Assembly (NCBI GenBank): GCA_947175245.1
Contig: CAMWLW010000003.1
Location: 1 to 64,000 of the forward strand
Source: an uncultured Bacteroidales bacterium
GTDB taxonomy: Bacteria; Bacteroidota; Bacteroidia; Bacteroidales; Muribaculaceae
Length of the DNA: 64,000 bases
Direction: 5' to 3'
Part shown: positions 1 through 64,000 of the stretch, piece after piece
Layout: every line of letters starts with the position of its first letter
Numbering within the stretch: position 1 is the first letter of the stretch
Notes under the pieces: generated by a model
The model's database searches: none
Told to the model about the DNA's origin: nothing
What the model saw: only the letters and a program-made list of their open reading frames with translations
Translations under genes and position numbers: made by a program

Positions 1-1365
1 GGTGATGGTGCGGATGATGATCTTGATGTCGAGGAGGAGGTTCCAGTTCTCGATGTACCAGACGTCTTTCTCGACGCGGCCTTCCATCTGCCAGAGTTCT
101 TCGGTGGCGCCGCGGTAGCCTACGACCTGGGCCCAGCCGGTGATGCCGGGCTTGACGACGTGGCGCAGCATGTAGCGGTCGATGAGGCGTGAGTAGTCTT
201 CGGTCTGCTTGACCATGTGGGGGCGTGGGCCGACGACTGACATGTCGCCGCGCAGGACGTTGATGAACTGGGGGAGCTCGTCGAGTGATGTGCGTCGCAG
301 GAAGTTGCCGAAGCGGGTCTTGCGGGGGTCGTCGGCGGTGGCTTGCCGGCGGTCGGAGTCGTTGTTGACGCGCATGGTGCGGAATTTCCAGCAGAGGAAT
401 TCGTGGCCTTTGTAGCCTGTGCGCAGTTGCTTGAAGAAGACGGGGCCGGGTGAGGTGGCTTTGATGCCGATGGCTATGGGGATGAAGATGAGGGGGCTGA
501 TGAGGAGGAAGAGGCCTGAGAAGGTGATGTCGAAGGCGCGTTTGACGGCGCGGTTGAGGTGGTTGTCGAGGGGGTTGTTGTGGGCGGCGAGGACGGGGAT
601 GGAGCCTATGCGGCGGAGGTGAAATGTGCGTGCGACGCTGCGTGAGAGGCGTGGGACGAAGTAGAAGGTGACCATCTGGTCGTCGGCCATGCGCAGGACG
701 GTGTTGAGCCGGGTGTCGCTGCCTGAGAGGGTGTAGTAGATCTCGTCGATGTGGTGCCGGTCGAGGTAGGCGGGCAGGTCGTTGTCGATGTCGCCGAGGT
801 AGCGGCCGTTGCCGTAGCGTTCGGGTGGGGTGTTGTCGAAGAAGCCGTGTATCTTGAAGCCGTAGCCGGGGTCGCGCTGGAGCTCGGTGGCGATGCGTTG
901 GGCGTGCTCGTCGTGGCCGATGATGATGACGTCGACGTAGTTGCGTCCGCGGCGGCGTATGGCTTTGACGGCCAGTCGGGTGACTATCCAGCTGAGTGGG
1001 AGCCCGATGATGAGCATGCCGTAGAACTCGGCGCAGAAGGTCCAGTTGATTGTGGGTATCTCGAGGAAGGCGACGAGGGCGAGGAAGATGACGGCGTGGA
1101 GCAGGACGGTGGTGAAGGCTTTGCCTGCGAGGCGATCCATGTGGAGGGCTCGCTCGCGGCGCTGGGGCATGGACATGCGCGCGAGGGGTATGTAGGCGGC
1201 GTTTATGAGTACGAGCAGCATGCGCTGTGACTCGGGGGTGATGTGGGGGTTGAGGCACAGGGCGATGAACAGCAGGATGTTGAGGACGACGAAGTCGGAC
1301 AGGAGCATGGCGTATGGCACGTAGATGCCATACCGCCCTCTCGTTGTGAGTTTCTCGCCGGTCAT
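1..1365 (-). CDS. Undecaprenyl-phosphate sugar phosphotransferase / exopolysaccharide polyprenyl glycosylphosphotransferase (partial, runs off window start)
   Basis: Reverse frame open from ATG at 1365 to base 1 (455 codons). The window-edge translation reads WYIENWNLLLDIKIIIRTIT, the C-terminal motif of bacterial sugar transferases. Confidence 0.85.
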   Translation of the reverse strand, partial: MTGEKLTTRGRYGIYVPYAMLLSDFVVLNILLFIALCLNPHITPESQRMLLVLINAAYIPLARMSMPQRRERALHMDRLAGKAFTTVLLHAVIFLALVAFLEIPTINWTFCAEFYGMLIIGLPLSWIVTRLAVKAIRRRGRNYVDVIIIGHDEHAQRIATELQRDPGYGFKIHGFFDNTPPERYGNGRYLGDIDNDLPAYLDRHHIDEIYYTLSGSDTRLNTVLRMADDQMVTFYFVPRLSRSVARTFHLRRIGSIPVLAAHNNPLDNHLNRAVKRAFDITFSGLFLLISPLIFIPIAIGIKATSPGPVFFKQLRTGYKGHEFLCWKFRTMRVNNDSDRRQATADDPRKTRFGNFLRRTSLDELPQFINVLRGDMSVVGPRPHMVKQTEDYSRLIDRYMLRHVVKPGITGWAQVVGYRGATEELWQMEGRVEKDVWYIENWNLLLDIKIIIRTIT

Positions 1366-1389
1366 GCTCTTGGGGTGTGGTGGGTCGAT

Positions 1390-3309
1390 TTATCGTGTGG
1401 GACGGACGGGGGCGATGGTGCCGTCGGGGTTGATTGTCATGGGGTCGATGCAGACTTCGCGGTGTGTGCCGGGCGAGTCGTTGAGGTAGTTTTCGTTGAT
1501 GCGGTGGTAGACGATGCGCCAGTCGTTGGTGGCGGGGGTCTTGACTACCGAGTTGTGGGCGGGGCCGTAGATGCCTTGGGCGGGATCCTGTGACAGTATG
1601 ACGGGGTTCTTGGCGACGGTGATGGGGCCGAGGGGTGACTCGGAGGTGCCGTAGGCGACGTGATAGTTGGGTGAGCCGGTGTCGTCGACTGACCATAGGA
1701 AGTAATACTTGCCGTCATGATAGAAGACGTAGGGTGCCTCGCGGTATTGCCATGTCTTGAGTGTGCCGCCCCGGGGGGTCATGACGGTGAGGGTGGAGTC
1801 GATGATTGATGTCATGTCGGGGGCGAGCTCGGCGCCGGCCATGTAGCCGTTGCCCCAGTAGAGGTAGCTCTTGCCGCTGAGGGGGTCGGTGAAGACGTCG
1901 ACGTCGATCTGCTGGCCGTGGCCTGTGGGTGAGTCGGTGATGATGGGGTGGCCGAGGTCGGTGAAGGGGCCTGTGGGTGAGTCGGCCACGGCGACGCCTA
2001 TCTGTTTGCCGCCGCCGGCGACGGGGTTGCCGCTGAAGTAGAGGAAGTATTTGTAGCGGCCGTCGATGACTTTCTCCTCGATGGCGGGGGCCCAGCAGTT
2101 GCCGTCGGCCCACTCGACCTGGTCGGTGGCGAGGTCGAGGACGATGCCCTCGGGGGTCCACTCGACCATGTCGGGCGATGAGAAGCAGGTGTAGTAGGTG
2201 CCGCTCCAGCCGGGCTGTCCGTCGGTGGTGGAGTAGATGTAGTAGCGGCCGTCGCGCTGTGAGTAGAGTACCTCGGGGTCGGCGTGGAAGCCGGGGAGCA
2301 CGGGGTTGGCGTCGACGTGGAGGCCGTCCATGTCGGCTGAGGGCCAGCGGCGCATTAGGCGCTGCATCTCGGCGCGTGTGATGGGCAGGACGGTGCCGTG
2401 GCGGGGGTGGAAGTTCATGGTGACGTCGTTGTCGATGACCGCGAAGTTGGCGAGGTCGGTGGTCTCGGTGAACTGGTATTTGCCTTTCATGTAGACGTCG
2501 TACATGAGGATGTATTTGTCGGTGCCGATGAGTTTGAATGTGCCGGCTCCCTCGACGCTCTCGGGGGTCTGCTGTTTGTAGTCGGGCTGTTCGGTCCACT
2601 GTCCGCTTGTGAGTGAGGGGGTGGTGGCTACTTTGATGCCGTTGCCGTTGCCCTCGGTCTTGTAGAAGAGGTGGTAGAGGCCGTCGTGGTAGACGATGTC
2701 GCCGTCGATACATGATGTGCCGTTGGCGGGGATGAAGAGGGGGCGGTAGTCGCCCTCGAGGTCGGTGAAGTCGTCGTTGGCGTAGGCGTAGTAGATGATG
2801 TCGGGGCCGCCTTCATATTGCATGGACCAGTATATCATGTATTTGCCGGCCTGCTCGTCGTAGATGGTCTGGGGTGCCCAGACGCGTTTGAGTTTTGACT
2901 GGTGGGGGTAGCGTTTCTGGATGTTGACGACTGAGTGATCCCAGTTGATGAGGTCGCGGCTCTTGAGCAGTACCATAGCGCGGTTTGAGTCCCAGCCGTT
3001 GCCTGATACCATGTCGGTAACGACCATATAGAATGTCTCGCCGTCGGCTCCGCGCAGGATGTGTGGGTCGCGTACGCCGCCGGTCGATGATATGACTTTG
3101 GAGTCGATGACGGGGCGGTTGTTGTTGAGTGCTTTGAAGTTATAGCCGTCGTTGGAGAGGGCGAAGCGTATCTGCTCGCCGTCGATGGAGTTGCCTGTGA
3201 AATAAGTGAATAGGTAGCCGGCGAGGTCTTTCTGCTCGGGTTGCGCGGCCTTGGCGGGGGCCATCGTTAGTAAAATTGATGCCGCGATGGTCGTGAGGAT
3301 ATGTTTCAT
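1390..3309 (-). CDS. Secreted glycoside hydrolase family 43-like protein with two GH43-like five-blade regions
   Basis: Signal peptide MKHILTTIAASILLTMAPAKA. Two GH43-like segments (GGVRDPHILRGADGETFYMVVTD..., VLPGFHADPEVLYSQRDGRYYIYSTTDG...). Start moved to the internal Met preceding the signal peptide. Confidence 0.85.
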   Translation of the reverse strand: MKHILTTIAASILLTMAPAKAAQPEQKDLAGYLFTYFTGNSIDGEQIRFALSNDGYNFKALNNNRPVIDSKVISSTGGVRDPHILRGADGETFYMVVTDMVSGNGWDSNRAMVLLKSRDLINWDHSVVNIQKRYPHQSKLKRVWAPQTIYDEQAGKYMIYWSMQYEGGPDIIYYAYANDDFTDLEGDYRPLFIPANGTSCIDGDIVYHDGLYHLFYKTEGNGNGIKVATTPSLTSGQWTEQPDYKQQTPESVEGAGTFKLIGTDKYILMYDVYMKGKYQFTETTDLANFAVIDNDVTMNFHPRHGTVLPITRAEMQRLMRRWPSADMDGLHVDANPVLPGFHADPEVLYSQRDGRYYIYSTTDGQPGWSGTYYTCFSSPDMVEWTPEGIVLDLATDQVEWADGNCWAPAIEEKVIDGRYKYFLYFSGNPVAGGGKQIGVAVADSPTGPFTDLGHPIITDSPTGHGQQIDVDVFTDPLSGKSYLYWGNGYMAGAELAPDMTSIIDSTLTVMTPRGGTLKTWQYREAPYVFYHDGKYYFLWSVDDTGSPNYHVAYGTSESPLGPITVAKNPVILSQDPAQGIYGPAHNSVVKTPATNDWRIVYHRINENYLNDSPGTHREVCIDPMTINPDGTIAPVRPTR

Positions 3310-3523
3310 GGTATACGTAACTTGGTTTTGGAATACAAATTTAATAAAAAATCGGTATCGCGGCAAAAAATGTGTGGGTTGTGGGAATTTTGCAGGCGGT
3401 TTTTACGGGTGGGGCGTGACGGAGTGAATTTTGGGCGATTTTAGTGGGTTGAGGGTGAGGTGGTTGGCGAAAGGGGGTGAAATTTTGTTGCCGAAAAATT
3501 TTTATTCGGGTATCGGGCGATTA

Positions 3524-3531
3524 TAACTTTG
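3524..3531 (+). promoter_or_regulatory. Bacteroidetes-type -7 box TAACTTTG upstream of capsid-like operon
   Basis: Exact TAnnTTTG match, about 50 bp upstream of the first ORF. Confidence 0.55.
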
Positions 3532-3581
3532 CAATGTCGAATGACAATGACGTCACTAAGTTTAATCTAATCATATTGCCT

Positions 3582-3821
3582 ATGGAACAAACACAAGAAA
3601 TCAACACTCAAACTGAACAGACTGAACCGAAAATCGTGCAGGGCTCTCACGAGCCTGACACTCAGATGCCTGACATTGACAGGCTCATTGCCGAGGCTGA
3701 GGAGCGCGGCTATCGTCGCGGCCGTGAGGAGGCCGGGCAGGTGGAACCGGCTGAACAGGAGCCGGCAGACGAACCCGAGATACTGATTCTGGCGCATCGG
3801 CGTCGCAGTATTTGGGACTGA
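3582..3821 (+). CDS. Small acidic, charged protein preceding capsid gene (scaffold-like position; function unknown)
   Basis: MEQTQEINTQTEQTEPKIVQGSHEPDTQMPDIDRLIAEAEERGYRRGREEAGQ...; same strand, upstream of capsid ORF. Confidence 0.55.
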   Translation: MEQTQEINTQTEQTEPKIVQGSHEPDTQMPDIDRLIAEAEERGYRRGREEAGQVEPAEQEPADEPEILILAHRRRSIWD

Positions 3822-3889
3822 AACAAATCTTGCCTTAAATGACCATGAAAAACACAATCAATCTATTAATCAATTAAATTACATTATCT

Positions 3890-5086
3890 ATGAAAAACAT
3901 TGTAACTACCGATGTGGTAAACCAGGCTGCGCCCGAGCTGCTGCGCAGTGAGATTGACAGCCGAATTGTTAAAATCCGCCCGATGGCAACGCCTATCGAC
4001 CAGATTTCGCGTCACGCCAACACGCGCCGTGCGGGCAGTATGGTGGTTGAGTATTATGCTGTCGACAGCAAGCCTTTTGTGGCTACGCTGCGGGCCGACA
4101 TCGTGGGCAAGACCGAGACTGACCTCAATAAAAAGGTCAAGATGGCGCTGTCGGTCGAAGACACGAAGATGTTTGCTGTCAGTGAGACTGTCCTGCTGGC
4201 CAATGTTGTCAATAGTGCGGGCCGTCCCGTGACGGGTTACATCTCGGAAAAGACCGAGACGATGCTCAAGGGCTATTTCACGTGTACCGACAAGAACGGA
4301 TTCTCATCGATTCCTGAGATCAGCAAGGGTACCAAAATTGTGCGCATGGGTCGCGCGGCCGGTGAGCTCGACATCCAGACCGAACAGTTCCAGGCGCTGC
4401 CGCGCAAGGACAGTAACTTTTGCCAGATTTTCAAGACTCAGATCGAGCAGAGTACCCTGGTGACGCTGTCAAACAAGGAGGTGGGGTGGACTTTGAGCGA
4501 CCAGGAGGAGGCTGCGATCATTGACATGAGGCAGTGTATGGAGCGCAATTTCATGTTCGGCAACAAGTTGCGCCTTGACTTTGACGACGAGGATACGGTG
4601 ATGCTCACGGGCGGTATATGGAATCAGGCCGGTAAGGAGATGTCGTATATGATGGGTGAGCTTACTGACGAGAAGATGGTGTCGATATGCCGCGAGGCGT
4701 TCACGGGCTCGAACGGGTCGTCGCGCAAGCTGCTGATAGGCGGCAGCGGGTTTATCGAGGCGATGCACGGGCTGGGCGCGGCACGCACGCTGTCGGCGGC
4801 CGACAAGATGACGCGCTGGGGCCTTGATTTCACGACCTACGTCTCGAAATTCGGCACGCTCTACGTGCTTCTGAGCGAGACTTTCGACCAGTGTGGCCAC
4901 GCTAATGACGCCATGATTATCGACCCTGAGTATCTGACCAAGTACAGTCACATACCGTTCAAGACCGAGAAGCTGAACCTGCGAGCCGGCGGTGTACGCA
5001 ACACCGATGCCATAGTCATCACCGAGGCGTCGTGTCTGGTTCTGCGCTATCCCGATGCTCACATGCGTATCATCGCTAGCGAGTGA
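3890..5086 (+). CDS. Phage major capsid-like protein (DUF5309 / SU10-like)
   Basis: NFCQIFKTQIEQSTLVTLSNKEVGWTLSDQEEAAIIDMRQCMERNFMFGNKLR and the downstream pattern resemble DUF5309/SU10 capsid proteins. Confidence 0.65.
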   Translation: MKNIVTTDVVNQAAPELLRSEIDSRIVKIRPMATPIDQISRHANTRRAGSMVVEYYAVDSKPFVATLRADIVGKTETDLNKKVKMALSVEDTKMFAVSETVLLANVVNSAGRPVTGYISEKTETMLKGYFTCTDKNGFSSIPEISKGTKIVRMGRAAGELDIQTEQFQALPRKDSNFCQIFKTQIEQSTLVTLSNKEVGWTLSDQEEAAIIDMRQCMERNFMFGNKLRLDFDDEDTVMLTGGIWNQAGKEMSYMMGELTDEKMVSICREAFTGSNGSSRKLLIGGSGFIEAMHGLGAARTLSAADKMTRWGLDFTTYVSKFGTLYVLLSETFDQCGHANDAMIIDPEYLTKYSHIPFKTEKLNLRAGGVRNTDAIVITEASCLVLRYPDAHMRIIASE

Positions 5087-5090
5087 CGTC

Positions 5091-5624
5091 ATGGAGTACA
5101 CGCTTAATGAACTGATAGCTGAGTGGAAGATGCGCAAGGGTCTCGTACCCTTGCGTGTCGACGCTGCGGTCACGCGCCATGACGCGTTTGAGATTGACGA
5201 GTACGCGGCGCGGGTCATAAGGGAGTGGTATGAGGAGCTGCTCGACACGGCCGATGTGTCGCTGCTAGATGTCGAGGATATCACCGAGCGTGTAGACATC
5301 GAGGATTTCAGCGACGGTGTGGCTGTGATGAGGCTTCCCGACGGTTGCCGCCGGCTGGTGGAGGTGACGATGGAGCAGTGGCGCTGCCCGGCAACGATTG
5401 TCACCGACCCTGACTCGGAGCTCGCGCTGAGACAGCGCTCGGTGTTCGGGCGCGGGGGCGCATGCTGTCCGGTTGCTGTCACCGAGGGGGCGGGCAGGGT
5501 GAGGCTGTACAGTTTCAGGGGTGCCGTGACGCCGTCGCCGGTGAGGGTGCTGGGTGTCATGAGTCAGCCCGAGGGGGTGATACGCTGCTCGCCGAGGGCG
5601 CTGTCGTTGCTGTTCAATTCTTAA
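5091..5624 (+). CDS. Unknown protein between capsid and portal (possible head-connector-like)
   Basis: Starts 4 bp after the capsid stop; start set at MEYTLNELIAEWKMRK. No family recognised; role inferred from position. Confidence 0.5.
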   Translation: MEYTLNELIAEWKMRKGLVPLRVDAAVTRHDAFEIDEYAARVIREWYEELLDTADVSLLDVEDITERVDIEDFSDGVAVMRLPDGCRRLVEVTMEQWRCPATIVTDPDSELALRQRSVFGRGGACCPVAVTEGAGRVRLYSFRGAVTPSPVRVLGVMSQPEGVIRCSPRALSLLFNS

Positions 5625-5637
5625 ATACTGATTTACT

Positions 5638-6951
5638 ATGGAAAATGCAAAAGATATTCTTGACGCCGCCTGCAGGGCATGGTCGGGGTGGGCCTCGGTC
5701 AGGACACGGCGTGACAAGTACAAACGGTTTACGTATGGCGACCAGTGGAGCTACATGGTGAGTGACGGTGACCGTTACATGACGGCGGCCGAGCGTGCCG
5801 TGGCTCACGGCCGACGCCCGATGACCAACAATATGCTGAGGCGGCTTGTCAAGTCGGTCATAGGACGTTACCGCTACCGGCGTCAGGACGGCGAACAGCT
5901 CACGGGCGAGGCTGCCCGGGTGTACGCGTTCAACAATCTTGACGAGATTGACTGCCGGTCGCTCGAGGAGTTCCTGATATCGGGGTGTACGATCCAGAGG
6001 GTGATACGCGAGCGCCGGCTGATGGGTCACGAACTGTGGGTCGACATGGTGTGCCCCGACCGATTCTTTGTCAACCCTATACGTGACCCGCGGGGATGGG
6101 ATGCCGAGCTGGTGGGGATGCTTCATGACTGGAGCCTGACTGAGACGGTGATACGCCTCGCCGGCGATGACCCCGGGCGCGCTGCCGCCATAAGGCAGAT
6201 ATATGGCAGCATGTGCAGCAACCCTGTGTTGGGCGACTGGTGTGCGGGGTCAGACCATATTGACTCGTTCCTGTCGGCGCCGCCGGGCCGCTGCCGTGTA
6301 ATCGAGGTGTGGACGCTCGAGGCTGTAACCCGCAGGCGTCCCAGGCGCAAGACGGCCGGCGCCGGCGCCACGGCCTGTGACGTGTCGACCATGTGGCGCT
6401 GCCGGTGGCTCGCTCCCGACGGCACGGTGCTGGCCTCGCACGTGTCGCGGTCGCCCGACGGGATGCACCCGTTCAAGTTCCGTTTCTACCCTATGATCGA
6501 CGGTGAGGTTCACTCGCTGGTGGAGGATGTCATAGACCAGCAGATTTACATCAATGAGCTCATATCGCTCATTGACCACGTGGTGAGCTGCGCGGCCAAG
6601 GGTGTGCTGGTCTTTCCGGTCGAGGAGATGGCGCCGGGCATGACGCTCGAGAAGGTGACGGAGAAATGGAGCTCGCCCGATGCCGTCATTCCGATTAGAC
6701 GCGGCATCTCAAAGCCCGAGCAGATTACCGCGTCGGGCGGCTCTCTCGCGGCTAAGGAACTGCTGGAGATTCAGATGCAGATGTTTGAGGATGTGTCGGG
6801 CGTGACAAATGTGCTGATGGGGCGCACGGCGTCGGGCCGTATAGGCGTCGAGCAGTATGAGAGCCAGGTGCGCAACGCTCTCATTGCCATCGCCGACATT
6901 CTCGACACGTTCGGCAACTTCATCGCGGCGCGCAACAGTGCGCTGGTGTAA
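5638..6951 (+). CDS. Phage portal-like protein, short (437 aa)
   Basis: RRDKYKRFTYGDQW..., MTNNMLRRLVKSVIGRYRYR..., MTLEKVTEKWSSPDAVIPI...VSGVTNVLMGRTASGRIGVEQYESQV resemble Bacteroides-phage portal proteins. Confidence 0.65.
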   Translation: MENAKDILDAACRAWSGWASVRTRRDKYKRFTYGDQWSYMVSDGDRYMTAAERAVAHGRRPMTNNMLRRLVKSVIGRYRYRRQDGEQLTGEAARVYAFNNLDEIDCRSLEEFLISGCTIQRVIRERRLMGHELWVDMVCPDRFFVNPIRDPRGWDAELVGMLHDWSLTETVIRLAGDDPGRAAAIRQIYGSMCSNPVLGDWCAGSDHIDSFLSAPPGRCRVIEVWTLEAVTRRRPRRKTAGAGATACDVSTMWRCRWLAPDGTVLASHVSRSPDGMHPFKFRFYPMIDGEVHSLVEDVIDQQIYINELISLIDHVVSCAAKGVLVFPVEEMAPGMTLEKVTEKWSSPDAVIPIRRGISKPEQITASGGSLAAKELLEIQMQMFEDVSGVTNVLMGRTASGRIGVEQYESQVRNALIAIADILDTFGNFIAARNSALV

Positions 6952-6958
6952 AACGAAG

Positions 6959-6995
6959 AGGAGGGTTGTACCATACTTGACGGTACAACCCTCCT
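6959..6995. terminator. Bidirectional hairpin terminator
   Basis: Perfect 14-bp inverted repeat aggagggttgtacc / ggtacaaccctcct with 9-nt loop between convergent genes. Confidence 0.8.
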
Positions 6996-7019
6996 TGCTT
7001 ATGTATTAATAAGGTGAAA

Positions 7020-10000
7020 TCAGCGTACGGCGACCTTGGCTACCACATTGCCACACTTGACGATGTAGATGCCTGTCGAGACGTTGACTGTGATGTCGTC
7101 GCCTGTGGTCTCACCGGCGGCAATCACTATGCCCGAGGTTGCAGCCACGGTGTAAGCGTTGCCGGCTGCGAAGCCCTTGAGCACGATTGTCTTGCCGTCG
7201 ACAACGATGGCCGCGCGGCCGTCGGCGGTAACATTGTCGATGCCCGACTCGTCATCGTCGATCCAGATGACGTTAGAGCGGTCAGACTCGACGGTCTCGC
7301 CGTTGACGGTGCCTACCGACATGACGTAGTAGCGTACGGGTACCGAGGTGTCGACGCCCTTGTCGGTGAAGCCGGGGGCGGTGAGCATGTCAGAGGCGGC
7401 CTCGCCGTCGCGATACACGTTGTAGCCGTCGAGGGTCACGGCGGGCTGTGCGGCAGTATAGGCGATGTCGTCGATCATGAAGCCGAATGCTGCCTCGGGA
7501 TCGTCGGTGACATGGTGCAGGGCGAAGTACTTGGCGTTGGCGGGCAGGGTGAACTCAAACTTGGTCCAGCCGGTCTCGTCGGGGCATACATAGCCGCCGT
7601 CAAGCATCTGCTTGAAGTCGGCGGGGTCGTTGCCGGTGGTCGAGTACATCACGAGAACGGTCTCGGGGTATTCGTCTGAGAAGATGTTCATCCAGAACGA
7701 CATCGTGCTGCCGGGTACGACCTCGGGCGAGATCAGCCAGTCGTCTGACTCTACCTTGCTGGCCGAGGTGCAGAGCAGGTATTGTGTGCCGGTGTGGGCT
7801 GCGAACAGCGGGCTGTCGGTGATCGAGGCGTCAAATACCTGGAAGGCCTTGGCCGAGCCCTTGCCGGGGTATGAAACCTCTGAGATGCCCCATTCCTTAC
7901 CCTCGTCGAGGTCTATGTTCCTGAAGCCTTTGAGGGTGGCGCCCATCTCCCAGGCGTCGATGGCCTCGAAACTCTCGGTGAACTTGGGTTCGGTCCAGCT
8001 CAGTGTCACGTCCGAGCCGTTGAGGCTGTATGAGAGGTCGGTGACAACGGGGATGGGGGCATTGAGCACCACCACCTCTTTCTCGACTTTGGATGTCGAC
8101 TCTGAGGGCTGACCCTCGAGGTTGAAGGTCACGAGCATGTCGCCCTTGTCGGCTGCCTTGGGTGTCACGTCAAAGCTGAGGGTGACTTTCTTGCCGGCAG
8201 CGATGGTGGCGGGAGCGTTCGAGTCCTTGAGGTCGGCTACGGTACCGTTGTTGCCGGTGGCCTTGAACGTGTACTGGGGCATGGGCTGTGTGGCGGTGCC
8301 GGCGTTCTCGATCTCGACGCTGTAGGTGAGGGTCTCACCGACAGCGCCGCGGCCGGGGCCGCTGAACGACGATATGGTCATCATGTCGTCGGGATAGTTG
8401 GCTACCGAGTAAGAGTCGAGCATGAAACATTCAGAGTAGCCGGTGATCTTGACGCGGATGGTGATCTGTACCCAGGGCTGGTTCTGGCACATGGCCGGGA
8501 GCGATACGAGCTTGTTCTCCCACGGCCCGCGGCCCGACTCGGGGGCGAACTGTGCCACGGGCTCCATCTCGAGAGCGGGCGATGTGGCGTAGACGGTGAC
8601 GAGTGAGGGAGCGAGGTTGCCGGTGTAGAGGTCGAGGTTGAGTTTCACGTTGTTCATGCCGGTGGTCGAGAAGCGCGGCAGCAGGATCTGTGACTCACCG
8701 TCCCACATGCAGGCCAGAGCGTTGGCGGTAGAGTTGGCGGCGTCCTCGTCCATATCGCGCGGGTCGACAAATCCCCATGTCGACTGCAGGTAAGAGAGGT
8801 GTTCGATCGAGAGGGGCTCCTTGAAGTCGACAGCCTGGCCGCTGGTGGGGAAGGTCTCAACCAGGGGCAGTGTATAGAGCTTGCCGAGGTGGATCATGAA
8901 CGAGTTCATCTCCTCACAGGTGCCGACGGCGTTCTTAGACACGACGCCGAACATGAACATATCCTGCTTCGAGGCGTCGGGAACGGTGAACTCCCACGTG
9001 CGGTTCTTGCCGATGTCGGCGACGGGACGCCACTCGTCGTTGATGCGGCGGTAGATGATGACGTCGGTGAGGTCGGGACCGGTGAACTCGCCGTTCGCGT
9101 TGTAGTCGTCGAGGTCAATCTCGAGGGAGAGCTTCATGTTGTCGTCTGACACGCTCGTGAACACATAGGGTGTTGCCGGACGGTAGATGCCGCAGTAAAC
9201 GGTGGTCTCGGCTATCTGGCCCTGACCCTTGTCGCTCGATGTGGTGACGCGTATGATGTTTGAACCCTGGATGGCGGGAACTTTAACCGACACGGTCTCG
9301 CCGGGCTTGCCTGTCACTGATGCGCTGCCGGCCTCAGACACGGCCTCGGCTGTGATGACGGTGGCGGCATCGAGCGCGGTGCCCGAGATCGAGAGTGTGG
9401 GCATCTTGAATGTGAGCGTGGCTGCGAGTTCTCCGCGAGCGCCGGCTACGGCTGTGACGTCGGTGACGGCAGCCGGGCTGTCGCTCGACGAGTTGGCCAC
9501 CTCGACCATGAAGTTGCGGGCATACAGGCGGTAGTTGCCTAATGGCGATATGTAGTGGATACCGATGTACCACTCACCGGCTTCGGGAACCTGGAAGATG
9601 GTCTCAGAGAGCTCGAAAGCGGGGTTCTTGTAGACGGTCGAGGCCTCGCGTATGATTGTGGGGCGCGAGCCGTTGGGGCGCTGGCACAGCGCTACCTCAT
9701 AGATCTCGTCGGCGGTGAAGAAGTGGTAGCCTGTCCACACCTCCATCGTGAAGCGGTAGTGTGCGTCCTTGTCGGTGAAGTTGATGGCGGGCAGGAAGAG
9801 CCACTCGTTGCCGGTGTCGCCTGTTGAGCTTGACGTGGGGTAGAGGCAGTAGAAGCCGCCGGTGTGCTCCGACTGGTCGTCATAGCGCCAGCCGCGCATC
9901 GACTCGTTGTTCAGTATGTCCTTGACGGGGGTAAACATCGATATCACCTCGGGGTCGAGGTCTTTCTCGCCCTCTTCGGGGCCGAGGTAGACGGGGAGCG

Positions 10001-11633
10001 AGAGGGCGCCGTCGACATAGAGCTTGCCCGAGACGCCGGGTGCCGATGTCTTGCCGTCGCAGATGGCATAAACCTCGGCGCGGTGAGCTACCACGCCTGT
10101 GGGCGGGATGGTGATGTCGAGTGTCGTGGCCTTGACGGGCTCGGGTGTCATGAGCACCTTGTCGACATATACATTATAGGTGACGTTGGCAGCGTCGATG
10201 GCACCGCCGTTGGCGCCCTCGGTCACTGCATCCCAGCTCACGCGGGTCTCGGTGAACACTACGTTGGCCGGAGCCTTGGGCACGTCGTTACCCAGGGCGC
10301 GGTCAAACAGCAGGGCCGAGCCGAGCACTTTGCCGTCGTCTGACAGCACGTAGGGTACTACCGAGAAGTGGTGCAGCCCCTCGTCGGTGTTGACCGGAAT
10401 GGTGACGTCTGCGCCGGCATTGCCGCTGTATGAGCCGCTGACGGCGTTGCCGTCAACCGTCACTTCGAGATAGACCTTGCCGGTGATGGCTTTGCCGTTC
10501 TCGAGCTGTGAGGGCAGGGTTACAACGAAGTTGCCCTGTGTGGCGCCGGCCGCTACATTCCAGCTCTTGAGCGCGGGAGCCTTGGGGCCGTTGGCATTGA
10601 CGTAGGCGTCCTTGACATAGAGCATCGCATATTGAGGGCCGTTGGGCAACTTGCCCAGGTAGGTGTAGTTGCCGGTTGTGGGCATCACAAACAGGCCGGT
10701 GAACTCGCCGTCGGCGTCGGTGTACACGTCAACGGGCATGATGAAGCCGTTGTCTTTGGGGCTGTAGATCATGCACTGGGTGTATTTGTCGATCTCGTAG
10801 GGGAGAGTGTTGGTCTGGTTGAAGCGCTTGGCTTTGCTGTCATATTTCTTGAGCAGTCCCGACTCATCGAACATGTAGAGCGAGTTGTCGGCCGGGTTCC
10901 AGCCCAGGTTGAGCCAGTCGCCGGGCATGTTGACACCTAAGTTGGTGAACTGACCGCTCTTGGGGTTGAACTTCTGGAGCAGGTATGAGGTGCCTGTTGC
11001 ATTGGCAGTGATTACATACGCAACGTCCTCGGCGCTGTCATAGGCGGCAGCATACACCACTTCTTCGAGCGAGTCGAAGATTGACGCTGTAACCTGGCTC
11101 GTCACGGTGCCGTCGCTGAGGTTCTGGATATAATAACCGGCGTCAGTTACATAGTATTCGTTGTCATAAACCTTTCCGTAGACATAGAATGAGTACACCT
11201 GGTCGCCGCGCACGAAGCCGGTCGAGGGCGAGAACTGGGTGCTGTGTTCCCACACGAAGCTGATTGATAGGTCGGCGTTCAGTGTGCCCCAGCCTGTGGT
11301 GCCCACAGAGCCGTTGTAGGTGCAGTAGCCCTGCAGGCCGGTTGCCTTAGGAGCGGCCTTGGCGGGTACGGGATTGTAATAGTTGGCTGTGAATGTACGG
11401 GGAGCCTTGGTGACGGCCTGGAGTTCGGGGAAGATGTTGCTGGTTTTTTGTGAGGCCTCGTTTGCGCGGGTGCGGGGCAGCATGTGGGGGGCGATTTTCA
11501 CACAAGGCTGCTCGACAGTCTTGGCGAACGCCCGCTCGGGGGCATTGCCCTCGCGCTGTATCTGAGCCGGTGCTGTCAAACAGCAGGCAAGCATAAGCGC
11601 ACTGAAGCCTAAAGCTTTAAGAGATTTTTTCAT
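7020..11633 (-). CDS. Large secreted multidomain adhesin-like protein (choice-of-anchor J/MAM-like domains, FN3-like repeats) with T9SS-type C-terminus
   Basis: 1537 aa; signal peptide; C-term STGIYIVKCGNVVAKVAVR typical of T9SS sorting-like ends. Confidence 0.75.
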   Translation of the reverse strand: MKKSLKALGFSALMLACCLTAPAQIQREGNAPERAFAKTVEQPCVKIAPHMLPRTRANEASQKTSNIFPELQAVTKAPRTFTANYYNPVPAKAAPKATGLQGYCTYNGSVGTTGWGTLNADLSISFVWEHSTQFSPSTGFVRGDQVYSFYVYGKVYDNEYYVTDAGYYIQNLSDGTVTSQVTASIFDSLEEVVYAAAYDSAEDVAYVITANATGTSYLLQKFNPKSGQFTNLGVNMPGDWLNLGWNPADNSLYMFDESGLLKKYDSKAKRFNQTNTLPYEIDKYTQCMIYSPKDNGFIMPVDVYTDADGEFTGLFVMPTTGNYTYLGKLPNGPQYAMLYVKDAYVNANGPKAPALKSWNVAAGATQGNFVVTLPSQLENGKAITGKVYLEVTVDGNAVSGSYSGNAGADVTIPVNTDEGLHHFSVVPYVLSDDGKVLGSALLFDRALGNDVPKAPANVVFTETRVSWDAVTEGANGGAIDAANVTYNVYVDKVLMTPEPVKATTLDITIPPTGVVAHRAEVYAICDGKTSAPGVSGKLYVDGALSLPVYLGPEEGEKDLDPEVISMFTPVKDILNNESMRGWRYDDQSEHTGGFYCLYPTSSSTGDTGNEWLFLPAINFTDKDAHYRFTMEVWTGYHFFTADEIYEVALCQRPNGSRPTIIREASTVYKNPAFELSETIFQVPEAGEWYIGIHYISPLGNYRLYARNFMVEVANSSSDSPAAVTDVTAVAGARGELAATLTFKMPTLSISGTALDAATVITAEAVSEAGSASVTGKPGETVSVKVPAIQGSNIIRVTTSSDKGQGQIAETTVYCGIYRPATPYVFTSVSDDNMKLSLEIDLDDYNANGEFTGPDLTDVIIYRRINDEWRPVADIGKNRTWEFTVPDASKQDMFMFGVVSKNAVGTCEEMNSFMIHLGKLYTLPLVETFPTSGQAVDFKEPLSIEHLSYLQSTWGFVDPRDMDEDAANSTANALACMWDGESQILLPRFSTTGMNNVKLNLDLYTGNLAPSLVTVYATSPALEMEPVAQFAPESGRGPWENKLVSLPAMCQNQPWVQITIRVKITGYSECFMLDSYSVANYPDDMMTISSFSGPGRGAVGETLTYSVEIENAGTATQPMPQYTFKATGNNGTVADLKDSNAPATIAAGKKVTLSFDVTPKAADKGDMLVTFNLEGQPSESTSKVEKEVVVLNAPIPVVTDLSYSLNGSDVTLSWTEPKFTESFEAIDAWEMGATLKGFRNIDLDEGKEWGISEVSYPGKGSAKAFQVFDASITDSPLFAAHTGTQYLLCTSASKVESDDWLISPEVVPGSTMSFWMNIFSDEYPETVLVMYSTTGNDPADFKQMLDGGYVCPDETGWTKFEFTLPANAKYFALHHVTDDPEAAFGFMIDDIAYTAAQPAVTLDGYNVYRDGEAASDMLTAPGFTDKGVDTSVPVRYYVMSVGTVNGETVESDRSNVIWIDDDESGIDNVTADGRAAIVVDGKTIVLKGFAAGNAYTVAATSGIVIAAGETTGDDITVNVSTGIYIVKCGNVVAKVAVR

Positions 11634-11735
11634 TTGGTTTTATAAGTTTTAGAAAATTGTTTTATTGGTTACCAAATCACGCTTCCGGCCAAGGAAATGT
11701 GAGCATCTCCCAACAGTTAGTTGGTAATTTGGCTA

Positions 11736-11743
11736 CAAATATA
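11736..11743 (-). promoter_or_regulatory. Bacteroidetes-type -7 box TATATTTG for the 1537-aa gene
   Basis: Reverse complement of caaatata is TATATTTG (TAnnTTTG). Confidence 0.45.
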
Positions 11744-12000
11744 GCCTAAAATTTTTAAAAATCTAAAATTTTGGCTCAAAAAGAAAATTTTTGCTCATTT
11801 TTTTGGTAAATCATTAGATAAATTCTACTTTTGTCGGGTAATAACCGTCTACTGAAAATTCTTACAGTTTTAAAGCAATCCGGCCGCTTAGGGTTATCAC
11901 ATATAAGGTATAATTGAATTTGACGCTAAGGTATAAGTTTCTGCGGTTTTCGACTCTCGGCTTGCCTAAGTGTCATATTGCTCATTATAGAAAAGCTTAA

Positions 12001-14217
12001 ATGAAGAAACGACTACTGCTATTAACTCCAATCATTATCTCATCGCTGTGTGCGATGTCTCAGGTATCGTTCAGAGATGCCGACCTTTTTAAACTCAACT
12101 ACCTGATGCACAATAAGTCGGGCGATGGAGGCCCGCGCTTTGCCCGAGGCGTCAAACGCGGTGCCGACAACCGTGTCGATGTCATCGTGCGTTATGACGG
12201 CCGTGAGGCTATTACTGAAATCGAGGCCAACGGCGGCGAGATCGTCAGTCTCGTAGGCACCCGTACTGCCATCGTGCGTGTGGCTCCCGAGGATGCTGTC
12301 GCTGTGGCAGCGTCGCGCGGCGTCACCGGCGCCCGCCTGTCGGCTAAGCTCAAACGTGTCAACGATAAGTCGATGTCATTTTCCAATGTCACGGCCGTGC
12401 GAGAGGGCACGGGGCTGCCACGCTCGTTCGACGGCAGCGATGTCGTCATCGGCCTGTTTGATGTAGGCATCGACCCCAACCATATAAACTTCAAGGACGC
12501 ACAGGGTAACTCGCGTGTCAAAGTGGTGTATGAATACCCCGAGCCTAATGCCCGCCCCGATGTGTATGACACACCGGCATCGATATCTTCCTACACCAGC
12601 GATACGCGCTCGGAGAGCCACGGCACTCACGTGCTGGGCATCATGGGCGGCAGCTTTGTCGACCGCACGACGGCCGGCGCGCCCGACTATCGCGGCGTGG
12701 CACCGGGTGCCGACATCGTGGTGGCGAGCGGCGAGGGCTACAACGTGCAGATTCTTGACGCCATCGACCGTATAGGCCGGTACGCACAGTCTCAGGGCAA
12801 GCCGTGTGTCATCAACCTGTCGTTCGGCGACAACATGGGCCCCCACGACGGTTCGGATGAGTTCACCGAGGCTATCAATGACGTGGCCGAGAAATATAAC
12901 GCGGTGATATGTCTTGCCGGCGGTAACGAGCGCGAGGACAAGAGCTATATCATCAAGGAACTGACCGAGGACTCTCCGGCACTGAAGACCCTCGTGACCA
13001 AGGGCAGCAGCATCTCGAGCACCACGGTACAGGCCTCGAGCGAGGTCGAGATATGGACTGAGGACGGCACCCCGTTCACCGTGTCGCTCGACATCATCAG
13101 CAAGACCAAGCCCGACGAGGTGCTCTACTCCTATGTAATACCCCAGAAGAAAGCCGGCTTTGTGACCCAGGGCGACCTCATCAACGATGTCACCGACACA
13201 CGCCGCATCGATATGATCACCGAGGGTACCAAGTTCCACGAGCTGTACAGCAACAGCTTCATGGGCGGCATAGCCGGTGTCGACATCTACAACAAACGCT
13301 ACAACGCCCAGCTCATGCTCCACCTCGAGGCGCGCAACAGCGGTAACGCCAACCGCTACTTCGTGCGCATCAACGTGACCGGCCAGCCCGGCAAGAAGAT
13401 ATTCATGTATGCCAACGAGCCGTACATGAACTTCAGCTCGCGCTACATTCCCGGTCTCGACGAGCCCGACGGCGCCGGCAGCAACAGCAACATGGCTTCG
13501 GGCCCCAACACCATCGCCGTGGGCAGCTATGTGACACACAATATTGACGGCTCGGGCTATAAAGAAGGCACCATTGGCGACATCAGCTACTTCTCGTCGT
13601 TCGGCGAGACGCTCGACGGCCGCGTGATGCCCGATGTGTGTGCCCCCGGCCAGGTAATCGTCAGCTCGCGCAACAGCTACATGAGTTCGTCCTACGAGCA
13701 GTATTACCCCGCCACTTACAGCTACCGCGACAACTCGACCCGCAAAGACTACGTGTGGACTATCTGTGCCGGCACGTCACAGGCATCGCCCCACATGGCC
13801 GGTATCGCCGCCCTGTGGCTGCAGGCCAATCCCGAGCTCGGGTACACCGACATTCAGCGCATAGCCCGCGAGAGCGCAGTGGCTCAGACCGAGGGCAAAG
13901 GCTGGGGCCACGGTAAGGTCGACGCGCTTGCCGGCCTGAAGATGATTCTGAGTGAGGCGTCGGTCAACGACGTCATCAGCGACATCGCCGACAAGATTAT
14001 GATCGAGCCTGCCGGCAACGGCACCTATGAAGTGTTCGCGCCGGGCAACCACAAGGTCACAACCGCCGTGTACTCGATGCAGGGCATCGCGGTGCTCACA
14101 GCCTCGGCCCCCGACGGCAATCTCACCGTCGACACCTCGTCGCTCCCTGCCGGCGTGTATGTGATGCAGGTCAGCAGCGAGTCGGCCACGCGTTCAATGA
14201 AATTCACCGTTCATTAA
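12001..14217 (+). CDS. Subtilisin-like S8 family serine peptidase with T9SS-type C-terminal domain
   Basis: Motifs VIGLFDVGID (Asp), ESHGTHVLGIMGG (His), CAGTSQASPHMAGIAAL (Ser); C-term PAGVYVMQVSSESATRSMKFTVH. Confidence 0.92.
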   Translation: MKKRLLLLTPIIISSLCAMSQVSFRDADLFKLNYLMHNKSGDGGPRFARGVKRGADNRVDVIVRYDGREAITEIEANGGEIVSLVGTRTAIVRVAPEDAVAVAASRGVTGARLSAKLKRVNDKSMSFSNVTAVREGTGLPRSFDGSDVVIGLFDVGIDPNHINFKDAQGNSRVKVVYEYPEPNARPDVYDTPASISSYTSDTRSESHGTHVLGIMGGSFVDRTTAGAPDYRGVAPGADIVVASGEGYNVQILDAIDRIGRYAQSQGKPCVINLSFGDNMGPHDGSDEFTEAINDVAEKYNAVICLAGGNEREDKSYIIKELTEDSPALKTLVTKGSSISSTTVQASSEVEIWTEDGTPFTVSLDIISKTKPDEVLYSYVIPQKKAGFVTQGDLINDVTDTRRIDMITEGTKFHELYSNSFMGGIAGVDIYNKRYNAQLMLHLEARNSGNANRYFVRINVTGQPGKKIFMYANEPYMNFSSRYIPGLDEPDGAGSNSNMASGPNTIAVGSYVTHNIDGSGYKEGTIGDISYFSSFGETLDGRVMPDVCAPGQVIVSSRNSYMSSSYEQYYPATYSYRDNSTRKDYVWTICAGTSQASPHMAGIAALWLQANPELGYTDIQRIARESAVAQTEGKGWGHGKVDALAGLKMILSEASVNDVISDIADKIMIEPAGNGTYEVFAPGNHKVTTAVYSMQGIAVLTASAPDGNLTVDTSSLPAGVYVMQVSSESATRSMKFTVH

Positions 14218-14237
14218 TCACACAAATATATCTTAAT

Positions 14238-17200
14238 ATGAAAACTAAAAATCTAAAACTGGCGGCGTTCCTGACGCTTGCAGCGGCCTCACAGGCTGCT
14301 CTGGCTGCTCCGACTGAGTATAAGATTCCGTCGACACAGGCCGCGTTCGAGACCATGTGGACAACCGTCGCCGGCGAGGCTAATGCCGGTGGCTCATGGG
14401 CGTGGGCCTATGATGAGGCAACAGCTACACCCTACGCTCATGTTTCTGTTACAGGTACCGCCGACAACAGCCCGGTCGGTGAAACACTCGTGCTTAACGA
14501 GCCTATCAGCATGAAGGCCGGTGATGTTTACTACCTTCAGGCCAAGGTATCGAGCGATCACTTTAACAATGATGTATGGTTTTATATCGTTTATGGTACC
14601 GATAAGGATAATCTGGTAGCGATGCCCGACGATTACTCCTCATTCAAATGCTGGGGTAAATCGGGCGGAGGCGTCAACTGGTCGACCAAACCGTCTGAAA
14701 GTTCGAGCATGCGTGTGCTTAATATTACTGAGGACGGCGACTACTACATCGGCATACGCAGCAAGAAAGGTAGCAGCGCTACCGCAAAATTCTGCGTCGC
14801 ATCATTATTTGCCGAGAAGTCGGTCAACTATCCGGCTACCATCACAAGCGGTAAAGCCACGACGCTCAGTGGCGTTCTGGGAACTGAACTCACTTGGACA
14901 TGGCCCAAGAAGAACAAGAACGGTGATGACATAGTGGGTGAGATCGGTGCCAACATCTATCGTGGCACATCTGACACGAAAGCGAGTCTATACACTGCCG
15001 AAAATCTCATCGGCACGGTGACCGGTGGTCAGCCCGGCCAGACAGGTTCGTTCATCGACGATCCCGAGCACAGTCTCATTCCCATCACCGAGCCCGGCAA
15101 GTATTACTATTATGTGGCTCCGTTCAACGCCGATGGTGAGAATGGCGAGTTTGCTTCTCAAGGTCGTATCACCTGTAAATGGGTAGGTGAGGAGACTCAG
15201 TTCCAGCCAATTCTCAACAGCTCATATTATCCGGCTACAGCGTCTATGATTGATGAGCACAGTGTTGAGATTACGTTTATCCCCCGCAAAGAACCGGTTA
15301 ATGGAGGTTATTATGATGAGTCACAGCTGTTCCTCAAGGTTACCCGTCAGCTGGGTAGTGAGGAGCCGGTGGTTATAACCGAGACTGCACCTATCGAGTC
15401 GCCATATGTTGACAATACACTCACCGAGCCCGGCATCTACACTTACACTCTCTATGTGGTGTATAAAGGTAACGAGTCGAGCGCATGTAAACTTGACCCT
15501 ATATATGCAGGCGGTACGCTTCCGTTACCCTTCTCTACAGGCTTTGACAGTGCCGATGATCTGAATCAGTTAACTATCCTAAGCACCAGCAGCTACAACA
15601 AGTGGTCGCGCCACTCTAAAGGATACATGCAGTTTTATTCTTATGCCAGCGCTAAGTCGGCAATTGTAACTGCTCCGATTAAGATGGAAGCCGGTAAGAC
15701 TTATCGCATAAACTGTATGGCATGGGTTAGTTCAAGCTCAAGCACACTGTCGGTAGTGGCAGGCAACAAGGCTGACCTGAATGAATTGAAATCGATAAAG
15801 GATTTTACCATTGACCAAAAAGAGGCCGACAAGCAGACCGTCGAGGCATTCTTTGCTCCCGAAACAACAGGTATATACTATTTAGGCTTTTGTACTGAGA
15901 CTACCAGTGTAAATCTTTATCTTGACGACATGCTCGTCGAAGAGTCGGCAATAGCTCCGGCTGCTGTCAGCGACCTGACCGCAACGCCCGACGGTGCCGG
16001 TGCGCTGAAGTCGACCATCAGCTTCACCATACCATCGACCACAAATGCCGGTATGCCTTTGGATGAGCTTACATCGGTAACGGTTTACCGTCACAGCGGC
16101 GAGGATGCTGTTATCATCAAGGAGATTAAGGGTGACGCATGTGTGCCCGGCGAGAAAGTCGAGTTTGACGACGCTGTGACCGAAGCCGGCATGTATTCTT
16201 ACTCGGCTGTGGCTCAGCTTGATGGCGAGGAATCAGCCGTAGCTGCCACCGATGCAGCCTGGGTAGGATATGACATTCCGAAGAGTATCTCATCGTTCAC
16301 CATTCGTGCCGATTTGAATGTCAAGGGTGGTGCCGACGTTAAGTGGAACGGCTTGAGCGGTACGACACTTGGTAAGAACGGCGGATATGTTGATGCCGCC
16401 AACCTCAAGTATCGCATCTATCGCGTTCCCCGCGTCTATAGCGAGGAGCCTCAGCTCGCCGGTGAGACTCAGGATGTTACATTTACTGATAACGACTTGG
16501 CCGAAGCTCAATGGGATCGCTACGCTTATGCTGTCGCCGTGGTTAACGGCCCGCAGGAGGGTGATATGGTTACCGGCAATACCGTGTCGGGCGGCGTGGT
16601 AAGCGCTAAAACCTTCGAGCCCGATCTTACCAACGAGACATTTATCGATGGTCTCGAGGGGCGTGCATTCGTTTGTGACAACGGCCTTGTGTTCAAGAAC
16701 CGCGGTACTACCGCCGGCCAGGAGTACACAGCCTATCTGCCCGCGTTCAATCTTAACGACTTTACCGGCAAACTGGTTAATATCAATCTTGAACTGTCGC
16801 GCGACAATGCCGAGTATGAGGAGCTCCTCGAGGTGTACCTCTGCACGGTCGAGACCGATACTCCCGTGCTCGAGAGCGCGTCTAAAGCCGAGCAGGAGGC
16901 CGTCGTGATTGCCGGCTCTGAAAACCGCAAACTGATTTCGACCATCCCCGTGCACGCATCGTTTGACGCTCCCGCCCAGGAGACCGTGCAGTATATGGCA
17001 CCGGCTAACGGCAAGTATCGTGTAGCCCTGCGCTGTGCGTCGGCCGACAATAAGGGCCTGCGTGTACACACACTGAAACTCTTCAGCGGCATCACCACAG
17101 GCATCGATGTTATCGGTGCCGACGACAATGACGATGCCGAGGCTGAATATTACAACCTGCAGGGCGTTCGCATCGAGCATCCCGCCAAGGGCGGCCTGTA

Positions 17201-17243
17201 CATCAAGCGCCAGGGCGGCAAAGTAACCAAAGTCGCGCTCTAA
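14238..17243 (+). CDS. Secreted choice-of-anchor J/FN3-like protein with T9SS-type C-terminus
   Basis: 1001 aa; signal peptide; C-term EYYNLQGVRIEHPAKGGLYIKRQGGKVTKVAL. Confidence 0.78.
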   Translation: MKTKNLKLAAFLTLAAASQAALAAPTEYKIPSTQAAFETMWTTVAGEANAGGSWAWAYDEATATPYAHVSVTGTADNSPVGETLVLNEPISMKAGDVYYLQAKVSSDHFNNDVWFYIVYGTDKDNLVAMPDDYSSFKCWGKSGGGVNWSTKPSESSSMRVLNITEDGDYYIGIRSKKGSSATAKFCVASLFAEKSVNYPATITSGKATTLSGVLGTELTWTWPKKNKNGDDIVGEIGANIYRGTSDTKASLYTAENLIGTVTGGQPGQTGSFIDDPEHSLIPITEPGKYYYYVAPFNADGENGEFASQGRITCKWVGEETQFQPILNSSYYPATASMIDEHSVEITFIPRKEPVNGGYYDESQLFLKVTRQLGSEEPVVITETAPIESPYVDNTLTEPGIYTYTLYVVYKGNESSACKLDPIYAGGTLPLPFSTGFDSADDLNQLTILSTSSYNKWSRHSKGYMQFYSYASAKSAIVTAPIKMEAGKTYRINCMAWVSSSSSTLSVVAGNKADLNELKSIKDFTIDQKEADKQTVEAFFAPETTGIYYLGFCTETTSVNLYLDDMLVEESAIAPAAVSDLTATPDGAGALKSTISFTIPSTTNAGMPLDELTSVTVYRHSGEDAVIIKEIKGDACVPGEKVEFDDAVTEAGMYSYSAVAQLDGEESAVAATDAAWVGYDIPKSISSFTIRADLNVKGGADVKWNGLSGTTLGKNGGYVDAANLKYRIYRVPRVYSEEPQLAGETQDVTFTDNDLAEAQWDRYAYAVAVVNGPQEGDMVTGNTVSGGVVSAKTFEPDLTNETFIDGLEGRAFVCDNGLVFKNRGTTAGQEYTAYLPAFNLNDFTGKLVNINLELSRDNAEYEELLEVYLCTVETDTPVLESASKAEQEAVVIAGSENRKLISTIPVHASFDAPAQETVQYMAPANGKYRVALRCASADNKGLRVHTLKLFSGITTGIDVIGADDNDDAEAEYYNLQGVRIEHPAKGGLYIKRQGGKVTKVAL

Positions 17244-17266
17244 CCCCCGCATAACACCCCTACACA

Positions 17267-17302
17267 AAGCGAGGCGTGTCACCCCCGACACGCCTCGCTT
17301 TT
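17267..17302 (+). terminator. Rho-independent terminator
   Basis: 14-bp inverted repeat aaagcgaggcgtgt / acacgcctcgcttt followed by T-run. Confidence 0.85.
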
Positions 17303-17312
17303 TTCAATTCAC

Positions 17313-17340
17313 AATGCACGATGCACGATGCACGATGCAC
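17313..17340. repeat. Short tandem heptamer (gatgcac)n, about 4 units
   Basis: aatgcac gatgcac gatgcac gatgcac read directly. Confidence 0.85.
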
Positions 17341-17412
17341 AATTGGCTATGCACACGCTACGGGGGTGGCGCGTGGCGGTGAGGGGGATTTGTAGATTAG
17401 AGGGGTTTTGTA

Positions 17413-17420
17413 TATATTTG
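17413..17420 (+). promoter_or_regulatory. Bacteroidetes-type -7 box TATATTTG
   Basis: Exact TAnnTTTG 17 bp before the HipA-like start. Confidence 0.5.
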
Positions 17421-17436
17421 CACAAAATGATGTCGT

Positions 17437-18222
17437 ATGGATGTAAGAACTCAGGAGCTGACGCGGTATATTGTACCGATGAGAGAGGGTGGCTCGCTGC
17501 CGGTGCTTGGCGAAGCTGACGATGGTTTCAAATATGTGGTGAAGCTGCGCGGCGCGGGGCATGGCAAGAAGGCGCTGATAGCCGAGTTTTTGGGCAGTAT
17601 GATTGCCAAGGCGTTCAAGTTTAATGTGCCCGAGACGGTGCTGCTCAATCTGCCGGGAGTGTTCGGTATCACTGAGCCTGACCAGGAGGTGCAGGAGCTG
17701 ATGCGTAACTCTGAGGGGCTGAATGTTGGGTTGCATTATCTGGCCGGTGCGGCGACGTTTGACCCGGCGGTCAACACGGTCGACCCGCTGACGGCGTCAA
17801 AGATTGTGTGGCTGGATGCTTTCCTGACCAACGTTGACCGTACGCGTCTCAATCCCAATATGATGATATGGAACAATGAGCTGTGGCTGATTGACAACGG
17901 GGCGTCGTTCTATTTCCACCACGCGTGGCGCGACCCGGCCAAGGCGGCTCTTGACCCGTTTCCGTACATAAAGAATCATGTTTTCCTTGGGCAGGCCGCC
18001 CGGCTGGAGGAGGCTGACCGGCTGATGCGCCAGGCAATCACGCCACGCACGCTGTCTAAGATTGTGGGTCAGATACCTGATGAGTGGCTCGATGAGGAGA
18101 ACTCGGACGTAACGCCCGGTGAGCGCCGCCGGGGCTATGAGACATTCCTGCTCGACAGGTTGAAAAACAGCCGTATATTTGTCGACGAGGCTATAAAACA
18201 GCAAAAATTATCGGGATTATGA
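17437..18222 (+). CDS. HipA-like kinase domain protein (HipA_2-type)
   Basis: YVVKLRGAGHGKKALIAEFLGSMIAKAFKFNVPE... DAFLTNVDRTRLNPNMMIWNNELWLIDNGASFYFHH (kinase-like NxDR and D-N-G motifs). Confidence 0.78.
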   Translation: MDVRTQELTRYIVPMREGGSLPVLGEADDGFKYVVKLRGAGHGKKALIAEFLGSMIAKAFKFNVPETVLLNLPGVFGITEPDQEVQELMRNSEGLNVGLHYLAGAATFDPAVNTVDPLTASKIVWLDAFLTNVDRTRLNPNMMIWNNELWLIDNGASFYFHHAWRDPAKAALDPFPYIKNHVFLGQAARLEEADRLMRQAITPRTLSKIVGQIPDEWLDEENSDVTPGERRRGYETFLLDRLKNSRIFVDEAIKQQKLSGL

Positions 18223-18626
18223 GCCAATTGCCTACCAATAACGCGCGGGCCGTGCAGGCTCCCGATGCTAACCTGTATGAGTATGCCGTCATAAGATACG
18301 TGCCCCGTGTGGAGCGCGAGGAGTTTGTGAACATCGGCCTGATAATGATGTGCAAGCGTCGGCGCTGGCTCAGGTGTGAGATAAGGATTAACGAGGAGCG
18401 CATAAGGTCGCTGTGTCCGTCGGCCGACGTGGCGCTGCTGCGCCGTCAGGTGGCGCTGTTCGGCCGCCGCGATGTCCCCGAGCCGGGACTGCCTGTCGAG
18501 GAGACTTACCGCTGGCTCACCGCGGCCAAGAGCGCGATACTCCAGACGTCGGCGTCGCATCCCGGGCTGAGCGCGGCGCCGATGGATGACACGTTCGCGC
18601 GGCTGCTCGCCGAGCTTGTGGAGTAA
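18219..18626 (+). CDS. DUF3037 family protein
   Basis: YEYAVIRYVPRVEREEFVNIGLIMMC motif; ATGA overlap with HipA_2-like gene. Confidence 0.8.
   Translation: MSQLPTNNARAVQAPDANLYEYAVIRYVPRVEREEFVNIGLIMMCKRRRWLRCEIRINEERIRSLCPSADVALLRRQVALFGRRDVPEPGLPVEETYRWLTAAKSAILQTSASHPGLSAAPMDDTFARLLAELVE
18588..18625 (+). repeat. Left copy of 38-bp repeat (3' end of DUF3037 gene)
   Basis: gacacgttcgcgcggctgctcgccgagcttgtggagta; 36/38 identical to 19569-19606. Confidence 0.9.
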
Positions 18627-18640
18627 CCAAAGCGGGTGGG

Positions 18641-19507
18641 TTACAGTCCATTGATTAGCTGGGTGCCTGTTATTACTTCCATTTTGGAGAAAGCGAACAG
18701 CTTTTTACCAAGGTCTTTGAGTGATGCCCCTATGTGATATACATCTTCATCGATGATCAGGAAGCGGTCGTGAGCCTTAGTGTATTTATGAAGTGTCACG
18801 CCCGGATATTGTTTGTTATGTCTATCAGTATCCTGTATTAATTGTCGGGATATTTGACTATCGTAGATGTCTACTGTAACCCCGGGTTTACGCTTTGACA
18901 ATTGTACAAGAACCGAATCATCAATATAATTGTCAATTAGGGCGATTCTCGTCTTAGCTTGTCGGATTAGGTCGGCCACAAGTGCGTATGCATCAAAAAT
19001 CTGGCCGTTGAAGAATATGCCCTCTATAGGCTGCAATGATGAGCGGACAAAGAAATCTACTTTCTCATCAAGTTTAGAAAGATGACGATCGTGTTCAGAT
19101 AGACGTCGATCCATTCTATCTTCCAACTGCAACAATCGCTGATTTATGGAATAACCTCTTAGAAGATAATCTTTCAGAATTTTATTTGCCCAAACTCTAA
19201 ATTGAATACCACGCGTAGATTTTACTCTATACCCAATGGATGTAATCATCTCAAGATTATAGTGTTCTACTTGATATGTTTTACCATCAGAGGCAGTTAT
19301 CGCAAATTTTGCGACAACTGGTATGTCGGCCAATTCTTCTTTGAGTGCGTTAGCCACATGTTTACCGATGGTTTTCACGTCACGACCAAATAATTCGGCT
19401 ATCTGGTTTCTGTTCAGCCATACCGATTCATCCTGAACCCTTACGTTCAGTTTTAAAGCCTCATCAGGCTGGTAAAGTACTATTTCATCAGTTTGCGACT
19501 TTTCCAT
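18641..19507 (-). CDS. RhuM-type DNA-binding protein fused to PLD-like C-terminal region
   Basis: N-term VRVQDESVWLNRNQIAELFGRDVKTIGKHVANALKEELADIPVVAKFAITASDGKTYQVEHYNLEMITSIGYRVKS (RhuM-like); C-term IALIDNYIDDSVLVQLSKR...HDRFLIIDEDVYHIGASLKDLGKKLFAF (PLD-like). Confidence 0.8.
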   Translation of the reverse strand: MEKSQTDEIVLYQPDEALKLNVRVQDESVWLNRNQIAELFGRDVKTIGKHVANALKEELADIPVVAKFAITASDGKTYQVEHYNLEMITSIGYRVKSTRGIQFRVWANKILKDYLLRGYSINQRLLQLEDRMDRRLSEHDRHLSKLDEKVDFFVRSSLQPIEGIFFNGQIFDAYALVADLIRQAKTRIALIDNYIDDSVLVQLSKRKPGVTVDIYDSQISRQLIQDTDRHNKQYPGVTLHKYTKAHDRFLIIDEDVYHIGASLKDLGKKLFAFSKMEVITGTQLINGL

Positions 19508-19568
19508 GTACAAATGTAGCGAAAAATCTGATAATTTTGCAGCTTTTGGTCATCCTATTGTTGAAAAG

Positions 19569-19606
19569 GACACGTTCGCGCGGCTGCTCGCCGAGCTCGT
19601 CGAGTA
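19569..19606 (+). repeat. Right copy of 38-bp repeat: displaced 3' end of DUF3037-type gene
   Basis: gacacgttcgcgcggctgctcgccgagctcgtcgagta; differences from the left copy are synonymous (L V E). Confidence 0.9.
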
Positions 19607-19630
19607 GCTGACAAAATTCATGAAAAAGAA

Positions 19631-19663
19631 TAAGTGTGGGGCTGTGTCACAGCCCCACACTTA
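19631..19663. terminator. Hairpin terminator
   Basis: Perfect 16-bp inverted repeat taagtgtggggctgtg / cacagccccacactta. Confidence 0.75.
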
Positions 19664-19699
19664 TATTGTTAACGTTTGTTGATTGGGGTGCGGCTCATT

Positions 19700-22522
19700 T
19701 CATTTTCGTTTTACGGCACTTGTCTTCTCATTCCTGCGTGTGCTCGCATACGGATCGATGATTCGTTGGCATCTTATTCCTAAGCCCGAGCATAAAGATT
19801 CAGACTCCGTACCGCTGGGGACGATGATATCACTCGAGGTGTATTTTACTGCGTATCCATCTCTCGTCCAGAGACCGTTTCCGAAATCTTGCGGTTCTCC
19901 GCCTTCAACATTTCCGGCATCATCATATTTCAAGTTTGGATAATCAGGATATTCCTCGAATACTTCACATCCACCTTGATCACCCGAACGTGTGCCCTGT
20001 CCCGGCAGCCATATTGCTAAGCTTTCGTCCTTGACATAGCTCGTATCAAAAATATATGTATTTTCTTCACCGGATATAAATCCTGTGCTTTCATCAAAGG
20101 CGTTCGTTATTAAATCGCAGTCTACCCAGTAGGCTCCGAACATTCTTCCGGCAGCTATAGCGGCTGAATTTTCAAGTTTCATCCAGGGATCCTTTCTTGC
20201 AGTCGTCCCTGGTTGATATTCCAACCTTGCAAAGTTGCTCATATCGGGCACCTGCCAGCCGGGCGGACATGGATCAAGCATACTTTTCCCATATTCAAAC
20301 TCTACTCCCATTCCGGCGAACCAATTGTTATACGATTCTTCTAAGTCTCCCCACTCGGAATAATCCCACCAGGGGGCCGGCTGATCGGCTACCTCTCGAT
20401 ATGTAGATACAAAGAATAAATAAGGCTTACTTACTGCTTCAGCGAATGGGTACGAAACGTCCGGTTCACCCAAAATCATATTCACAACAGGAGTTGAGTC
20501 ATGAGTGCCTGCCGGTTTGGTCTGAGCATGCATAAACTCTTTGATTACTTCACCCTTGATATTATATATAGGTTGCGCATTGGGGCTCGCGGTTGGGAAT
20601 GGAGCAGTTCGTCCATATTGATAATATAGACCAAATGTTTTCCTGCGTAACACTATTTCCTCAGGAGTGGCTACATCGGGAAGTTTACCGTTAACATCCG
20701 ATAGCTCCTGGTATGGAGGTTCGACGGTGAGTGCTCCAAGATTTCGGTCCATGAGATAGGCCGTCGGGAAGGGTTCAATAGAGAGATTTTTATAATATCT
20801 TTGCACCTTTCCTTCATGAACATCGTAAGACTTTTTATTGTAGCCCCAGTTGAGAGGAACGTCTAACTCCCGACCCGGAATCTCAATCCCCGGATTATAT
20901 TCGGTGATCCAGATATGCCAGGTCCACATGTACTCCCTTTTATCAGGAGCGGGTATTTCGTCTTCGGGAACCTTCTTTCTTACTCCTATGATCACGTTGC
21001 CTTCACCGGTGCCGGTGGTGCGGAATGCAAAGCCGATCTCATTGCCTGCTCCTTCATACTTATCGCGTGCATCTAATGCATCATCTTCGACCACAGCGAA
21101 GTCAAGGATTCGCAGCGGTGTATCCTGCCATATCACCTCGGCTACCCACTCCGTGATACTATCCAAACACATATCAGGCTCCCACATCTCCCAATAATAA
21201 TTAATTTGATCCAAGGGAACCCTGTAGGGGTCTTTAGTGTCAATCGGGAGCATATAGCAGTTGGATGGCGGAAGTTCAACAAAAGTCGCCTCCGGAAACA
21301 ATGGGTGTCCCTTAGGGAGCTTTTGTATGTCAACCTTTATACTATAGTAATGGTTAGGCTCGAAATCGAACTGGTCAAATTCTCCGGTTTCTGCGTATTT
21401 ATCCGGATCAAATGATGGATACAGTTTAAACTCATATAGCGTTTTATCACCGATTGGTCCGTTCGAGTTGGCACCTCTGCATCCGATGGCGAAGTATGTG
21501 GGGTCTTCCTCTCTGACATACTCATACTCATCTGCCGGGTTCTCGCCGGTGGATGCAAGATTGGGTTGGTAGTAGTTTTCTTCAGGCAACCACACGTTGC
21601 AGGGAACCCAGAAGTCGTAACCTTTTTTTATTTCTTCCAAAGCATCTTCCTGTTCATCCTGGGTGTGTTGTTTCCAGTCGCGGCTTACTTTCTGAATATA
21701 ATGGACTTTCTCCCCGTGTGGAAACAACTTGCCAAAGGGAACATTGCGCCATTGCCAGTATTTGAAAACCAAATCATCAGTAAAATTCTCTAATTTGACA
21801 TGCACCTTGCATGCATTACGAATCAGGTCGACCGAGGGGTTCCACGTTTCAGGGTCTTTGGATATTTTGGTCCATCCGCTCATGAGCAGATATTTTTCAG
21901 GCTGTTGTATATCATTATTTACCGGATAGAAAAAGTCCTGCTGATTGTGGATGTCAAAGTCAAAGTTCCTCAGCGAGTCGAGTGTACTGAATTTTGAACG
22001 ATTTTTTGCATTAAACAGGTTTTCATCATGTGTATTGGCGATGACGACACATGTGAAGTCTTCCTGATCCTTACGGGGGACCAATAGATTGATGCTTTTA
22101 GTGCTTACTTCACATTTTTCGTGGTCAGTTTCCCATTTTTTATCAACTTCCGCGAACGATGGATTATCGGCGTTAAAGGTTTTTAAAATCTTATAGTACC
22201 GTGGTTTCCCGACTCTGGTGCCCTCTTCATTATACTCGATGATCCAGAAATCGGCGATTGTCTTTTCTTCAGGTGTCGCATCAAAGTAAGTTTCTCCGGC
22301 ACGTGTCTCGGGATTCACAGCTACCATAGGAACCACTGTGAGTGATAACGGCATGGTGATCTCTTCGGCTATGATTGACGGGTCATCGTCATAATCGAAC
22401 TTATAATTGTCAAAATAATCATCAGCGCATGACGATAATCCTGAGGTCAACAGTGCAAGCCCGAGGATAGCAAGGATTATACTGCTTTTCCGACTTTCAG
22501 TCAGTTTATATATATTATTCAT
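19700..22522 (-). CDS. Fimbrial-locus lipoprotein (DUF4906-like, large)
   Basis: 940 aa; lipobox-like LLTSGLSSC; first of four adjacent fimbrillin-type lipoproteins. Confidence 0.6.
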   Translation of the reverse strand: MNNIYKLTESRKSSIILAILGLALLTSGLSSCADDYFDNYKFDYDDDPSIIAEEITMPLSLTVVPMVAVNPETRAGETYFDATPEEKTIADFWIIEYNEEGTRVGKPRYYKILKTFNADNPSFAEVDKKWETDHEKCEVSTKSINLLVPRKDQEDFTCVVIANTHDENLFNAKNRSKFSTLDSLRNFDFDIHNQQDFFYPVNNDIQQPEKYLLMSGWTKISKDPETWNPSVDLIRNACKVHVKLENFTDDLVFKYWQWRNVPFGKLFPHGEKVHYIQKVSRDWKQHTQDEQEDALEEIKKGYDFWVPCNVWLPEENYYQPNLASTGENPADEYEYVREEDPTYFAIGCRGANSNGPIGDKTLYEFKLYPSFDPDKYAETGEFDQFDFEPNHYYSIKVDIQKLPKGHPLFPEATFVELPPSNCYMLPIDTKDPYRVPLDQINYYWEMWEPDMCLDSITEWVAEVIWQDTPLRILDFAVVEDDALDARDKYEGAGNEIGFAFRTTGTGEGNVIIGVRKKVPEDEIPAPDKREYMWTWHIWITEYNPGIEIPGRELDVPLNWGYNKKSYDVHEGKVQRYYKNLSIEPFPTAYLMDRNLGALTVEPPYQELSDVNGKLPDVATPEEIVLRRKTFGLYYQYGRTAPFPTASPNAQPIYNIKGEVIKEFMHAQTKPAGTHDSTPVVNMILGEPDVSYPFAEAVSKPYLFFVSTYREVADQPAPWWDYSEWGDLEESYNNWFAGMGVEFEYGKSMLDPCPPGWQVPDMSNFARLEYQPGTTARKDPWMKLENSAAIAAGRMFGAYWVDCDLITNAFDESTGFISGEENTYIFDTSYVKDESLAIWLPGQGTRSGDQGGCEVFEEYPDYPNLKYDDAGNVEGGEPQDFGNGLWTRDGYAVKYTSSDIIVPSGTESESLCSGLGIRCQRIIDPYASTRRNEKTSAVKRK

Positions 22523-22537
22523 CTATTAATAGTTTTC

Positions 22538-23656
22538 TTAGTCGAATATAAAGTCAATCGTATTTCCATCCCACACCCATGCGTCATCGTGTTCATCATC
22601 CTGGTGCTTCGGGTCATCGATATCGATGGTGAAGGAACCGGCCTTGATCTGACCGGTATATGCCTTTTCGATAGTAAACTTATAGGTGTAGTTTGTGCCC
22701 ATATTCCAGGTAACTCCCTTCAAAGGAATGGTAATTTTCCTCAAGACGTTATCGTCATTGACCGAGTAGTATAATCTGATTTCTGAATTAGAATCATCGG
22801 CAAACCACTGAGGCATGATTAACACCGCTTTATCGTTGTCAAAGACACTGACGTTCTCTTTATTGTTGGTGACGGCTACCGGTTTCTTTGAATAATCAAA
22901 AGTATAATTGTATCGTTCATCTTTTATCTCGCAAGTTACCTTGCACTCATCGGTAGAAGTGGCGTTGCCCGACAACGGCTCGGGCGTGAACGAGAATGCA
23001 GCCTTGGTTTTTATCCCGATCAGTTCAATTTTTTGGAACAGGATGTATTCGTCTTTGTTATAAGGATATTTATCTTTTTCATCCTCATTCTCATACATCA
23101 GGACTTCATCCAATGCCGGCATTATATTGAGACACGAGAGGAGGTGGTTGAATTTGAATTTTACAGCCGCCCCGCTGTTTAAATTATATTTCCTTCGGTG
23201 AGCCGCGACAAGAATGTCGGTCACGTTATCCAGTGATTCGGGAAGGGTATATATGAAACTGACCTTGGAATCGCTATAGTCCAAGTCAGATATCTCGGGG
23301 TTGGAATCCAAGTAGGGATGTATAGCCACGAATGTATGCTCCTGACCCATGAGCCAGTAGAGCGGGGTGCCATAGTCCCATTTATTGTTTTTGAATGTTA
23401 CCATCTGCCTGAAAAACAGCTCCTTACGTCCGGCATAGAATTCGCCTCCTCTATACATGTCTCCGAAAAGCATGAAGGGCTGGTTCTTTAGGGTCTCTGT
23501 GGTTGTGATGCTTGCCCTTGAGCCGGCAACTTCGGTCGCATCAAACTCCATCTCGGTCCCGGTTTCCAGGACATCGGGGTCAGACGTACACGATACCACG
23601 CAAGTCAGAGTGAGTATCGCAGGCAATAACGTATGTATTATTATATTGTGTTTCAT
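22538..23656 (-). CDS. Fimbrillin family lipoprotein
   Basis: Lipobox TCVVSC; ...FMLFGDMYRGGEFYAGRKELFFRQMVTFKNNKWDYGTPLYWLMGQEHTFVAIHP typical of fimbrillin-like proteins. Confidence 0.75.
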   Translation of the reverse strand: MKHNIIIHTLLPAILTLTCVVSCTSDPDVLETGTEMEFDATEVAGSRASITTTETLKNQPFMLFGDMYRGGEFYAGRKELFFRQMVTFKNNKWDYGTPLYWLMGQEHTFVAIHPYLDSNPEISDLDYSDSKVSFIYTLPESLDNVTDILVAAHRRKYNLNSGAAVKFKFNHLLSCLNIMPALDEVLMYENEDEKDKYPYNKDEYILFQKIELIGIKTKAAFSFTPEPLSGNATSTDECKVTCEIKDERYNYTFDYSKKPVAVTNNKENVSVFDNDKAVLIMPQWFADDSNSEIRLYYSVNDDNVLRKITIPLKGVTWNMGTNYTYKFTIEKAYTGQIKAGSFTIDIDDPKHQDDEHDDAWVWDGNTIDFIFD

Positions 23657-25131
23657 TCTATTGTAATTTTATCAGTCACGTCCACACCATCTTCTCCCTC
23701 ATTCTTAAAATCATATACCATAGGCCATGTTGTGCCGTTTTCAGTTACGGCGACTGATATCTTGGATATGATAGGTCGGCCGGGGAATAGGTCGGCGGGG
23801 TCTTCTACGCCTACTCCATTGGTGTAGTCGAGTGTGTAGGTGTATTGGTAGCCCGGTTTCCAGCACAGGGTTGACAGGGGGATTGCCGCCCAGCCGTAGT
23901 TTCTGATTTCTTCGGTGTCGGGCGCGGTGTAGACTTGGGTGTGGCCGGGGTCGGTGAAGAACTGCGGGCCATCCTTATACAGGCGCTTCATCACCTCTCC
24001 TGTGGTCCTGTCTACCGAAAGGTAGATTACGTTCATCTTATTGGTGTTAGTGGTGCCCGACATCTGGGCACCTTCAACGTAAGGATAAAGGAGGGTATTG
24101 TTCTTGTCTTTTCCTTTAACCCTCAGCAGGACGCTGAAATAGAGGCCCTGGTTGTTCTTGTTCCAACCGGTGTAATCGGCGGGAATCACCATCGCCCAAC
24201 CGCCGTTTCCCATGATGGAGGTTGCGGCAGTTTCTGCTTTGTAGCTGTCGCCATCGAGCCTGATGACTATGTCACCTTCACGGTATATATATTCCACGCA
24301 ACCCTTCGTCTGGGGTGCCACCCAGTTGCCGGTGGTGGTTCTGTCGCCCGATGCATAATTTGTCGGTTTCTCGGCGAAGTTGAAATCACTCTCCACGACA
24401 GCGCCTCCTATCCTCACGCCTGCTATCTCGATATTTGCAAATCCTGAATTGTTGTCGGTGATGTTTCCCCATGCCTTCAGGGTGACACGGCTCAACTGGT
24501 GTTCAAAGGCGAGATTCACGTCAACGCCGGTTTCGCCGTTGGCCTTCTTGGAGCCCTCGGCGGTAGCGGTCACGAAGTCTATGTGCCGGGATATATCGTT
24601 GTTGATATTGAACCTCGACATGCGGTAGTCGTAGGTGACTGCGGTTCCACGCTTGGTCGACTTGTTTGTCAGTGTGAAATATCCGTCAGACAACTCCACG
24701 GCGGCATCGCGGCTCAACACCTCGCGCGAGGGGTAGAAGGCGAAGAACTTCAACTGACCCTGTTTGCCATGACGGGTGGTGGGCCATACCCATTGTTCTG
24801 ACGATTGGTCGAACATACCGAAGTATCCGGGCATCTCGTCTAACCGAGTCGCAAACTGCTCGGTGAAATAGGTGTTGAGGGTGTTGCCGGCGGCTGCATC
24901 GTCCTCGGGGCAGATGGCCGAGACATAGAAGCCGCCGTCCGACAGGTTGTCCGCCACTGTTGTGCTGTTTGAGCGGCGATCGGCATCGGGCATGGTGACG
25001 CTGAATAGTATCGCCGAACCATCGGCTTTGCCGGCAGCTCCGGGCAGATCCTCGTCGCCCTGCGTGCAGGATATGAGCATGAGCGCGGGAAGCAGGAGGA
25101 GCAAGCTGTATGTAGTTAGCTTATTGTTCAT
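23653..25131 (-). CDS. Fimbrillin family lipoprotein
   Basis: Lipobox ALMLISC; ...EQWVWPTTRHGKQGQLKFFAFYPSREV...LAFEHQLSRVTLKAWGN. Confidence 0.8.
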   Translation of the reverse strand: MNNKLTTYSLLLLLPALMLISCTQGDEDLPGAAGKADGSAILFSVTMPDADRRSNSTTVADNLSDGGFYVSAICPEDDAAAGNTLNTYFTEQFATRLDEMPGYFGMFDQSSEQWVWPTTRHGKQGQLKFFAFYPSREVLSRDAAVELSDGYFTLTNKSTKRGTAVTYDYRMSRFNINNDISRHIDFVTATAEGSKKANGETGVDVNLAFEHQLSRVTLKAWGNITDNNSGFANIEIAGVRIGGAVVESDFNFAEKPTNYASGDRTTTGNWVAPQTKGCVEYIYREGDIVIRLDGDSYKAETAATSIMGNGGWAMVIPADYTGWNKNNQGLYFSVLLRVKGKDKNNTLLYPYVEGAQMSGTTNTNKMNVIYLSVDRTTGEVMKRLYKDGPQFFTDPGHTQVYTAPDTEEIRNYGWAAIPLSTLCWKPGYQYTYTLDYTNGVGVEDPADLFPGRPIISKISVAVTENGTTWPMVYDFKNEGEDGVDVTDKITIE

Positions 25132-25148
25132 AATGATGCTGTGTTTTT

Positions 25149-26168
25149 TTAAGATTCAGGAACCGTTATACCGGCGTTTTTTTCGGGATGCCAAGGTTTC
25201 ACGCTTACGGTCAGGTAAATCTCTTTGGTGATTTCGCTGATGGCGGTCGCGTAGGTGTAAAACTTTCCCGGCTCCCAGCCCCCGATTGGAGCCTCGGCCG
25301 TCAAGGTCAGCTCCTCGGGCTGCGAGCCTGAGTCATACAGTGTATAGGTTATTTTCACCCTTACATCCTTATTATCGGGCTGAGGTATCATGAAGAGGGC
25401 ATTGTCGTCGGGGAAGAGGGGCTGCTGTTTGTTTTCGAGTATGTCGACGTCGACATTAGCTGTTATGGTTCCCTGATTTGAAATGCCGCTCCATGAGTAG
25501 TTGTAGTCGTCGGTCTGCCGACTGTCGGCTGAGAGCGCTGCCGGCGTGATGGCGAATGTGCCCGTTCGGTTTACACCCTCCAGCACTATTTTTTTCACTC
25601 TCATTCGGTCGGCTGCTCCGGCATTTTCGATCATGAAGTTCACTCTCGACAATATGTGCCAGAAGTTTAGGGTGACGGGAGTGGTCTTTGACGATAGGTT
25701 TTGTTCTTCATAAAACCGCCTGTGGGTCGCCACCATCAGGTCGAGGGTTGATGCAAAATTATCGGGAATAGTGTATTTGAACGAGAGTCGGGAGTCGGAA
25801 TATTCAGTGGCGGGTGCCCCGGTAACGGCGGGATGGAAGGCTACAAACGAGTATTCATGTTGAGGAAACCAATATTGAGTGGCGCCATATCCCCAGCCAT
25901 CATTGCTGTATGTGACAGGGGTGTGGTCAAAAATTACCGAGCGGTCATGAGTCTTGAACTTCATGTCGCCATAGATGGCAAACGGGTAGCTGCGGAAATT
26001 GTCGTCGGTAGTCATCGATGAGCGGCTCAGCTCGCCGACGGCGAGAATCATCTCGTCGGCCTTGGCGGCATCCAGGACATCAGACGGGTCGTCAGATGTG
26101 CATGAACACGTCAGGCAAGCGGCAATAGAGAGCAGGTACAAATATAAGTATGTCAGTTTCGTATTCAT
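25149..26168 (-). CDS. Fimbrillin family lipoprotein
   Basis: Lipobox ACLTCSC; ...YSNDGWGYGATQYWFPQHEYSFVAFHPAV...LNFWHILSRVNFMIENAG. Confidence 0.78.
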   Translation of the reverse strand: MNTKLTYLYLYLLSIAACLTCSCTSDDPSDVLDAAKADEMILAVGELSRSSMTTDDNFRSYPFAIYGDMKFKTHDRSVIFDHTPVTYSNDGWGYGATQYWFPQHEYSFVAFHPAVTGAPATEYSDSRLSFKYTIPDNFASTLDLMVATHRRFYEEQNLSSKTTPVTLNFWHILSRVNFMIENAGAADRMRVKKIVLEGVNRTGTFAITPAALSADSRQTDDYNYSWSGISNQGTITANVDVDILENKQQPLFPDDNALFMIPQPDNKDVRVKITYTLYDSGSQPEELTLTAEAPIGGWEPGKFYTYATAISEITKEIYLTVSVKPWHPEKNAGITVPES

Positions 26169-26495
26169 TAAGCGGCTATATTTGGTTTAGTCTAAGCAAT
26201 GCAATCACAATCAGTCCTGTCAGGATATAAAGCGTGTAAAGATACTGAAAATTCTTGACTTATACACAAATTTTCATGTGAAAAATCGTCAACGCTTCAC
26301 GGCCGCAGACACATCGCGTCCACTGCCGCACCCGCCCCAGATAACCCCTCCCGCTTAACTCACTTTGTATTATAATATTCACATATTCTATCTCTTTTGT
26401 TAAGAGAAATTGTTAAATACATCATTTAGCGGAGTATAGAAGTCTTTTAACAGCCTGTATCACAATCTCTATTTGGACGGTTGTGAAAATTTGCG

Positions 26496-26503
26496 TAAAT
26501 TTG
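26496..26503 (+). promoter_or_regulatory. Bacteroidetes-type -7 box TAAATTTG
   Basis: Exact TAnnTTTG; about 275 bp upstream of the 26778 ORF, implying a long leader. Confidence 0.5.
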
Positions 26504-26508
26504 CAATG

Positions 26509-26777
26509 TTCCGTTGAGACGGGACAAAATACATATTTAAAACACGAAAGTGTCTTACTGATTCTCAGTGTCTGAAGTGTAGCAGCAAAGAGACATAAAA
26601 CGAGGAAAGGAAGACACTCTCGCGTCGTACAGTCATACGGCGTGGGAGTGCTATACCGACCCAAGTTTTATGAGGCAACTGCTACCGCCTGACACTATTG
26701 GGACAGGATAGCGGCTCCTGCGCTTTCGTCATCATTATACTCTTTCCTCGAGGAGCCGGAGAGACTGAATCAATACC
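26509..26777 (+). ncRNA. Candidate structured leader RNA or independent ncRNA
   Basis: Successive hairpins including ACAC-GAAA-GTGT and a 15-bp stem at 26615-26650 with G-U wobbles consistent with + strand RNA; downstream of a TAAATTTG box. Confidence 0.4.
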
Positions 26778-27881
26778 ATGACTCTGACAAACAAATATCT
26801 TGACGGGTTCCACACCTGGTGGACAGCACAGGGACACCCCTCGCGCAGCGCCGACGGTTATCGGTCGGGAATACGCCGCGTGAATGACGAATTCTTTGTA
26901 CCGGCAGTGAAGAAAAACATGTTCGATGTGCTTGACGATGCGATATCATCGGGCAGCGCGGTCGACTGGCTGACGGCACTTATCGGAAGCATCAATGCAC
27001 GCATAGGGCAGACCGACGATGTGACTGCCCGGAAGCGTCTGCAGGACAATCGCAGCCAACTCAAACGCTTTATCGACTATGTTGCCGAGCTTCAGGACTC
27101 GGTCGCCGCGTCAGAGGCCGATGATGATGCCGCTGCCCCCGAATTGCTGCCTGACGGCAAGCAGTATTATGACCGTGATATGCTTGTACGCAACTTCGCG
27201 CTGCGTATCAAGACTCAGGATCGCATGAGCGACGGCAAAAACGTTTTCTTCCCTATACGCATTGTCGGACGCCTGTTTACCGCGGCCGACCGCGATAAAC
27301 AACAGCTTTTCCACGATGCCGGTCTGCTCGCAGCCAACGGTAAACCGATTGAGTTCAGGCGTTGGTTCAAGGACTGGGTGCGGAACATAGTCGAAAACGT
27401 GATTTTCCACACACCCAAAGGCGATTACCGACTTGCCCAAATCGACGGTCTGCTTATTGACAGCAAGCGCATGAAAGCATGGGTGCGTGTTAACGGCAAA
27501 GATATCGTGTTACTGTCTGAAAGCCCCGAGGGTATGCGCGAGATGAAGATATCATCGCTCAGAAATATACATCTCGACCATGCCGAGCGCATGGAAGATC
27601 TGCTCATAAGGCTGGAACCCGTACTGATGACTATGAGACAGCTTACTGATGATATCAAGGCCGCGGTGAAAGACCGTAAGGTGACCGTCAATGGTGTGGT
27701 AATTCAACTCGACAAATACCGCCCCCGCACACTGACCGTGTTGAGCAACTGGTATTGTGACAACGTCGACTGGAACCGTATCGCACCCCTGTTGCCGCTT
27801 CTGTTCACCGAGCTCAACTACATCGCTGCCGCCACACGGCTTGTAGCCATGTCTGATGCCGACAACCTTAGAAAGCACTGA
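26778..27881 (+). CDS. Protein of unknown function (367 aa), start of accessory island
   Basis: Long intact ORF; no family recognised; N-terminus weakly resembles recombinase SAM-like domains. Confidence 0.6.
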   Translation: MTLTNKYLDGFHTWWTAQGHPSRSADGYRSGIRRVNDEFFVPAVKKNMFDVLDDAISSGSAVDWLTALIGSINARIGQTDDVTARKRLQDNRSQLKRFIDYVAELQDSVAASEADDDAAAPELLPDGKQYYDRDMLVRNFALRIKTQDRMSDGKNVFFPIRIVGRLFTAADRDKQQLFHDAGLLAANGKPIEFRRWFKDWVRNIVENVIFHTPKGDYRLAQIDGLLIDSKRMKAWVRVNGKDIVLLSESPEGMREMKISSLRNIHLDHAERMEDLLIRLEPVLMTMRQLTDDIKAAVKDRKVTVNGVVIQLDKYRPRTLTVLSNWYCDNVDWNRIAPLLPLLFTELNYIAAATRLVAMSDADNLRKH

Positions 27882-27994
27882 CCGAGGTGTTAAATATTAT
27901 TAAACGCGACTGCCGACTCATTCTAAACGACTACATTTACTGCAGAAAGTGCCGAATCGCTTGAAAGGACGTAGGCAGGAATTTTGACAAAAAG

Positions 27995-29185
27995 ATGGAA
28001 ACGACTAATATTTCGGATGTTTTTGAAGCAATAAGCAACTTTTATAGTTCGCCCACCTATGCTTTACTGAAACGACGCCTGCTCACGGTTCCGTTTATGG
28101 AAACTATAGGTAAGAGTCGTAGTGAAACGTGTCACAGCGCTTTCCTTCACTGGTTTTTCCATGCACCTGATTTAATGCAGATAGTTGCATCCCCTGTAGC
28201 CTCGTTATTGAAATTATTGGCTATGAGGAGTAAGTATGATGCGGCCCTGATGGATCGGGAATTGTGTCGGGATATTTTAACCGATAACCTGATTGTTGAT
28301 AATGTGTGTGCCGAGGTGGAACAGTCCACTAAATCAGATGAAGGGAATGGTCGTGCAGACATAGTGCTGGATGTTTATTATAGGTTAAAAAACCACTGTA
28401 GCCAATGTCAGCAGCGATTGAGAATAGTGATAGAGAATAAGATAGATTCAAAGGAGGGTGAGAAACAATGTATGAAGTATCACGCTCACTACAGCCAAAA
28501 GAATGATGTGGCACACACATTATATGTTTTTCTTGCACCCTCGGTTGTAGATCAACTGTCATCGCCCCATTTTATTCAGATTACATATAACGACCTTGTC
28601 ACCAAGGTGATTGAACCTCTTATGTATGACCGGGTGGCCATATCTCCGAGAGCACATGGATATATCACCAATTTTTTAGAGAATATAACATCGCTTAGAA
28701 ACACTAATATCCATCCCCAAATAGCTATGGACTCAGAATTAAAGAAACTGCTCACCGACTTCTATAATAACAATCAGGAACTGATACTTGCTTCAATAGA
28801 AGCGGCTGCTGATGAAGAAACGCGTGAAGTAGCCAGGAAAATACGCGACCATAACGCTAAAGATTATACTTCATATACATTGACCTACAATGGAGCCGGG
28901 AAAAATGTAGTCATTGAGGTAAAGGCAAAGAGTAAACTTGCAAAATCTTTTGTAGAGGCTTACTGTAATGTGCATCCCGAGGCATCGCTATCAGATATGC
29001 AGCGCATCCTCAGTGAAGTCAAGAATGGAGTGATAACTGACGAAGAACGCGACCGCACCTACCAAATTGATGGCAAGGACTGGTATATCGACGCCGGTAT
29101 CTGGGGCAAAGGACACAAATATCTCGATACCCTTCTCAAAGTAATCCGTAAAAACGGATTTGAAATTACTGAAATCGAACAATAA
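27995..29185 (+). CDS. PD-(D/E)XK nuclease superfamily protein (PDDEXK_4-like)
   Basis: SETCHSAFLHWFFH... GNGRADIVLDVYYRL...LRIVIENKIDSKEGEKQCMKYHAHY (D-x-ENK core). Confidence 0.78.
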   Translation: METTNISDVFEAISNFYSSPTYALLKRRLLTVPFMETIGKSRSETCHSAFLHWFFHAPDLMQIVASPVASLLKLLAMRSKYDAALMDRELCRDILTDNLIVDNVCAEVEQSTKSDEGNGRADIVLDVYYRLKNHCSQCQQRLRIVIENKIDSKEGEKQCMKYHAHYSQKNDVAHTLYVFLAPSVVDQLSSPHFIQITYNDLVTKVIEPLMYDRVAISPRAHGYITNFLENITSLRNTNIHPQIAMDSELKKLLTDFYNNNQELILASIEAAADEETREVARKIRDHNAKDYTSYTLTYNGAGKNVVIEVKAKSKLAKSFVEAYCNVHPEASLSDMQRILSEVKNGVITDEERDRTYQIDGKDWYIDAGIWGKGHKYLDTLLKVIRKNGFEITEIEQ

Positions 29186-29211
29186 ATAATCTTATAAAGA
29201 CGATAAAAATC

Positions 29212-29787
29212 ATGAAACTGACAAAAGAACAGCAAATCGAGAAGTGGCTGGAGGCCAACCCCGGTAAAACAACTAAGGATTTTCTGCTTGAAGTCCGCTG
29301 TCCTGACGAAGCAAGCCGTAAGGCAATGGAAAATCTCCTCGATGCGCTTGATGTCAACGGTATCAACTACGGCATCTTTACTGAACTCAAAAACTATAAG
29401 AGTAATCAGATGCAGCAGAATGTGCCGCTCAACGGTATTGACTCAGTGGTATTCGACCTGATGATTGCCCCAGGTATTGGTCACAATAGTTGGTTGATTG
29501 AGGCTGATATGCCCGATGAAGTTCTTGGTAAGCAGATTGAGAAAACCAGGGGCACCTACGAAGCAATACCTGCAGAAGCGTTCGCGTGGCTGTTAAGTCA
29601 GTGGTGTCCCGATTTTGAGATCAACTCCATTGATGAGAAGCAGTATAGGAAGCTAATGTGGGAAGATATGGGTGGCTTCCTTGGTAAAGTCATCGGTAAC
29701 CGAGGATTCGCACAATGGAAAGACCCAAAATTTGCTCAAAAAGTGGTCGAAACATATTTGCGAGACAAGAGTGCAGCAGGCTGTTAA
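29212..29787 (+). CDS. Unknown protein (191 aa)
   Basis: Intact ORF, 26 bp downstream of the nuclease gene on the same strand. Confidence 0.55.
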   Translation: MKLTKEQQIEKWLEANPGKTTKDFLLEVRCPDEASRKAMENLLDALDVNGINYGIFTELKNYKSNQMQQNVPLNGIDSVVFDLMIAPGIGHNSWLIEADMPDEVLGKQIEKTRGTYEAIPAEAFAWLLSQWCPDFEINSIDEKQYRKLMWEDMGGFLGKVIGNRGFAQWKDPKFAQKVVETYLRDKSAAGC

Positions 29788-29861
29788 GAAATTAAGTTAA
29801 AATCGCTGAAGCAAGGTGTTAAGAGGATGTTTAACTTTCTATAATGCAAATGTTTGGCTAT

Positions 29862-29869
29862 CTTTGTGA
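29862..29869 (+). promoter_or_regulatory. Bacteroidetes-type -7 box TATCTTTG
   Basis: Exact TAnnTTTG 20 bp before ATG 29889. Confidence 0.55.
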
Positions 29870-29888
29870 TAGAAAAATATTTATAGAT

Positions 29889-30398
29889 ATGTTCCCACCG
29901 ATTCCATCATTCCAGACCTCACGACTTATAGCCGTCGCTGCACGTCCGGCTATGGGCAAGACTCCCTTTCTTTGTGCTCTTGCCCAAGAAAGATCAAATC
30001 AGTACCCTGTACTGATTAAATCGTTAGAATATTCAGAAAAGCAGATACTCAATAAGTTGAGCTATCCTGTAGAATCAATACTAATTGATGATGCACCGCA
30101 TCTATCTTTTCAGGAGTTAGAGAGCTGTGTCAGGGATATGGTTGTAACGCATAGAATTAAAACTGTGATTATCGACTATGTTAACCTTATCCGTGATATT
30201 GAGGCTGATGCCATATTCTCCGCACTCAAATCCTTAGCTCAGGAGTTGGATATCGAGATTATAGCAGGAGTGTTGGTGCCGAGACGACAAGATGGCGTTA
30301 AAGACCCGACTGTTACCCTCGCAGACCTTCCGATGAAAGGAACTGAGCCGATCGATGAGTTCATTCCATTGGAAAGCCAAATGCAGTATTGTGTCTAA
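29889..30398 (+). CDS. Stand-alone DnaB-helicase-like ATPase domain protein
   Basis: RLIAVAARPAMGKTPFLCALAQE (Walker A as in DnaB), VIIDYVNLI (Walker B), IIAGVLVPRRQDGVKDPTVTLADL (DnaB-like C-terminal motif). No DnaB N-terminal domain. Confidence 0.7.
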   Translation: MFPPIPSFQTSRLIAVAARPAMGKTPFLCALAQERSNQYPVLIKSLEYSEKQILNKLSYPVESILIDDAPHLSFQELESCVRDMVVTHRIKTVIIDYVNLIRDIEADAIFSALKSLAQELDIEIIAGVLVPRRQDGVKDPTVTLADLPMKGTEPIDEFIPLESQMQYCV

Positions 30399-30412
30399 TT
30401 CCGTAACTAACT

Positions 30413-30661
30413 ATGTCGAGACTGAGACTGCTTGCAATCGTGGTGCTGACGGTGGCGTTCCTGCTGTCGCTGTGGGCTGTACCCGCTGCAATGATTACGG
30501 TAGCGCTGACCTTGGTTCAAACACTATGGATCAAGGTCGCGCTATGTGTGGTTGCCGTCCTTTGGCTCCTGCTGTTGCGCCCGTGGGCTATGTTCCGCGA
30601 CCCTCGCTTCGGGCGGTTTGTCAGCGATATGCGTCGCGCTTTAATCGCATTAATATCATAA
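30413..30661 (+). CDS. Small predicted membrane protein (82 aa)
   Basis: Two hydrophobic segments; intact ORF. Confidence 0.45.
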   Translation: MSRLRLLAIVVLTVAFLLSLWAVPAAMITVALTLVQTLWIKVALCVVAVLWLLLLRPWAMFRDPRFGRFVSDMRRALIALIS

Positions 30662-30668
30662 AAATACA

Positions 30669-31139
30669 ATGAACAACCAATATTCAGATTTTTACCATCA
30701 CGACTACGATGGCGACGGTATGCCATTCAGCACACCTGTAAACCCCACAACCACCATCTTTCAGCTTAAATGTAGCAAAGAGGCTGCCGCAGCGGCAATC
30801 GCATTAGCTAACGATGCTATGCTCAACAATTCTACTGCTGAAAAGGAGTATGTAAGTGTCAAAGACTATACCATCGGCGAACATTTCTGCATAGAAATAC
30901 GCACCAACAATTTCATTCCTCAGTTGTATGATGCAATCAAGGCCGTCAAGGGGGTTGAGACGCTCAATTATGCCGTCTACGATGCCGCCCACGGCCGTAT
31001 GATTACCGACCACAAGAGCATGGGCAATGCCATCAAGCGCGCCTATAAACTCGACGTAGACATTGAGGTTGATGACCAACCTGATATGTTCCCCGAAGAA
31101 ACCGAACTCTCGCTCCCCGACCTCAATGACGCTGACTGA
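30669..31139 (+). CDS. Unknown protein (156 aa)
   Basis: Intact ORF in operon-like spacing. Confidence 0.5.
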   Translation: MNNQYSDFYHHDYDGDGMPFSTPVNPTTTIFQLKCSKEAAAAAIALANDAMLNNSTAEKEYVSVKDYTIGEHFCIEIRTNNFIPQLYDAIKAVKGVETLNYAVYDAAHGRMITDHKSMGNAIKRAYKLDVDIEVDDQPDMFPEETELSLPDLNDAD

Positions 31140-31479
31140 GAAAATGTGCAAAGCCTTGCATCAACCGATGATTGCCGTAGATGCGGAAAAAATTGATGCG
31201 CTGATAGGCGACGGAAAGGATGTTCAGACAATCACTATTGAGGGCGACTCGGTGGCAGCACTTGTCAATCAATTGAAAGACGATTCGCATCTCCACTCGG
31301 CCGGCAAAGTCCTGTTCGAACTCATAATAGCCCCGGACTATGAATTCCCTTTCACTGAACTCGCACTCCTCTCGGATTATCTTGTTACGCTCCCTTCGGA
31401 CCCCGAAATCATCTGGGGATGCCACCGAGCCACCAAACAATCCCAAAACCTTGAACTAAATATATTGATTAGGTCGTAA
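31126..31479 (+). CDS. Unknown protein (about 117 aa)
   Basis: Overlaps end of preceding ORF; shares VLFELIIAP with VVFDLMIAP of the 29212 ORF. Confidence 0.5.
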   Translation: MTLTEKMCKALHQPMIAVDAEKIDALIGDGKDVQTITIEGDSVAALVNQLKDDSHLHSAGKVLFELIIAPDYEFPFTELALLSDYLVTLPSDPEIIWGCHRATKQSQNLELNILIRS

Positions 31480-31487
31480 AATTAAGA

Positions 31488-31582
31488 AGCAGTCCCGTTG
31501 CTGCGAGTTGGCTACTGTGGGCCGTTCAAATACCGGAATAACCAAGCTCCGAGGGTGGTACAGAACGGGACTGCTCCTTTTT
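31488..31582 (+). repeat. 88-nt dyad-ended repeat copy A plus T-run (candidate sRNA, attenuator or MITE)
   Basis: agcagtcccgtt...aacgggactgct followed by cctttt; 82/88 identity to copy B, 83/88 to copy C, no indels. Confidence 0.9.
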
Positions 31583-31696
31583 ATTAAATGTCAGAATGTT
31601 TTATGGTTGAATTATCGGCTTGAATTTTGTGGTTTAAGCTTGTTTTATGTAAATTTGCAGTGCTACTGAAAAATTACATAAATCGAACATCCAATT

Positions 31697-32848
31697 ATGG
31701 AACGATACATACATAGAGCTATGACTGAGGCTATTGGTGAGGCCTCAAATTATTTCTCGGTTATTACTCTCACGGGGCCACGACAGTCGGGTAAATCGAC
31801 ATTGCTTCGTCATATATTCCCGACATTACCCTATGTGTCAATGGAAAATCCTGATACGCGTACCCGTGTAAAATTTGATCCGCGAGGCTTCCTTGATTCT
31901 TTTCATGATGGCGTAATAATTGATGAGATTCAACATACCCCCGAACTGCTATCTTATATTCAGGGAATTGTTGACGAGAACCCTCGGCGTAAGTTCTATC
32001 TGACAGGCAGCTCGCAGTTTTCGCTTTTGAAAAATGTAACACAAAGTCTTGCCGGCCGAACGGCCGTATTTGAGCTAATGCCGCTAAGTATCTCTGAGAT
32101 CGGCACATTTATGGATAAAAACAGCGTGAATGATATTCTATACAAAGGTTTCTATCCCGCGATATGGAGTGATAAGAATTTGCCGCGATTGCTCTACCCT
32201 AATTACATAAAGACTTACATTGAGAGAGACGTGCGCGATATTCTCGCGATAAAAGATCTGGATTTATTTCAGAGGTTTATTCGCTTGTGTGCCGCCCGTA
32301 TTGGGTCTATATTCAATGCGTCCGAGCTCTCAAATGAGTTGGGAGTGGCCGTAAACACGATCAATTCATGGCTTTCGGTACTGCAGGCTTCTTATATAAT
32401 TTATCTGCTTCCGCCGTTCTTTACCAATACACGAAAACGTTTGACCAAGAGTCCTAAAATTTATTTCACTGATTGTGGCTTAGCGTCATATCTGCTTGAT
32501 ATAGATTCGCCTCAGACTATGGCCCGGGATAAGATGCGCGGGCATCTGCTTGAGAATGTGGTGGTTATGAATTTTCTTAAGAACCGATATAATCAAGGGG
32601 TGAACGGCGGTTTGTATTTCTATAGAGACTCAAACGGCAACGAGGTTGACCTGCTTGTTAAAACCGGCTCGCGGTATTCTTGCTATGAAATCAAATCATC
32701 GTCCACATTCCATCCTGATTTTACCAAAGGACTCAGGAATTTCGAGAAAAACTATCCCGACATAGTCAATGAAAAATCAATTATTTACACGGGTGAAAAT
32801 ATTCCGGGTTTTGAGGGAATCTCGGTTGTGAATTTCGCCGGTATCTGA
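31697..32848 (+). CDS. AAA ATPase with DUF4143
   Basis: ITLTGPRQSGKSTLLRHIFP... VIIDEIQHTPELLSYIQGIVDE... and DUF4143-type C-term; own TAAATTTG box at 31650-31657. Confidence 0.88.
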   Translation: MERYIHRAMTEAIGEASNYFSVITLTGPRQSGKSTLLRHIFPTLPYVSMENPDTRTRVKFDPRGFLDSFHDGVIIDEIQHTPELLSYIQGIVDENPRRKFYLTGSSQFSLLKNVTQSLAGRTAVFELMPLSISEIGTFMDKNSVNDILYKGFYPAIWSDKNLPRLLYPNYIKTYIERDVRDILAIKDLDLFQRFIRLCAARIGSIFNASELSNELGVAVNTINSWLSVLQASYIIYLLPPFFTNTRKRLTKSPKIYFTDCGLASYLLDIDSPQTMARDKMRGHLLENVVVMNFLKNRYNQGVNGGLYFYRDSNGNEVDLLVKTGSRYSCYEIKSSSTFHPDFTKGLRNFEKNYPDIVNEKSIIYTGENIPGFEGISVVNFAGI

Positions 32849-32930
32849 TGCGCGTTACGAATGACTGTTAAAACGCCGTGCTCGCAATTGTTAAGAATAG
32901 AATTAACACCCAAAATATATGTAGTATTGT

Positions 32931-32938
32931 TATCTTTG
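32931..32938 (+). promoter_or_regulatory. Bacteroidetes-type -7 box TATCTTTG upstream of repeat copy B
   Basis: Exact TAnnTTTG; predicted start within a few nt of the repeat. Confidence 0.55.
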
Positions 32939-32950
32939 TAAAAAATTAAT

Positions 32951-33046
32951 GAGCAGTCCCGTTGCTGCAAGTAGGCTACTGTGGGTCGTTTAAATATCGG
33001 AATAACCAAGCTCCGCGGGTGGTACAGAACGGGACTGCTCCTTTTT
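32951..33046 (+). repeat. 88-nt dyad-ended repeat copy B plus T-run (candidate sRNA/attenuator)
   Basis: gagcagtcccgttgctgc...aacgggactgctcctttttc. Confidence 0.9.
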
Positions 33047-33108
33047 CTCCTCTAAATAAAGCAATGCGCCAATCGCCCAATCCCCAACCCTCAAACTAAA
33101 TATAATAT

Positions 33109-33903
33109 ATGTCTAAAACTTATAGTAAATCCGATTACGAGAATGCTGGCTCTCCCGCTAATCTAATTATACCTGAAGGGGTGACGGAGATAGATGAGTA
33201 TGCATTAATGAATTGTATTTTGCTGCGGAGCGTAATAATTCCAGCCAGCGTTAGAAAGATAGGTTACTCAGCATTTTGGGGTTGCACTTCTCTACAAAGC
33301 GTTAATATCTCAATGGGATTATCAGAGATAGATGATTGCGCATTTTGGGGATGCATCTCACTACAGGGCATCAGCATACCTGAAAGCGTGATTGTGATTG
33401 GCGCTTGCGCATTCAGTGACTGCTCCTCTCTGCGTAGCGTCCACCTCCCTGAGAGTGTGACGGAAATATATGATGCTGTATTTAATGGGTGTAGTCTTGA
33501 TACCTACAAAATAGAGACATCTAATTTTTTACTTAAGAATGGGCTTCTCATTGATAAACGCGATAATAAGCTTGTTTCATCAGCTTTTACTGAAAAAACA
33601 AGAGTTTTCATCCCTGAGAGTGTGACGGAGATTGGCGTCAGTGCATTCAGTGAATGTACCTCACTACAAAGTGTCATTATTCCCAAGGGTGTAACGAAAA
33701 TTGACGAATACGCCTTCTACGGCTGCATATCTCTGGAAAGTGTCAAAATTTCAGAATGCGTAACAACGATAGACGACAACGTATTTGAACGCTGCACTTC
33801 TCTATCTACGGTTAATCTTCCCAAAGGCATAACATGGCATAATGTCAAAAACAAATTTAAAGATTCTCCGTGGGGTCAGAACAAACCCAAGGAAAGCAAA
33901 TAA
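33109..33903 (+). CDS. BspA-like leucine-rich repeat (LRR_5) protein without signal peptide
   Basis: Repeated (I/V)PEGVTEI..YAF..C.SL.SV.IP units; N-terminus MSKTYSKSDYENAGS lacks a signal peptide. Confidence 0.85.
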   Translation: MSKTYSKSDYENAGSPANLIIPEGVTEIDEYALMNCILLRSVIIPASVRKIGYSAFWGCTSLQSVNISMGLSEIDDCAFWGCISLQGISIPESVIVIGACAFSDCSSLRSVHLPESVTEIYDAVFNGCSLDTYKIETSNFLLKNGLLIDKRDNKLVSSAFTEKTRVFIPESVTEIGVSAFSECTSLQSVIIPKGVTKIDEYAFYGCISLESVKISECVTTIDDNVFERCTSLSTVNLPKGITWHNVKNKFKDSPWGQNKPKESK

Positions 33904-33934
33904 TCACTAAACTAATATATGTCAAAACTAAAGG

Positions 33935-34028
33935 AGTAGTCCCGTTGCTGCAAGTAGGCTACTGTGGGTCGTTCAAATACCGGAATAACCAAGCTCCGAG
34001 GGTGGTACAGGACGGGACTGCTCCTTTT
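33935..34028 (+). repeat. 88-nt dyad-ended repeat copy C plus T-run (candidate attenuator)
   Basis: agtagtcccgttgctgc...gacgggactgctcctttt; 17 nt before ATG 34045. Confidence 0.9.
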
Positions 34029-34044
34029 CATTGCTGAATAGATT

Positions 34045-34527
34045 ATGACAGGAATAGATGAATTATTAACACTGTGCCGGCAGTGGGCCGAGCGGGAAGA
34101 CGAAGTGACAGTTGTCGAGGCTCTTACTCTGCTGACAGAGTTCTATATGGAGCAGTGCGGAGTAAGCCTTACGCAGCGCACTCTGGTAAACGAGTGTGGC
34201 GAATATTGGTTGTACAAACTCAGCCTGACTGACCATCCGTTGGCTGAACGGGTTGGCAAGGATTCATTCACGCAACTGATGCCCCATTTCTCGGAGGAGT
34301 TTGCCCGGAATAAGCAGCACTACGGGGACTATGATATATCCAATCTGTATGAGGATTCAATGGTCAGTGGCATGACGGAAATTATGACCGACGAATGTTT
34401 GGATGACAAACTTCGCATAGCCTTCGCCTGCGGTTTTATTGAGTACTATAAAGAATACAAGGAGTTTGAGCGTACTTATAATAGGTGGATACAAACTCAA
34501 AACAAAGAGGATGGCAATGAAAACTGA
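34045..34527 (+). CDS. Unknown protein (160 aa)
   Basis: Intact ORF; overlaps following gene start. Confidence 0.5.
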   Translation: MTGIDELLTLCRQWAEREDEVTVVEALTLLTEFYMEQCGVSLTQRTLVNECGEYWLYKLSLTDHPLAERVGKDSFTQLMPHFSEEFARNKQHYGDYDISNLYEDSMVSGMTEIMTDECLDDKLRIAFACGFIEYYKEYKEFERTYNRWIQTQNKEDGNEN

Positions 34528-35896
34528 AAATAAGAATGATAATCTGCCCGTGATGATGTACCTCCACGGTTTTATGTCGGGGGCCAACGGGGCGAAGCAA
34601 CGGCAGTTGCAACGTCATTTCAAAGGCCGCTACCGCGTGATTGCGCCCGAACTTACCGCCAACCCTGTGGAATCGCTGAAAATTATCAACGCGTTGATTG
34701 AGGAGGAAAACCCCGAAATAATAATCGGCACATCGCTCGGCGGCTGGATGGCTATAGAGTGTAATATCGGCTTAGCTGACGTTATCGTAATCAATCCGAG
34801 CCTCACGCCACAGACATCGATTTCGCGGTGGCGTGATCAGGAGCAGACATATTTCTGCAAACGTCTTGACGGGGTGCAGACCTACACGCTGACTCAGGAT
34901 ATTCTCGACCTTTACAAAGACTATGATGCCATATCAACGGCGGAATACCGCCGCCTCCACATCTCGGCTCTTTGCTCCTCTGCTGACGAATTGCTTGGCG
35001 ATTCGCATTATACGGTGCTGCGTGAATTTCTGCCCAATGGTTATTGCAAAGTAGTGAACGACTTTGGCCATCAGTGCCGTGACGCCGGTATGCCCCATCT
35101 CTATGAGTTGATTGAAAAGGTTATAGCCCGTCGCAAGCAGATTGCCGACAATATGATGACCTTCGAGGAGTTCAAGGAGATGGTGCGCACACGTCCCACG
35201 CCTGATACCCCCGGTTGCTATCGATTGAAAATACTCCGCACCGATAATCCCCGCGTCGAGTCGGGTTATTATGCCACGAAAGAAGACGCCGAGGCCGAGA
35301 TGCTGAAGCGTGCATGCAATGACAAGGAACTGACATTCAAGATTGACCGCATAGGCTTCGGCCAGGTTGCGTCGGTGCAGTTCCCGGTTGAGGAGTGGCT
35401 ATGTGATTGTGAAGGCAAACTGCTGGAGCAGGCCAGTTGCTCGTCCTTCCACTATCAGCAGCCGGGTATTTACGGTAAGTTTTTCGGACACGTCCTGTCG
35501 CCCCGTCGCCCATTTATGGTCAACCAATACGTGACGGTGCGCAATCGGCAGGGACAGTCAGTGCTCGGGATAGTTCTCAGCGAGGGCTTGAGTCTGGATT
35601 GGGGTTACCGCAATTATCGGTGGACGTTAGATGAGTGGATCAGAGAGGGCAACCAACCCGACGAGTGGGTTAATACAACCCTATTTCCCGGCTCCGACGA
35701 AGATGAATATTTCGTGCAGTTCGGCCCGTTTACCGAACTGATGGAAAACTTCGCCTTCTTTCACCCTATGAACATGACCCCGGTACAGCGGATGCTCTCC
35801 GACGAAGAAACCGCTGACCTCAAAAAATGGCACCGCGACTACCTCGACTATTTAGACTCAGAAAAAAACAGTGATAACGACAATTCACAAAACTGA
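34517..35896 (+). CDS. YqiA-like alpha/beta hydrolase fused to a C-terminal extension of unknown function
   Basis: MMYLHGFMSGANGAKQRQL...IIIGTSLGGWMAIEC (GxSxGG) ...FGHQCRD; about 250-aa C-terminal extension. Confidence 0.7.
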   Translation: MKTENKNDNLPVMMYLHGFMSGANGAKQRQLQRHFKGRYRVIAPELTANPVESLKIINALIEEENPEIIIGTSLGGWMAIECNIGLADVIVINPSLTPQTSISRWRDQEQTYFCKRLDGVQTYTLTQDILDLYKDYDAISTAEYRRLHISALCSSADELLGDSHYTVLREFLPNGYCKVVNDFGHQCRDAGMPHLYELIEKVIARRKQIADNMMTFEEFKEMVRTRPTPDTPGCYRLKILRTDNPRVESGYYATKEDAEAEMLKRACNDKELTFKIDRIGFGQVASVQFPVEEWLCDCEGKLLEQASCSSFHYQQPGIYGKFFGHVLSPRRPFMVNQYVTVRNRQGQSVLGIVLSEGLSLDWGYRNYRWTLDEWIREGNQPDEWVNTTLFPGSDEDEYFVQFGPFTELMENFAFFHPMNMTPVQRMLSDEETADLKKWHRDYLDYLDSEKNSDNDNSQN

Positions 35897-36842
35897 CCCG
35901 GAATTTCCACGCCGTCTGCGGCGGATTGGTGTGGACTGCCCGGAGGCAATCTATTGCCGGGGTAATCTTGACCTCCTGAGTCAGTATAACCGGGTTGCGA
36001 TTATCGGCGCGAGGGCTGCCGACGGGGAAGGCTGCGGGGCAGCCTATCGTCTCGGCCAAATATGGGCGCGCAATGGCTATGTCGTGGTCAGCGGATTGGC
36101 GTTGGGCTGCGACACGGCGGCCCACCGAGGCTGCCTTGACGAGGGTGGAAAGACAATCGCTATCGTGGCGAGCGGACTTGACATCTGCCACCCCAGGGAG
36201 AACAAAGCACTCGAACAGGAAATCATCGACAAAGGCGGACTGATAATCTCCGAACAACCTCTCGGAGTCAAAGCCAATCCCACGCGCCTCGTTGCCCGCA
36301 ATCGCCTACAGGCAGCCCTCTCCAATATCGTCATTCTTGCCCAGTCACCTGTCAAGGGCGGAAGCATGTACACCATCAATTTCGCCCGACGCTACGGAAA
36401 ACGAATCCAGGCCGTCCGTTTCGACCACGAGTCTGAAATCAACGGTGGCAATTTCCTCTTGCTCAACCAGGGCGTAGCCGCCGAGGCGCCATTAGTATTG
36501 GAACGTCTTGGCCCGACTGAGATGAGAAGTCGTGGGCTCGCACATGAAGCCTTCAACTCGGTCAAACATCAACTGTTGGCTGATATAGACCATATTCTCG
36601 CCACTCCCGAGCTGGCATCATCACCGATGCCGCCGTTCAACTCAGCCGCCACCCGTGAGCAAGTGCGTCTCGGCGCCTATCTCACATGGTGGCGAGACCA
36701 CGGCTCAGAACCGCGCCCCAAAAATCCAATCCTGTGGGGCGAATTTCTCTACTACTGTAATCGCACCTTTCCAACAATCACCACCCCGGCAAGTATTAGA
36801 GATATAATCGATCGATATTCTGATAAAAAGAATCCCCGATAA
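35871..36842 (+). CDS. DprA/Smf-like Rossmann-fold protein with C-terminal extension
   Basis: VAIIGARAADGEGCGAAYRLGQIWARNGYVVVSGLALGCDTAAHRGCLDEGGKTIAIVASGLD...PRENKALEQEIIDKGGLIISE. Confidence 0.82.
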   Translation: MITTIHKTDPEFPRRLRRIGVDCPEAIYCRGNLDLLSQYNRVAIIGARAADGEGCGAAYRLGQIWARNGYVVVSGLALGCDTAAHRGCLDEGGKTIAIVASGLDICHPRENKALEQEIIDKGGLIISEQPLGVKANPTRLVARNRLQAALSNIVILAQSPVKGGSMYTINFARRYGKRIQAVRFDHESEINGGNFLLLNQGVAAEAPLVLERLGPTEMRSRGLAHEAFNSVKHQLLADIDHILATPELASSPMPPFNSAATREQVRLGAYLTWWRDHGSEPRPKNPILWGEFLYYCNRTFPTITTPASIRDIIDRYSDKKNPR

Positions 36843-36911
36843 CCTGACTGACAAGCGATTTAAGGCGTGTGTAGAACAGCAGCCATTGGATTCCTCATCA
36901 CCCAAAGATGG

Positions 36912-37508
36912 TTATTCGCGGTAGGAGGGGCAGGTGTAGTCCTTCTGGAGAAATTCGCCGGGTGTGATCTTGCCGGTATATGCTCCGCGGCTTTTCAGCA
37001 GCTCAAAACATTCCTGTGCCGATTCGGGCTTTTTAACACGTCCGAAGGTAGCCCTTTTCTTCTCGTCCGAAATGGAAATCTCCCAGTCGACCCACTGTCC
37101 GATAGATATGGCATAGGCAATATAGTGCCCGTCAAACGGTACGAACATCATGTACAGTGCTTCTCTCAGGTATTCGGTTTCAGGGAAACGCCATACATAT
37201 ATTTTCTTGCCTTCATCCTCAAATATGCTTACCTCAATCTCCTCGTCCTTGAACGGCGACAGGAAGCCGATATCGATAGGCTCATAAGTGTTGAGCGGTT
37301 TTGGCCACCCGAAAATCTCCCCATCTTCTTCGGGAACGTTTTTAGCGATGACCGACAAATACTGGTGCTGAAAAAAGTATGGTGACACAACGTGCATGTC
37401 AGCGAGGTGGATAGCGGTGGTATCAAGTTCGATCACCTCCTGGCAATAAGCAGAGACGGCCGAAAGGGTGAGTGTCAGGCTCAGGAATAGTTTAAAAACA
37501 GGCTTCAT
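36912..37508 (-). CDS. Secreted hypothetical protein
   Basis: Signal peptide MKPVFKLFLSLTLTLSAVSAYCQ; start reset to internal Met; -7 box TATTTTTG on minus strand at 37546-37553. Confidence 0.65.
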   Translation of the reverse strand: MKPVFKLFLSLTLTLSAVSAYCQEVIELDTTAIHLADMHVVSPYFFQHQYLSVIAKNVPEEDGEIFGWPKPLNTYEPIDIGFLSPFKDEEIEVSIFEDEGKKIYVWRFPETEYLREALYMMFVPFDGHYIAYAISIGQWVDWEISISDEKKRATFGRVKKPESAQECFELLKSRGAYTGKITPGEFLQKDYTCPSYRE

Positions 37509-37556
37509 GACAAAAACAGCATCAATTTTACAATCTAACTCAACACAAAAATATAA

Positions 37557-37582
37557 AAACAAACTGTTTGCATACAACAAAT
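37557..37582. repeat. Left 26-bp direct repeat bracketing RhuM/GIY-YIG/AIPR cassette
   Basis: aaacaaactgtttgcatacaacaaat, identical to 41342-41367. Confidence 0.95.
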
Positions 37583-37677
37583 AGCTACGCCTTTTTGATA
37601 CGGCTGATTGTTTTATCGTGGATTTGACAAATTTTTATATCGAATTTACGTTAACTGCTATAAATCATTATATTGTG

Positions 37678-38685
37678 TTAGTGTTGGGATTTGCCATTCC
37701 CTTTATTCTTGGCTTTTGTGCTTAGAGTCTTGATGGTGTCAAGATACGCTTGTTCAACAGGAGTTAGTTCACGAACTTGAAATTTGCGATACTCTTCACG
37801 CGCTTTATCCATTGCCTGCTGATGGCTGACAGAGCCTGGACCATTCAGCAAAGCCTCACCAGTTGAGGATAGTATCGTATCGAGTTGCCTGACATAATCT
37901 TCCATATACAAAGGACGACGACGCATTGCCTGAATCTCGGCAAAATCAAAGTAACCTGAAACAAGATTATTTAGAATCTTCAATTCATTCTCGCTAAGAT
38001 AATTCTTGGCAATCTGAGCATCTCGGAGCGTAGGATGATCTCCCTTGAATGATGTCAGACCCATCATCGGTGCATCGGCATCGGCACGCTTAAAAATCAC
38101 CTCAGCAGCAGTATTACCATGAGTAGCAAAATGAAGTTTGTTTTGTACAATCTTGAAGAACTCTATTGAAATCTCCGAACGAGGGTCATAGTCAACAGCT
38201 GTGGCATAAAGGTCGAGCACTTGGCGATACATTACTTTTTCAGATGAACGTATGTCGCGGATACGATCAAGCAACTCGCGCCAATAAGCACCACCGCCAT
38301 TACCCTTTAACCGCTCATCATCTATGGTGAATCCTTTGATGATATACTCCTTCAGTCGTTCAGTAGCCCACCGCCTGAAATGCGTAGCAATCAACGACCT
38401 GATGCGATATCCCAGCGAGATAATCATATCGAGATTATAATAAGTCACATTGTAGGATTTACCATCGGCGGCAGTTGTTCGGAATTTCCGAACAACTGAA
38501 TCCTCTTCAAGTTCACCATCTTCAAATATATGCTTAATGTGCTCGCTTACATTGGCTTTGCTTGTGTTGTACAGCTCGCACAGTTGCTGCTGGGACAGCC
38601 ATACAGTCTCGCCTGTAAACTTCACTTCGATATGGATCGCACCGTCCTCACTGTGATATATGATAATCTGATCGTTATCGTTCAT
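37678..38685 (-). CDS. RhuM family protein
   Basis: VKFTGETVWLSQQQLCELYNTSKANVSEHIKHIFEDGELEEDSVVRKFRTTAADGKSYNVTYYNLDMIISLGYRIRS and full RhuM C-terminal region. Confidence 0.92.
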   Translation of the reverse strand: MNDNDQIIIYHSEDGAIHIEVKFTGETVWLSQQQLCELYNTSKANVSEHIKHIFEDGELEEDSVVRKFRTTAADGKSYNVTYYNLDMIISLGYRIRSLIATHFRRWATERLKEYIIKGFTIDDERLKGNGGGAYWRELLDRIRDIRSSEKVMYRQVLDLYATAVDYDPRSEISIEFFKIVQNKLHFATHGNTAAEVIFKRADADAPMMGLTSFKGDHPTLRDAQIAKNYLSENELKILNNLVSGYFDFAEIQAMRRRPLYMEDYVRQLDTILSSTGEALLNGPGSVSHQQAMDKAREEYRKFQVRELTPVEQAYLDTIKTLSTKAKNKGNGKSQH

Positions 38686-38779
38686 AATTAAATTATATAC
38701 TTAGTCAATTGGGCTTGTTAATGCGTCATATAATCAGGTCATTAATTACCTAAAAAGGGCGCTGCTATATGTTGCGAAA

Positions 38780-39568
38780 TTACAATTTCTTAAGATTTGA
38801 GAGTAGTTTATCTTTCAAAACGTCTTTATCTATTTCTTGATAATATTCGAATCCAAAATTGTCTCCTTGTCTCCTGTTTTGACGAGGCTCTAGTCCCTCT
38901 ATTAGAATTCCCTCCAAGACATTGGCAAGAGAATGTATATCAGAGGTGAAAACTTCAGATTGTTTAATTATTTTTCCACTATCTGAATGAATACTATCAA
39001 AGCCAAACCAAGAAAAACGATTCCACCGAGTCGCTAAACGATTCTTTGTATGTTCAGATAAACGTTTTATTATTGGACGATCAATAGCTTGCCCTACATA
39101 AATTACTTCTCTTCCATCGTAAAGCATATATATTCCCCTCATCTCACTTAAATCTATCGGAGATGCTCCGGTAGATTCAACCCCTAGAAGTTTTGGCGCA
39201 GAGTCCCAATTAATGGCATCCCTCATCCAAAACATACCATATGAAGGTACTAATTTAGAAATTGTACATGGCGTTTTATCTGAATTGGTGATCAATGCCG
39301 TTTTCTCTTTGGTTGAAGTAGTATTATGTGTCTTTGCTTGTTTCTGAGCATCCATTGTAAGTGTGTAAATACCTTCATCCACTCGTGTGAAAATTCCCAC
39401 TGAAGTTGTAAGAATTCTACTTACGGTATTGGCCGGGGTCTTACCATAACTATCTACTAGATTAGCCTCAATGATTTTATCAGTTATATCTCGATAATGC
39501 ATAGGTAGATAAGAATCACCCACTTTATTTTGGAGCAAAATTGTCCGTATAGCTTCTTTCCAAGTCAT
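38780..39568 (-). CDS. HARE-HTH / GIY-YIG nuclease-like protein
   Basis: N-term winged-helix-like MTWKEAIRTILLQNKVGDSYLPMHYRDITDKI...; C-term GIYMLYDGREVIYVGQAIDRPIIKRLSEH (GIY-YVG pattern). Confidence 0.72.
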   Translation of the reverse strand: MTWKEAIRTILLQNKVGDSYLPMHYRDITDKIIEANLVDSYGKTPANTVSRILTTSVGIFTRVDEGIYTLTMDAQKQAKTHNTTSTKEKTALITNSDKTPCTISKLVPSYGMFWMRDAINWDSAPKLLGVESTGASPIDLSEMRGIYMLYDGREVIYVGQAIDRPIIKRLSEHTKNRLATRWNRFSWFGFDSIHSDSGKIIKQSEVFTSDIHSLANVLEGILIEGLEPRQNRRQGDNFGFEYYQEIDKDVLKDKLLSNLKKL

Positions 39569-39707
39569 ATGAAATATTCTTTTCGATGTAATTAATAATA
39601 TTATTATTGGCACTCTGTCACATTTTGCATCACAATATCAATCTTCAGAGTGTGTTCAATTATGAAATACTTTGATCCCCTAAATGATTTAGGAGATCAA
39701 AGTTAAA

Positions 39708-41039
39708 TTATTTGCATCTTTTTAGATACGCTTCGTATGCTTCTTCCGCTTCAAGATACATTAACTGATTCTTACCGTTATGTTGGGGGTCTAGATCTTT
39801 TCTCAGCCAACCAAGATATTTGAGCAGTGGTATATCCTTGGGTATAAACTGGACTGATGTCGGGTCAACTTTCCATTTGAGGGTATCTGTCAGTTCATCG
39901 TATTTAATCAAGGCAACAATTCCTCCAATGAGGGGATAAATAAAGCCGTCTGGATAAATATAAGGAATGGTGGTATTAATAGTACGGAAAAGAGGGAGAC
40001 TGTGAGAATTCTCATCATTCTTTACACACGAGATTCTCCCGAAACTTCCCTGGTTCTTATTGTACATATCAGGGAATGAGACATAAAGAATGTCAAAATA
40101 CTTCATGATAGCTTCGGTCAGGTCCAAGGCTGATTTAAGTAGCGGGCTTGTTATGATATATTTGCCGTGTTCTTGCACAGAGAAATCTTCATTGGAGATG
40201 ACTTCGTTAAAAAAAGTAACGCACTGGGTTTTGGATGAATAGAGATTTACTCGATTGAATTTCTTTATTCCCTTTGGGAGAAAGCCGGCTTCTTGAAGGA
40301 AATAGAGTGGAATACATGCCATTGCAATCACGTCTTCTGACTTGATTTTTCCTTTCTCGCCTGTTTTCCAGATAATGTCATAGTTGCCAAGACGTTCTTT
40401 GAGATAGTCATAACAGCCAATCTGATTGCCTTTTGCAGTTTCACGAAGTTGGATGTTATTGTTACGCGCTGAGCAGATCTCAGCAATACTGGTGTAATAC
40501 TCTTCTTTAGCTTCTTCACAATCAGCCGGGAAAACGATCTCTACAGGAATACTGAATCGAAAGATGCTCTCATTTTCCCGTTCTTTGAACCGAGCGATGA
40601 TATCATCGTAATTCTCATTCCAAAAATCCTTACATTCTTTCCAGGTTTTGAATGTCTTACCAAAAAGTTTATCAATGATAAATCTAGCTATGGCAAAAGT
40701 GTTATGTCCTCCATCCATAATCCCTTCGTAAGCTGGATTGCTGAAAGTGACCCTAATACGATTACGCTCGAGTCGCTCGCAATTTTCGGTAGCAAGGAGT
40801 ATACCCTTAGTTTTAAACCAAAACAATTCAGGCGATGTGTCAAGAGTTTCGTAAATGGCCTTAGTAATAGGATTTGCAGTAGCCGTGCGTGGATTAATCT
40901 GATTGTCTGCGTCTTTTACCAGACGAATCAATGTTGCAGGTGAGATACTGGAGATTATCTTCCGTATTTTTACAGACTCTCGTGAAATTTGAGCTTCAGT
41001 GCTATGCTCAAGTTTTAAGATAATGGAGTTATTTCCCAT
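39708..41039 (-). CDS. AIPR-like (abortive infection phage resistance) protein
   Basis: NPITKAIYETLDTSPELFWFKTKGILLATENCERLERNRIRVTFSNPAYEGIMDGGHNTFAIARFI pattern. Confidence 0.65.
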   Translation of the reverse strand: MGNNSIILKLEHSTEAQISRESVKIRKIISSISPATLIRLVKDADNQINPRTATANPITKAIYETLDTSPELFWFKTKGILLATENCERLERNRIRVTFSNPAYEGIMDGGHNTFAIARFIIDKLFGKTFKTWKECKDFWNENYDDIIARFKERENESIFRFSIPVEIVFPADCEEAKEEYYTSIAEICSARNNNIQLRETAKGNQIGCYDYLKERLGNYDIIWKTGEKGKIKSEDVIAMACIPLYFLQEAGFLPKGIKKFNRVNLYSSKTQCVTFFNEVISNEDFSVQEHGKYIITSPLLKSALDLTEAIMKYFDILYVSFPDMYNKNQGSFGRISCVKNDENSHSLPLFRTINTTIPYIYPDGFIYPLIGGIVALIKYDELTDTLKWKVDPTSVQFIPKDIPLLKYLGWLRKDLDPQHNGKNQLMYLEAEEAYEAYLKRCK

Positions 41040-41094
41040 TTTTACAGTTATTAATAGGATACAAAAAAAGCTGTTATTATATTACAGCCTACTA

Positions 41095-41102
41095 CAAAGA
41101 TA
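41095..41102 (-). promoter_or_regulatory. Bacteroidetes-type -7 box TATCTTTG upstream of AIPR-like gene
   Basis: Reverse complement of caaagata. Confidence 0.5.
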
Positions 41103-41111
41103 AAGAAAGAA

Positions 41112-41207
41112 TGTATCCTATTAATTCTTACTCCAATCCTGGTGTAGAGACCGCGCGATTATCCAATCGCAAAACAAGTATCCACTTGTCTATCATTATC
41201 CAATGAT
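41112..41207. promoter_or_regulatory. Array of short dyads with ATCC (GGAT on minus) at the centre
   Basis: CCA-ATCC-TGG, GCGATT-ATCC-AATCGC, CAAGT-ATCC-ACTTG, ATCATT-ATCC-AATGAT read directly; a fifth ATCC at 41115-41118. Confidence 0.75.
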
Positions 41208-41341
41208 GGTGCAAATTTAGAGGTAAAAATATAAACTCACAAATAATAAGTTATGTTCTACAGCATATAATTAGAATTTATAATATTTTTACGGCCTAAT
41301 GGACATTTTTACGGATCACAGTGACACAGGGAAAGAAAGAT

Positions 41342-41367
41342 AAACAAACTGTTTGCATACAACAAAT
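41342..41367. repeat. Right 26-bp direct repeat bracketing cassette
   Basis: aaacaaactgtttgcatacaacaaat. Confidence 0.95.
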
Positions 41368-41438
41368 CCACCCCGCTCCCGAGGTGGATTGTTATGAATG
41401 CCTGTGGTTTCCTAATGATTCAACTAATCGATGTCCAA

Positions 41439-41660
41439 TCAATACTCCTCCTCGTTGAAGAAGAAGTCTTCTTTGGAGGGGTAGTCGGGCCAGATGTCTT
41501 CGATACATTCGTAGGTCTCGCCTTCGTCTTCCATCTCCTGCAGGTTCTCGATTACTTCGAGGGGTGCGCCTGAGCGCATGGCGTAGTCTATGAGCTCGTC
41601 TTTGGTTGCGGGCCAGGGTGCGTCTTCAAGTTTTGATGCTAATTCAAGTGTCCAGTACAT
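41439..41660 (-). CDS. DUF2795-type small acidic protein
   Basis: MYWTLELASKLEDAPWPATKDELIDYAMRSGAPLEVIENLQEMEDEGETYECIEDIWPDYPSKEDFFFNEEEY, highly conserved Bacteroidetes protein. Confidence 0.88.
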   Translation of the reverse strand: MYWTLELASKLEDAPWPATKDELIDYAMRSGAPLEVIENLQEMEDEGETYECIEDIWPDYPSKEDFFFNEEEY

Positions 41661-41757
41661 GGGTATAATGCTTTAATTGGTTATAGTTTAGTGTTTTATG
41701 GTGTCAGGGGGCGGTGCCCCCAGAACAGGTGCGCAAATATAGTTATTTGATTTTATA

Positions 41758-42321
41758 TCAGCAATTTTTATCCCAAAATATTTCGGGCTCTCCGGCTTTA
41801 TGGTTGATGTAGCGTGAGAGGACGAAGAGGTAGTCGCTGAGGCGGTTGACGTAACGCCGGACGTCGGGGTCGACGTAGGCCTCGGCGGCGAGTGACACGA
41901 TGCGGCGCTCGGCACGGCGGCAGACGGTGCGTGCCAGGTGGGTGGTGGCGGCCAGCGGTGTGCCTCCGGGCAGCAGGAAACGATTGAGCGGCGGTAGGGC
42001 GTCGTCCATCAGGTCGATGTTGTGCTCGAGCCGGGCTATGGCTTCGTGGCCCAGGCCGTTGCACGATGTGACGGCGTCGGGGCCGCTGTCGGTGGCGAGG
42101 TAGGCGCCGATGTCGAACAGGCGGTGTTGTATGGCGATGAGGACGGGGCGCTGGTCGGCGGGCAGCCCGGGGGCTGACGTGAGCATGCCGATGGTGGCGT
42201 TGAGCTCGTCGACGGTGCCGTATGCCTCGAGGCGTTCGCTGTTTTTGCCGACGCGCTGGCCGCCTACGAGTGAGGTGGTGCCGAGATCGCCTGTGCGGGT
42301 ATAGAGATTGCTTTTTTTCAT
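41758..42321 (-). CDS. Cob(I)yrinic acid a,c-diamide adenosyltransferase, PduO-type
   Basis: YTRTGDLGTTSLVGGQRVGKNSERLEAYGTVDELNATIG. Confidence 0.93.
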   Translation of the reverse strand: MKKSNLYTRTGDLGTTSLVGGQRVGKNSERLEAYGTVDELNATIGMLTSAPGLPADQRPVLIAIQHRLFDIGAYLATDSGPDAVTSCNGLGHEAIARLEHNIDLMDDALPPLNRFLLPGGTPLAATTHLARTVCRRAERRIVSLAAEAYVDPDVRRYVNRLSDYLFVLSRYINHKAGEPEIFWDKNC

Positions 42322-42349
42322 ATCGGGATTATATATCAGGATTATTATG

Positions 42350-42357
42350 TAACTTTG
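42350..42357 (+). promoter_or_regulatory. Bacteroidetes-type -7 box TAACTTTG
   Basis: Exact TAnnTTTG upstream of the U32 peptidase gene. Confidence 0.5.
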
Positions 42358-42400
42358 CAGGGTTATTAATCAACGTATTCAGACGTCAAATTATTACGCG

Positions 42401-43639
42401 ATGGAACGAAAATCATTTGAACTGATGGCGCCTGTGGGCAGTTATGAATCACTGTATGCTGCTATTGAGGCGGGTGCTGACGCTATATACTTCGGGGTCG
42501 AGGGGCTGAACATGCGTGCGCGCTCGTCGGTCAACTTCACTCTCGACGACCTGCGCAACATTGCCGGCATCTGCAATGAGCGCGGTGTCAGAACCTATCT
42601 GACGGTCAACACCATCATATATGACGACGAAATCGATAAGTGCCACCGCATTATCGACGCGGTGGCCGAGAGCGGCATCACGGCTATAATCGCGAGTGAT
42701 ATCGCTGCCATACTGTATGCGCGCTCGCGCGGTGTCGAGGTACACATCTCGACCCAGTGCAACATCACCAATATCGAGGCCGTGAGGTTCTATGCCCGGT
42801 GGGCCGACGTGATGGTGCTGGCCCGTGAGCTGAACATGGACCAGGTGCGCGCCATACACGACGCTATCGTGGCCGAGGATATACGCGGCCCGCGCGGCGA
42901 ACTGGTGAGACTCGAGATGTTCTGCCACGGCGCGCTGTGCATGGCTGTGTCGGGCAAGTGTTACCTGAGCCTGCACGAGATGAATTCGAGCGCCAACCGC
43001 GGCAGCTGCACCCAGATATGCCGTCGCAGCTACACCGTGACCGACAACGAGACCGGCGACCAGCTTGAGATTGACAACAAGTATGTCATGTCGCCCAAAG
43101 ACCTGAAGACCATTCACTTCCTTGACCGCATGATTGACGCCGGCGTGAGCGTGTTCAAAATCGAGGGCCGTGCCCGCGGGCCCGAGTATGTGAGCATCGC
43201 CGTGCAATGCTACAGCGAGGCCCTGAGCGCCATTTGTGACGGCACATACAACGACGCGATGGTCAAGCAGTGGGACGAACGTCTCGGGATGATTTTCAAC
43301 CGCGGCTTCTGGAACGGCTACTACCTGGGACAGCGCCTGGGCGAATGGTCGTCAAAATATGGCTCGTCGGCCACCCGCGTCAAGGAATATGTCGCCAAGG
43401 GCATGCGCTATTTTTCAAAACTCGGCGTAGGCGAGTTCTACATCGAGGCCGGACAGCTGAGCGTCGGTGACGAGATTGTCATCACAGGCCCCACCACCGG
43501 AGCTATCATACTGACCATCGACGAGATGCACGGCGACAACGGCCCCGTCGAGACCGCCACCAAGGGCCAGAGCATCTCGCTCAAAGTGCCCGGCAAGATA
43601 CGCCCCGCCGACCGCCTCTACCGCTGGAAGAAGGTATAA
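42401..43639 (+). CDS. U32 family peptidase
   Basis: FELMAPVGSYESLYAAIEAGADAIYFGVEGLNMRARSSVNF...MFCHGALCMAVSGKCYLS...NRGSCTQICRRSY. Confidence 0.94.
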   Translation: MERKSFELMAPVGSYESLYAAIEAGADAIYFGVEGLNMRARSSVNFTLDDLRNIAGICNERGVRTYLTVNTIIYDDEIDKCHRIIDAVAESGITAIIASDIAAILYARSRGVEVHISTQCNITNIEAVRFYARWADVMVLARELNMDQVRAIHDAIVAEDIRGPRGELVRLEMFCHGALCMAVSGKCYLSLHEMNSSANRGSCTQICRRSYTVTDNETGDQLEIDNKYVMSPKDLKTIHFLDRMIDAGVSVFKIEGRARGPEYVSIAVQCYSEALSAICDGTYNDAMVKQWDERLGMIFNRGFWNGYYLGQRLGEWSSKYGSSATRVKEYVAKGMRYFSKLGVGEFYIEAGQLSVGDEIVITGPTTGAIILTIDEMHGDNGPVETATKGQSISLKVPGKIRPADRLYRWKKV

Positions 43640-43679
43640 TTAACGAGAGTTCAATTAATGAATCGAACTCTCGTTAATT
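43638..43679. terminator. Bidirectional hairpin terminator
   Basis: 15-bp inverted repeat aattaacgagagttc / gaactctcgttaatt between convergent genes. Confidence 0.8.
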
Positions 43680-43689
43680 GATGGGATAA

Positions 43690-45153
43690 TCAATATGATG
43701 GTTTGTCAGTGTTTGATAGACTCCATGCATTTAATTGGTTAACAATAAAACTTATATCTGATTTTTCTTTGGGAAAATCAAATCTAATTCCAACTGTGCC
43801 CTCCGGCAATATTAATAGTTTGAATTGCTGGTGTAAGGAATCTACTTCGTAAATAATAATGTTTTTTGAAATACTTTTGGATCTCTCTATTTCATTATTT
43901 AAATCAATAGCAGACCCCTTTCCAATCTCCCAGTTGTTATATTTACAAACTATGCTGGATGTTGTTAATCCGGCATCCCTGGCGACGGATATCTCATCAT
44001 CGGGATAGCACCAAGTAAATGTTGAGATATCTTTTAATATTTCTTCATTATATCCGAATAAATTTATTAAAGGTAACCCTTTATTCCGTAGCTTTCTATA
44101 TTTAATATTTAATAATATATCCTCTGAAAAGACTGGCTCCCATTCATTTTTGTCTCTGAGTTTGGAGTATAGAGTCATTGCTTGATCATGTTGATGAAGA
44201 GTACGTCCCCACTTGCTACCCTGCGAAAAGCCACAAAATGATCCTATACAAGCAGCTATAGATACCCCCGCATAGGCAAATTTACTCGTCTTAGAACCAC
44301 CTTTTAGAAATTTGAAATATTTTATATATCCAACGTTTCTCTTAAAAAGGATTGTTGCTCCCGATACGGAACAAGAATTGGTAAATATTTCGATGTTAGA
44401 TTCAGGAATTTTTCCATTGAAATTTTCAAGGTCAATGAATATCGAATCTTGGTCTAAGTCGTATTTTGCCTCTAATCCTCCAAATTCAAATATTGCAGTA
44501 TTACCATCAATACGAGTGTTTTCTATAAGAATATCTTTATCATCGGTTCCGGAAGAAAAATTGCCCCATAAAAAACCGATCCCAACAAATAGTGCGAAAG
44601 CCAGTGCTAAAACTGCAATTACGGCAACTATTCCTTTGATAAATCGTAATAACGTCGTAAATGTATTTGGTTTATCGGCTTTCTCAATGAAATCAGCTAA
44701 TTTATTGAATGTGGCATCAGATAAATCAAAGTCATATCGAATCGATTGTAGTTTTATCAAACGTTCAATCTCCTCACTTTTAAATTTTTTCTCAAGTTCT
44801 ATACGGATCGCGTTCGTATCTAAACTTTTGATTTCATCAAAAAGTACTGGAATTATTGTTACACCACAAACTAAAGCTGTTTGTATCTCTTCGAGGTACC
44901 AATCCTCACCTTCACTTTTGGGGATGAAGCAGTCGTTTGTAACTATCAAAATAAGAGAAGATGATTGCTCTACTGCTTTCTTGAGCTTTGTGTCAAAATA
45001 TTCAGGTCCAATATTATGTTTATCAAGGAAAATATCGCTTTCATTGAAACAATATTTTTCGACAAGAGTCGTCTTAACGAGTTCTGCGTATTCAGCACAA
45101 GTTTTACGATAACTAATAAATGCCTTATATCTGACACTTTTATTTGAACTCAT
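43690..45153 (-). CDS. TIR-domain protein with transmembrane segment and C-terminal region of unknown function
   Basis: YKAFISYRKTCAEYAELVKTTL...SSLILIVTNDCFI...EDWYLEEIQTALVCGVTIIPVLFDE; TM GIVAVIAVLALAFALFVGIGFLWG. Confidence 0.82.
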   Translation of the reverse strand: MSSNKSVRYKAFISYRKTCAEYAELVKTTLVEKYCFNESDIFLDKHNIGPEYFDTKLKKAVEQSSSLILIVTNDCFIPKSEGEDWYLEEIQTALVCGVTIIPVLFDEIKSLDTNAIRIELEKKFKSEEIERLIKLQSIRYDFDLSDATFNKLADFIEKADKPNTFTTLLRFIKGIVAVIAVLALAFALFVGIGFLWGNFSSGTDDKDILIENTRIDGNTAIFEFGGLEAKYDLDQDSIFIDLENFNGKIPESNIEIFTNSCSVSGATILFKRNVGYIKYFKFLKGGSKTSKFAYAGVSIAACIGSFCGFSQGSKWGRTLHQHDQAMTLYSKLRDKNEWEPVFSEDILLNIKYRKLRNKGLPLINLFGYNEEILKDISTFTWCYPDDEISVARDAGLTTSSIVCKYNNWEIGKGSAIDLNNEIERSKSISKNIIIYEVDSLHQQFKLLILPEGTVGIRFDFPKEKSDISFIVNQLNAWSLSNTDKPSY

Positions 45154-45203
45154 AAATTTTCTTTTATTCGTAATACTGTATTGTCAATCCTTTTATATTG
45201 CTG

Positions 45204-45671
45204 TCAGAAAGGTTTCATCCACTCTAACGAGGGTTCAGTACCCTCTCCGATATATTTCCAATCAGAACGCATCTGCATCATCATTCCTGCCATACCAAAG
45301 CTGTAGAACATACTAAATTGAGAGTAATCGTTTGAGAATACCGCTTGATCATAAATAGTATTGGGCATGATTGACCCACCGTTATATTGGTAGTGATGGT
45401 TACCGTTATAATCGCATATATATACCCACTGAGTGCCGTCTCCCATAGTAATATATTCCATATCGTTTGACCATTTTACCCAGATACTTTGATTTTGCGG
45501 TATATCGGCAATGGGGCCATACGGTCCGCTGGTAAGGACTTGATAGGCCGCATAACTTTTAGTTTGAGCTGTTAAACTCAGTGAGGCCATCATACCTACC
45601 ATTATTAGTCCTATATACAATAAGAAAGACGCCCTTTTTGGGGAAATCGAGCTTAGTTTATTCGTAATCAT
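45204..45671 (-). CDS. Small secreted/membrane-anchored hypothetical protein (155 aa)
   Basis: N-terminal hydrophobic segment FLLYIGLIMVGMMASLSLTAQ. Confidence 0.6.
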   Translation of the reverse strand: MITNKLSSISPKRASFLLYIGLIMVGMMASLSLTAQTKSYAAYQVLTSGPYGPIADIPQNQSIWVKWSNDMEYITMGDGTQWVYICDYNGNHHYQYNGGSIMPNTIYDQAVFSNDYSQFSMFYSFGMAGMMMQMRSDWKYIGEGTEPSLEWMKPF

Positions 45672-45694
45672 ATAAACAGTTTAAATTCGGTTAA

Positions 45695-46705
45695 TCAAAA
45701 GATTATTTTAGAGCTATTTGAGCCCGAGCGGCGAATAAGGATCTGACCGGGGTCTGGCGATAGGATTCGGCGTCCATTAAGGTCATAGTACTCAATCGGT
45801 GCTTCGTGGATGTCCTGAAGAATGTTATCAATAGCGGCAAAGTCGTATTCTACTTTATTGGTGAAATATTTCCATGGTGTGGCACCATCCATAGCAGACT
45901 TTGATCCATTAGGTATGTAGAGTATAGCATTGGAATAGACGGAATCATCGAATGTATTTTTAGTTGCTGAAGCGGGGGAGTTTGTGGGATAGTATATCGA
46001 GGCTATTTTGGTACATTGATAGAACATCATCGAATCAGCAAACATAAGATCGGCCGGTAGATGAACGGTAGTTAAATTAACGCATCCTAAAAAACACGCA
46101 GTTCCCATGATAAATACATCATCGGGGATGTGTATCTCAGTTAGGCTCATACAAGCCATAAATGCATATTCAGAAATTGCCATGAGTGACTGCGGTAAGG
46201 TTACATGTTCAAAGCCGCATCCTGCGAATGTCCCCTCTTTTATTATATAGAGTCCATTCGGGATTACTATATCTCCCATTGACAGGCAGCTAAAAAATGC
46301 GTAGTCACCTATCGTGTTCATCTCATCGGGCAAATCTATCCTTAACATATTAGAACATCCATAGAATGCGTAATTGTCTATTATGTCAACCGATTGCGGA
46401 AGCCATATAGCCAGGAGGCTGGAATTGTTGCAAAAAGAATTCTGACCTATTTTAGTGAGGGTATATTCCTGTCCCGTTTCATCAATGACAATTTCCGGCA
46501 ATATAATGAAACCGGACACTGAATTACCCGGGACATGAACTTCTTTACTGCTATCTTCAGGATCAGTTTCTACAAAGCCCTCTTTGGTTTGCACTGTTTT
46601 TTCATTTTCGTCTAAGATAGAATATACAATTCCTTTGTAGGAAAAGTCTTTTGCACCGAGATACAAACAACTCAGCAACATTGTGATGACGATTTTTTTT
46701 CGCAT
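45695..46705 (-). CDS. Secreted BspA-like leucine-rich repeat protein with T9SS-like tail
   Basis: Repeated LRR_5 units; signal peptide; C-term YYDLNGRRILSPDPGQILIRRSG. Confidence 0.85.
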   Translation of the reverse strand: MRKKIVITMLLSCLYLGAKDFSYKGIVYSILDENEKTVQTKEGFVETDPEDSSKEVHVPGNSVSGFIILPEIVIDETGQEYTLTKIGQNSFCNNSSLLAIWLPQSVDIIDNYAFYGCSNMLRIDLPDEMNTIGDYAFFSCLSMGDIVIPNGLYIIKEGTFAGCGFEHVTLPQSLMAISEYAFMACMSLTEIHIPDDVFIMGTACFLGCVNLTTVHLPADLMFADSMMFYQCTKIASIYYPTNSPASATKNTFDDSVYSNAILYIPNGSKSAMDGATPWKYFTNKVEYDFAAIDNILQDIHEAPIEYYDLNGRRILSPDPGQILIRRSGSNSSKIIF

Positions 46706-46732
46706 AATTATTAATTGATTAGTGGTTGATTA

Positions 46733-48100
46733 TTAGTAACCTGGTATATATTCGTGTTTGGTTATAACCCCGGTCCCGTGACATGTATGGCATGTCAATC
46801 GTACGGTACTTGTACGGTCTCCACCATGCCAGACCATTTTTTCATTATATCCTCGGCCCATACAGTTGCTACATCTTTCTTTACTGATTTCATAGTGGCC
46901 ACCATGTGCAGATGCCGGTGTAGTGCTATTTGGTGGATAATAATATATGCGATTAGATGGAGCCCCAGGATTGTAATTTCCAGAAGTATTGGCGTTGCTC
47001 TCTATATTGTTACCAGAATCATCATAAGGATATATGGCTATTTTATCAGCTATATTGAGTTCTGCCAATTCATCGCTAGATTTATAACTTGAGTAATACT
47101 CATGTGGAACATATATAGTCAAATTATCTATATATTTAAGATTCCAACTTACATCTACAAATTTTGGAATGGATTTACAACGGAGACTCACTCCTGTTAT
47201 ATTTTGCGCTGAACCAAAACTCTTAATTATCTTTACATTTTCTGGAATAGCAATGAAGTTAATATTAGTTCCAGCAAAAGCAGAATAATCAAGTATGCGT
47301 AGATTGTCCGGCAAATCGATATCATCAATATTACAGTCTGCAAATGCCAAAATGTCAATTTCTCTCAGAGAGGATGGTAACTCAATACTTTCAAGATTCT
47401 TACAATTATGGAATAGACCCGGAGGAATGCTTTTTACACCTTCGGGCAAGCTGATATATTTAAAATCGGTGTTGGCAAATGCTTCGCGCCCATACGATTT
47501 TACCATTGATGGAAATTCTATCGTTGAAAGTGAGCGACATCCACTAAATGCGTATTTTCCAATGTAGTCAAGTTCATCTTCGATTTCTACACCCCACAAA
47601 TTTTCACAGCCTGAAAATGCATGGTCACCAATTTTGGAAATTGGAGAAGGTAAACGCACATATCCCAAATTTGACAATCCATGAAAAGCGCCATTTCCAA
47701 TAGAAGAAAGCCCTTGTATATGTACATAATGAATTTGATCTTTAAATTTACTCCATGGAGTTATATACTCATCTTTATCAGCGTCATATTCAAAATCTAT
47801 CATTGGACCATCTCCATAGATCCAAAGCTTACCATCATTATCAAATTCATAGTAGAGTCGATCATTAATGACACCACGGAGAATTATTTCTGGTTCCGCG
47901 GCTTCTGCTACCTCCTCTACCTCCTCTACCTCCTCTGCGACCACCTCTTCTATCTCTATTTCTTCCGCAACTTCTACCACTGTGGAAACTTCTTTGGAAA
48001 TTTCTGGCTTAGCATAAGCACGTTGCTTACAGCTAAATAGTAGTGTGAAAAATGTGCCTGCAATGCATGTGATAGCCAATAGCAAAAACTTTTGTTTCAT
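46733..48100 (-). CDS. BspA-like LRR lipoprotein with acidic linker and C-terminal DnaJ-type zinc-finger motifs
   Basis: Lipobox LLFSC; (V)EE(V/I)-rich linker; LRR_5 units; C-term CSNCMGRGY...CHTCHGTGV. Confidence 0.85.
   Translation of the reverse strand: MKQKFLLLAITCIAGTFFTLLFSCKQRAYAKPEISKEVSTVVEVAEEIEIEEVVAEEVEEVEEVAEAAEPEIILRGVINDRLYYEFDNDGKLWIYGDGPMIDFEYDADKDEYITPWSKFKDQIHYVHIQGLSSIGNGAFHGLSNLGYVRLPSPISKIGDHAFSGCENLWGVEIEDELDYIGKYAFSGCRSLSTIEFPSMVKSYGREAFANTDFKYISLPEGVKSIPPGLFHNCKNLESIELPSSLREIDILAFADCNIDDIDLPDNLRILDYSAFAGTNINFIAIPENVKIIKSFGSAQNITGVSLRCKSIPKFVDVSWNLKYIDNLTIYVPHEYYSSYKSSDELAELNIADKIAIYPYDDSGNNIESNANTSGNYNPGAPSNRIYYYPPNSTTPASAHGGHYEISKERCSNCMGRGYNEKMVWHGGDRTSTVRLTCHTCHGTGVITKHEYIPGY
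47908..47934. repeat. 9-bp tandem repeat (ctacctcct)3 inside the LRR lipoprotein gene
   Basis: Read directly; encodes the VEE/EVE linker. Confidence 0.8.
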
Positions 48101-48149
48101 GCCGGAATTTATCCGCGCTCTATAGGCTTCTCCGAATTCGAGCGGTTAC

Positions 48150-48297
48150 AAAAAAAGCGTGAGTGCCTGTACCTGTTGCTCGTCCCACTATCGGAGGCTT
48201 CTCGCATTGCCTATTGGAGTCGGACGGCAACGCAGAAGCCCACGCTTGAATATGAAATAATAGCACTCAGTATTGCTCCTCACGGCGCAAAATACTG
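48150..48297 (-). ncRNA. Candidate independent small RNA or attenuating leader (about 148 nt)
   Basis: Minus strand: TATATTTG box (48302-48309), 5' hairpin CAGTATT/AATACTG starting at the predicted TSS, strong internal hairpin (48196-48211 / 48226-48240), closing stem AAGCGTG/CACGCTT (48155-48161 / 48241-48247) and T7 tract. Confidence 0.5.
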
Positions 48298-48301
48298 AAT
48301 A

Positions 48302-48309
48302 CAAATATA
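48302..48309 (-). promoter_or_regulatory. Bacteroidetes-type -7 box TATATTTG
   Basis: Reverse complement of caaatata. Confidence 0.5.
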
Positions 48310-48582
48310 CATATCCACGGGCATCTACTGTTGCTTCATCCCTGACTCCAATGTGAATTTTGCGAGAATTCCCGATAGTCAAGAATCAAGCGTCGAGTAA
48401 ACGCTTTTAAATTATGTCATTGCTTCCCGCCGCTCTTAACCCCAGACCGGGGCTTCTGCTATGCGGTCTGCAGTTGCAAAGTTACGAATTATTTTCAGAT
48501 GACAATAAATGTCGCCTAAAAAACGCAAAAAAAGCCACAACTGTCACAACAGCTCTTATCACGGTTGTGGTGGCTATAGGAT

Positions 48583-48951
48583 TTAGACGTCGATCAGATT
48601 GTCGTTCAATTGTGGAATTGCGCTGAGTATTTTTTCCAGTGATTCGGGCTGCTTTAAGTATCGGATTACTTCTTGCTTCGTGCCTTTTAACATAACCCTG
48701 GTGGCTTTGAACGGAACCGGTAATTTGTACCCGACTAACTCCAACCACCTGTCTGTCTCGTGATTGGGCAGATGTTCGGGTAATGCCTGAAGTTTAAGCA
48801 TCACGTCGGTTAAACACATCTCACTATCGGTGATTTTAAACTCGGAATAAACCATCGGAAAATTACCCCGGTCGGGCACTGACTTCTCTATCTTTATCAG
48901 TAAATCAGACACCATACGTTCGACGTTGGCCTGTAATTCGTTTACTCTCAT
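48583..48951 (-). CDS. Unknown protein (122 aa)
   Basis: Intact ORF, no family recognised. Confidence 0.5.
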   Translation of the reverse strand: MRVNELQANVERMVSDLLIKIEKSVPDRGNFPMVYSEFKITDSEMCLTDVMLKLQALPEHLPNHETDRWLELVGYKLPVPFKATRVMLKGTKQEVIRYLKQPESLEKILSAIPQLNDNLIDV

Positions 48952-48960
48952 TTTTTGTAC

Positions 48961-50409
48961 TTATGACTGAGACGACTGTATTTGAGGCGACTGGGTCTTG
49001 ATCCAGCGGCCGCGCAGGAGGCGGATGATGAAGATGAGGCCGCGGAAGGTGAGCTCGATGGCCATCGCTATCCATACGCCTTTCAGTCCGTCGGCACACG
49101 GTTGGGGGCCTGAGAAGTAGGTAGCAAGCCAGGCGGCGAGCGGTACGCGCACGAGCCAGATGCTGCCGAAGTTCATGCACGCCGGCATTATCGTGTCGCC
49201 CATGCCTACAAAGACGCCGTAGGCCACGATCGACGCTGCGAACATCGGCTCGGCCCATGCCTCGATGCGCAGCACCTCGGCTCCGAGGGTCTGAATCTCG
49301 GCCACGGGGGTCATTATCTCCATCATCATGGGGGCTGTGATGTAGAGTATCACGCCCATGAAGGTCATTACCACCATGCCGAGGCCTACCGAGATATAGC
49401 CGAAGCGTTTCACCAAATGTGGATTGCCGGCACCGTGACTCTGCCCCACGAGGGTGGTGGCGGCGTCGCCTATGCCGTAGCCGGGCATGTAGCACAGGCT
49501 CTCGGCCGTGATGGCAAAGGCGTTGGCGGCGATGGCCACTGGGCCGAGCGGGGCGACGATGACGGTGATCATCACCTGGGCGCCACATATCACGGCATGT
49601 TCCACGGTCATGGGCGCAGAGATGCCGAGGGCTTTGGTTATGAGCCGTTTCACCGGCCTGAAGCTGCCGCGCGTGCCTTTGAGTGCCAGTCCGCGCTCAC
49701 GACAGCACAGGAAGTAGAGCATGCAGCAGGCGGTGACAACCTCGGCGAACACTGTGCCGAGGGCGGCGCCGGTGACTCCGAGCCCCGCGCCGGGCATTGT
49801 AAACTGATGTCCGAACCAGCTGACCTCGCGCGTGTCGAAGATGAGCAGATAGTTGAATATGACGTCGAGCACACACATCATCACGTTGAGTATGCTGGGT
49901 ATCTTCATGTTGCCGGCACACCGCAGCATGCCGCCGGCGAGGTAGTTGAGGCTGAGCATGGGCAGTGCCAGCACGAAGACGAGGAAGTAGCGCGAGGCCT
50001 GCCCGGTGATTTCTTCGCCGCCACCGAGCCAGTGTGGAAGCGGGTCGGCTATAGCGACGCCTATGGCGGTGATTATAAGGCTGAAAATGATTGTGGCGGT
50101 AATCGACTGCCGCAGTATGTCGCGCGCGCCGGCATAGTCTTTGGCTCCCACGCGGTGTGACACAAGCACTGAGAAACCCATTGTGATGGCCGAGCACGTG
50201 CCCCAGAACAGCCACAGCGATGTCGACACGAGACCGATGGCGGCGGCCGGGTCGGTGCCGAGGCGGCCCACCATCGAGGCGTCGATATACTGCATGATGA
50301 TGCTCGAGAGCTGTGCCAGTATCGCCGGCATGGCGAGTTTCACAGCCAGCGAGAGCTGTTGTCTGAACGTGCTCGCTTTGCCGTCCTGTATGTACGATAT
50401 GTCGGCCAT
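48961..50409 (-). CDS. MATE family efflux transporter
   Basis: LAMPAILAQLSSIIMQYIDASMVGRLGTDPAAAIGLVSTSLW and two-fold MATE pattern. Confidence 0.94.
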   Translation of the reverse strand: MADISYIQDGKASTFRQQLSLAVKLAMPAILAQLSSIIMQYIDASMVGRLGTDPAAAIGLVSTSLWLFWGTCSAITMGFSVLVSHRVGAKDYAGARDILRQSITATIIFSLIITAIGVAIADPLPHWLGGGEEITGQASRYFLVFVLALPMLSLNYLAGGMLRCAGNMKIPSILNVMMCVLDVIFNYLLIFDTREVSWFGHQFTMPGAGLGVTGAALGTVFAEVVTACCMLYFLCCRERGLALKGTRGSFRPVKRLITKALGISAPMTVEHAVICGAQVMITVIVAPLGPVAIAANAFAITAESLCYMPGYGIGDAATTLVGQSHGAGNPHLVKRFGYISVGLGMVVMTFMGVILYITAPMMMEIMTPVAEIQTLGAEVLRIEAWAEPMFAASIVAYGVFVGMGDTIMPACMNFGSIWLVRVPLAAWLATYFSGPQPCADGLKGVWIAMAIELTFRGLIFIIRLLRGRWIKTQSPQIQSSQS

Positions 50410-50419
50410 GTCGGGTTAG

Positions 50420-51601
50420 TTATTTGTTCGTCAGTCGGTTCAGTCCTCTCACTACACGGTCGAGACCCTCGGCGAGCTGTTGGCGCGAGGTGGCCATGTT
50501 GATGCGTATGTAACCGCGAGCGCCATACATGCTGCCGGCGTTGACCCACACCTTGTCGTGCTCCATGAGGTACTCTTCGAGTTGCTCGTCGTCAATGCCC
50601 AGGGTGCTCACGTCGAGCCACGCGAGGTAGGTAGCCTCGAGTCGGGCGAGTTTTACCACAGGCAGGTCGCTCCTGACACGCCCAGCAAGATAGCGGTAGT
50701 TATCGTGAATGTAGCTTATCAGTGAATCGAGCCAGCCGGCGCACTCGGTGTAGGCGGCGATGAGGGCGGTGACGCCGAACGGATTGACATCGCACACCTC
50801 GTTGTCGTTGATAGCGCGGTCAATGAGGTAACGCAGGCGTGGTGACGAGGTGAGAATGTTGGCTATCTGCAGGCCGGCTGTATTGAAGGCCTTGGATGGT
50901 GAGCTGAATGTGACCGTGTGTGTGAGCGGGTCACCGTCAAGAGCCGCCACGGGGGTGAATGTGTGGCCCGGCATCGTCAGGTCGCCGTGGATCTCGTCGC
51001 TGAGCATCGTGGTGCCCGTCAGGCGGCAGATGTCGTAAACGCGCTGAAGCTCATCGCGGCGCCATGCACGGCATGCCGGGTTGTGAGGGTTGCAGAACAG
51101 CAGCACGGGCGTGCGCTCGTCGGCCAGCACGGCCTCAAGCCGGTCAAAGTCTATCTCATAGCTGAACATGTCACCGTCATCAACGCGTATGAGCGGCACG
51201 TCGGCCAGGCGACAGCCGTTGTTGCGTATCGATGAGAAGAAGCAGTTGTAGACCGGGGTCATGACGGCCACGGCATCGCCGGGACGGGTCAGCGCCTTGA
51301 TGGTGGCCGATATGGCCGGCACCACTCCCTGGGTGTATATGAGCCGCATGTCGGGTGGTAGGGTAACACCGTAACGGTTACGGTACCACGAGTCTACCGC
51401 CCGGTAATACTCGTCGGGCACCAGTGTGTAGCCGAACACACCGTGGTCGACGCGCCGCCTGAGTGCCTCGACAATGGGCTCGGCCACCTTGAAGTCCATG
51501 TCGGCTACCCATAGCGGGATAATCCCGTCGGCCGTGGCCGAGTCCCATTTGTATGAGCCTGAGCCACGCCTCGACGGGGTGATATCAAAGAGTTGATTCA
51601 T
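50420..51601 (-). CDS. PatB/MalY family PLP-dependent C-S lyase / aminotransferase
   Basis: RRGSGSYKWDSA...IIPLWVADMDFKVAEPIVEALRRRVDHGVFGYT...SDEIHGDLTMPGH...FSSPSKAFNTAGLQ. Confidence 0.92.
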   Translation of the reverse strand: MNQLFDITPSRRGSGSYKWDSATADGIIPLWVADMDFKVAEPIVEALRRRVDHGVFGYTLVPDEYYRAVDSWYRNRYGVTLPPDMRLIYTQGVVPAISATIKALTRPGDAVAVMTPVYNCFFSSIRNNGCRLADVPLIRVDDGDMFSYEIDFDRLEAVLADERTPVLLFCNPHNPACRAWRRDELQRVYDICRLTGTTMLSDEIHGDLTMPGHTFTPVAALDGDPLTHTVTFSSPSKAFNTAGLQIANILTSSPRLRYLIDRAINDNEVCDVNPFGVTALIAAYTECAGWLDSLISYIHDNYRYLAGRVRSDLPVVKLARLEATYLAWLDVSTLGIDDEQLEEYLMEHDKVWVNAGSMYGARGYIRINMATSRQQLAEGLDRVVRGLNRLTNK

Positions 51602-52446
51602 CAGTTCTTGATTTGCAGTTTGCAGTTGCCGGGGCGGCGCAGGTTCTCGTCAAAGATGATTTCGCCAAATCCTTTGGCTATGATCTGACCCTCGCGCGGG
51701 TTCTTGACCGAGGTGATGACCGAGTTGACGGTGGCGCGCACGCTCGAGTCCTCGAACGCCAGGTTGCACATCGGGTCGATCTCACAGTCCTCGAGCACGA
51801 GACCCTCACAGTAGCACAGGGGCTGTATGCCCTTGATTTTGCAGCGCACGAATTTCAGATTCTTAGAGTGCCAGCCCAGGAACTCGCCGTCAATCTCCGA
51901 GTCATAGACGGTGACATTCTCGGTCTCCCAGAAGGCGTCGCGCGAGTCGATGACAGCCTTGTGTATCTCCACGTTCTTGCAGTATTGGAACGAGTAGTTG
52001 CCCTGCTGGCGATAGTTGCGTATCTTGATGTCGCGCGAGTGCATGAACAGGTAGTCGCCGTTCTTGACCTCGACGTCCTCGAGCTTGACTTTGGTGCAGT
52101 GCCAGAATGTCTCGAGAGCGTCATTGAGTTTCACGCGTTCGAGTTTGAGCGACTCCATCTCGCGGAACATCTTGGGGGCGTCGACAACGGTGTCGGTCAT
52201 CTCCAGGTCGCGCGAGTACCACAGCGCGGCACGGGCTCCGGGTGTGAACAGGCAGTTGTTGATTTTAAATTTATCCACATGCCAGAACGGGTATTTGCCT
52301 TCAAAACGGCAACCCTCGGCCTCGATGTTTGAACAGCATTTGATGCCGCTCTCACCGGCCGTGATGGTGACATTGACAAGACGCAGGTCTTTTGATGCGA
52401 AGAGTGGACGCTCGCCACCCATCGAAATGTCTTTAAGCTCTTTCAT
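51601..52446 (-). CDS. DUF3737 family protein (right-handed beta-helix-like)
   Basis: GERPLFASKDLRLVNVTITAGESGIKCCSNIEAEGCRFEGKYPFWHVDKFKINNCLF. Confidence 0.88.
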   Translation of the reverse strand: MKELKDISMGGERPLFASKDLRLVNVTITAGESGIKCCSNIEAEGCRFEGKYPFWHVDKFKINNCLFTPGARAALWYSRDLEMTDTVVDAPKMFREMESLKLERVKLNDALETFWHCTKVKLEDVEVKNGDYLFMHSRDIKIRNYRQQGNYSFQYCKNVEIHKAVIDSRDAFWETENVTVYDSEIDGEFLGWHSKNLKFVRCKIKGIQPLCYCEGLVLEDCEIDPMCNLAFEDSSVRATVNSVITSVKNPREGQIIAKGFGEIIFDENLRRPGNCKLQIKN

Positions 52447-52515
52447 AGTGTATATATTAAATATCTGTATTTGATAATAACGTGTATTTTGAATTTCAGT
52501 TATGGTAAATTGTCG

Positions 52516-53763
52516 TTACCAGCCGCCCGAGGCACCGCCGCCGCCGGTCATGCCGCCGCCAAAACTGCCTCCCGAGAAGCCACCGCCGCCACCAAATCCG
52601 CGACCGCCACCACCGCCGCCTACAATCACGATAGGCGGCTCGACAATCTTGGCGATGTTGTAAGGTGTCTGTGTTTCCTTGCCGCAGTTGTTGCACCGGT
52701 ATAGGCGCACACCCTGACCTTCGTATCGGGTGGTAGGCTGGCGCAGTATGCGGTTGGCTACCAACGAGCGGGCTCTTGCACCGCAGTCGGGGCAAACCGT
52801 GTAGGACGAGCGTCGGTTGATGTAGGGTAGTATGTCGGTCTCGTTGCACGCGGGACACAGCCACACGTCATAGTCGACCGAGTTGAGTTTCTCCTCCATG
52901 TCCTGGGCCGGTGTTAGGTAGTCGTTGTCGTGAATTTCGTCGACACGGTGCATGCGCGTGCCACAGTTCGGACAGTCGTGCCGATGCAGTCTCACGCGGC
53001 GCATCATCAGCCACAATGCTACCCAGGCCACGCAGCCAAATCCAAGTGTGACAGGAATTGACATGAGGAAGGGCAAGCGCATCGAGTCGAGACGCGCATA
53101 TCGCCGCGGGTCAGACTCATGGCGCGTTGCGATACAGGTCATCAACAGCCAAGCGAGCAGCGCCACTACAACGATGAACGATACCGACAGCCACACTCGA
53201 AGAAAATCGGCCAGGCCGACATCCTCACGGCCGGTTTTCTGGTCGCTGTGCAGATAGTCGGCTGCCTTGGGGTCGGTTACGTACATCGATATGGCGTTGA
53301 CGGATTGCAGGAGCGCATTGTCAATGTCGCCGGCTTTCATGTTGGGGGCGATGTCCTGCCGTATGATGCGTCCGGCACGCGCGTCGTTTATGACGCCTTC
53401 GATGCCGTAGCCCGTGCGTATGGCCGCACGCCTGTCGTCACGCGATATCACCATGAGCAGGCCGTTGTCGCGGTCTTTCTTACCGATGCCCCACAGCTCG
53501 AACAGCTCGGTCGCATACGAGTCGATGTCCTGACCGTCGAGGTTGGCCACAACGGCTACCGTGACCTCGGCTGTCGTGGCATTGCTGAGACTGTCGAGCA
53601 CCGCGTCGGCCCGGCGGCGCGCCTCGTCAGACAGCAGGCCGTCGGGATCGCTCACCCAGGCGTCGGCCCGCATCACGTGTACGTTCGGAACCTTGTCGGG
53701 CGATACAGCCCCGGCTGCCATCGGCAACAGCGAGAGGATTAGTATTGCGATATAACGTATCAT
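52516..53763 (-). CDS. TPM domain-containing protein with zinc ribbons and Gly-rich tail
   Basis: DPDGLLSDEARRRADAVLDSLSNATTAEVTVAVVANLDGQDIDSYATELFELWGIG; CPNCGTRMH, CPDCGARA, GGGGGGRGFGGGGGFSGGSFGG. Confidence 0.88.
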   Translation of the reverse strand: MIRYIAILILSLLPMAAGAVSPDKVPNVHVMRADAWVSDPDGLLSDEARRRADAVLDSLSNATTAEVTVAVVANLDGQDIDSYATELFELWGIGKKDRDNGLLMVISRDDRRAAIRTGYGIEGVINDARAGRIIRQDIAPNMKAGDIDNALLQSVNAISMYVTDPKAADYLHSDQKTGREDVGLADFLRVWLSVSFIVVVALLAWLLMTCIATRHESDPRRYARLDSMRLPFLMSIPVTLGFGCVAWVALWLMMRRVRLHRHDCPNCGTRMHRVDEIHDNDYLTPAQDMEEKLNSVDYDVWLCPACNETDILPYINRRSSYTVCPDCGARARSLVANRILRQPTTRYEGQGVRLYRCNNCGKETQTPYNIAKIVEPPIVIVGGGGGGRGFGGGGGFSGGSFGGGMTGGGGASGGW

Positions 53764-53786
53764 TTAATCAAGTAGGAAAAGTCAGG

Positions 53787-55142
53787 TTATAATGCCGGGA
53801 GAGATTGACCGTTGAGCTTGCGGTACAGGTCGAGTGCATACACGTCGGTCATGGCCGAGATGTGATCGATGACAGCTTGTACGCGGCCAAAGATGGTGGG
53901 CGCCTTGACGTCATACTGCTCGGGCACCTTTGACAGCAGCAGGCGCGAATAGTTGAGCTCGGGAAATCTCACCGCGTGGATATGTTTCTCGAGCAGGAAC
54001 GTGATGATACGGTTACCGGCCAGCTCGATGTCGACAACATCGCCGGCACAGTATATCTTGTTCCACGACAGCTCGTTGCATGCCTCGTAGGCCTTGCGCT
54101 GAGTCTCGGGTACGGCTTTCAGCAGCGAGCCCTTGAAGGTGCCGTGCATGATGGCGTCCTCGTTGGCCACAAACGCCTCGGCACACTTTGTGACGAGCAT
54201 GCTGATGACACACGAACGCAGGTGGGCCACCTGTTCGTTAGGGTCTGATATGGTCGAGATTGCGTGCCGTATGCGTTCGAGCTGTTCGCCCTCGAAGTAA
54301 GCGAGCAGCAGCGGTATCACCTGTCCTGTTGACAGGATTTTGAGCTTGTGGGCATCCTCGATATCCATTATCTCATAGCAGATGTCGTCGGCGGCCTCGA
54401 CGATGTAGACCAGCGGGTGGCGTGCAAACTCGAGTTTGCCGTCCTCACGTTCGCGCCTTATGATGCCGAGCTCGCGGGCTATCTTTAGGAATGAGTCATG
54501 CTCGGTGGTGAAGAATCCGAATTTACCGCTCTTGCCGGCAATGGTCGACTCGTAGGGGTATTTTACAATGGAGGCCAATGTGGCGTAAGTCATGCCGAAA
54601 CCGCCGTGGCGTCGGCCGTTAAAACGATGGGTGAGAACACGGAACGCATTGGCATTGCCCTCGAAGTGAACCAGGTCGCTCCACTCGGCGTCGGTGAGCT
54701 GAGACCTGAGCGCGGCGCCGTCGCCCTCTGAGAAGAATGTCGATATCGCTTTCTCGCCCGAGTGACCGAACGGCGGGTTGCCCAGGTCATGGGCAAGACA
54801 GGCGGCGGCCACAATCTCGCCTATCGACATCAGCGCCTCAATCTCGGCCGGGTCTTTGTAGCGCGGCATGAGCGCCATCATTGCCTCGGCAGCTATGGAA
54901 CGTCCTACCGATGATACCTCAAGGCTGTGGGTCAGACGGTTGTGTACAAATATGCTGCCGCCGGGAAGCGGGAATACCTGGGTCTTGTTTTGCAGACGTC
55001 TGAACGGCGATGAGAACACAAGGCGGTCGTAGTCGCGGCGGAAGTCACTGCGGACACCCACCTTGTCGTTGACCGCGTCCTCGTGACCGAACCGCTTGTC
55101 GCTCACCAGCCGCGTCCATGTCATTACCTCGTTATTGGCCAT
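53787..55142 (-). CDS. dgt: dNTP triphosphohydrolase (dGTPase family)
   Basis: DYDRLVFSSPFRRLQNKTQVFPL...VHNRLTHSLEVSSVGRSIA...CLAHDLGNPPFGHSGEKAI (HD domain). Confidence 0.92.
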   Translation of the reverse strand: MANNEVMTWTRLVSDKRFGHEDAVNDKVGVRSDFRRDYDRLVFSSPFRRLQNKTQVFPLPGGSIFVHNRLTHSLEVSSVGRSIAAEAMMALMPRYKDPAEIEALMSIGEIVAAACLAHDLGNPPFGHSGEKAISTFFSEGDGAALRSQLTDAEWSDLVHFEGNANAFRVLTHRFNGRRHGGFGMTYATLASIVKYPYESTIAGKSGKFGFFTTEHDSFLKIARELGIIRREREDGKLEFARHPLVYIVEAADDICYEIMDIEDAHKLKILSTGQVIPLLLAYFEGEQLERIRHAISTISDPNEQVAHLRSCVISMLVTKCAEAFVANEDAIMHGTFKGSLLKAVPETQRKAYEACNELSWNKIYCAGDVVDIELAGNRIITFLLEKHIHAVRFPELNYSRLLLSKVPEQYDVKAPTIFGRVQAVIDHISAMTDVYALDLYRKLNGQSLPAL

Positions 55143-56382
55143 CGCTGTCGGTATTTTCGTCGTCGGTCACGATGTCGTCGTAACGCTGGAACAGGAAATC
55201 ATTGTAGGGGAACCGGCTCAGGTGTATCTCACGGGCCTTCTCATAGAGCAGATGTTTCAGCTCGTCGATATTGCGGCCCGTCTTGGCCGACACAAACACG
55301 CAGTTGTCGTGCAGCCGGTTCATCCAGGTGGCCTTGAGCTCGTCAAGCGATATGTTGCGCTTAGTCCTGGGGGTGAGGTCGTCGGCATCTTTGGGGGTAT
55401 AGGTGAAGGCGTCGATTTTGTTGAATACCATAATCATAGGCTTCTCGACGTCGCCACAGATGTCGCGCAGGGTCTTGTTGACGACCTCAATCTGCTCCTC
55501 AAACTGGGGGTGACTGATATCGACGACGTGGACGAGCAGGTCGGCGTCGCGCACCTCGTCGAGTGTCGATTTGAACGAGTCGACAAGGTGTGTCGGCAGT
55601 TTGCGTATGAAACCGACGGTATCGGTAAGCAGGAACGGCAGATTGTCGATGATGACTTTGCGCACGGTAGTGTCGAGGGTGGCAAACAGCTTGTTCTCGG
55701 CAAATACCTCGCTCTTGCTCAGCAGGTTCATCAATGTCGACTTGCCGACGTTGGTGTAGCCCACGAGGGCCACGCGGGTGAGCTTGCCGCGGTTCTTGCG
55801 CTGAATCGACTTCTGCTTGTCGATCGCTTTAAGCTCCTCCTTGAGTCGCGATATCTTGTCGAGGATTATGCGGCGGTCGGTCTCAATCTGGGTCTCACCG
55901 GGGCCGCGCATACCGATGCCGCCTCGCTGTCGCTCAAGGTGAGTCCACAGGCGGGTGAGTCGCGGCAGCAGGTACTGGTATTGGGCCAGCTCGACCTGAG
56001 CGCGCGCGTTGGCGGTCTGGGCACGCTTGGCAAAGATGTCGAGGATGAGACTCGTGCGGTCAAGCACCTTGATCTGCAGTTCGCGTTCAATGTTCTGAAC
56101 CTGCTTGGTCGACAGGTCATCGTCAAATATGACCATGCCTATCTCGTTTTCCTCGACATAGAGTTTTATCTCTTCGAGTTTGCCTTTACCCACGAATGTG
56201 CGCGGGTTGGGATAGTCAAGTTTCTGGACAAAACGCTTCACGGTGACAGCGCCGGCGGTGTCGGCCAGGAACTCGAGCTCGTCAAGATACTCATTGACTT
56301 TCTCCTCGCTCTGGTCTCGCGTCACGAGACCCACGAGAACGGCATTCTCGGTTGTTTCTTTACTTATAACAAATTCTTTCAT
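55132..56382 (-). CDS. hflX: GTPase HflX
   Basis: ERQRGGIGMRGPGETQIETDRR...VALVGYTNVGKSTLMNLLSKSEVFAENKLFATLDTTVRK...LTDTVGFIRKLPTHLVDSFKSTLDEV. Confidence 0.96.
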   Translation of the reverse strand: MKEFVISKETTENAVLVGLVTRDQSEEKVNEYLDELEFLADTAGAVTVKRFVQKLDYPNPRTFVGKGKLEEIKLYVEENEIGMVIFDDDLSTKQVQNIERELQIKVLDRTSLILDIFAKRAQTANARAQVELAQYQYLLPRLTRLWTHLERQRGGIGMRGPGETQIETDRRIILDKISRLKEELKAIDKQKSIQRKNRGKLTRVALVGYTNVGKSTLMNLLSKSEVFAENKLFATLDTTVRKVIIDNLPFLLTDTVGFIRKLPTHLVDSFKSTLDEVRDADLLVHVVDISHPQFEEQIEVVNKTLRDICGDVEKPMIMVFNKIDAFTYTPKDADDLTPRTKRNISLDELKATWMNRLHDNCVFVSAKTGRNIDELKHLLYEKAREIHLSRFPYNDFLFQRYDDIVTDDENTDSDGQ

Positions 56383-56415
56383 ATCTACACTATAACACGC
56401 GTGGGGACATGTTTG

Positions 56416-57759
56416 TTAATTGTGTTCAAAACTCAGCGGGACGGCATGAGACTGTTCACTGACCGTGCCGTTGTCAAAAGCGATGCCGCCGTTGACCCAT
56501 GTGGTGACAACGCGGTGTTTTACACGCTTGCCGTCGTAGGGCGTCCAGCCACACTTGCTAATCACGTTGCTGTCGCTGATTGTATCGGGGGTGTCAAGAG
56601 GCTTGACCCTGACCAGGTCGGCGGCATAGCCTTCTCTGATGAAGCCGCGGCCGGTGATGCCGTAGAGTCGTGCGGGGTTGGCGCTCATGAGTCGTGACAC
56701 CGTGCGTGGCTCGATACCGAGCGAGAGCATGACGGGCAGCGAGAACTGTACGCCCGGCATCCCTGACGCGGCGCTGAACAGGTCACCCTCCTTGTCGGCG
56801 CCCAGGTGGGGCGCATGGTCGGTGGCGATGGTGTCGATGAGGCCCTCTTTGACTGCACGCAGCAGGGCCTGGCGGTCGGTATCGGCTTTTATCGATGGGT
56901 TGCATTTGACGCGCGCGCCCTTTGTGGCATATTCTCCCTCGTTGAATATCAGGTAGTGGGGGCATGTCTCGGAGGTGATGCGTTTGGACGATATGTCGCC
57001 GGGCTCGAGCAGTTCGAGCTCCTCGCGTGTCGAAATGTGGAGAAGGTGAAGCCTCGCACCGAGACGGCGTGCCATCTCGACAGCGTGTTTCGACGATTTG
57101 TAGCATGCCGTGCGGTCACGAAGGACGCTGTGCAGTTCAATCGGTACCTCGCCGCGGGTGTAACGGGCCTCGATGGTGGCGCGGTTGGCCCTGATGGTGG
57201 CCTCATCCTCGGCATGCACGGCTATCACCGCCGGTGACTGGGCGAACAAGCGTCCCAGCATGTCGTCGTTGTCGACGAGCATGTTGCCTGTCGACGAGCC
57301 GAGAAACAGTTTTATGCCCGGTACCTGTGTGTAGTCGGCCGCGAGCAGCTCGTCGAGGTTGTCGTTGGTAGCGCCGATGAAGAACGCATAGTTGGCCATC
57401 GATACCTCGGCTGCACGTGCCATCTTGTCGCTCCATGCCCGGACTGTGGTGGTCGCCGGCTTGGTGTTGGGCATGTCAATGTAGGAGGTGACACCACCTG
57501 CCACGGCGGCGCGGCTCTCGGTGGCTATGTCGCCTTTGGCGGTTAGCCCCGGGTCGCGGAAGTGTACGTGTGTGTCGATCACTCCCGGCATGAGCATGTC
57601 GCCTTCACAATCGGTGGCGCCGATGGTGTTATCGTCAAGCAGTCGGGCCGGAGCGTCGCCGTGCCCGGTGGCTTCGATTGTGCCGTTGTTTATGAGCAGC
57701 CAGCCGGTGAACGAGCCGTTAGCGTCGGTTATCGTCGCGTTGTGTAGAAGTTGTTTCAT
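56416..57759 (-). CDS. pyrC: Dihydroorotase
   Basis: MPGVIDTHVHFRDPGLTAKGDIATESRAAVAGGVTSYIDMPNTKPATT; TDHAPHLGADK. Confidence 0.9.
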   Translation of the reverse strand: MKQLLHNATITDANGSFTGWLLINNGTIEATGHGDAPARLLDDNTIGATDCEGDMLMPGVIDTHVHFRDPGLTAKGDIATESRAAVAGGVTSYIDMPNTKPATTTVRAWSDKMARAAEVSMANYAFFIGATNDNLDELLAADYTQVPGIKLFLGSSTGNMLVDNDDMLGRLFAQSPAVIAVHAEDEATIRANRATIEARYTRGEVPIELHSVLRDRTACYKSSKHAVEMARRLGARLHLLHISTREELELLEPGDISSKRITSETCPHYLIFNEGEYATKGARVKCNPSIKADTDRQALLRAVKEGLIDTIATDHAPHLGADKEGDLFSAASGMPGVQFSLPVMLSLGIEPRTVSRLMSANPARLYGITGRGFIREGYAADLVRVKPLDTPDTISDSNVISKCGWTPYDGKRVKHRVVTTWVNGGIAFDNGTVSEQSHAVPLSFEHN

Positions 57760-58532
57760 TTTTTCAACGGTTTAGGATATTTTTTGAACCAGCTTCCGCA
57801 CTTGAGGCGAATGACGCCAAAGACGGCCTCGCCGAATATACCGCTGTTCATCTTGCTGACACCCAGCACGCGGTTTACAAAGATTATCGGCACCTCGACA
57901 ATCCTGAAGCCGCATTTGTAGGCCGTGAATTTCATCTCTATCTGGAATGCATAGCCCTTGAAGCGTATTTTGTCGAGCTCCATTGTCTCGAGTACGCGGC
58001 GGCGGTAGCACACAAACCCGGCTGTGGTGTCGTGTATCTTCATCCCGGTGATGAGACGCACATACTTCGACGCATAATAGCTCATCAAAACGCGCCCCAT
58101 AGGCCAGTTGACGACATTGACGCCCGTGACATATCGCGATCCTATGGCCACATCGGCGCCGTCGCGCGAGCATGCCTCGTACAGGGCCATCAGGTCGTCG
58201 GGACAGTGAGAGAAGTCGGCGTCCATCTCGAATATGTACTCATATCCGTCGGCCAATGCCCGTTTGAAACCTGTGATATAGGCTGTTCCGAGACCCAGCT
58301 TGCCCTCGCGTTCGATAATGTGTACGCGCCCCGGGTAACGTTCCATCTGCTCCTTGACGATGGCGGCTGTGCCGTCGGGCGAGCCGTCGTCAATGACGAG
58401 TACATCCATAGGGTGGGGGCGTGCCATGACAGCGTCGATGATGGCCGCGGCATTCTCCCGTTCGTTGTACATCGGGATGATGACCACACAGTCGCTGTGG
58501 CGCGAGTCAGTAGTTTGAGTCGGTTTTTCCAT
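57756..58532 (-). CDS. Polyprenol monophosphomannose synthase-like GT2 glycosyltransferase
   Basis: VIIPMYNERENAAAIIDAVM...VLVIDDGSPDGTAAIV...EMDADFSHCPDDL. Confidence 0.92.
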   Translation of the reverse strand: MEKPTQTTDSRHSDCVVIIPMYNERENAAAIIDAVMARPHPMDVLVIDDGSPDGTAAIVKEQMERYPGRVHIIEREGKLGLGTAYITGFKRALADGYEYIFEMDADFSHCPDDLMALYEACSRDGADVAIGSRYVTGVNVVNWPMGRVLMSYYASKYVRLITGMKIHDTTAGFVCYRRRVLETMELDKIRFKGYAFQIEMKFTAYKCGFRIVEVPIIFVNRVLGVSKMNSGIFGEAVFGVIRLKCGSWFKKYPKPLKK

Positions 58533-58552
58533 GACGAGGTGTTATATCTTTA

Positions 58553-59629
58553 TTACAGGAGAACGGGTGCGAGATAGCGTGCGAGCAGGTAGCCGCCGCC
58601 AAGCAGCCATACATATATGATGAACGCGAGCACAAAAGGTTTGGCTCCGGCTTTCTTGAACTTGTCGATTGATGTCTCGGCACCGAGCGCCACCATAGCC
58701 ATGGTGAGCAGGAAGGTGTCGATGTAGTTGATGACATTGACCAGGTCAACGGGTAATCCCACTGGAGTCTCAAGAGTGTTGAGCCACTGTGACAGCGAGT
58801 TGATGCCGATGACGAGCAGAAATCCGAACGCAAACCAGGGCACTGCCAGGCGTTTCTTTCCGCCGGCGGTCTCGTCGTTCTCGCCCTGTCTGACACGACG
58901 GGCGGCCCACACGCCGAGTATGAGCAGTACGGGTACAAGCATCATTACGCGTATCATTTTGACTATCACGGTTGTCGAGGCAATCTCGTCGCCCATAGCG
59001 TTGCCGGCGCCGACGGCGTGTGCAACCTCATGCAGCGTCGAGCCGCCATAGATGCCCATCTCGCCCGGCGTCAGGTGCAGCAAGCCCGTGCGGTAGGCGA
59101 TGGGATAGATGAACATGGATATTGTGCCGAAAATCACCACTGTGGCTACGGCTACGGCTGTCTTGTAGGGCTTGGTGCGCATTGTGGCCTCGGCTCCGAG
59201 CACGGCCGCAGCGCCACAGATGCCGCTGCCTACCGATGTGAGCATGGCGGTGTCACGATCCATCTTCAACAGCCTGCTGCCCACGAGATAGCCGCCGATG
59301 ATGGTGACGGTGACGATGATGGCGTCGATGGTGATGCCGGCGAGGCCTACGTGGGCTATATCCTGAAACGTGAGACGGAAGCCGTAGAGGATGATGCCTA
59401 CACGCAGCAACCGCTTGGAGCAGAACTGTATACCGGGCACCCACGTCTCGGGCAGATGGTTACGCAGCGAGTTGGCATACAGCATGCCGAGCACGATGCC
59501 GATAATCATGGGGCTGAGTGACAGGTCGGTGAATACCTGTGCGCTGCCGATATAGAATGCCGCACAGGCAAAGAGCCCTATCAGCAGCACTCCGTGTAAC
59601 ATACTTGAACGTTGGTCGGTCAGTTTCAT
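58553..59629 (-). CDS. YeiH family putative sulfate exporter (UPF0324)
   Basis: RLLRVGIILYGFRLTFQDIAHVG...SVGSGICGAAAVLGAEATMR...GSTLHEVAHAVGAG. Confidence 0.93.
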   Translation of the reverse strand: MKLTDQRSSMLHGVLLIGLFACAAFYIGSAQVFTDLSLSPMIIGIVLGMLYANSLRNHLPETWVPGIQFCSKRLLRVGIILYGFRLTFQDIAHVGLAGITIDAIIVTVTIIGGYLVGSRLLKMDRDTAMLTSVGSGICGAAAVLGAEATMRTKPYKTAVAVATVVIFGTISMFIYPIAYRTGLLHLTPGEMGIYGGSTLHEVAHAVGAGNAMGDEIASTTVIVKMIRVMMLVPVLLILGVWAARRVRQGENDETAGGKKRLAVPWFAFGFLLVIGINSLSQWLNTLETPVGLPVDLVNVINYIDTFLLTMAMVALGAETSIDKFKKAGAKPFVLAFIIYVWLLGGGYLLARYLAPVLL

Positions 59630-59665
59630 ATTGATGTTTTGGTTGTTTGACTGTTAAAAATTTGA

Positions 59666-62600
59666 CTATTCTTTGACAACTACTATCGTTACCGGGTCGG
59701 TGACCGTGTGCAGCCGGCCGCTCTTGAGCAGGGCGTGAATGGTATATCGTCCGTCGGCCACGTCGTTGCCGTCATTGTCGGTCAGATTCCAGGTGTAGGG
59801 GAAGGTGGCATCGGGTCGTGACACTACCGTGCGGCCCTCGGCGTCTTCAATTATCAGTCGTCCGGCGGGCTCGGCGGGGAGCGTGTGGCTGAGGCTTATC
59901 TCCACGGCATCGGCGGCGGTATCGGTGTCGGTGACGATGCTGACGGGCGCCCGGGCCGAGACAACGTGGAAGTAGCACGACTGTGACGTGTGGTTGCCGG
60001 CGTTGTCGCTTACTACCAGTGTTGCCGTGTGCGTGCCGTCGGTCAGTTCGCCGAGACTGCATGTCACGGAGGCTTTGCCGTCGGCGTCAAATGTGACTGC
60101 ATCGGTCAGGTCGCTGTACCGTTTGCCGTCGAGGTCTATGTATTGTGAGCGTCCCAGCGCTGTCACTGTCGGAAATCCTGACGGCGACGGTGTGACGGTT
60201 GCATATAGCGTGGGGCTGCCGTCGATGACATCGCCGTCGCTGAAGCCGGGCGTGTTGATGTATAATGACTCGATTACAGGCGCCCCGGCTGCAAGGTCGG
60301 CGTTCACATCAAGGTCGGCGACATTGAGGTCGGCGATTGATGTGACTGCACTCTCGCGGCCGTCGGTCGACAGGGCGTGAACAGTGAGGACGTGGCCGCT
60401 GCCGGGGAACGATACCTCGGGGCAGTGTATCTGCATGTCGAAAACGCCGTTGACGACTGTCCCTTCAGCCGTCGTTATGAGATTTTCACGGCGTGAAATG
60501 CCTATGGCGGCGGTACCCGAGGGGTCGTTGTTGGTGTAGTCGGTAACCTCAGGGGCATACAGGTTGGCGATGACGCGCCCGTTGAACGAGGCGTCAGTGA
60601 CGCCGTCGGCATCGGTCACCCGGCCGCTGAGTGTGTTGGTCGATAGCGGACGTATCTCAAACTTGTCGGCGTCATCGAGCATTATCCCGTGACTGTGTGG
60701 GTTGACTGGTAGCGCCGGGTCGCCGAGCAGGTTGTAACACGAGGTGTTGATGGCGAGTTCGTTTGACGAATAACGCTTCATGATGCTGTTGCGGGCCTGT
60801 CTGAAGATGTCGCCCGTGCAGGCTTTGTCGGTGAGAGTGAAATACTCGCGGCCCACGGCGATGTTCAGGTACTGGTTGAGGTTCATCTGCACCGAGCGGC
60901 CGGCACCCACGGCGGCTATGGCACCCCCGTCGGCGCGGTACAGCAGGGCCTCGCCCACGCCGTTCTCCTCGCGGTCATAGCTCAGGGTATAACAGGTCGA
61001 CAGCATGATGAACGGGTAGGTGGTGTTGTTTAACAGCGACGCCGATGAGCGTTTGAAGAACATGTTTGAGCCTATCGAGGTGGGGCTGCCGTGACCCGAG
61101 TAGGCGATGTAGCCGACACCGCGGTCGAGCAGCGATATCATCTTGCCCAGGGGTATTGACTTGTCGTTGTAGAGGGCGAGCATCAGCCGGTTGACGGTGG
61201 TGTGGGGCGCCCAGTTGCGCTGAATCGAGTCGGCGATGGCAAGTGCCTGGTCGGTATGTCCGTTCTTGTCGCCATAGTCACCGATAACGAGTGCGTGTGA
61301 GCGGGCGTCGACAGTCGGGGTCTCGGTGAGGTATTTGTACACCTTGTCGACGTAGGCGTTGATAAGCGACTCGTTGATGCCCGATATGCGGCCTACGTTA
61401 ATCGACATCCGTGCGCTGATGATGTTGTCGGGGGTGTCATCATCGTCGAGCATGCCGTAGAAAGCGTCGGTACAGTAGCTCTTGGCATTGTTGCCCTGAT
61501 AGGTGAAATTCTCAATCTGGTAGGTGATGATGTGGGTGTCGGGGTCGGTGCTGCCCGTCAGACGGCCGCTCGGGTCGTAGCTCGACGGGCCTATGATGAG
61601 CAGATGTTTCAATACCCCCGGCTCACGGTCATAGAGCGATTTCATGAACCGGCGTATGGCGTAGGGGCTTGTGGCGCCCGATGAGTACTCGTTGAACACT
61701 TCCGTCGGTTCGACTATGGCCACCGACATGTTCTGCAGCGTCCGGTGCATCTCGGCGAGCCGTTCGGCCTGAGCCTTGAATCTCGGTGCGGTGAGTATCA
61801 GCATCTCGGGTACCGTCATCTCGGCGAGCCGTCCCGTCTCGACAGGGCCGAGCAGGGTGATGTCGGCCGGCTGTGTGCCGGGGTCAAATGCCACGAGACG
61901 GCTGAAGTCGTTGCCGCCAACCGAGCTGACCGCATACAGCGTGTTGTCGTCAGTGCGCTTTATGACGGGTAGCTGCACGGCGTTCGTCGGGTCGGTGACG
62001 TCCCACACGATTGTCGATGGCGTGCTGCCCGACACGGCGACCGTTGTGCCCGGGGCGAGCTGCTTGAACAGCATGGTCAGCGGCTTGCCGTCGGCATCCA
62101 TGATGTTGTTGCGCTGATAGGTCAGCGTAGCCTGTTCGATAGCCGCGTATGACACCTGTCCGTCAGCCGAGTAGCTGATGCTCATCGTACACTCGTCTGA
62201 CAGTGACGGGGGTGTGATTGACGTCGTCTTGAAGTCTGACACATCATACTTGATGTCGTAGTCATCGTTATTGGATATGCCGCTGATGGTGCTCATCGTC
62301 TTGGTTATCGGGCCGAGCGTGTAGGTGAGTCTCGGCGTCCTGGCTTTGATGGCACCCCTCAGGCGCAGGTTGAGCCGGCTTGACGATGACATGTTGACCG
62401 TGGGCCATTTTACCTCGAGAACCCCGCCGGGCAGTCGGGTGATATCCTCGCCGAGCAGGTGCGTGCCCGATTTGGCCGGATTGGAGGTCATCGGGTGATA
62501 TACGAGTGCCGATGTGTGGGTCGTGAGCACAAGACCTTCGGCCGCAGCATCGCCGACAGCGACCCTTGCCGCATCCTGTTTGGGCCCGATGAAGTAATAT

Positions 62601-62974
62601 GAGTGTTTCTCGGCCGAGTTGAATTGCAGCGACGCGTATGTGTATGACGATACCGACATAGGCATGACCATTTCAGGCCCCTCGGCATAGAATATGAGCC
62701 GCCCGTCATCGGTCACCATCGACGGCACCTCGGGCAGACGGGCGTCGGGAGCGGCTGCCTTGAAGTCGAATGACTGCAACGCCGCGGCACCACAGCCATA
62801 CACCGTCACCTCGTCAGCCCGGTCATATCCCATAGTCCTAAGCTGTTCGGGCGTGATCTGATATATCCCGGTGTCGTCGACACTTATCTTGTAGAGCCTG
62901 TTGGCAGCCTGTGCAGGCAGCACGGCGGGAAGCAGGGCAAAGGTTAGAATTAATATGTGTTTCAGTGATAACAT
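59666..62974 (-). CDS. porU: Type IX secretion system sortase PorU-like (C25 peptidase family)
   Basis: RLYKISVDDTGIYQITPEQLRTMG...YIAYSGHGSPTSIG (His) ...PFIMLSTCYT (Cys); 1102 aa. Confidence 0.82.
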   Translation of the reverse strand: MLSLKHILILTFALLPAVLPAQAANRLYKISVDDTGIYQITPEQLRTMGYDRADEVTVYGCGAAALQSFDFKAAAPDARLPEVPSMVTDDGRLIFYAEGPEMVMPMSVSSYTYASLQFNSAEKHSYYFIGPKQDAARVAVGDAAAEGLVLTTHTSALVYHPMTSNPAKSGTHLLGEDITRLPGGVLEVKWPTVNMSSSSRLNLRLRGAIKARTPRLTYTLGPITKTMSTISGISNNDDYDIKYDVSDFKTTSITPPSLSDECTMSISYSADGQVSYAAIEQATLTYQRNNIMDADGKPLTMLFKQLAPGTTVAVSGSTPSTIVWDVTDPTNAVQLPVIKRTDDNTLYAVSSVGGNDFSRLVAFDPGTQPADITLLGPVETGRLAEMTVPEMLILTAPRFKAQAERLAEMHRTLQNMSVAIVEPTEVFNEYSSGATSPYAIRRFMKSLYDREPGVLKHLLIIGPSSYDPSGRLTGSTDPDTHIITYQIENFTYQGNNAKSYCTDAFYGMLDDDDTPDNIISARMSINVGRISGINESLINAYVDKVYKYLTETPTVDARSHALVIGDYGDKNGHTDQALAIADSIQRNWAPHTTVNRLMLALYNDKSIPLGKMISLLDRGVGYIAYSGHGSPTSIGSNMFFKRSSASLLNNTTYPFIMLSTCYTLSYDREENGVGEALLYRADGGAIAAVGAGRSVQMNLNQYLNIAVGREYFTLTDKACTGDIFRQARNSIMKRYSSNELAINTSCYNLLGDPALPVNPHSHGIMLDDADKFEIRPLSTNTLSGRVTDADGVTDASFNGRVIANLYAPEVTDYTNNDPSGTAAIGISRRENLITTAEGTVVNGVFDMQIHCPEVSFPGSGHVLTVHALSTDGRESAVTSIADLNVADLDVNADLAAGAPVIESLYINTPGFSDGDVIDGSPTLYATVTPSPSGFPTVTALGRSQYIDLDGKRYSDLTDAVTFDADGKASVTCSLGELTDGTHTATLVVSDNAGNHTSQSCYFHVVSARAPVSIVTDTDTAADAVEISLSHTLPAEPAGRLIIEDAEGRTVVSRPDATFPYTWNLTDNDGNDVADGRYTIHALLKSGRLHTVTDPVTIVVVKE

Positions 62975-62995
62975 CAGTAAGGTTTATGTGTGTTT

Positions 62996-63553
62996 TTATT
63001 TAATCTTGAAATGCAGGCAGGTCGACCTGTCGAGAGTGATATCTATTTGGCTGTCAATGACGACGTCACACGTCAGCGCTGGTAAGTCGCCCGGTACGAT
63101 GACATCGCCGTGTTTGATCATGAAATAGCGGCTCATGCGGGCCACCGTGTTGTCAATCAGGCCGCGCGGTATTGACACCGTGGTCTCGGCATCACCCGAG
63201 GCAATGGTCAGCTCCAACTGGTCGGTGTCGGTCGGTATCGGCAGCCATTCGCCTATCACGATCGACGAGTCAAACGCGATGTCGGTGGCCGATGCAGGCA
63301 TCGTCACCGCCGCCGGCCTCAGCCGGGCCACCAGCGTCATGGCGTCATAGTAGCGCGAGGCAAACTTCGGCGCGACAAACTTGCCAAGCCGCGACACCTT
63401 CACCCCCAGACCTATCGTCAACGTCCATCGGTCGTGATGGGGCGGCACAAACAGCGGCTTGTGATTACGCGACACCGACGAGTCGGTGAGCAGTGACACA
63501 ATCGGCTCATCGGTGGGAGCACATACGGGCTGTTCGCTGTACAGTATCTTCAT
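62996..63553 (-). CDS. Divergent fumarylacetoacetate-hydrolase-fold protein, probable pseudoenzyme
   Basis: KPLFVP...VKVSRLGKFVAPKFASRYYDAMTL...AFDSSIVIGEWLP...MSRYFMIKHGDVIVPG collinear with Bacteroidales FAH-family proteins. Confidence 0.6.
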   Translation of the reverse strand: MKILYSEQPVCAPTDEPIVSLLTDSSVSRNHKPLFVPPHHDRWTLTIGLGVKVSRLGKFVAPKFASRYYDAMTLVARLRPAAVTMPASATDIAFDSSIVIGEWLPIPTDTDQLELTIASGDAETTVSIPRGLIDNTVARMSRYFMIKHGDVIVPGDLPALTCDVVIDSQIDITLDRSTCLHFKIK

Positions 63554-64000
63554 ATCTGGCTCGTGAGATTGTCAAGACGGTTGTACATCACCGCCAGGTG
63601 GGCATAGATCGAAGTGTTGGCTATCACAATGCCGTCGGCCACCCTGATGCGCACCGGGGTGAAATTCCACAGCCCTTTGACGCCGGCCGATATAAGCAGG
63701 TCGGCTGCATCCTGGGCATGGTCAACGGGCACCGTGATGATACCGATCTCGGCACGCAGACGCCGGCAACGCGAGTCGAGCTCGTCGACACTGTAGACAG
63801 GCACACCGCCCGGCGTGGTGCCTATGAGGTCGGGGTTGATGTCAAAGCCGGCCACCACATTCAGGCCATAGCGCGACAGACCCGAGTCCTGCATCAGAGC
63901 GGCACCGAGACTGCCTACGCCATATATCACCGCATTGTGCGAGCGCCTGAATCCCAGGAAGTCACGCAGCTCACGCTCGAGCGACGACACATCATATCCG
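63550..64000 (-). CDS. rex: Redox-sensing transcriptional repressor Rex (partial, runs off window end)
   Basis: GYDVSSLERELRDFLGFRRSHNAVIYGVGSLGAALMQDSGLSRYGLNVVAGFDINPDLIG; frame open to window end. Confidence 0.88.
   Translation of the reverse strand, partial: GYDVSSLERELRDFLGFRRSHNAVIYGVGSLGAALMQDSGLSRYGLNVVAGFDINPDLIGTTPGGVPVYSVDELDSRCRRLRAEIGIITVPVDHAQDAADLLISAGVKGLWNFTPVRIRVADGIVIANTSIYAHLAVMYNRLDNLTSQI

Follow-up and report, generated by a model that had tools for sequence, protein, structure and literature searches.

We propose that a block of four phage-related genes in an uncultured member of the Muribaculaceae (order Bacteroidales) belongs to a set of at least three loci encoding a domesticated, vertically inherited, short-tailed phage-like particle that is most likely a gene transfer agent (GTA), a reading to which we assign a probability of about 70%. 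The block lies near the start of the window, i.e., the whole 64,000-nucleotide stretch of contig CAMWLW010000003.1 (assembly GCA_947175245.1) that was analyzed. Judged from its genes, such a particle would likely package random host DNA and deliver it. We further think it fairly probable that this is a family-wide GTA that evolved independently in the Bacteroidota from an SU10-like phage, that is shared by most Muribaculaceae and six further families, and whose history includes stages of dispersal and the change from a full-length to a shortened portal and scaffold. In the mouse gut, Muribaculaceae belong to the most abundant bacteria, and a near-universal GTA-like system in this family, if true, would offer a tangible and testable path by which gut bacteria exchange genes, one that is usable in cultured strains. 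The series of families displays a prophage turning into a scattered cellular system. Gene-neighborhood searches miss such systems because each single locus looks incomplete.

The block consists of four intact open reading frames on the plus strand, which start behind a promoter box and end in a strong hairpin, as an earlier note on this DNA had described. The box, TAACTTTG (3524–3531, plus strand), conforms in sequence to the Bacteroidota-type −7 promoter element (TAnnTTTG). The first gene, g1 (3582–3821), encodes a shortened scaffold-like protein of 79 aa (profile 2e-17) that is homologous to the C-terminal part of gp10 of the Bacteroides phage BS-TP4, which matches the same profile at 3e-24; a longer call from 3477 begins 5′ of the promoter box, and the start at 3582 was used instead. 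The 398-aa product of g2 (3890–5086) is an SU10-type major capsid protein of the HK97 lineage, with SU10_MCP (1.6e-47) as its only Pfam match and a profile match to the phage VP1 capsid in PDB entry 9in6 (3e-12). It is followed by g3 (5091–5624; 177 aa), which profile search and alignment with BS-TP4 gp13 identify as a head-tail adaptor-like protein, homologous to gp13 with a shorter C-terminus, and by g4 (5638–6951; 437 aa), a P22-type portal (Pfam P22_portal 1e-14) that matches the PHROG 156 portal (5e-31) over profile positions 12–443 of 681 only and is missing the C-terminal ~170 residues. The SU10-like capsid and the short portal named in the earlier note are what the profiles recover. 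The 15-bp hairpin (6959–6995, or 6960–6994 by narrower bounds; −27.1 kcal/mol, z −7.2) lies between convergent genes, occurs once in the window and not at all in shuffled sequences, and is likely a bidirectional terminator.

On the left, the block is flanked by a GH43 gene (minus strand, up to 3366) and on the right by the gene for a 1537-aa cleaved-adhesin/CARDB protein (minus strand, 7020–11633), and no further phage gene was found between these two. ARAGORN detected no tRNA in the window, and no integrase, replication or lysis genes were recognized adjoining the operon there. The GC content of the operon (3582–6951) is 58% vs 52% for the window, and the GC3 of g2–g4 is 0.74–0.78 vs a median of 0.63 for long open reading frames.

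The block had been called an orphan, which is accurate within the window, where it stands without any other phage gene, but not for the genome, in which the gene set is spread over three loci: scaffold, capsid, adaptor and portal on the contig of the window (C3), a nozzle gene and the large terminase subunit gene (TerL) at C6:19046–23454, and two further genes, g5 and g6, at C109:6744–7648. A Pfam Terminase_6C search of the same genome gave no TerL match, and the conclusion that a terminase is absent was rejected as a sensitivity artefact, since a profile derived from BS-TP4 TerL and its relatives finds a single TerL in the genome (C6:21565–23370). Its Walker A motif, Walker B-like SE motif and nuclease D/E/DD residues are kept in nearly all copies. 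The 823-aa nozzle gene immediately upstream of TerL is homologous to phage gp26 (profile 1.6e-35), and its predicted structure (pLDDT 86) gives matches to the tail nozzle of SU10 (7z47, E 2e-13), P22 gp10 and Sf6 gp8. The g5/g6 locus adjoins truA. The g5 protein is homologous to phage gp9, whose gene precedes TerL in the phage on the same strand, and from this gene position g5 is probably the small terminase subunit; its AlphaFold model (pLDDT 94.8) has two similar three-helix halves, and no match stands out in a comparison with PDB folds. PDB sequence searches with the nozzle, g3 and g5 returned nothing useful. At each of the three loci, a TAnnTTTG box precedes the first gene by 54–116 bases. 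No linked phage integrase, replication or lysis genes were recognized at the C6 locus; a xerC-like tyrosine recombinase gene ~4 kb from TerL was taken as a core gene.

Host-type capsid genes were present in 53 of 59 Muribaculaceae genomes, portals in 52 and TerL in 51, nearly always as a single copy, and g5 was found in 33 of the 37 genomes tested. Among cultured isolates of the family, the records of Isolate-002 NCI and Isolate-110 HZI contain the capsid gene. Capsid, portal and TerL are missing from both genomes of genus g26 (g5 also from the one tested), G003 has neither capsid nor portal, and in G055 (L090, L180) TerL contains an in-frame TAG and its matched part stops before the nuclease domain. 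As these cases (G003, G055, g26) indicate, the gene set is dispensable. G055 keeps the capsid and a long-branched portal, and its genus-mate G036 has prophage-type copies only; on the basis of these two genomes, their genus (g30) looks to be still losing the system. An evenly spread sample of 392 genomes from the order gave host-type copies in six further families (f22, f28, f58, f65, f84 and f103), with just weaker, phage-like matches in the rest, and TerL was detected in all 14 genomes tested from the six families. A phylum-wide draw yielded no further host-type copy.

All host capsids of these seven families fall into a single clade (bootstrap 90, SH-aLRT 99), and the nearest SU10-like phages form a clade of their own (100/100). 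Among genera with at least two genomes, 10 of 11 are monophyletic for the capsid, 10 of 11 for the portal and 13 of 13 for TerL, and the TerL tree keeps the genus grouping although TerL is mostly at a separate locus; within the genus of the window, the branching of capsid and TerL is compatible. Pairwise distances correlate with those of rpoB for TerL (0.55; 0 of 2000 permutations as high) and for the portal (0.39; 1 of 2000), and only weakly and not significantly for the capsid (0.17; 183 of 2000 as high). Comparison across copies points to purifying selection, with pairwise dN/dS mostly at 0.08–0.2 (capsid ~0.08–0.13, portal 0.11–0.21, TerL 0.10–0.21, many of the dS values being saturated); values are higher for g1, the nozzle and g6, and those of rpoB are 0.02–0.04. 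Per residue, the host portal, TerL and g3 also contain less carbon than the homologous phage proteins (portal 4.96 vs 5.23, p 1e-7; the p-values for all three are optimistic because the rows are related), and a low-carbon amino-acid bias has been reported for alphaproteobacterial GTAs (PMC9765227). There is little doubt that the gene set is domesticated. The single clade, the purifying selection and the co-occurrence of the genes in Muribaculaceae bear out the suggestion of the earlier note that the block is phage-derived, domesticated and GTA-like and no random prophage scar, and they do not fit a block that occurs only in full prophages and decays elsewhere.

The related families differ from the Muribaculaceae in how far the genes have moved apart. 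When capsid and TerL of the six families are on one contig, they are 14–46 kb apart (G141, G282, G310, G344, G085), and some of these intervals hold host genes reading like asnS, lysS and rplU. These families have a full-length scaffold, a gp12 homologue and a fiber gene, and several of their genomes carry ejection-like genes beside TerL. In Muribaculaceae, the corresponding distance on single contigs is 103 kb (G017), 650 kb (G004) and 956 kb (G014); most genomes have two or more loci, the split ones two to four, and the flanks of the operon vary between genomes. Some Muribaculaceae contigs have a compact 9-kb cluster, for which L405 and L403 combined give the order nozzle-TerL-g1-g2-g3-g4-g5-g6: L405 and L406 cover (nozzle-)TerL-g1-g2-g3-g4(-g5), and L403 adds g6. 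Given these stages, from 14–46 kb to scattered, one ancient prophage ancestor is the simplest account. In five of the families (f58, f103, f84, f65 and f28), the scaffold-capsid cluster adjoins the same, divergently oriented host gene of ~546 aa, which reads like fumarate hydratase (L348, L352, L346, L356, L362, L085) and may mark the ancestral insertion site.

The portal and the scaffold became shorter within this series. All Muribaculaceae portals in the alignment share one end point, whereas the C-terminal ~170 residues common to phages are still present in the f22 and f28 portals of the host clade. Over many loci, the median portal length is 469 aa vs 678 aa in viral contigs (8 complete), and the median scaffold length 129 aa vs 263 aa. 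Because both proteins are short throughout the Muribaculaceae, the truncation is inherited and not decay, and the earlier term remnant does not apply if decay is meant by it. We infer that a shorter scaffold may give a smaller head. In 78 of 86 phage rows, the capsid of SU10-like Bacteroidales phages starts with a long, hydrophobic segment resembling a membrane helix, which is retained in 8 of 9 copies from related families and 39 of 81 from Muribaculaceae and is lost in the capsid of the window (compared in L091, L346, L264, L407 and others).

Among the closest known relatives are SU10-like temperate Bacteroides phages (BS-TP4, BF1-TP2, BKO1-TP3), which are short-tailed and have a homologous gene set. 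In BS-TP4, the block corresponds to gp10 (scaffold), gp11 (capsid), gp13 (adaptor) and gp4 (portal), and the other loci to gp7 (TerL), gp9 (g5) and gp26 (nozzle). This phage differs in that its portal and scaffold are full-length and that it has an integrase, replication genes, an endolysin and giant tail genes, all on one replicating genome, and capsids of its type are ~35% identical to host capsids. A capsid search of IMG/VR returned five contigs at 48–54% identity and all others at ≤36%. The contigs at 48–54% were considered as free phages, a reading that was rejected: three of them (L403, L405, L406) carry the Muribaculaceae-type gene set, the capsid tree places L403 and L405 inside genus g22, and an inverted duplication is present in L404. 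L407, which IMG/VR lists as a 27.5-kb ‘provirus’ of an isolate, falls in the host clade and has a compact layout, in which scaffold, capsid, gp12, g3 and fiber are divergent from a group of ejection-like genes, TerL and g5. The order also contains SU10-like prophages or prophage parts that have longer portals (L092 in G009, L095 in G034, L096 in G056, L093 in G036, L094 in G077), and G009, G034 and G056 carry host-type genes plus a prophage-type set. The portal of L093 has only 506 aa and yet groups with phages.

In the proposed mechanism, a procapsid of shortened scaffold and capsid would form on the portal with its trimmed C-terminus, TerL would fill it with host DNA, probably together with g5 as the small subunit, and adaptor and nozzle would close the particle as a short tail. 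The particles would then be released from a few lysing cells and carry DNA to relatives. Delivery is the weakest step, because no receptor-binding fiber, ejection protein or lysis gene was recognized in Muribaculaceae. The related families have a small ejection-like protein, which was not found in Muribaculaceae outside two genomes with SU10-like prophages, apart from one further weak match at chance level.

A particle without delivery would be something else, for example a phage-interference device, and a domesticated particle with such a non-transfer use is the first alternative to be weighed. The truncated portal, the short scaffold and the capsid would in that case poison the heads of SU10-like phages by co-assembly. 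The truncated parts do resemble dominant-negative ones, fiber and ejection genes were not found in Muribaculaceae, and SU10-like prophages are present in the same family. However, the catalytic TerL residues and a full-length nozzle, both needless for interference, are kept, host and phage capsids have diverged to the low identity given above, and three genomes hold host-type genes and SU10-like prophages together, so that we regard this use as unlikely. A protein nanocompartment, i.e., a capsid shell that stores an enzyme or metabolite, is very improbable: no part is better conserved than the capsid (dN/dS 0.08), but selection also maintains portal, TerL, nozzle and adaptor, at separate loci, and no constant cargo gene stands beside the operon, whose flanks vary. 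The earlier idea of a stand-alone capsid compartment fails in the same way, as the genome retains TerL, nozzle, g5 and g6 at other loci. An encapsulin was likewise rejected, given that SU10_MCP is the only Pfam match of g2, that portal, TerL and nozzle are kept and that the flanks vary.

The GTA-like reading also has to be set against the idea that an ordinary prophage, or what is left of it in decay, was acquired repeatedly. The gene content does come from a temperate SU10-like lineage such as that of BS-TP4, and copies are disrupted or absent in places (G055, G003, g26), yet one host clade, genus-level monophyly, low dN/dS, the spread of near-universal single-copy genes over hundreds of kb and loci at which no phage integrase or phage replication gene was seen refute it as a general account and leave it with hardly any credit. 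A random prophage scar was rejected on distribution, the single host clade and dN/dS, and an intact temperate prophage because linked integrase, replication and lysis genes were not recognized beside the operon in the window or at the C6 locus. Least credible is a capsid-encoding satellite or island that parasitizes other phages, as the earlier note had also suggested: the compact 9-kb cluster (L403, L405, L406) is of satellite-like size, but no integrase or replication gene was seen beside it, L403 and L405 nest within a host genus, the loci examined showed the operon linked neither to an integrase nor to a mobile unit, no circularized or excised form with an integrase was seen, and the genes, being unlinked in most genomes, cannot move as one unit.

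The comparison with known GTAs follows the six defining features taken from PMC9662315 (RcGTA, BaGTA, BhGTA/VSH-1). Three were found here: particle proteins derived from a tailed phage (capsid, portal, TerL, nozzle fold and homologues of scaffold, adaptor and g5), full endogenization, often at several loci (three in this genome, at least two in most Muribaculaceae), and vertical inheritance with host co-diversification (one clade, genus monophyly and the TerL and portal correlations with rpoB, that of the capsid being weak). With three of six, we name the system GTA-like and not GTA. On a fourth feature, a head too small for the whole gene set, capsid and TerL that are 103, 650 and 956 kb apart would not fit together into a phage-sized head, but compact 9-kb clusters exist on some contigs. 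For the packaging of mostly random host DNA, the conserved TerL residues are indirect support, and for its delivery to other cells, no fiber or ejection gene was found in Muribaculaceae.

We found no earlier description of a GTA from Muribaculaceae or other Bacteroidota in the open-access literature that was searched, and GTAs with known genes are formally classified in three independent groups only (PMC9662315). In human gut communities, particles filled with host DNA exist in capsid-packaged form, with GTA activity assigned to Oscillospiraceae and Ruminococcaceae and lateral transduction to Bacteroides, and the main text of that study does not mention Muribaculaceae (‘Muribacul’; PMC12946183). 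Like encapsulins, the present system has an HK97-lineage shell protein retained by the cell, but unlike them it keeps portal, terminase and nozzle and has no conserved cargo gene. From known GTAs this candidate differs in its independent origin in the Bacteroidota from SU10/P22-like short-tailed phages, in the truncated scaffold and C-terminally truncated portal of the Muribaculaceae, and in the fiber, ejection and lysis genes that were not recognized there. It resembles them in combining tailed-phage structural and packaging genes at several endogenized loci with vertical inheritance and grouping by genus (PMC9662315), and it shares a single-copy terL away from the capsid locus with the Brachyspira GTA and low-carbon amino-acid use with the alphaproteobacterial GTAs.

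Follow-up and report, generated by a model that had tools for sequence, protein, structure and literature searches.

Short imperfect dyads of 57-141 nt, the attC sites, separate the genes of integron arrays, and T-box leaders carry AGGGUGGNACCGCG just before the 3' strand of their terminator stem. Bacteroidales possess a further kind of gene array, the recombinase-associated acquired interbacterial defense (rAID) arrays, which according to the available text of their description are defined by a recombinase together with conserved intergenic motifs and by a 41% G+C limit (PMC12247911). The window analyzed here, a 64,000-nt stretch of DNA from an uncultured Bacteroidales bacterium, contains a low-G+C island (45% versus 58% for the genome) with a co-oriented run of genes spanning 26778 to 36842. 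Three copies of an 88-nt element are found inside this array, in a stretch of 2.6 kb, all co-oriented with the genes (Table 1). The element is not described in the available text of the rAID account (PMC12247911).

Table 1. Coordinates of the elements, promoters and genes discussed in the text
Feature	Coordinates	Strand	Remarks
88-nt element, copy A	31488..31575	+	9 nt past the stop of the FtsZ-C-terminus-like gene; 5' of the DUF4143 ATPase gene
88-nt element, copy B	32952..33039	+	5' of the LRR_5 gene, behind the array promoter
88-nt element, copy C	33935..34022	+	Between the LRR_5 gene and the 34045 gene (ATG 23 nt downstream)
Array promoter module before copy B	32855..32938	+	GTTAAGA..TTAAC operator-like repeat and TATCTTTG; -7 box 32931-32938
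Second promoter module copy	29781..29866	+	Before the DnaB_C-domain gene (start 29889)
Promoter-like TTTTG..TAAATTTG	31625..31657	+	Between copy A and the DUF4143 gene
Array head gene	26778..27881	+	No known domain; 55-58% conserved, heading related arrays in G037 and G020
FtsZ-C-terminus-like protein	31144-31479		111 aa, small, stand-alone; similar small gene in G169 (L026)
AAA_14/DUF4143 ATPase gene	31697..32848	+	PADLOC candidate PDC-S01
LRR_5 (BspA-type) gene	33109..33903	+	Downstream of copy B
Genes after copy C	34045..36842	+	34045 (no family), UPF0227 hydrolase-like, DprA/ShosA-like
Leader RNA, ~190 nt	26539..26734	+	Upstream of the head gene; distinct from the 88-nt element
Leader RNA copies	L082:1512-1709, L083:1532-1731, L084:1499-1698, L085:1520-1719, L086:1511-1712		
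Leader RNA copies, further	L087:708-907, L088:1500-1698, L089:1498-1700, L091:1508-1710, L092:1328-1528		
Short start hairpins	Window 26507-26526, 31657-31668; G037 L065 ~5605-5625		Reverse strand in G037

The accessory gene array

No Phage_integrase or other catalytic domain was found in the head protein. Weak integrase SAM-like matches at the N-terminus (E ~0.002) are limited to its relatives, and the single-sequence AlphaFold model is unusable (pLDDT 44). In addition to the genes of Table 1, the array encodes a PD-(D/E)XK protein, a DnaB_C fragment and small proteins without a known family, and PADLOC models match three of the genes (PDC-S26, PDC-S01 and ShosA). The FtsZ-C-terminus-like protein is possibly a division-targeting accessory protein; its likeness to FtsZ derives from matches inside frames of ~480 aa and from shared residues, not from a family model.

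The array resembles the rAID systems without qualifying as one. As in the available description of the latter (PMC12247911), short accessory genes are co-oriented behind a conserved head gene, G+C is low and intergenic motifs are conserved, here in the form of a promoter module that recurs within the array and in the homologous array of G037. The same text places at the rAID head a predicted tyrosine recombinase, a homologue of B. fragilis BF9343_RS08045; for the head protein here, the weak SAM-like matches of its relatives are the one hint of such an activity. In that account rAID arrays have at least two co-directional genes under 41% G+C, and in this array only the LRR_5 gene lies below that value, at 40.9%, with the others at 41.4-55.7%. 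The contents also differ from those reported there, in that defense-candidate genes (PDC-S26, PDC-S01 and DprA/ShosA-like) are present and no SUKH-type immunity gene was found in the array.

The homologous array in G037 has several gene types and right-hand neighbors (DUF2795-like and cobalamin-adenosyltransferase-like) in common with the window. It ends with a tyrosine integrase and contains its own, different 188-nt duplicated intergenic segment. We note that RhuM-family genes flank the island of the window on both sides (19142-19320 and 38320-38498), with 64% identity over a 180-nt stretch. In another genome, G209, a WG-repeat-type gene is flanked by two copies of the 3' end of a 34045-gene homologue (L023:9644-9840 and 11617-11811; 93% over 197 nt); the arrangement is a predicted gene capture of the cassette type, the second copy being truncated.

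The copied unit and its limits

Alignment bears out the initial annotation of this DNA, which had described three exact 88-nt copies with 5-6 pairwise substitutions. The copies differ at six (A/B) or five (A/C and B/C) positions, corresponding to 94% identity, without indels, and blastn comparison of the copies within the window gives E ~1e-30. The 12-bp inverted ends (AGCAGTCCCGTT/AACGGGACTGCT) are likewise present in all three, with perfect pairing in copies A and B and two G-U pairs in copy C, and each copy is directly followed by the same U-run, CCTTTT(T), as had been claimed. The pattern AGCAGTCCCGTTGCTGC, allowing up to three mismatches, occurs three times against 0.14 expected. Identity amounts to 82-83 of the 88 core positions, 6-7 of the next 8 nt on the right and 9-14 of 20 nt on the left, and farther out it falls to ~30%, which is random. 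The homologous unit is ~100 nt in length: similarity continues for ~8 nt past the right end of the element and for 6-20 nt past the left end, then stops sharply at unrelated flanks. These sharp limits indicate that the copied unit is the element itself and no longer segment.

Such a unit, with inverted ends, 6-7% divergence and unrelated sequence on both sides, is what would be expected of a small, non-autonomous MITE-like repeat with inverted ends of 12-18 bp, mobilized in trans by a transposase or recombinase and inserted three times. Furthermore, homologues of the neighboring genes in other genomes, namely of the gene downstream of copy C and of the FtsZ-C-like gene, have no such element alongside. 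However, dispersed copies are absent, with none outside the array in the whole genome, and no transposon with matching inverted ends was found there. The orientation is always that of the genes, and a search for target duplications, a check suggested at the outset, found none consistent in the flanks of the three copies. We therefore consider a mobile repeat unlikely.

The 188-nt segment in G037 indicates that intergenic duplication is common in such arrays, and in principle the copies could be functionless, a neutral leftover of segmental duplication inside the array. Yet eight substitutions have accumulated with no indel and no broken outer-stem pair while the flanks diverged beyond recognition, which makes a neutral origin very improbable.

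Folding and strand preference

In all copies a G+C-rich outer stem of 12-15 bp stands directly before the U-run and encloses a structured interior of ~60-64 nt. The short loop of an ordinary terminator (3-8 nt) is absent from the element, and a standard terminator scan does not list it. All four stem substitutions are wobble-compatible on the + strand, and the copy-C changes at positions 3 and 77 allow G-U pairing, in keeping with what was first noted. In a + strand cloverleaf, the eight variable positions are all either unpaired or wobble-compatible, and all three copies keep every pair; on the - strand, by contrast, copy C has mismatches at both of its outer-stem changes. When eight substitutions were placed at random, all cloverleaf pairs remained intact in 1.2% of trials, a figure biased by the cloverleaf being copy A's own minimum-energy fold; the outer stem alone remained intact in 14%, which is not significant. 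Pairing compatibility on the + strand is thus weak evidence for an RNA structure. Copies B and C favor inner folds other than the cloverleaf, and the CCG/CGG inner stem of the initial annotation proved to be one of several alternative inner folds rather than an established feature. Relative to shuffled sequences, the + strand fold yields z-scores of -2.4 (A) and -2.6 (B), and the minus strand does better, with -4.9 (A) and -3.6 (B).

The good folding of the minus strand leaves room for a role of the DNA itself. The element is reminiscent of attC in being a short imperfect dyad between array genes with a length within the range of these sites. Identity with integron attC is ruled out, since the RYYYAAC/GTTRRRY core sites are missing from both strands of all copies; no integron integrase was found among the array proteins scanned. 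A recombination site of another type, delimiting cassettes, adopting an attC-like single-stranded fold and used by the head protein or an integrase, would explain why unrelated genes of a single array are separated by near-identical sites. The tyrosine integrase at the end of the G037 array is consistent with this proposal, as is the definition of rAID arrays by a recombinase and conserved intergenic motifs in the available text of PMC12247911. It is nonetheless improbable, given the missing attC core motifs, a head protein without an integrase catalytic domain, copy-C changes that break minus-strand pairs and the presence of only three sites among ~10 genes. The more far-reaching idea that an integron-like system of gut Bacteroidales, lacking IntI and attC, joins its cassettes at the dyads, each of which would mark the capture of a defense or immunity gene, would be a long shot.

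Position in array transcripts

The TAnnTTTG -7 box is established for Bacteroidetes (PMC7366714). In the array it belongs to a promoter module with the consensus TGTYAAGAA..GTTAAAA..GTGTYAAGA..TTTAAC..TTGGCTATCTTTG, in which one or two GTYAAGA-N-TTTAAC operator-like repeats precede the box. Two copies of the module lie in this array and two in its G037 counterpart (L065, reverse strand, 5497-5605 and 7173-7285), that is, in arrays of two genera, and its operator-like repeats are likely the binding site of a common regulator. Together with its short flank, copy B begins 3-10 nt past the predicted start of transcription from the array promoter. Between 26 and 37 kb the + strand has only four TAnnTTTG boxes. 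The interval separating copy B from the LRR_5 gene contains none of them, and expression of LRR_5 would hence need read-through of the copy-B stem. No promoter lies directly upstream of copy A or copy C. The DUF4143 gene behind copy A has a promoter-like sequence of its own, and a plain terminator would therefore suffice there.

Copy B, with a promoter, a start and a terminator-like end within ~100 nt, is the one best suited to being a stand-alone, trans-acting sRNA. On this account the three copies would specify RNAs of ~95-100 nt that end at an intrinsic terminator and are made from their own promoter (B) or by mRNA processing, for which the intra-operonic sRNAs known in Bacteroides thetaiotaomicron (PMC7366714) provide a precedent. 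Against this, only copy B has a promoter, the analysis identified no target, and expression of the genes downstream of the elements would be poor. An sRNA is accordingly a rather doubtful explanation.

We favor, with a probability of roughly one half, the reading of the element as a transcribed, structured leader or intercistronic RNA that acts in cis as a terminator or attenuator of the rAID-like array. This function fits the positions of all three copies. The element would sit at the 5' end of array transcripts or between their cistrons, where the long outer stem and CCUUUU(U) would form an intrinsic-terminator-like hairpin around the structured core. It would thereby set the amount of transcription entering the next gene, be it DUF4143, LRR_5 or the 34045-DprA group. 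We infer the individual steps, namely transcription, termination, conditional read-through and any controlling signal, from the sequence. Of the sRNA, attenuator and MITE proposals made at first, the attenuator is preferred because copy B lies directly behind an array promoter and no further promoter precedes the next gene; the other two are kept as rivals.

The likeness to terminator-type attenuators in 5' leaders, whether riboswitches or of the leader-peptide kind, is seen in copy B, with its succession of promoter, structured leader, terminator-like stem plus U-run, and gene. The element differs in that the outer stem encloses the whole core and two of the copies lie between or after genes, and no alternative antiterminator or ligand class was recognized in it. 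As in T-box leaders, the 3' strand of the terminator stem is immediately preceded by a similar sequence, GAGGGUGGUAC. We attribute this to coincidence, as the element has no stem I/specifier, differs in the last T-box bases, is too short and gives no Rfam match to E=10. A leader peptide is unlikely because the 14-codon frame of copy B is not preserved in A and C, which have no start and carry stop- and amino-acid-changing substitutions. Similarity between 31438 and 33078 (CAATCCC..AACTAAATATA) was rejected as a repeated leader, the first place being coding sequence.

If the element is a conditional terminator, arrays of acquired defense genes would carry a repeated RNA control module that divides them into separately controlled units.

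Distribution

The genome comprises 2.79 Mb in 148 contigs (96.5% complete), and only three copies of the element occur in it, all in one array. This agrees with the proposed association with accessory genes. Blastn found no match in 297 genomes of the family, and a covariance model found none in 198 relatives or, under stricter filters, in 393 genomes of the order. The term "family" used in the initial annotation is so far unsupported, as no second carrier genome was found among these. Plasmid and phage records contain no match. Exact core patterns are without a match in GTDB contigs and viral contigs, a scan that relatives with a changed core would escape and that may lack near relatives of the window genome. 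The window has no Rfam match at the gathering score, and nothing credible was obtained to E=10 on 31400-34100, in line with the earlier remark that no described family was recognizable. The 88-nt element is a real, genome-restricted, repeated and structured intergenic element, new in sequence and familiar in kind.

Looser pattern scans returned chance matches. A viral contig (L041) has a similar 19-nt core in a dyad; it is placed differently and has no relatives, and is regarded as a chance match as well. Between genes of a similar island, G209 has a 70-nt dyad-ended element (L023:618-687) with a T-run, a stem of 15-16 bp and two inner hairpins. It matches the 88-nt element in type and is unrelated to it in sequence.

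A covarying leader RNA at the array head

A separate leader RNA is located behind a TAnnTTTG-type box at the head of the array. It consists of a near-invariant hairpin (ACACGAAAGTGT and CTTACTGATTC) followed by a long, multi-part hairpin. By sequence it was found in 10 of 139 genomes of the family, where it precedes array-head genes, LRR_5 genes and others, and 11 copies can be aligned. In this alignment (A5), 94% of cells pair and, among the 11 sequences, both partners have changed in 14 of the 37 pairs; none of 500 shuffles is comparable, and slid controls come nowhere near either. The leader has no match in Rfam. Its assignment as a new structured RNA, judged from this covariation, is well supported and constitutes a more general finding than the 88-nt element; it is probably a new cis-regulatory RNA family, and may be the better find of the two. 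With the leader RNA at the head and copy B farther along, array transcripts, as judged from their inferred starts, would begin with structured leaders at least twice. The shared promoter module and the covarying head leader offer handles on array expression and extension.

Finally, transcripts from array promoters tend to begin with a short hairpin (GTTCCGTTGAGACGGGAC, CAGTGCTACTG and ACTGATTCACTCAGT), the first of which has its stem letters in common with the 88-nt element's outer stem.
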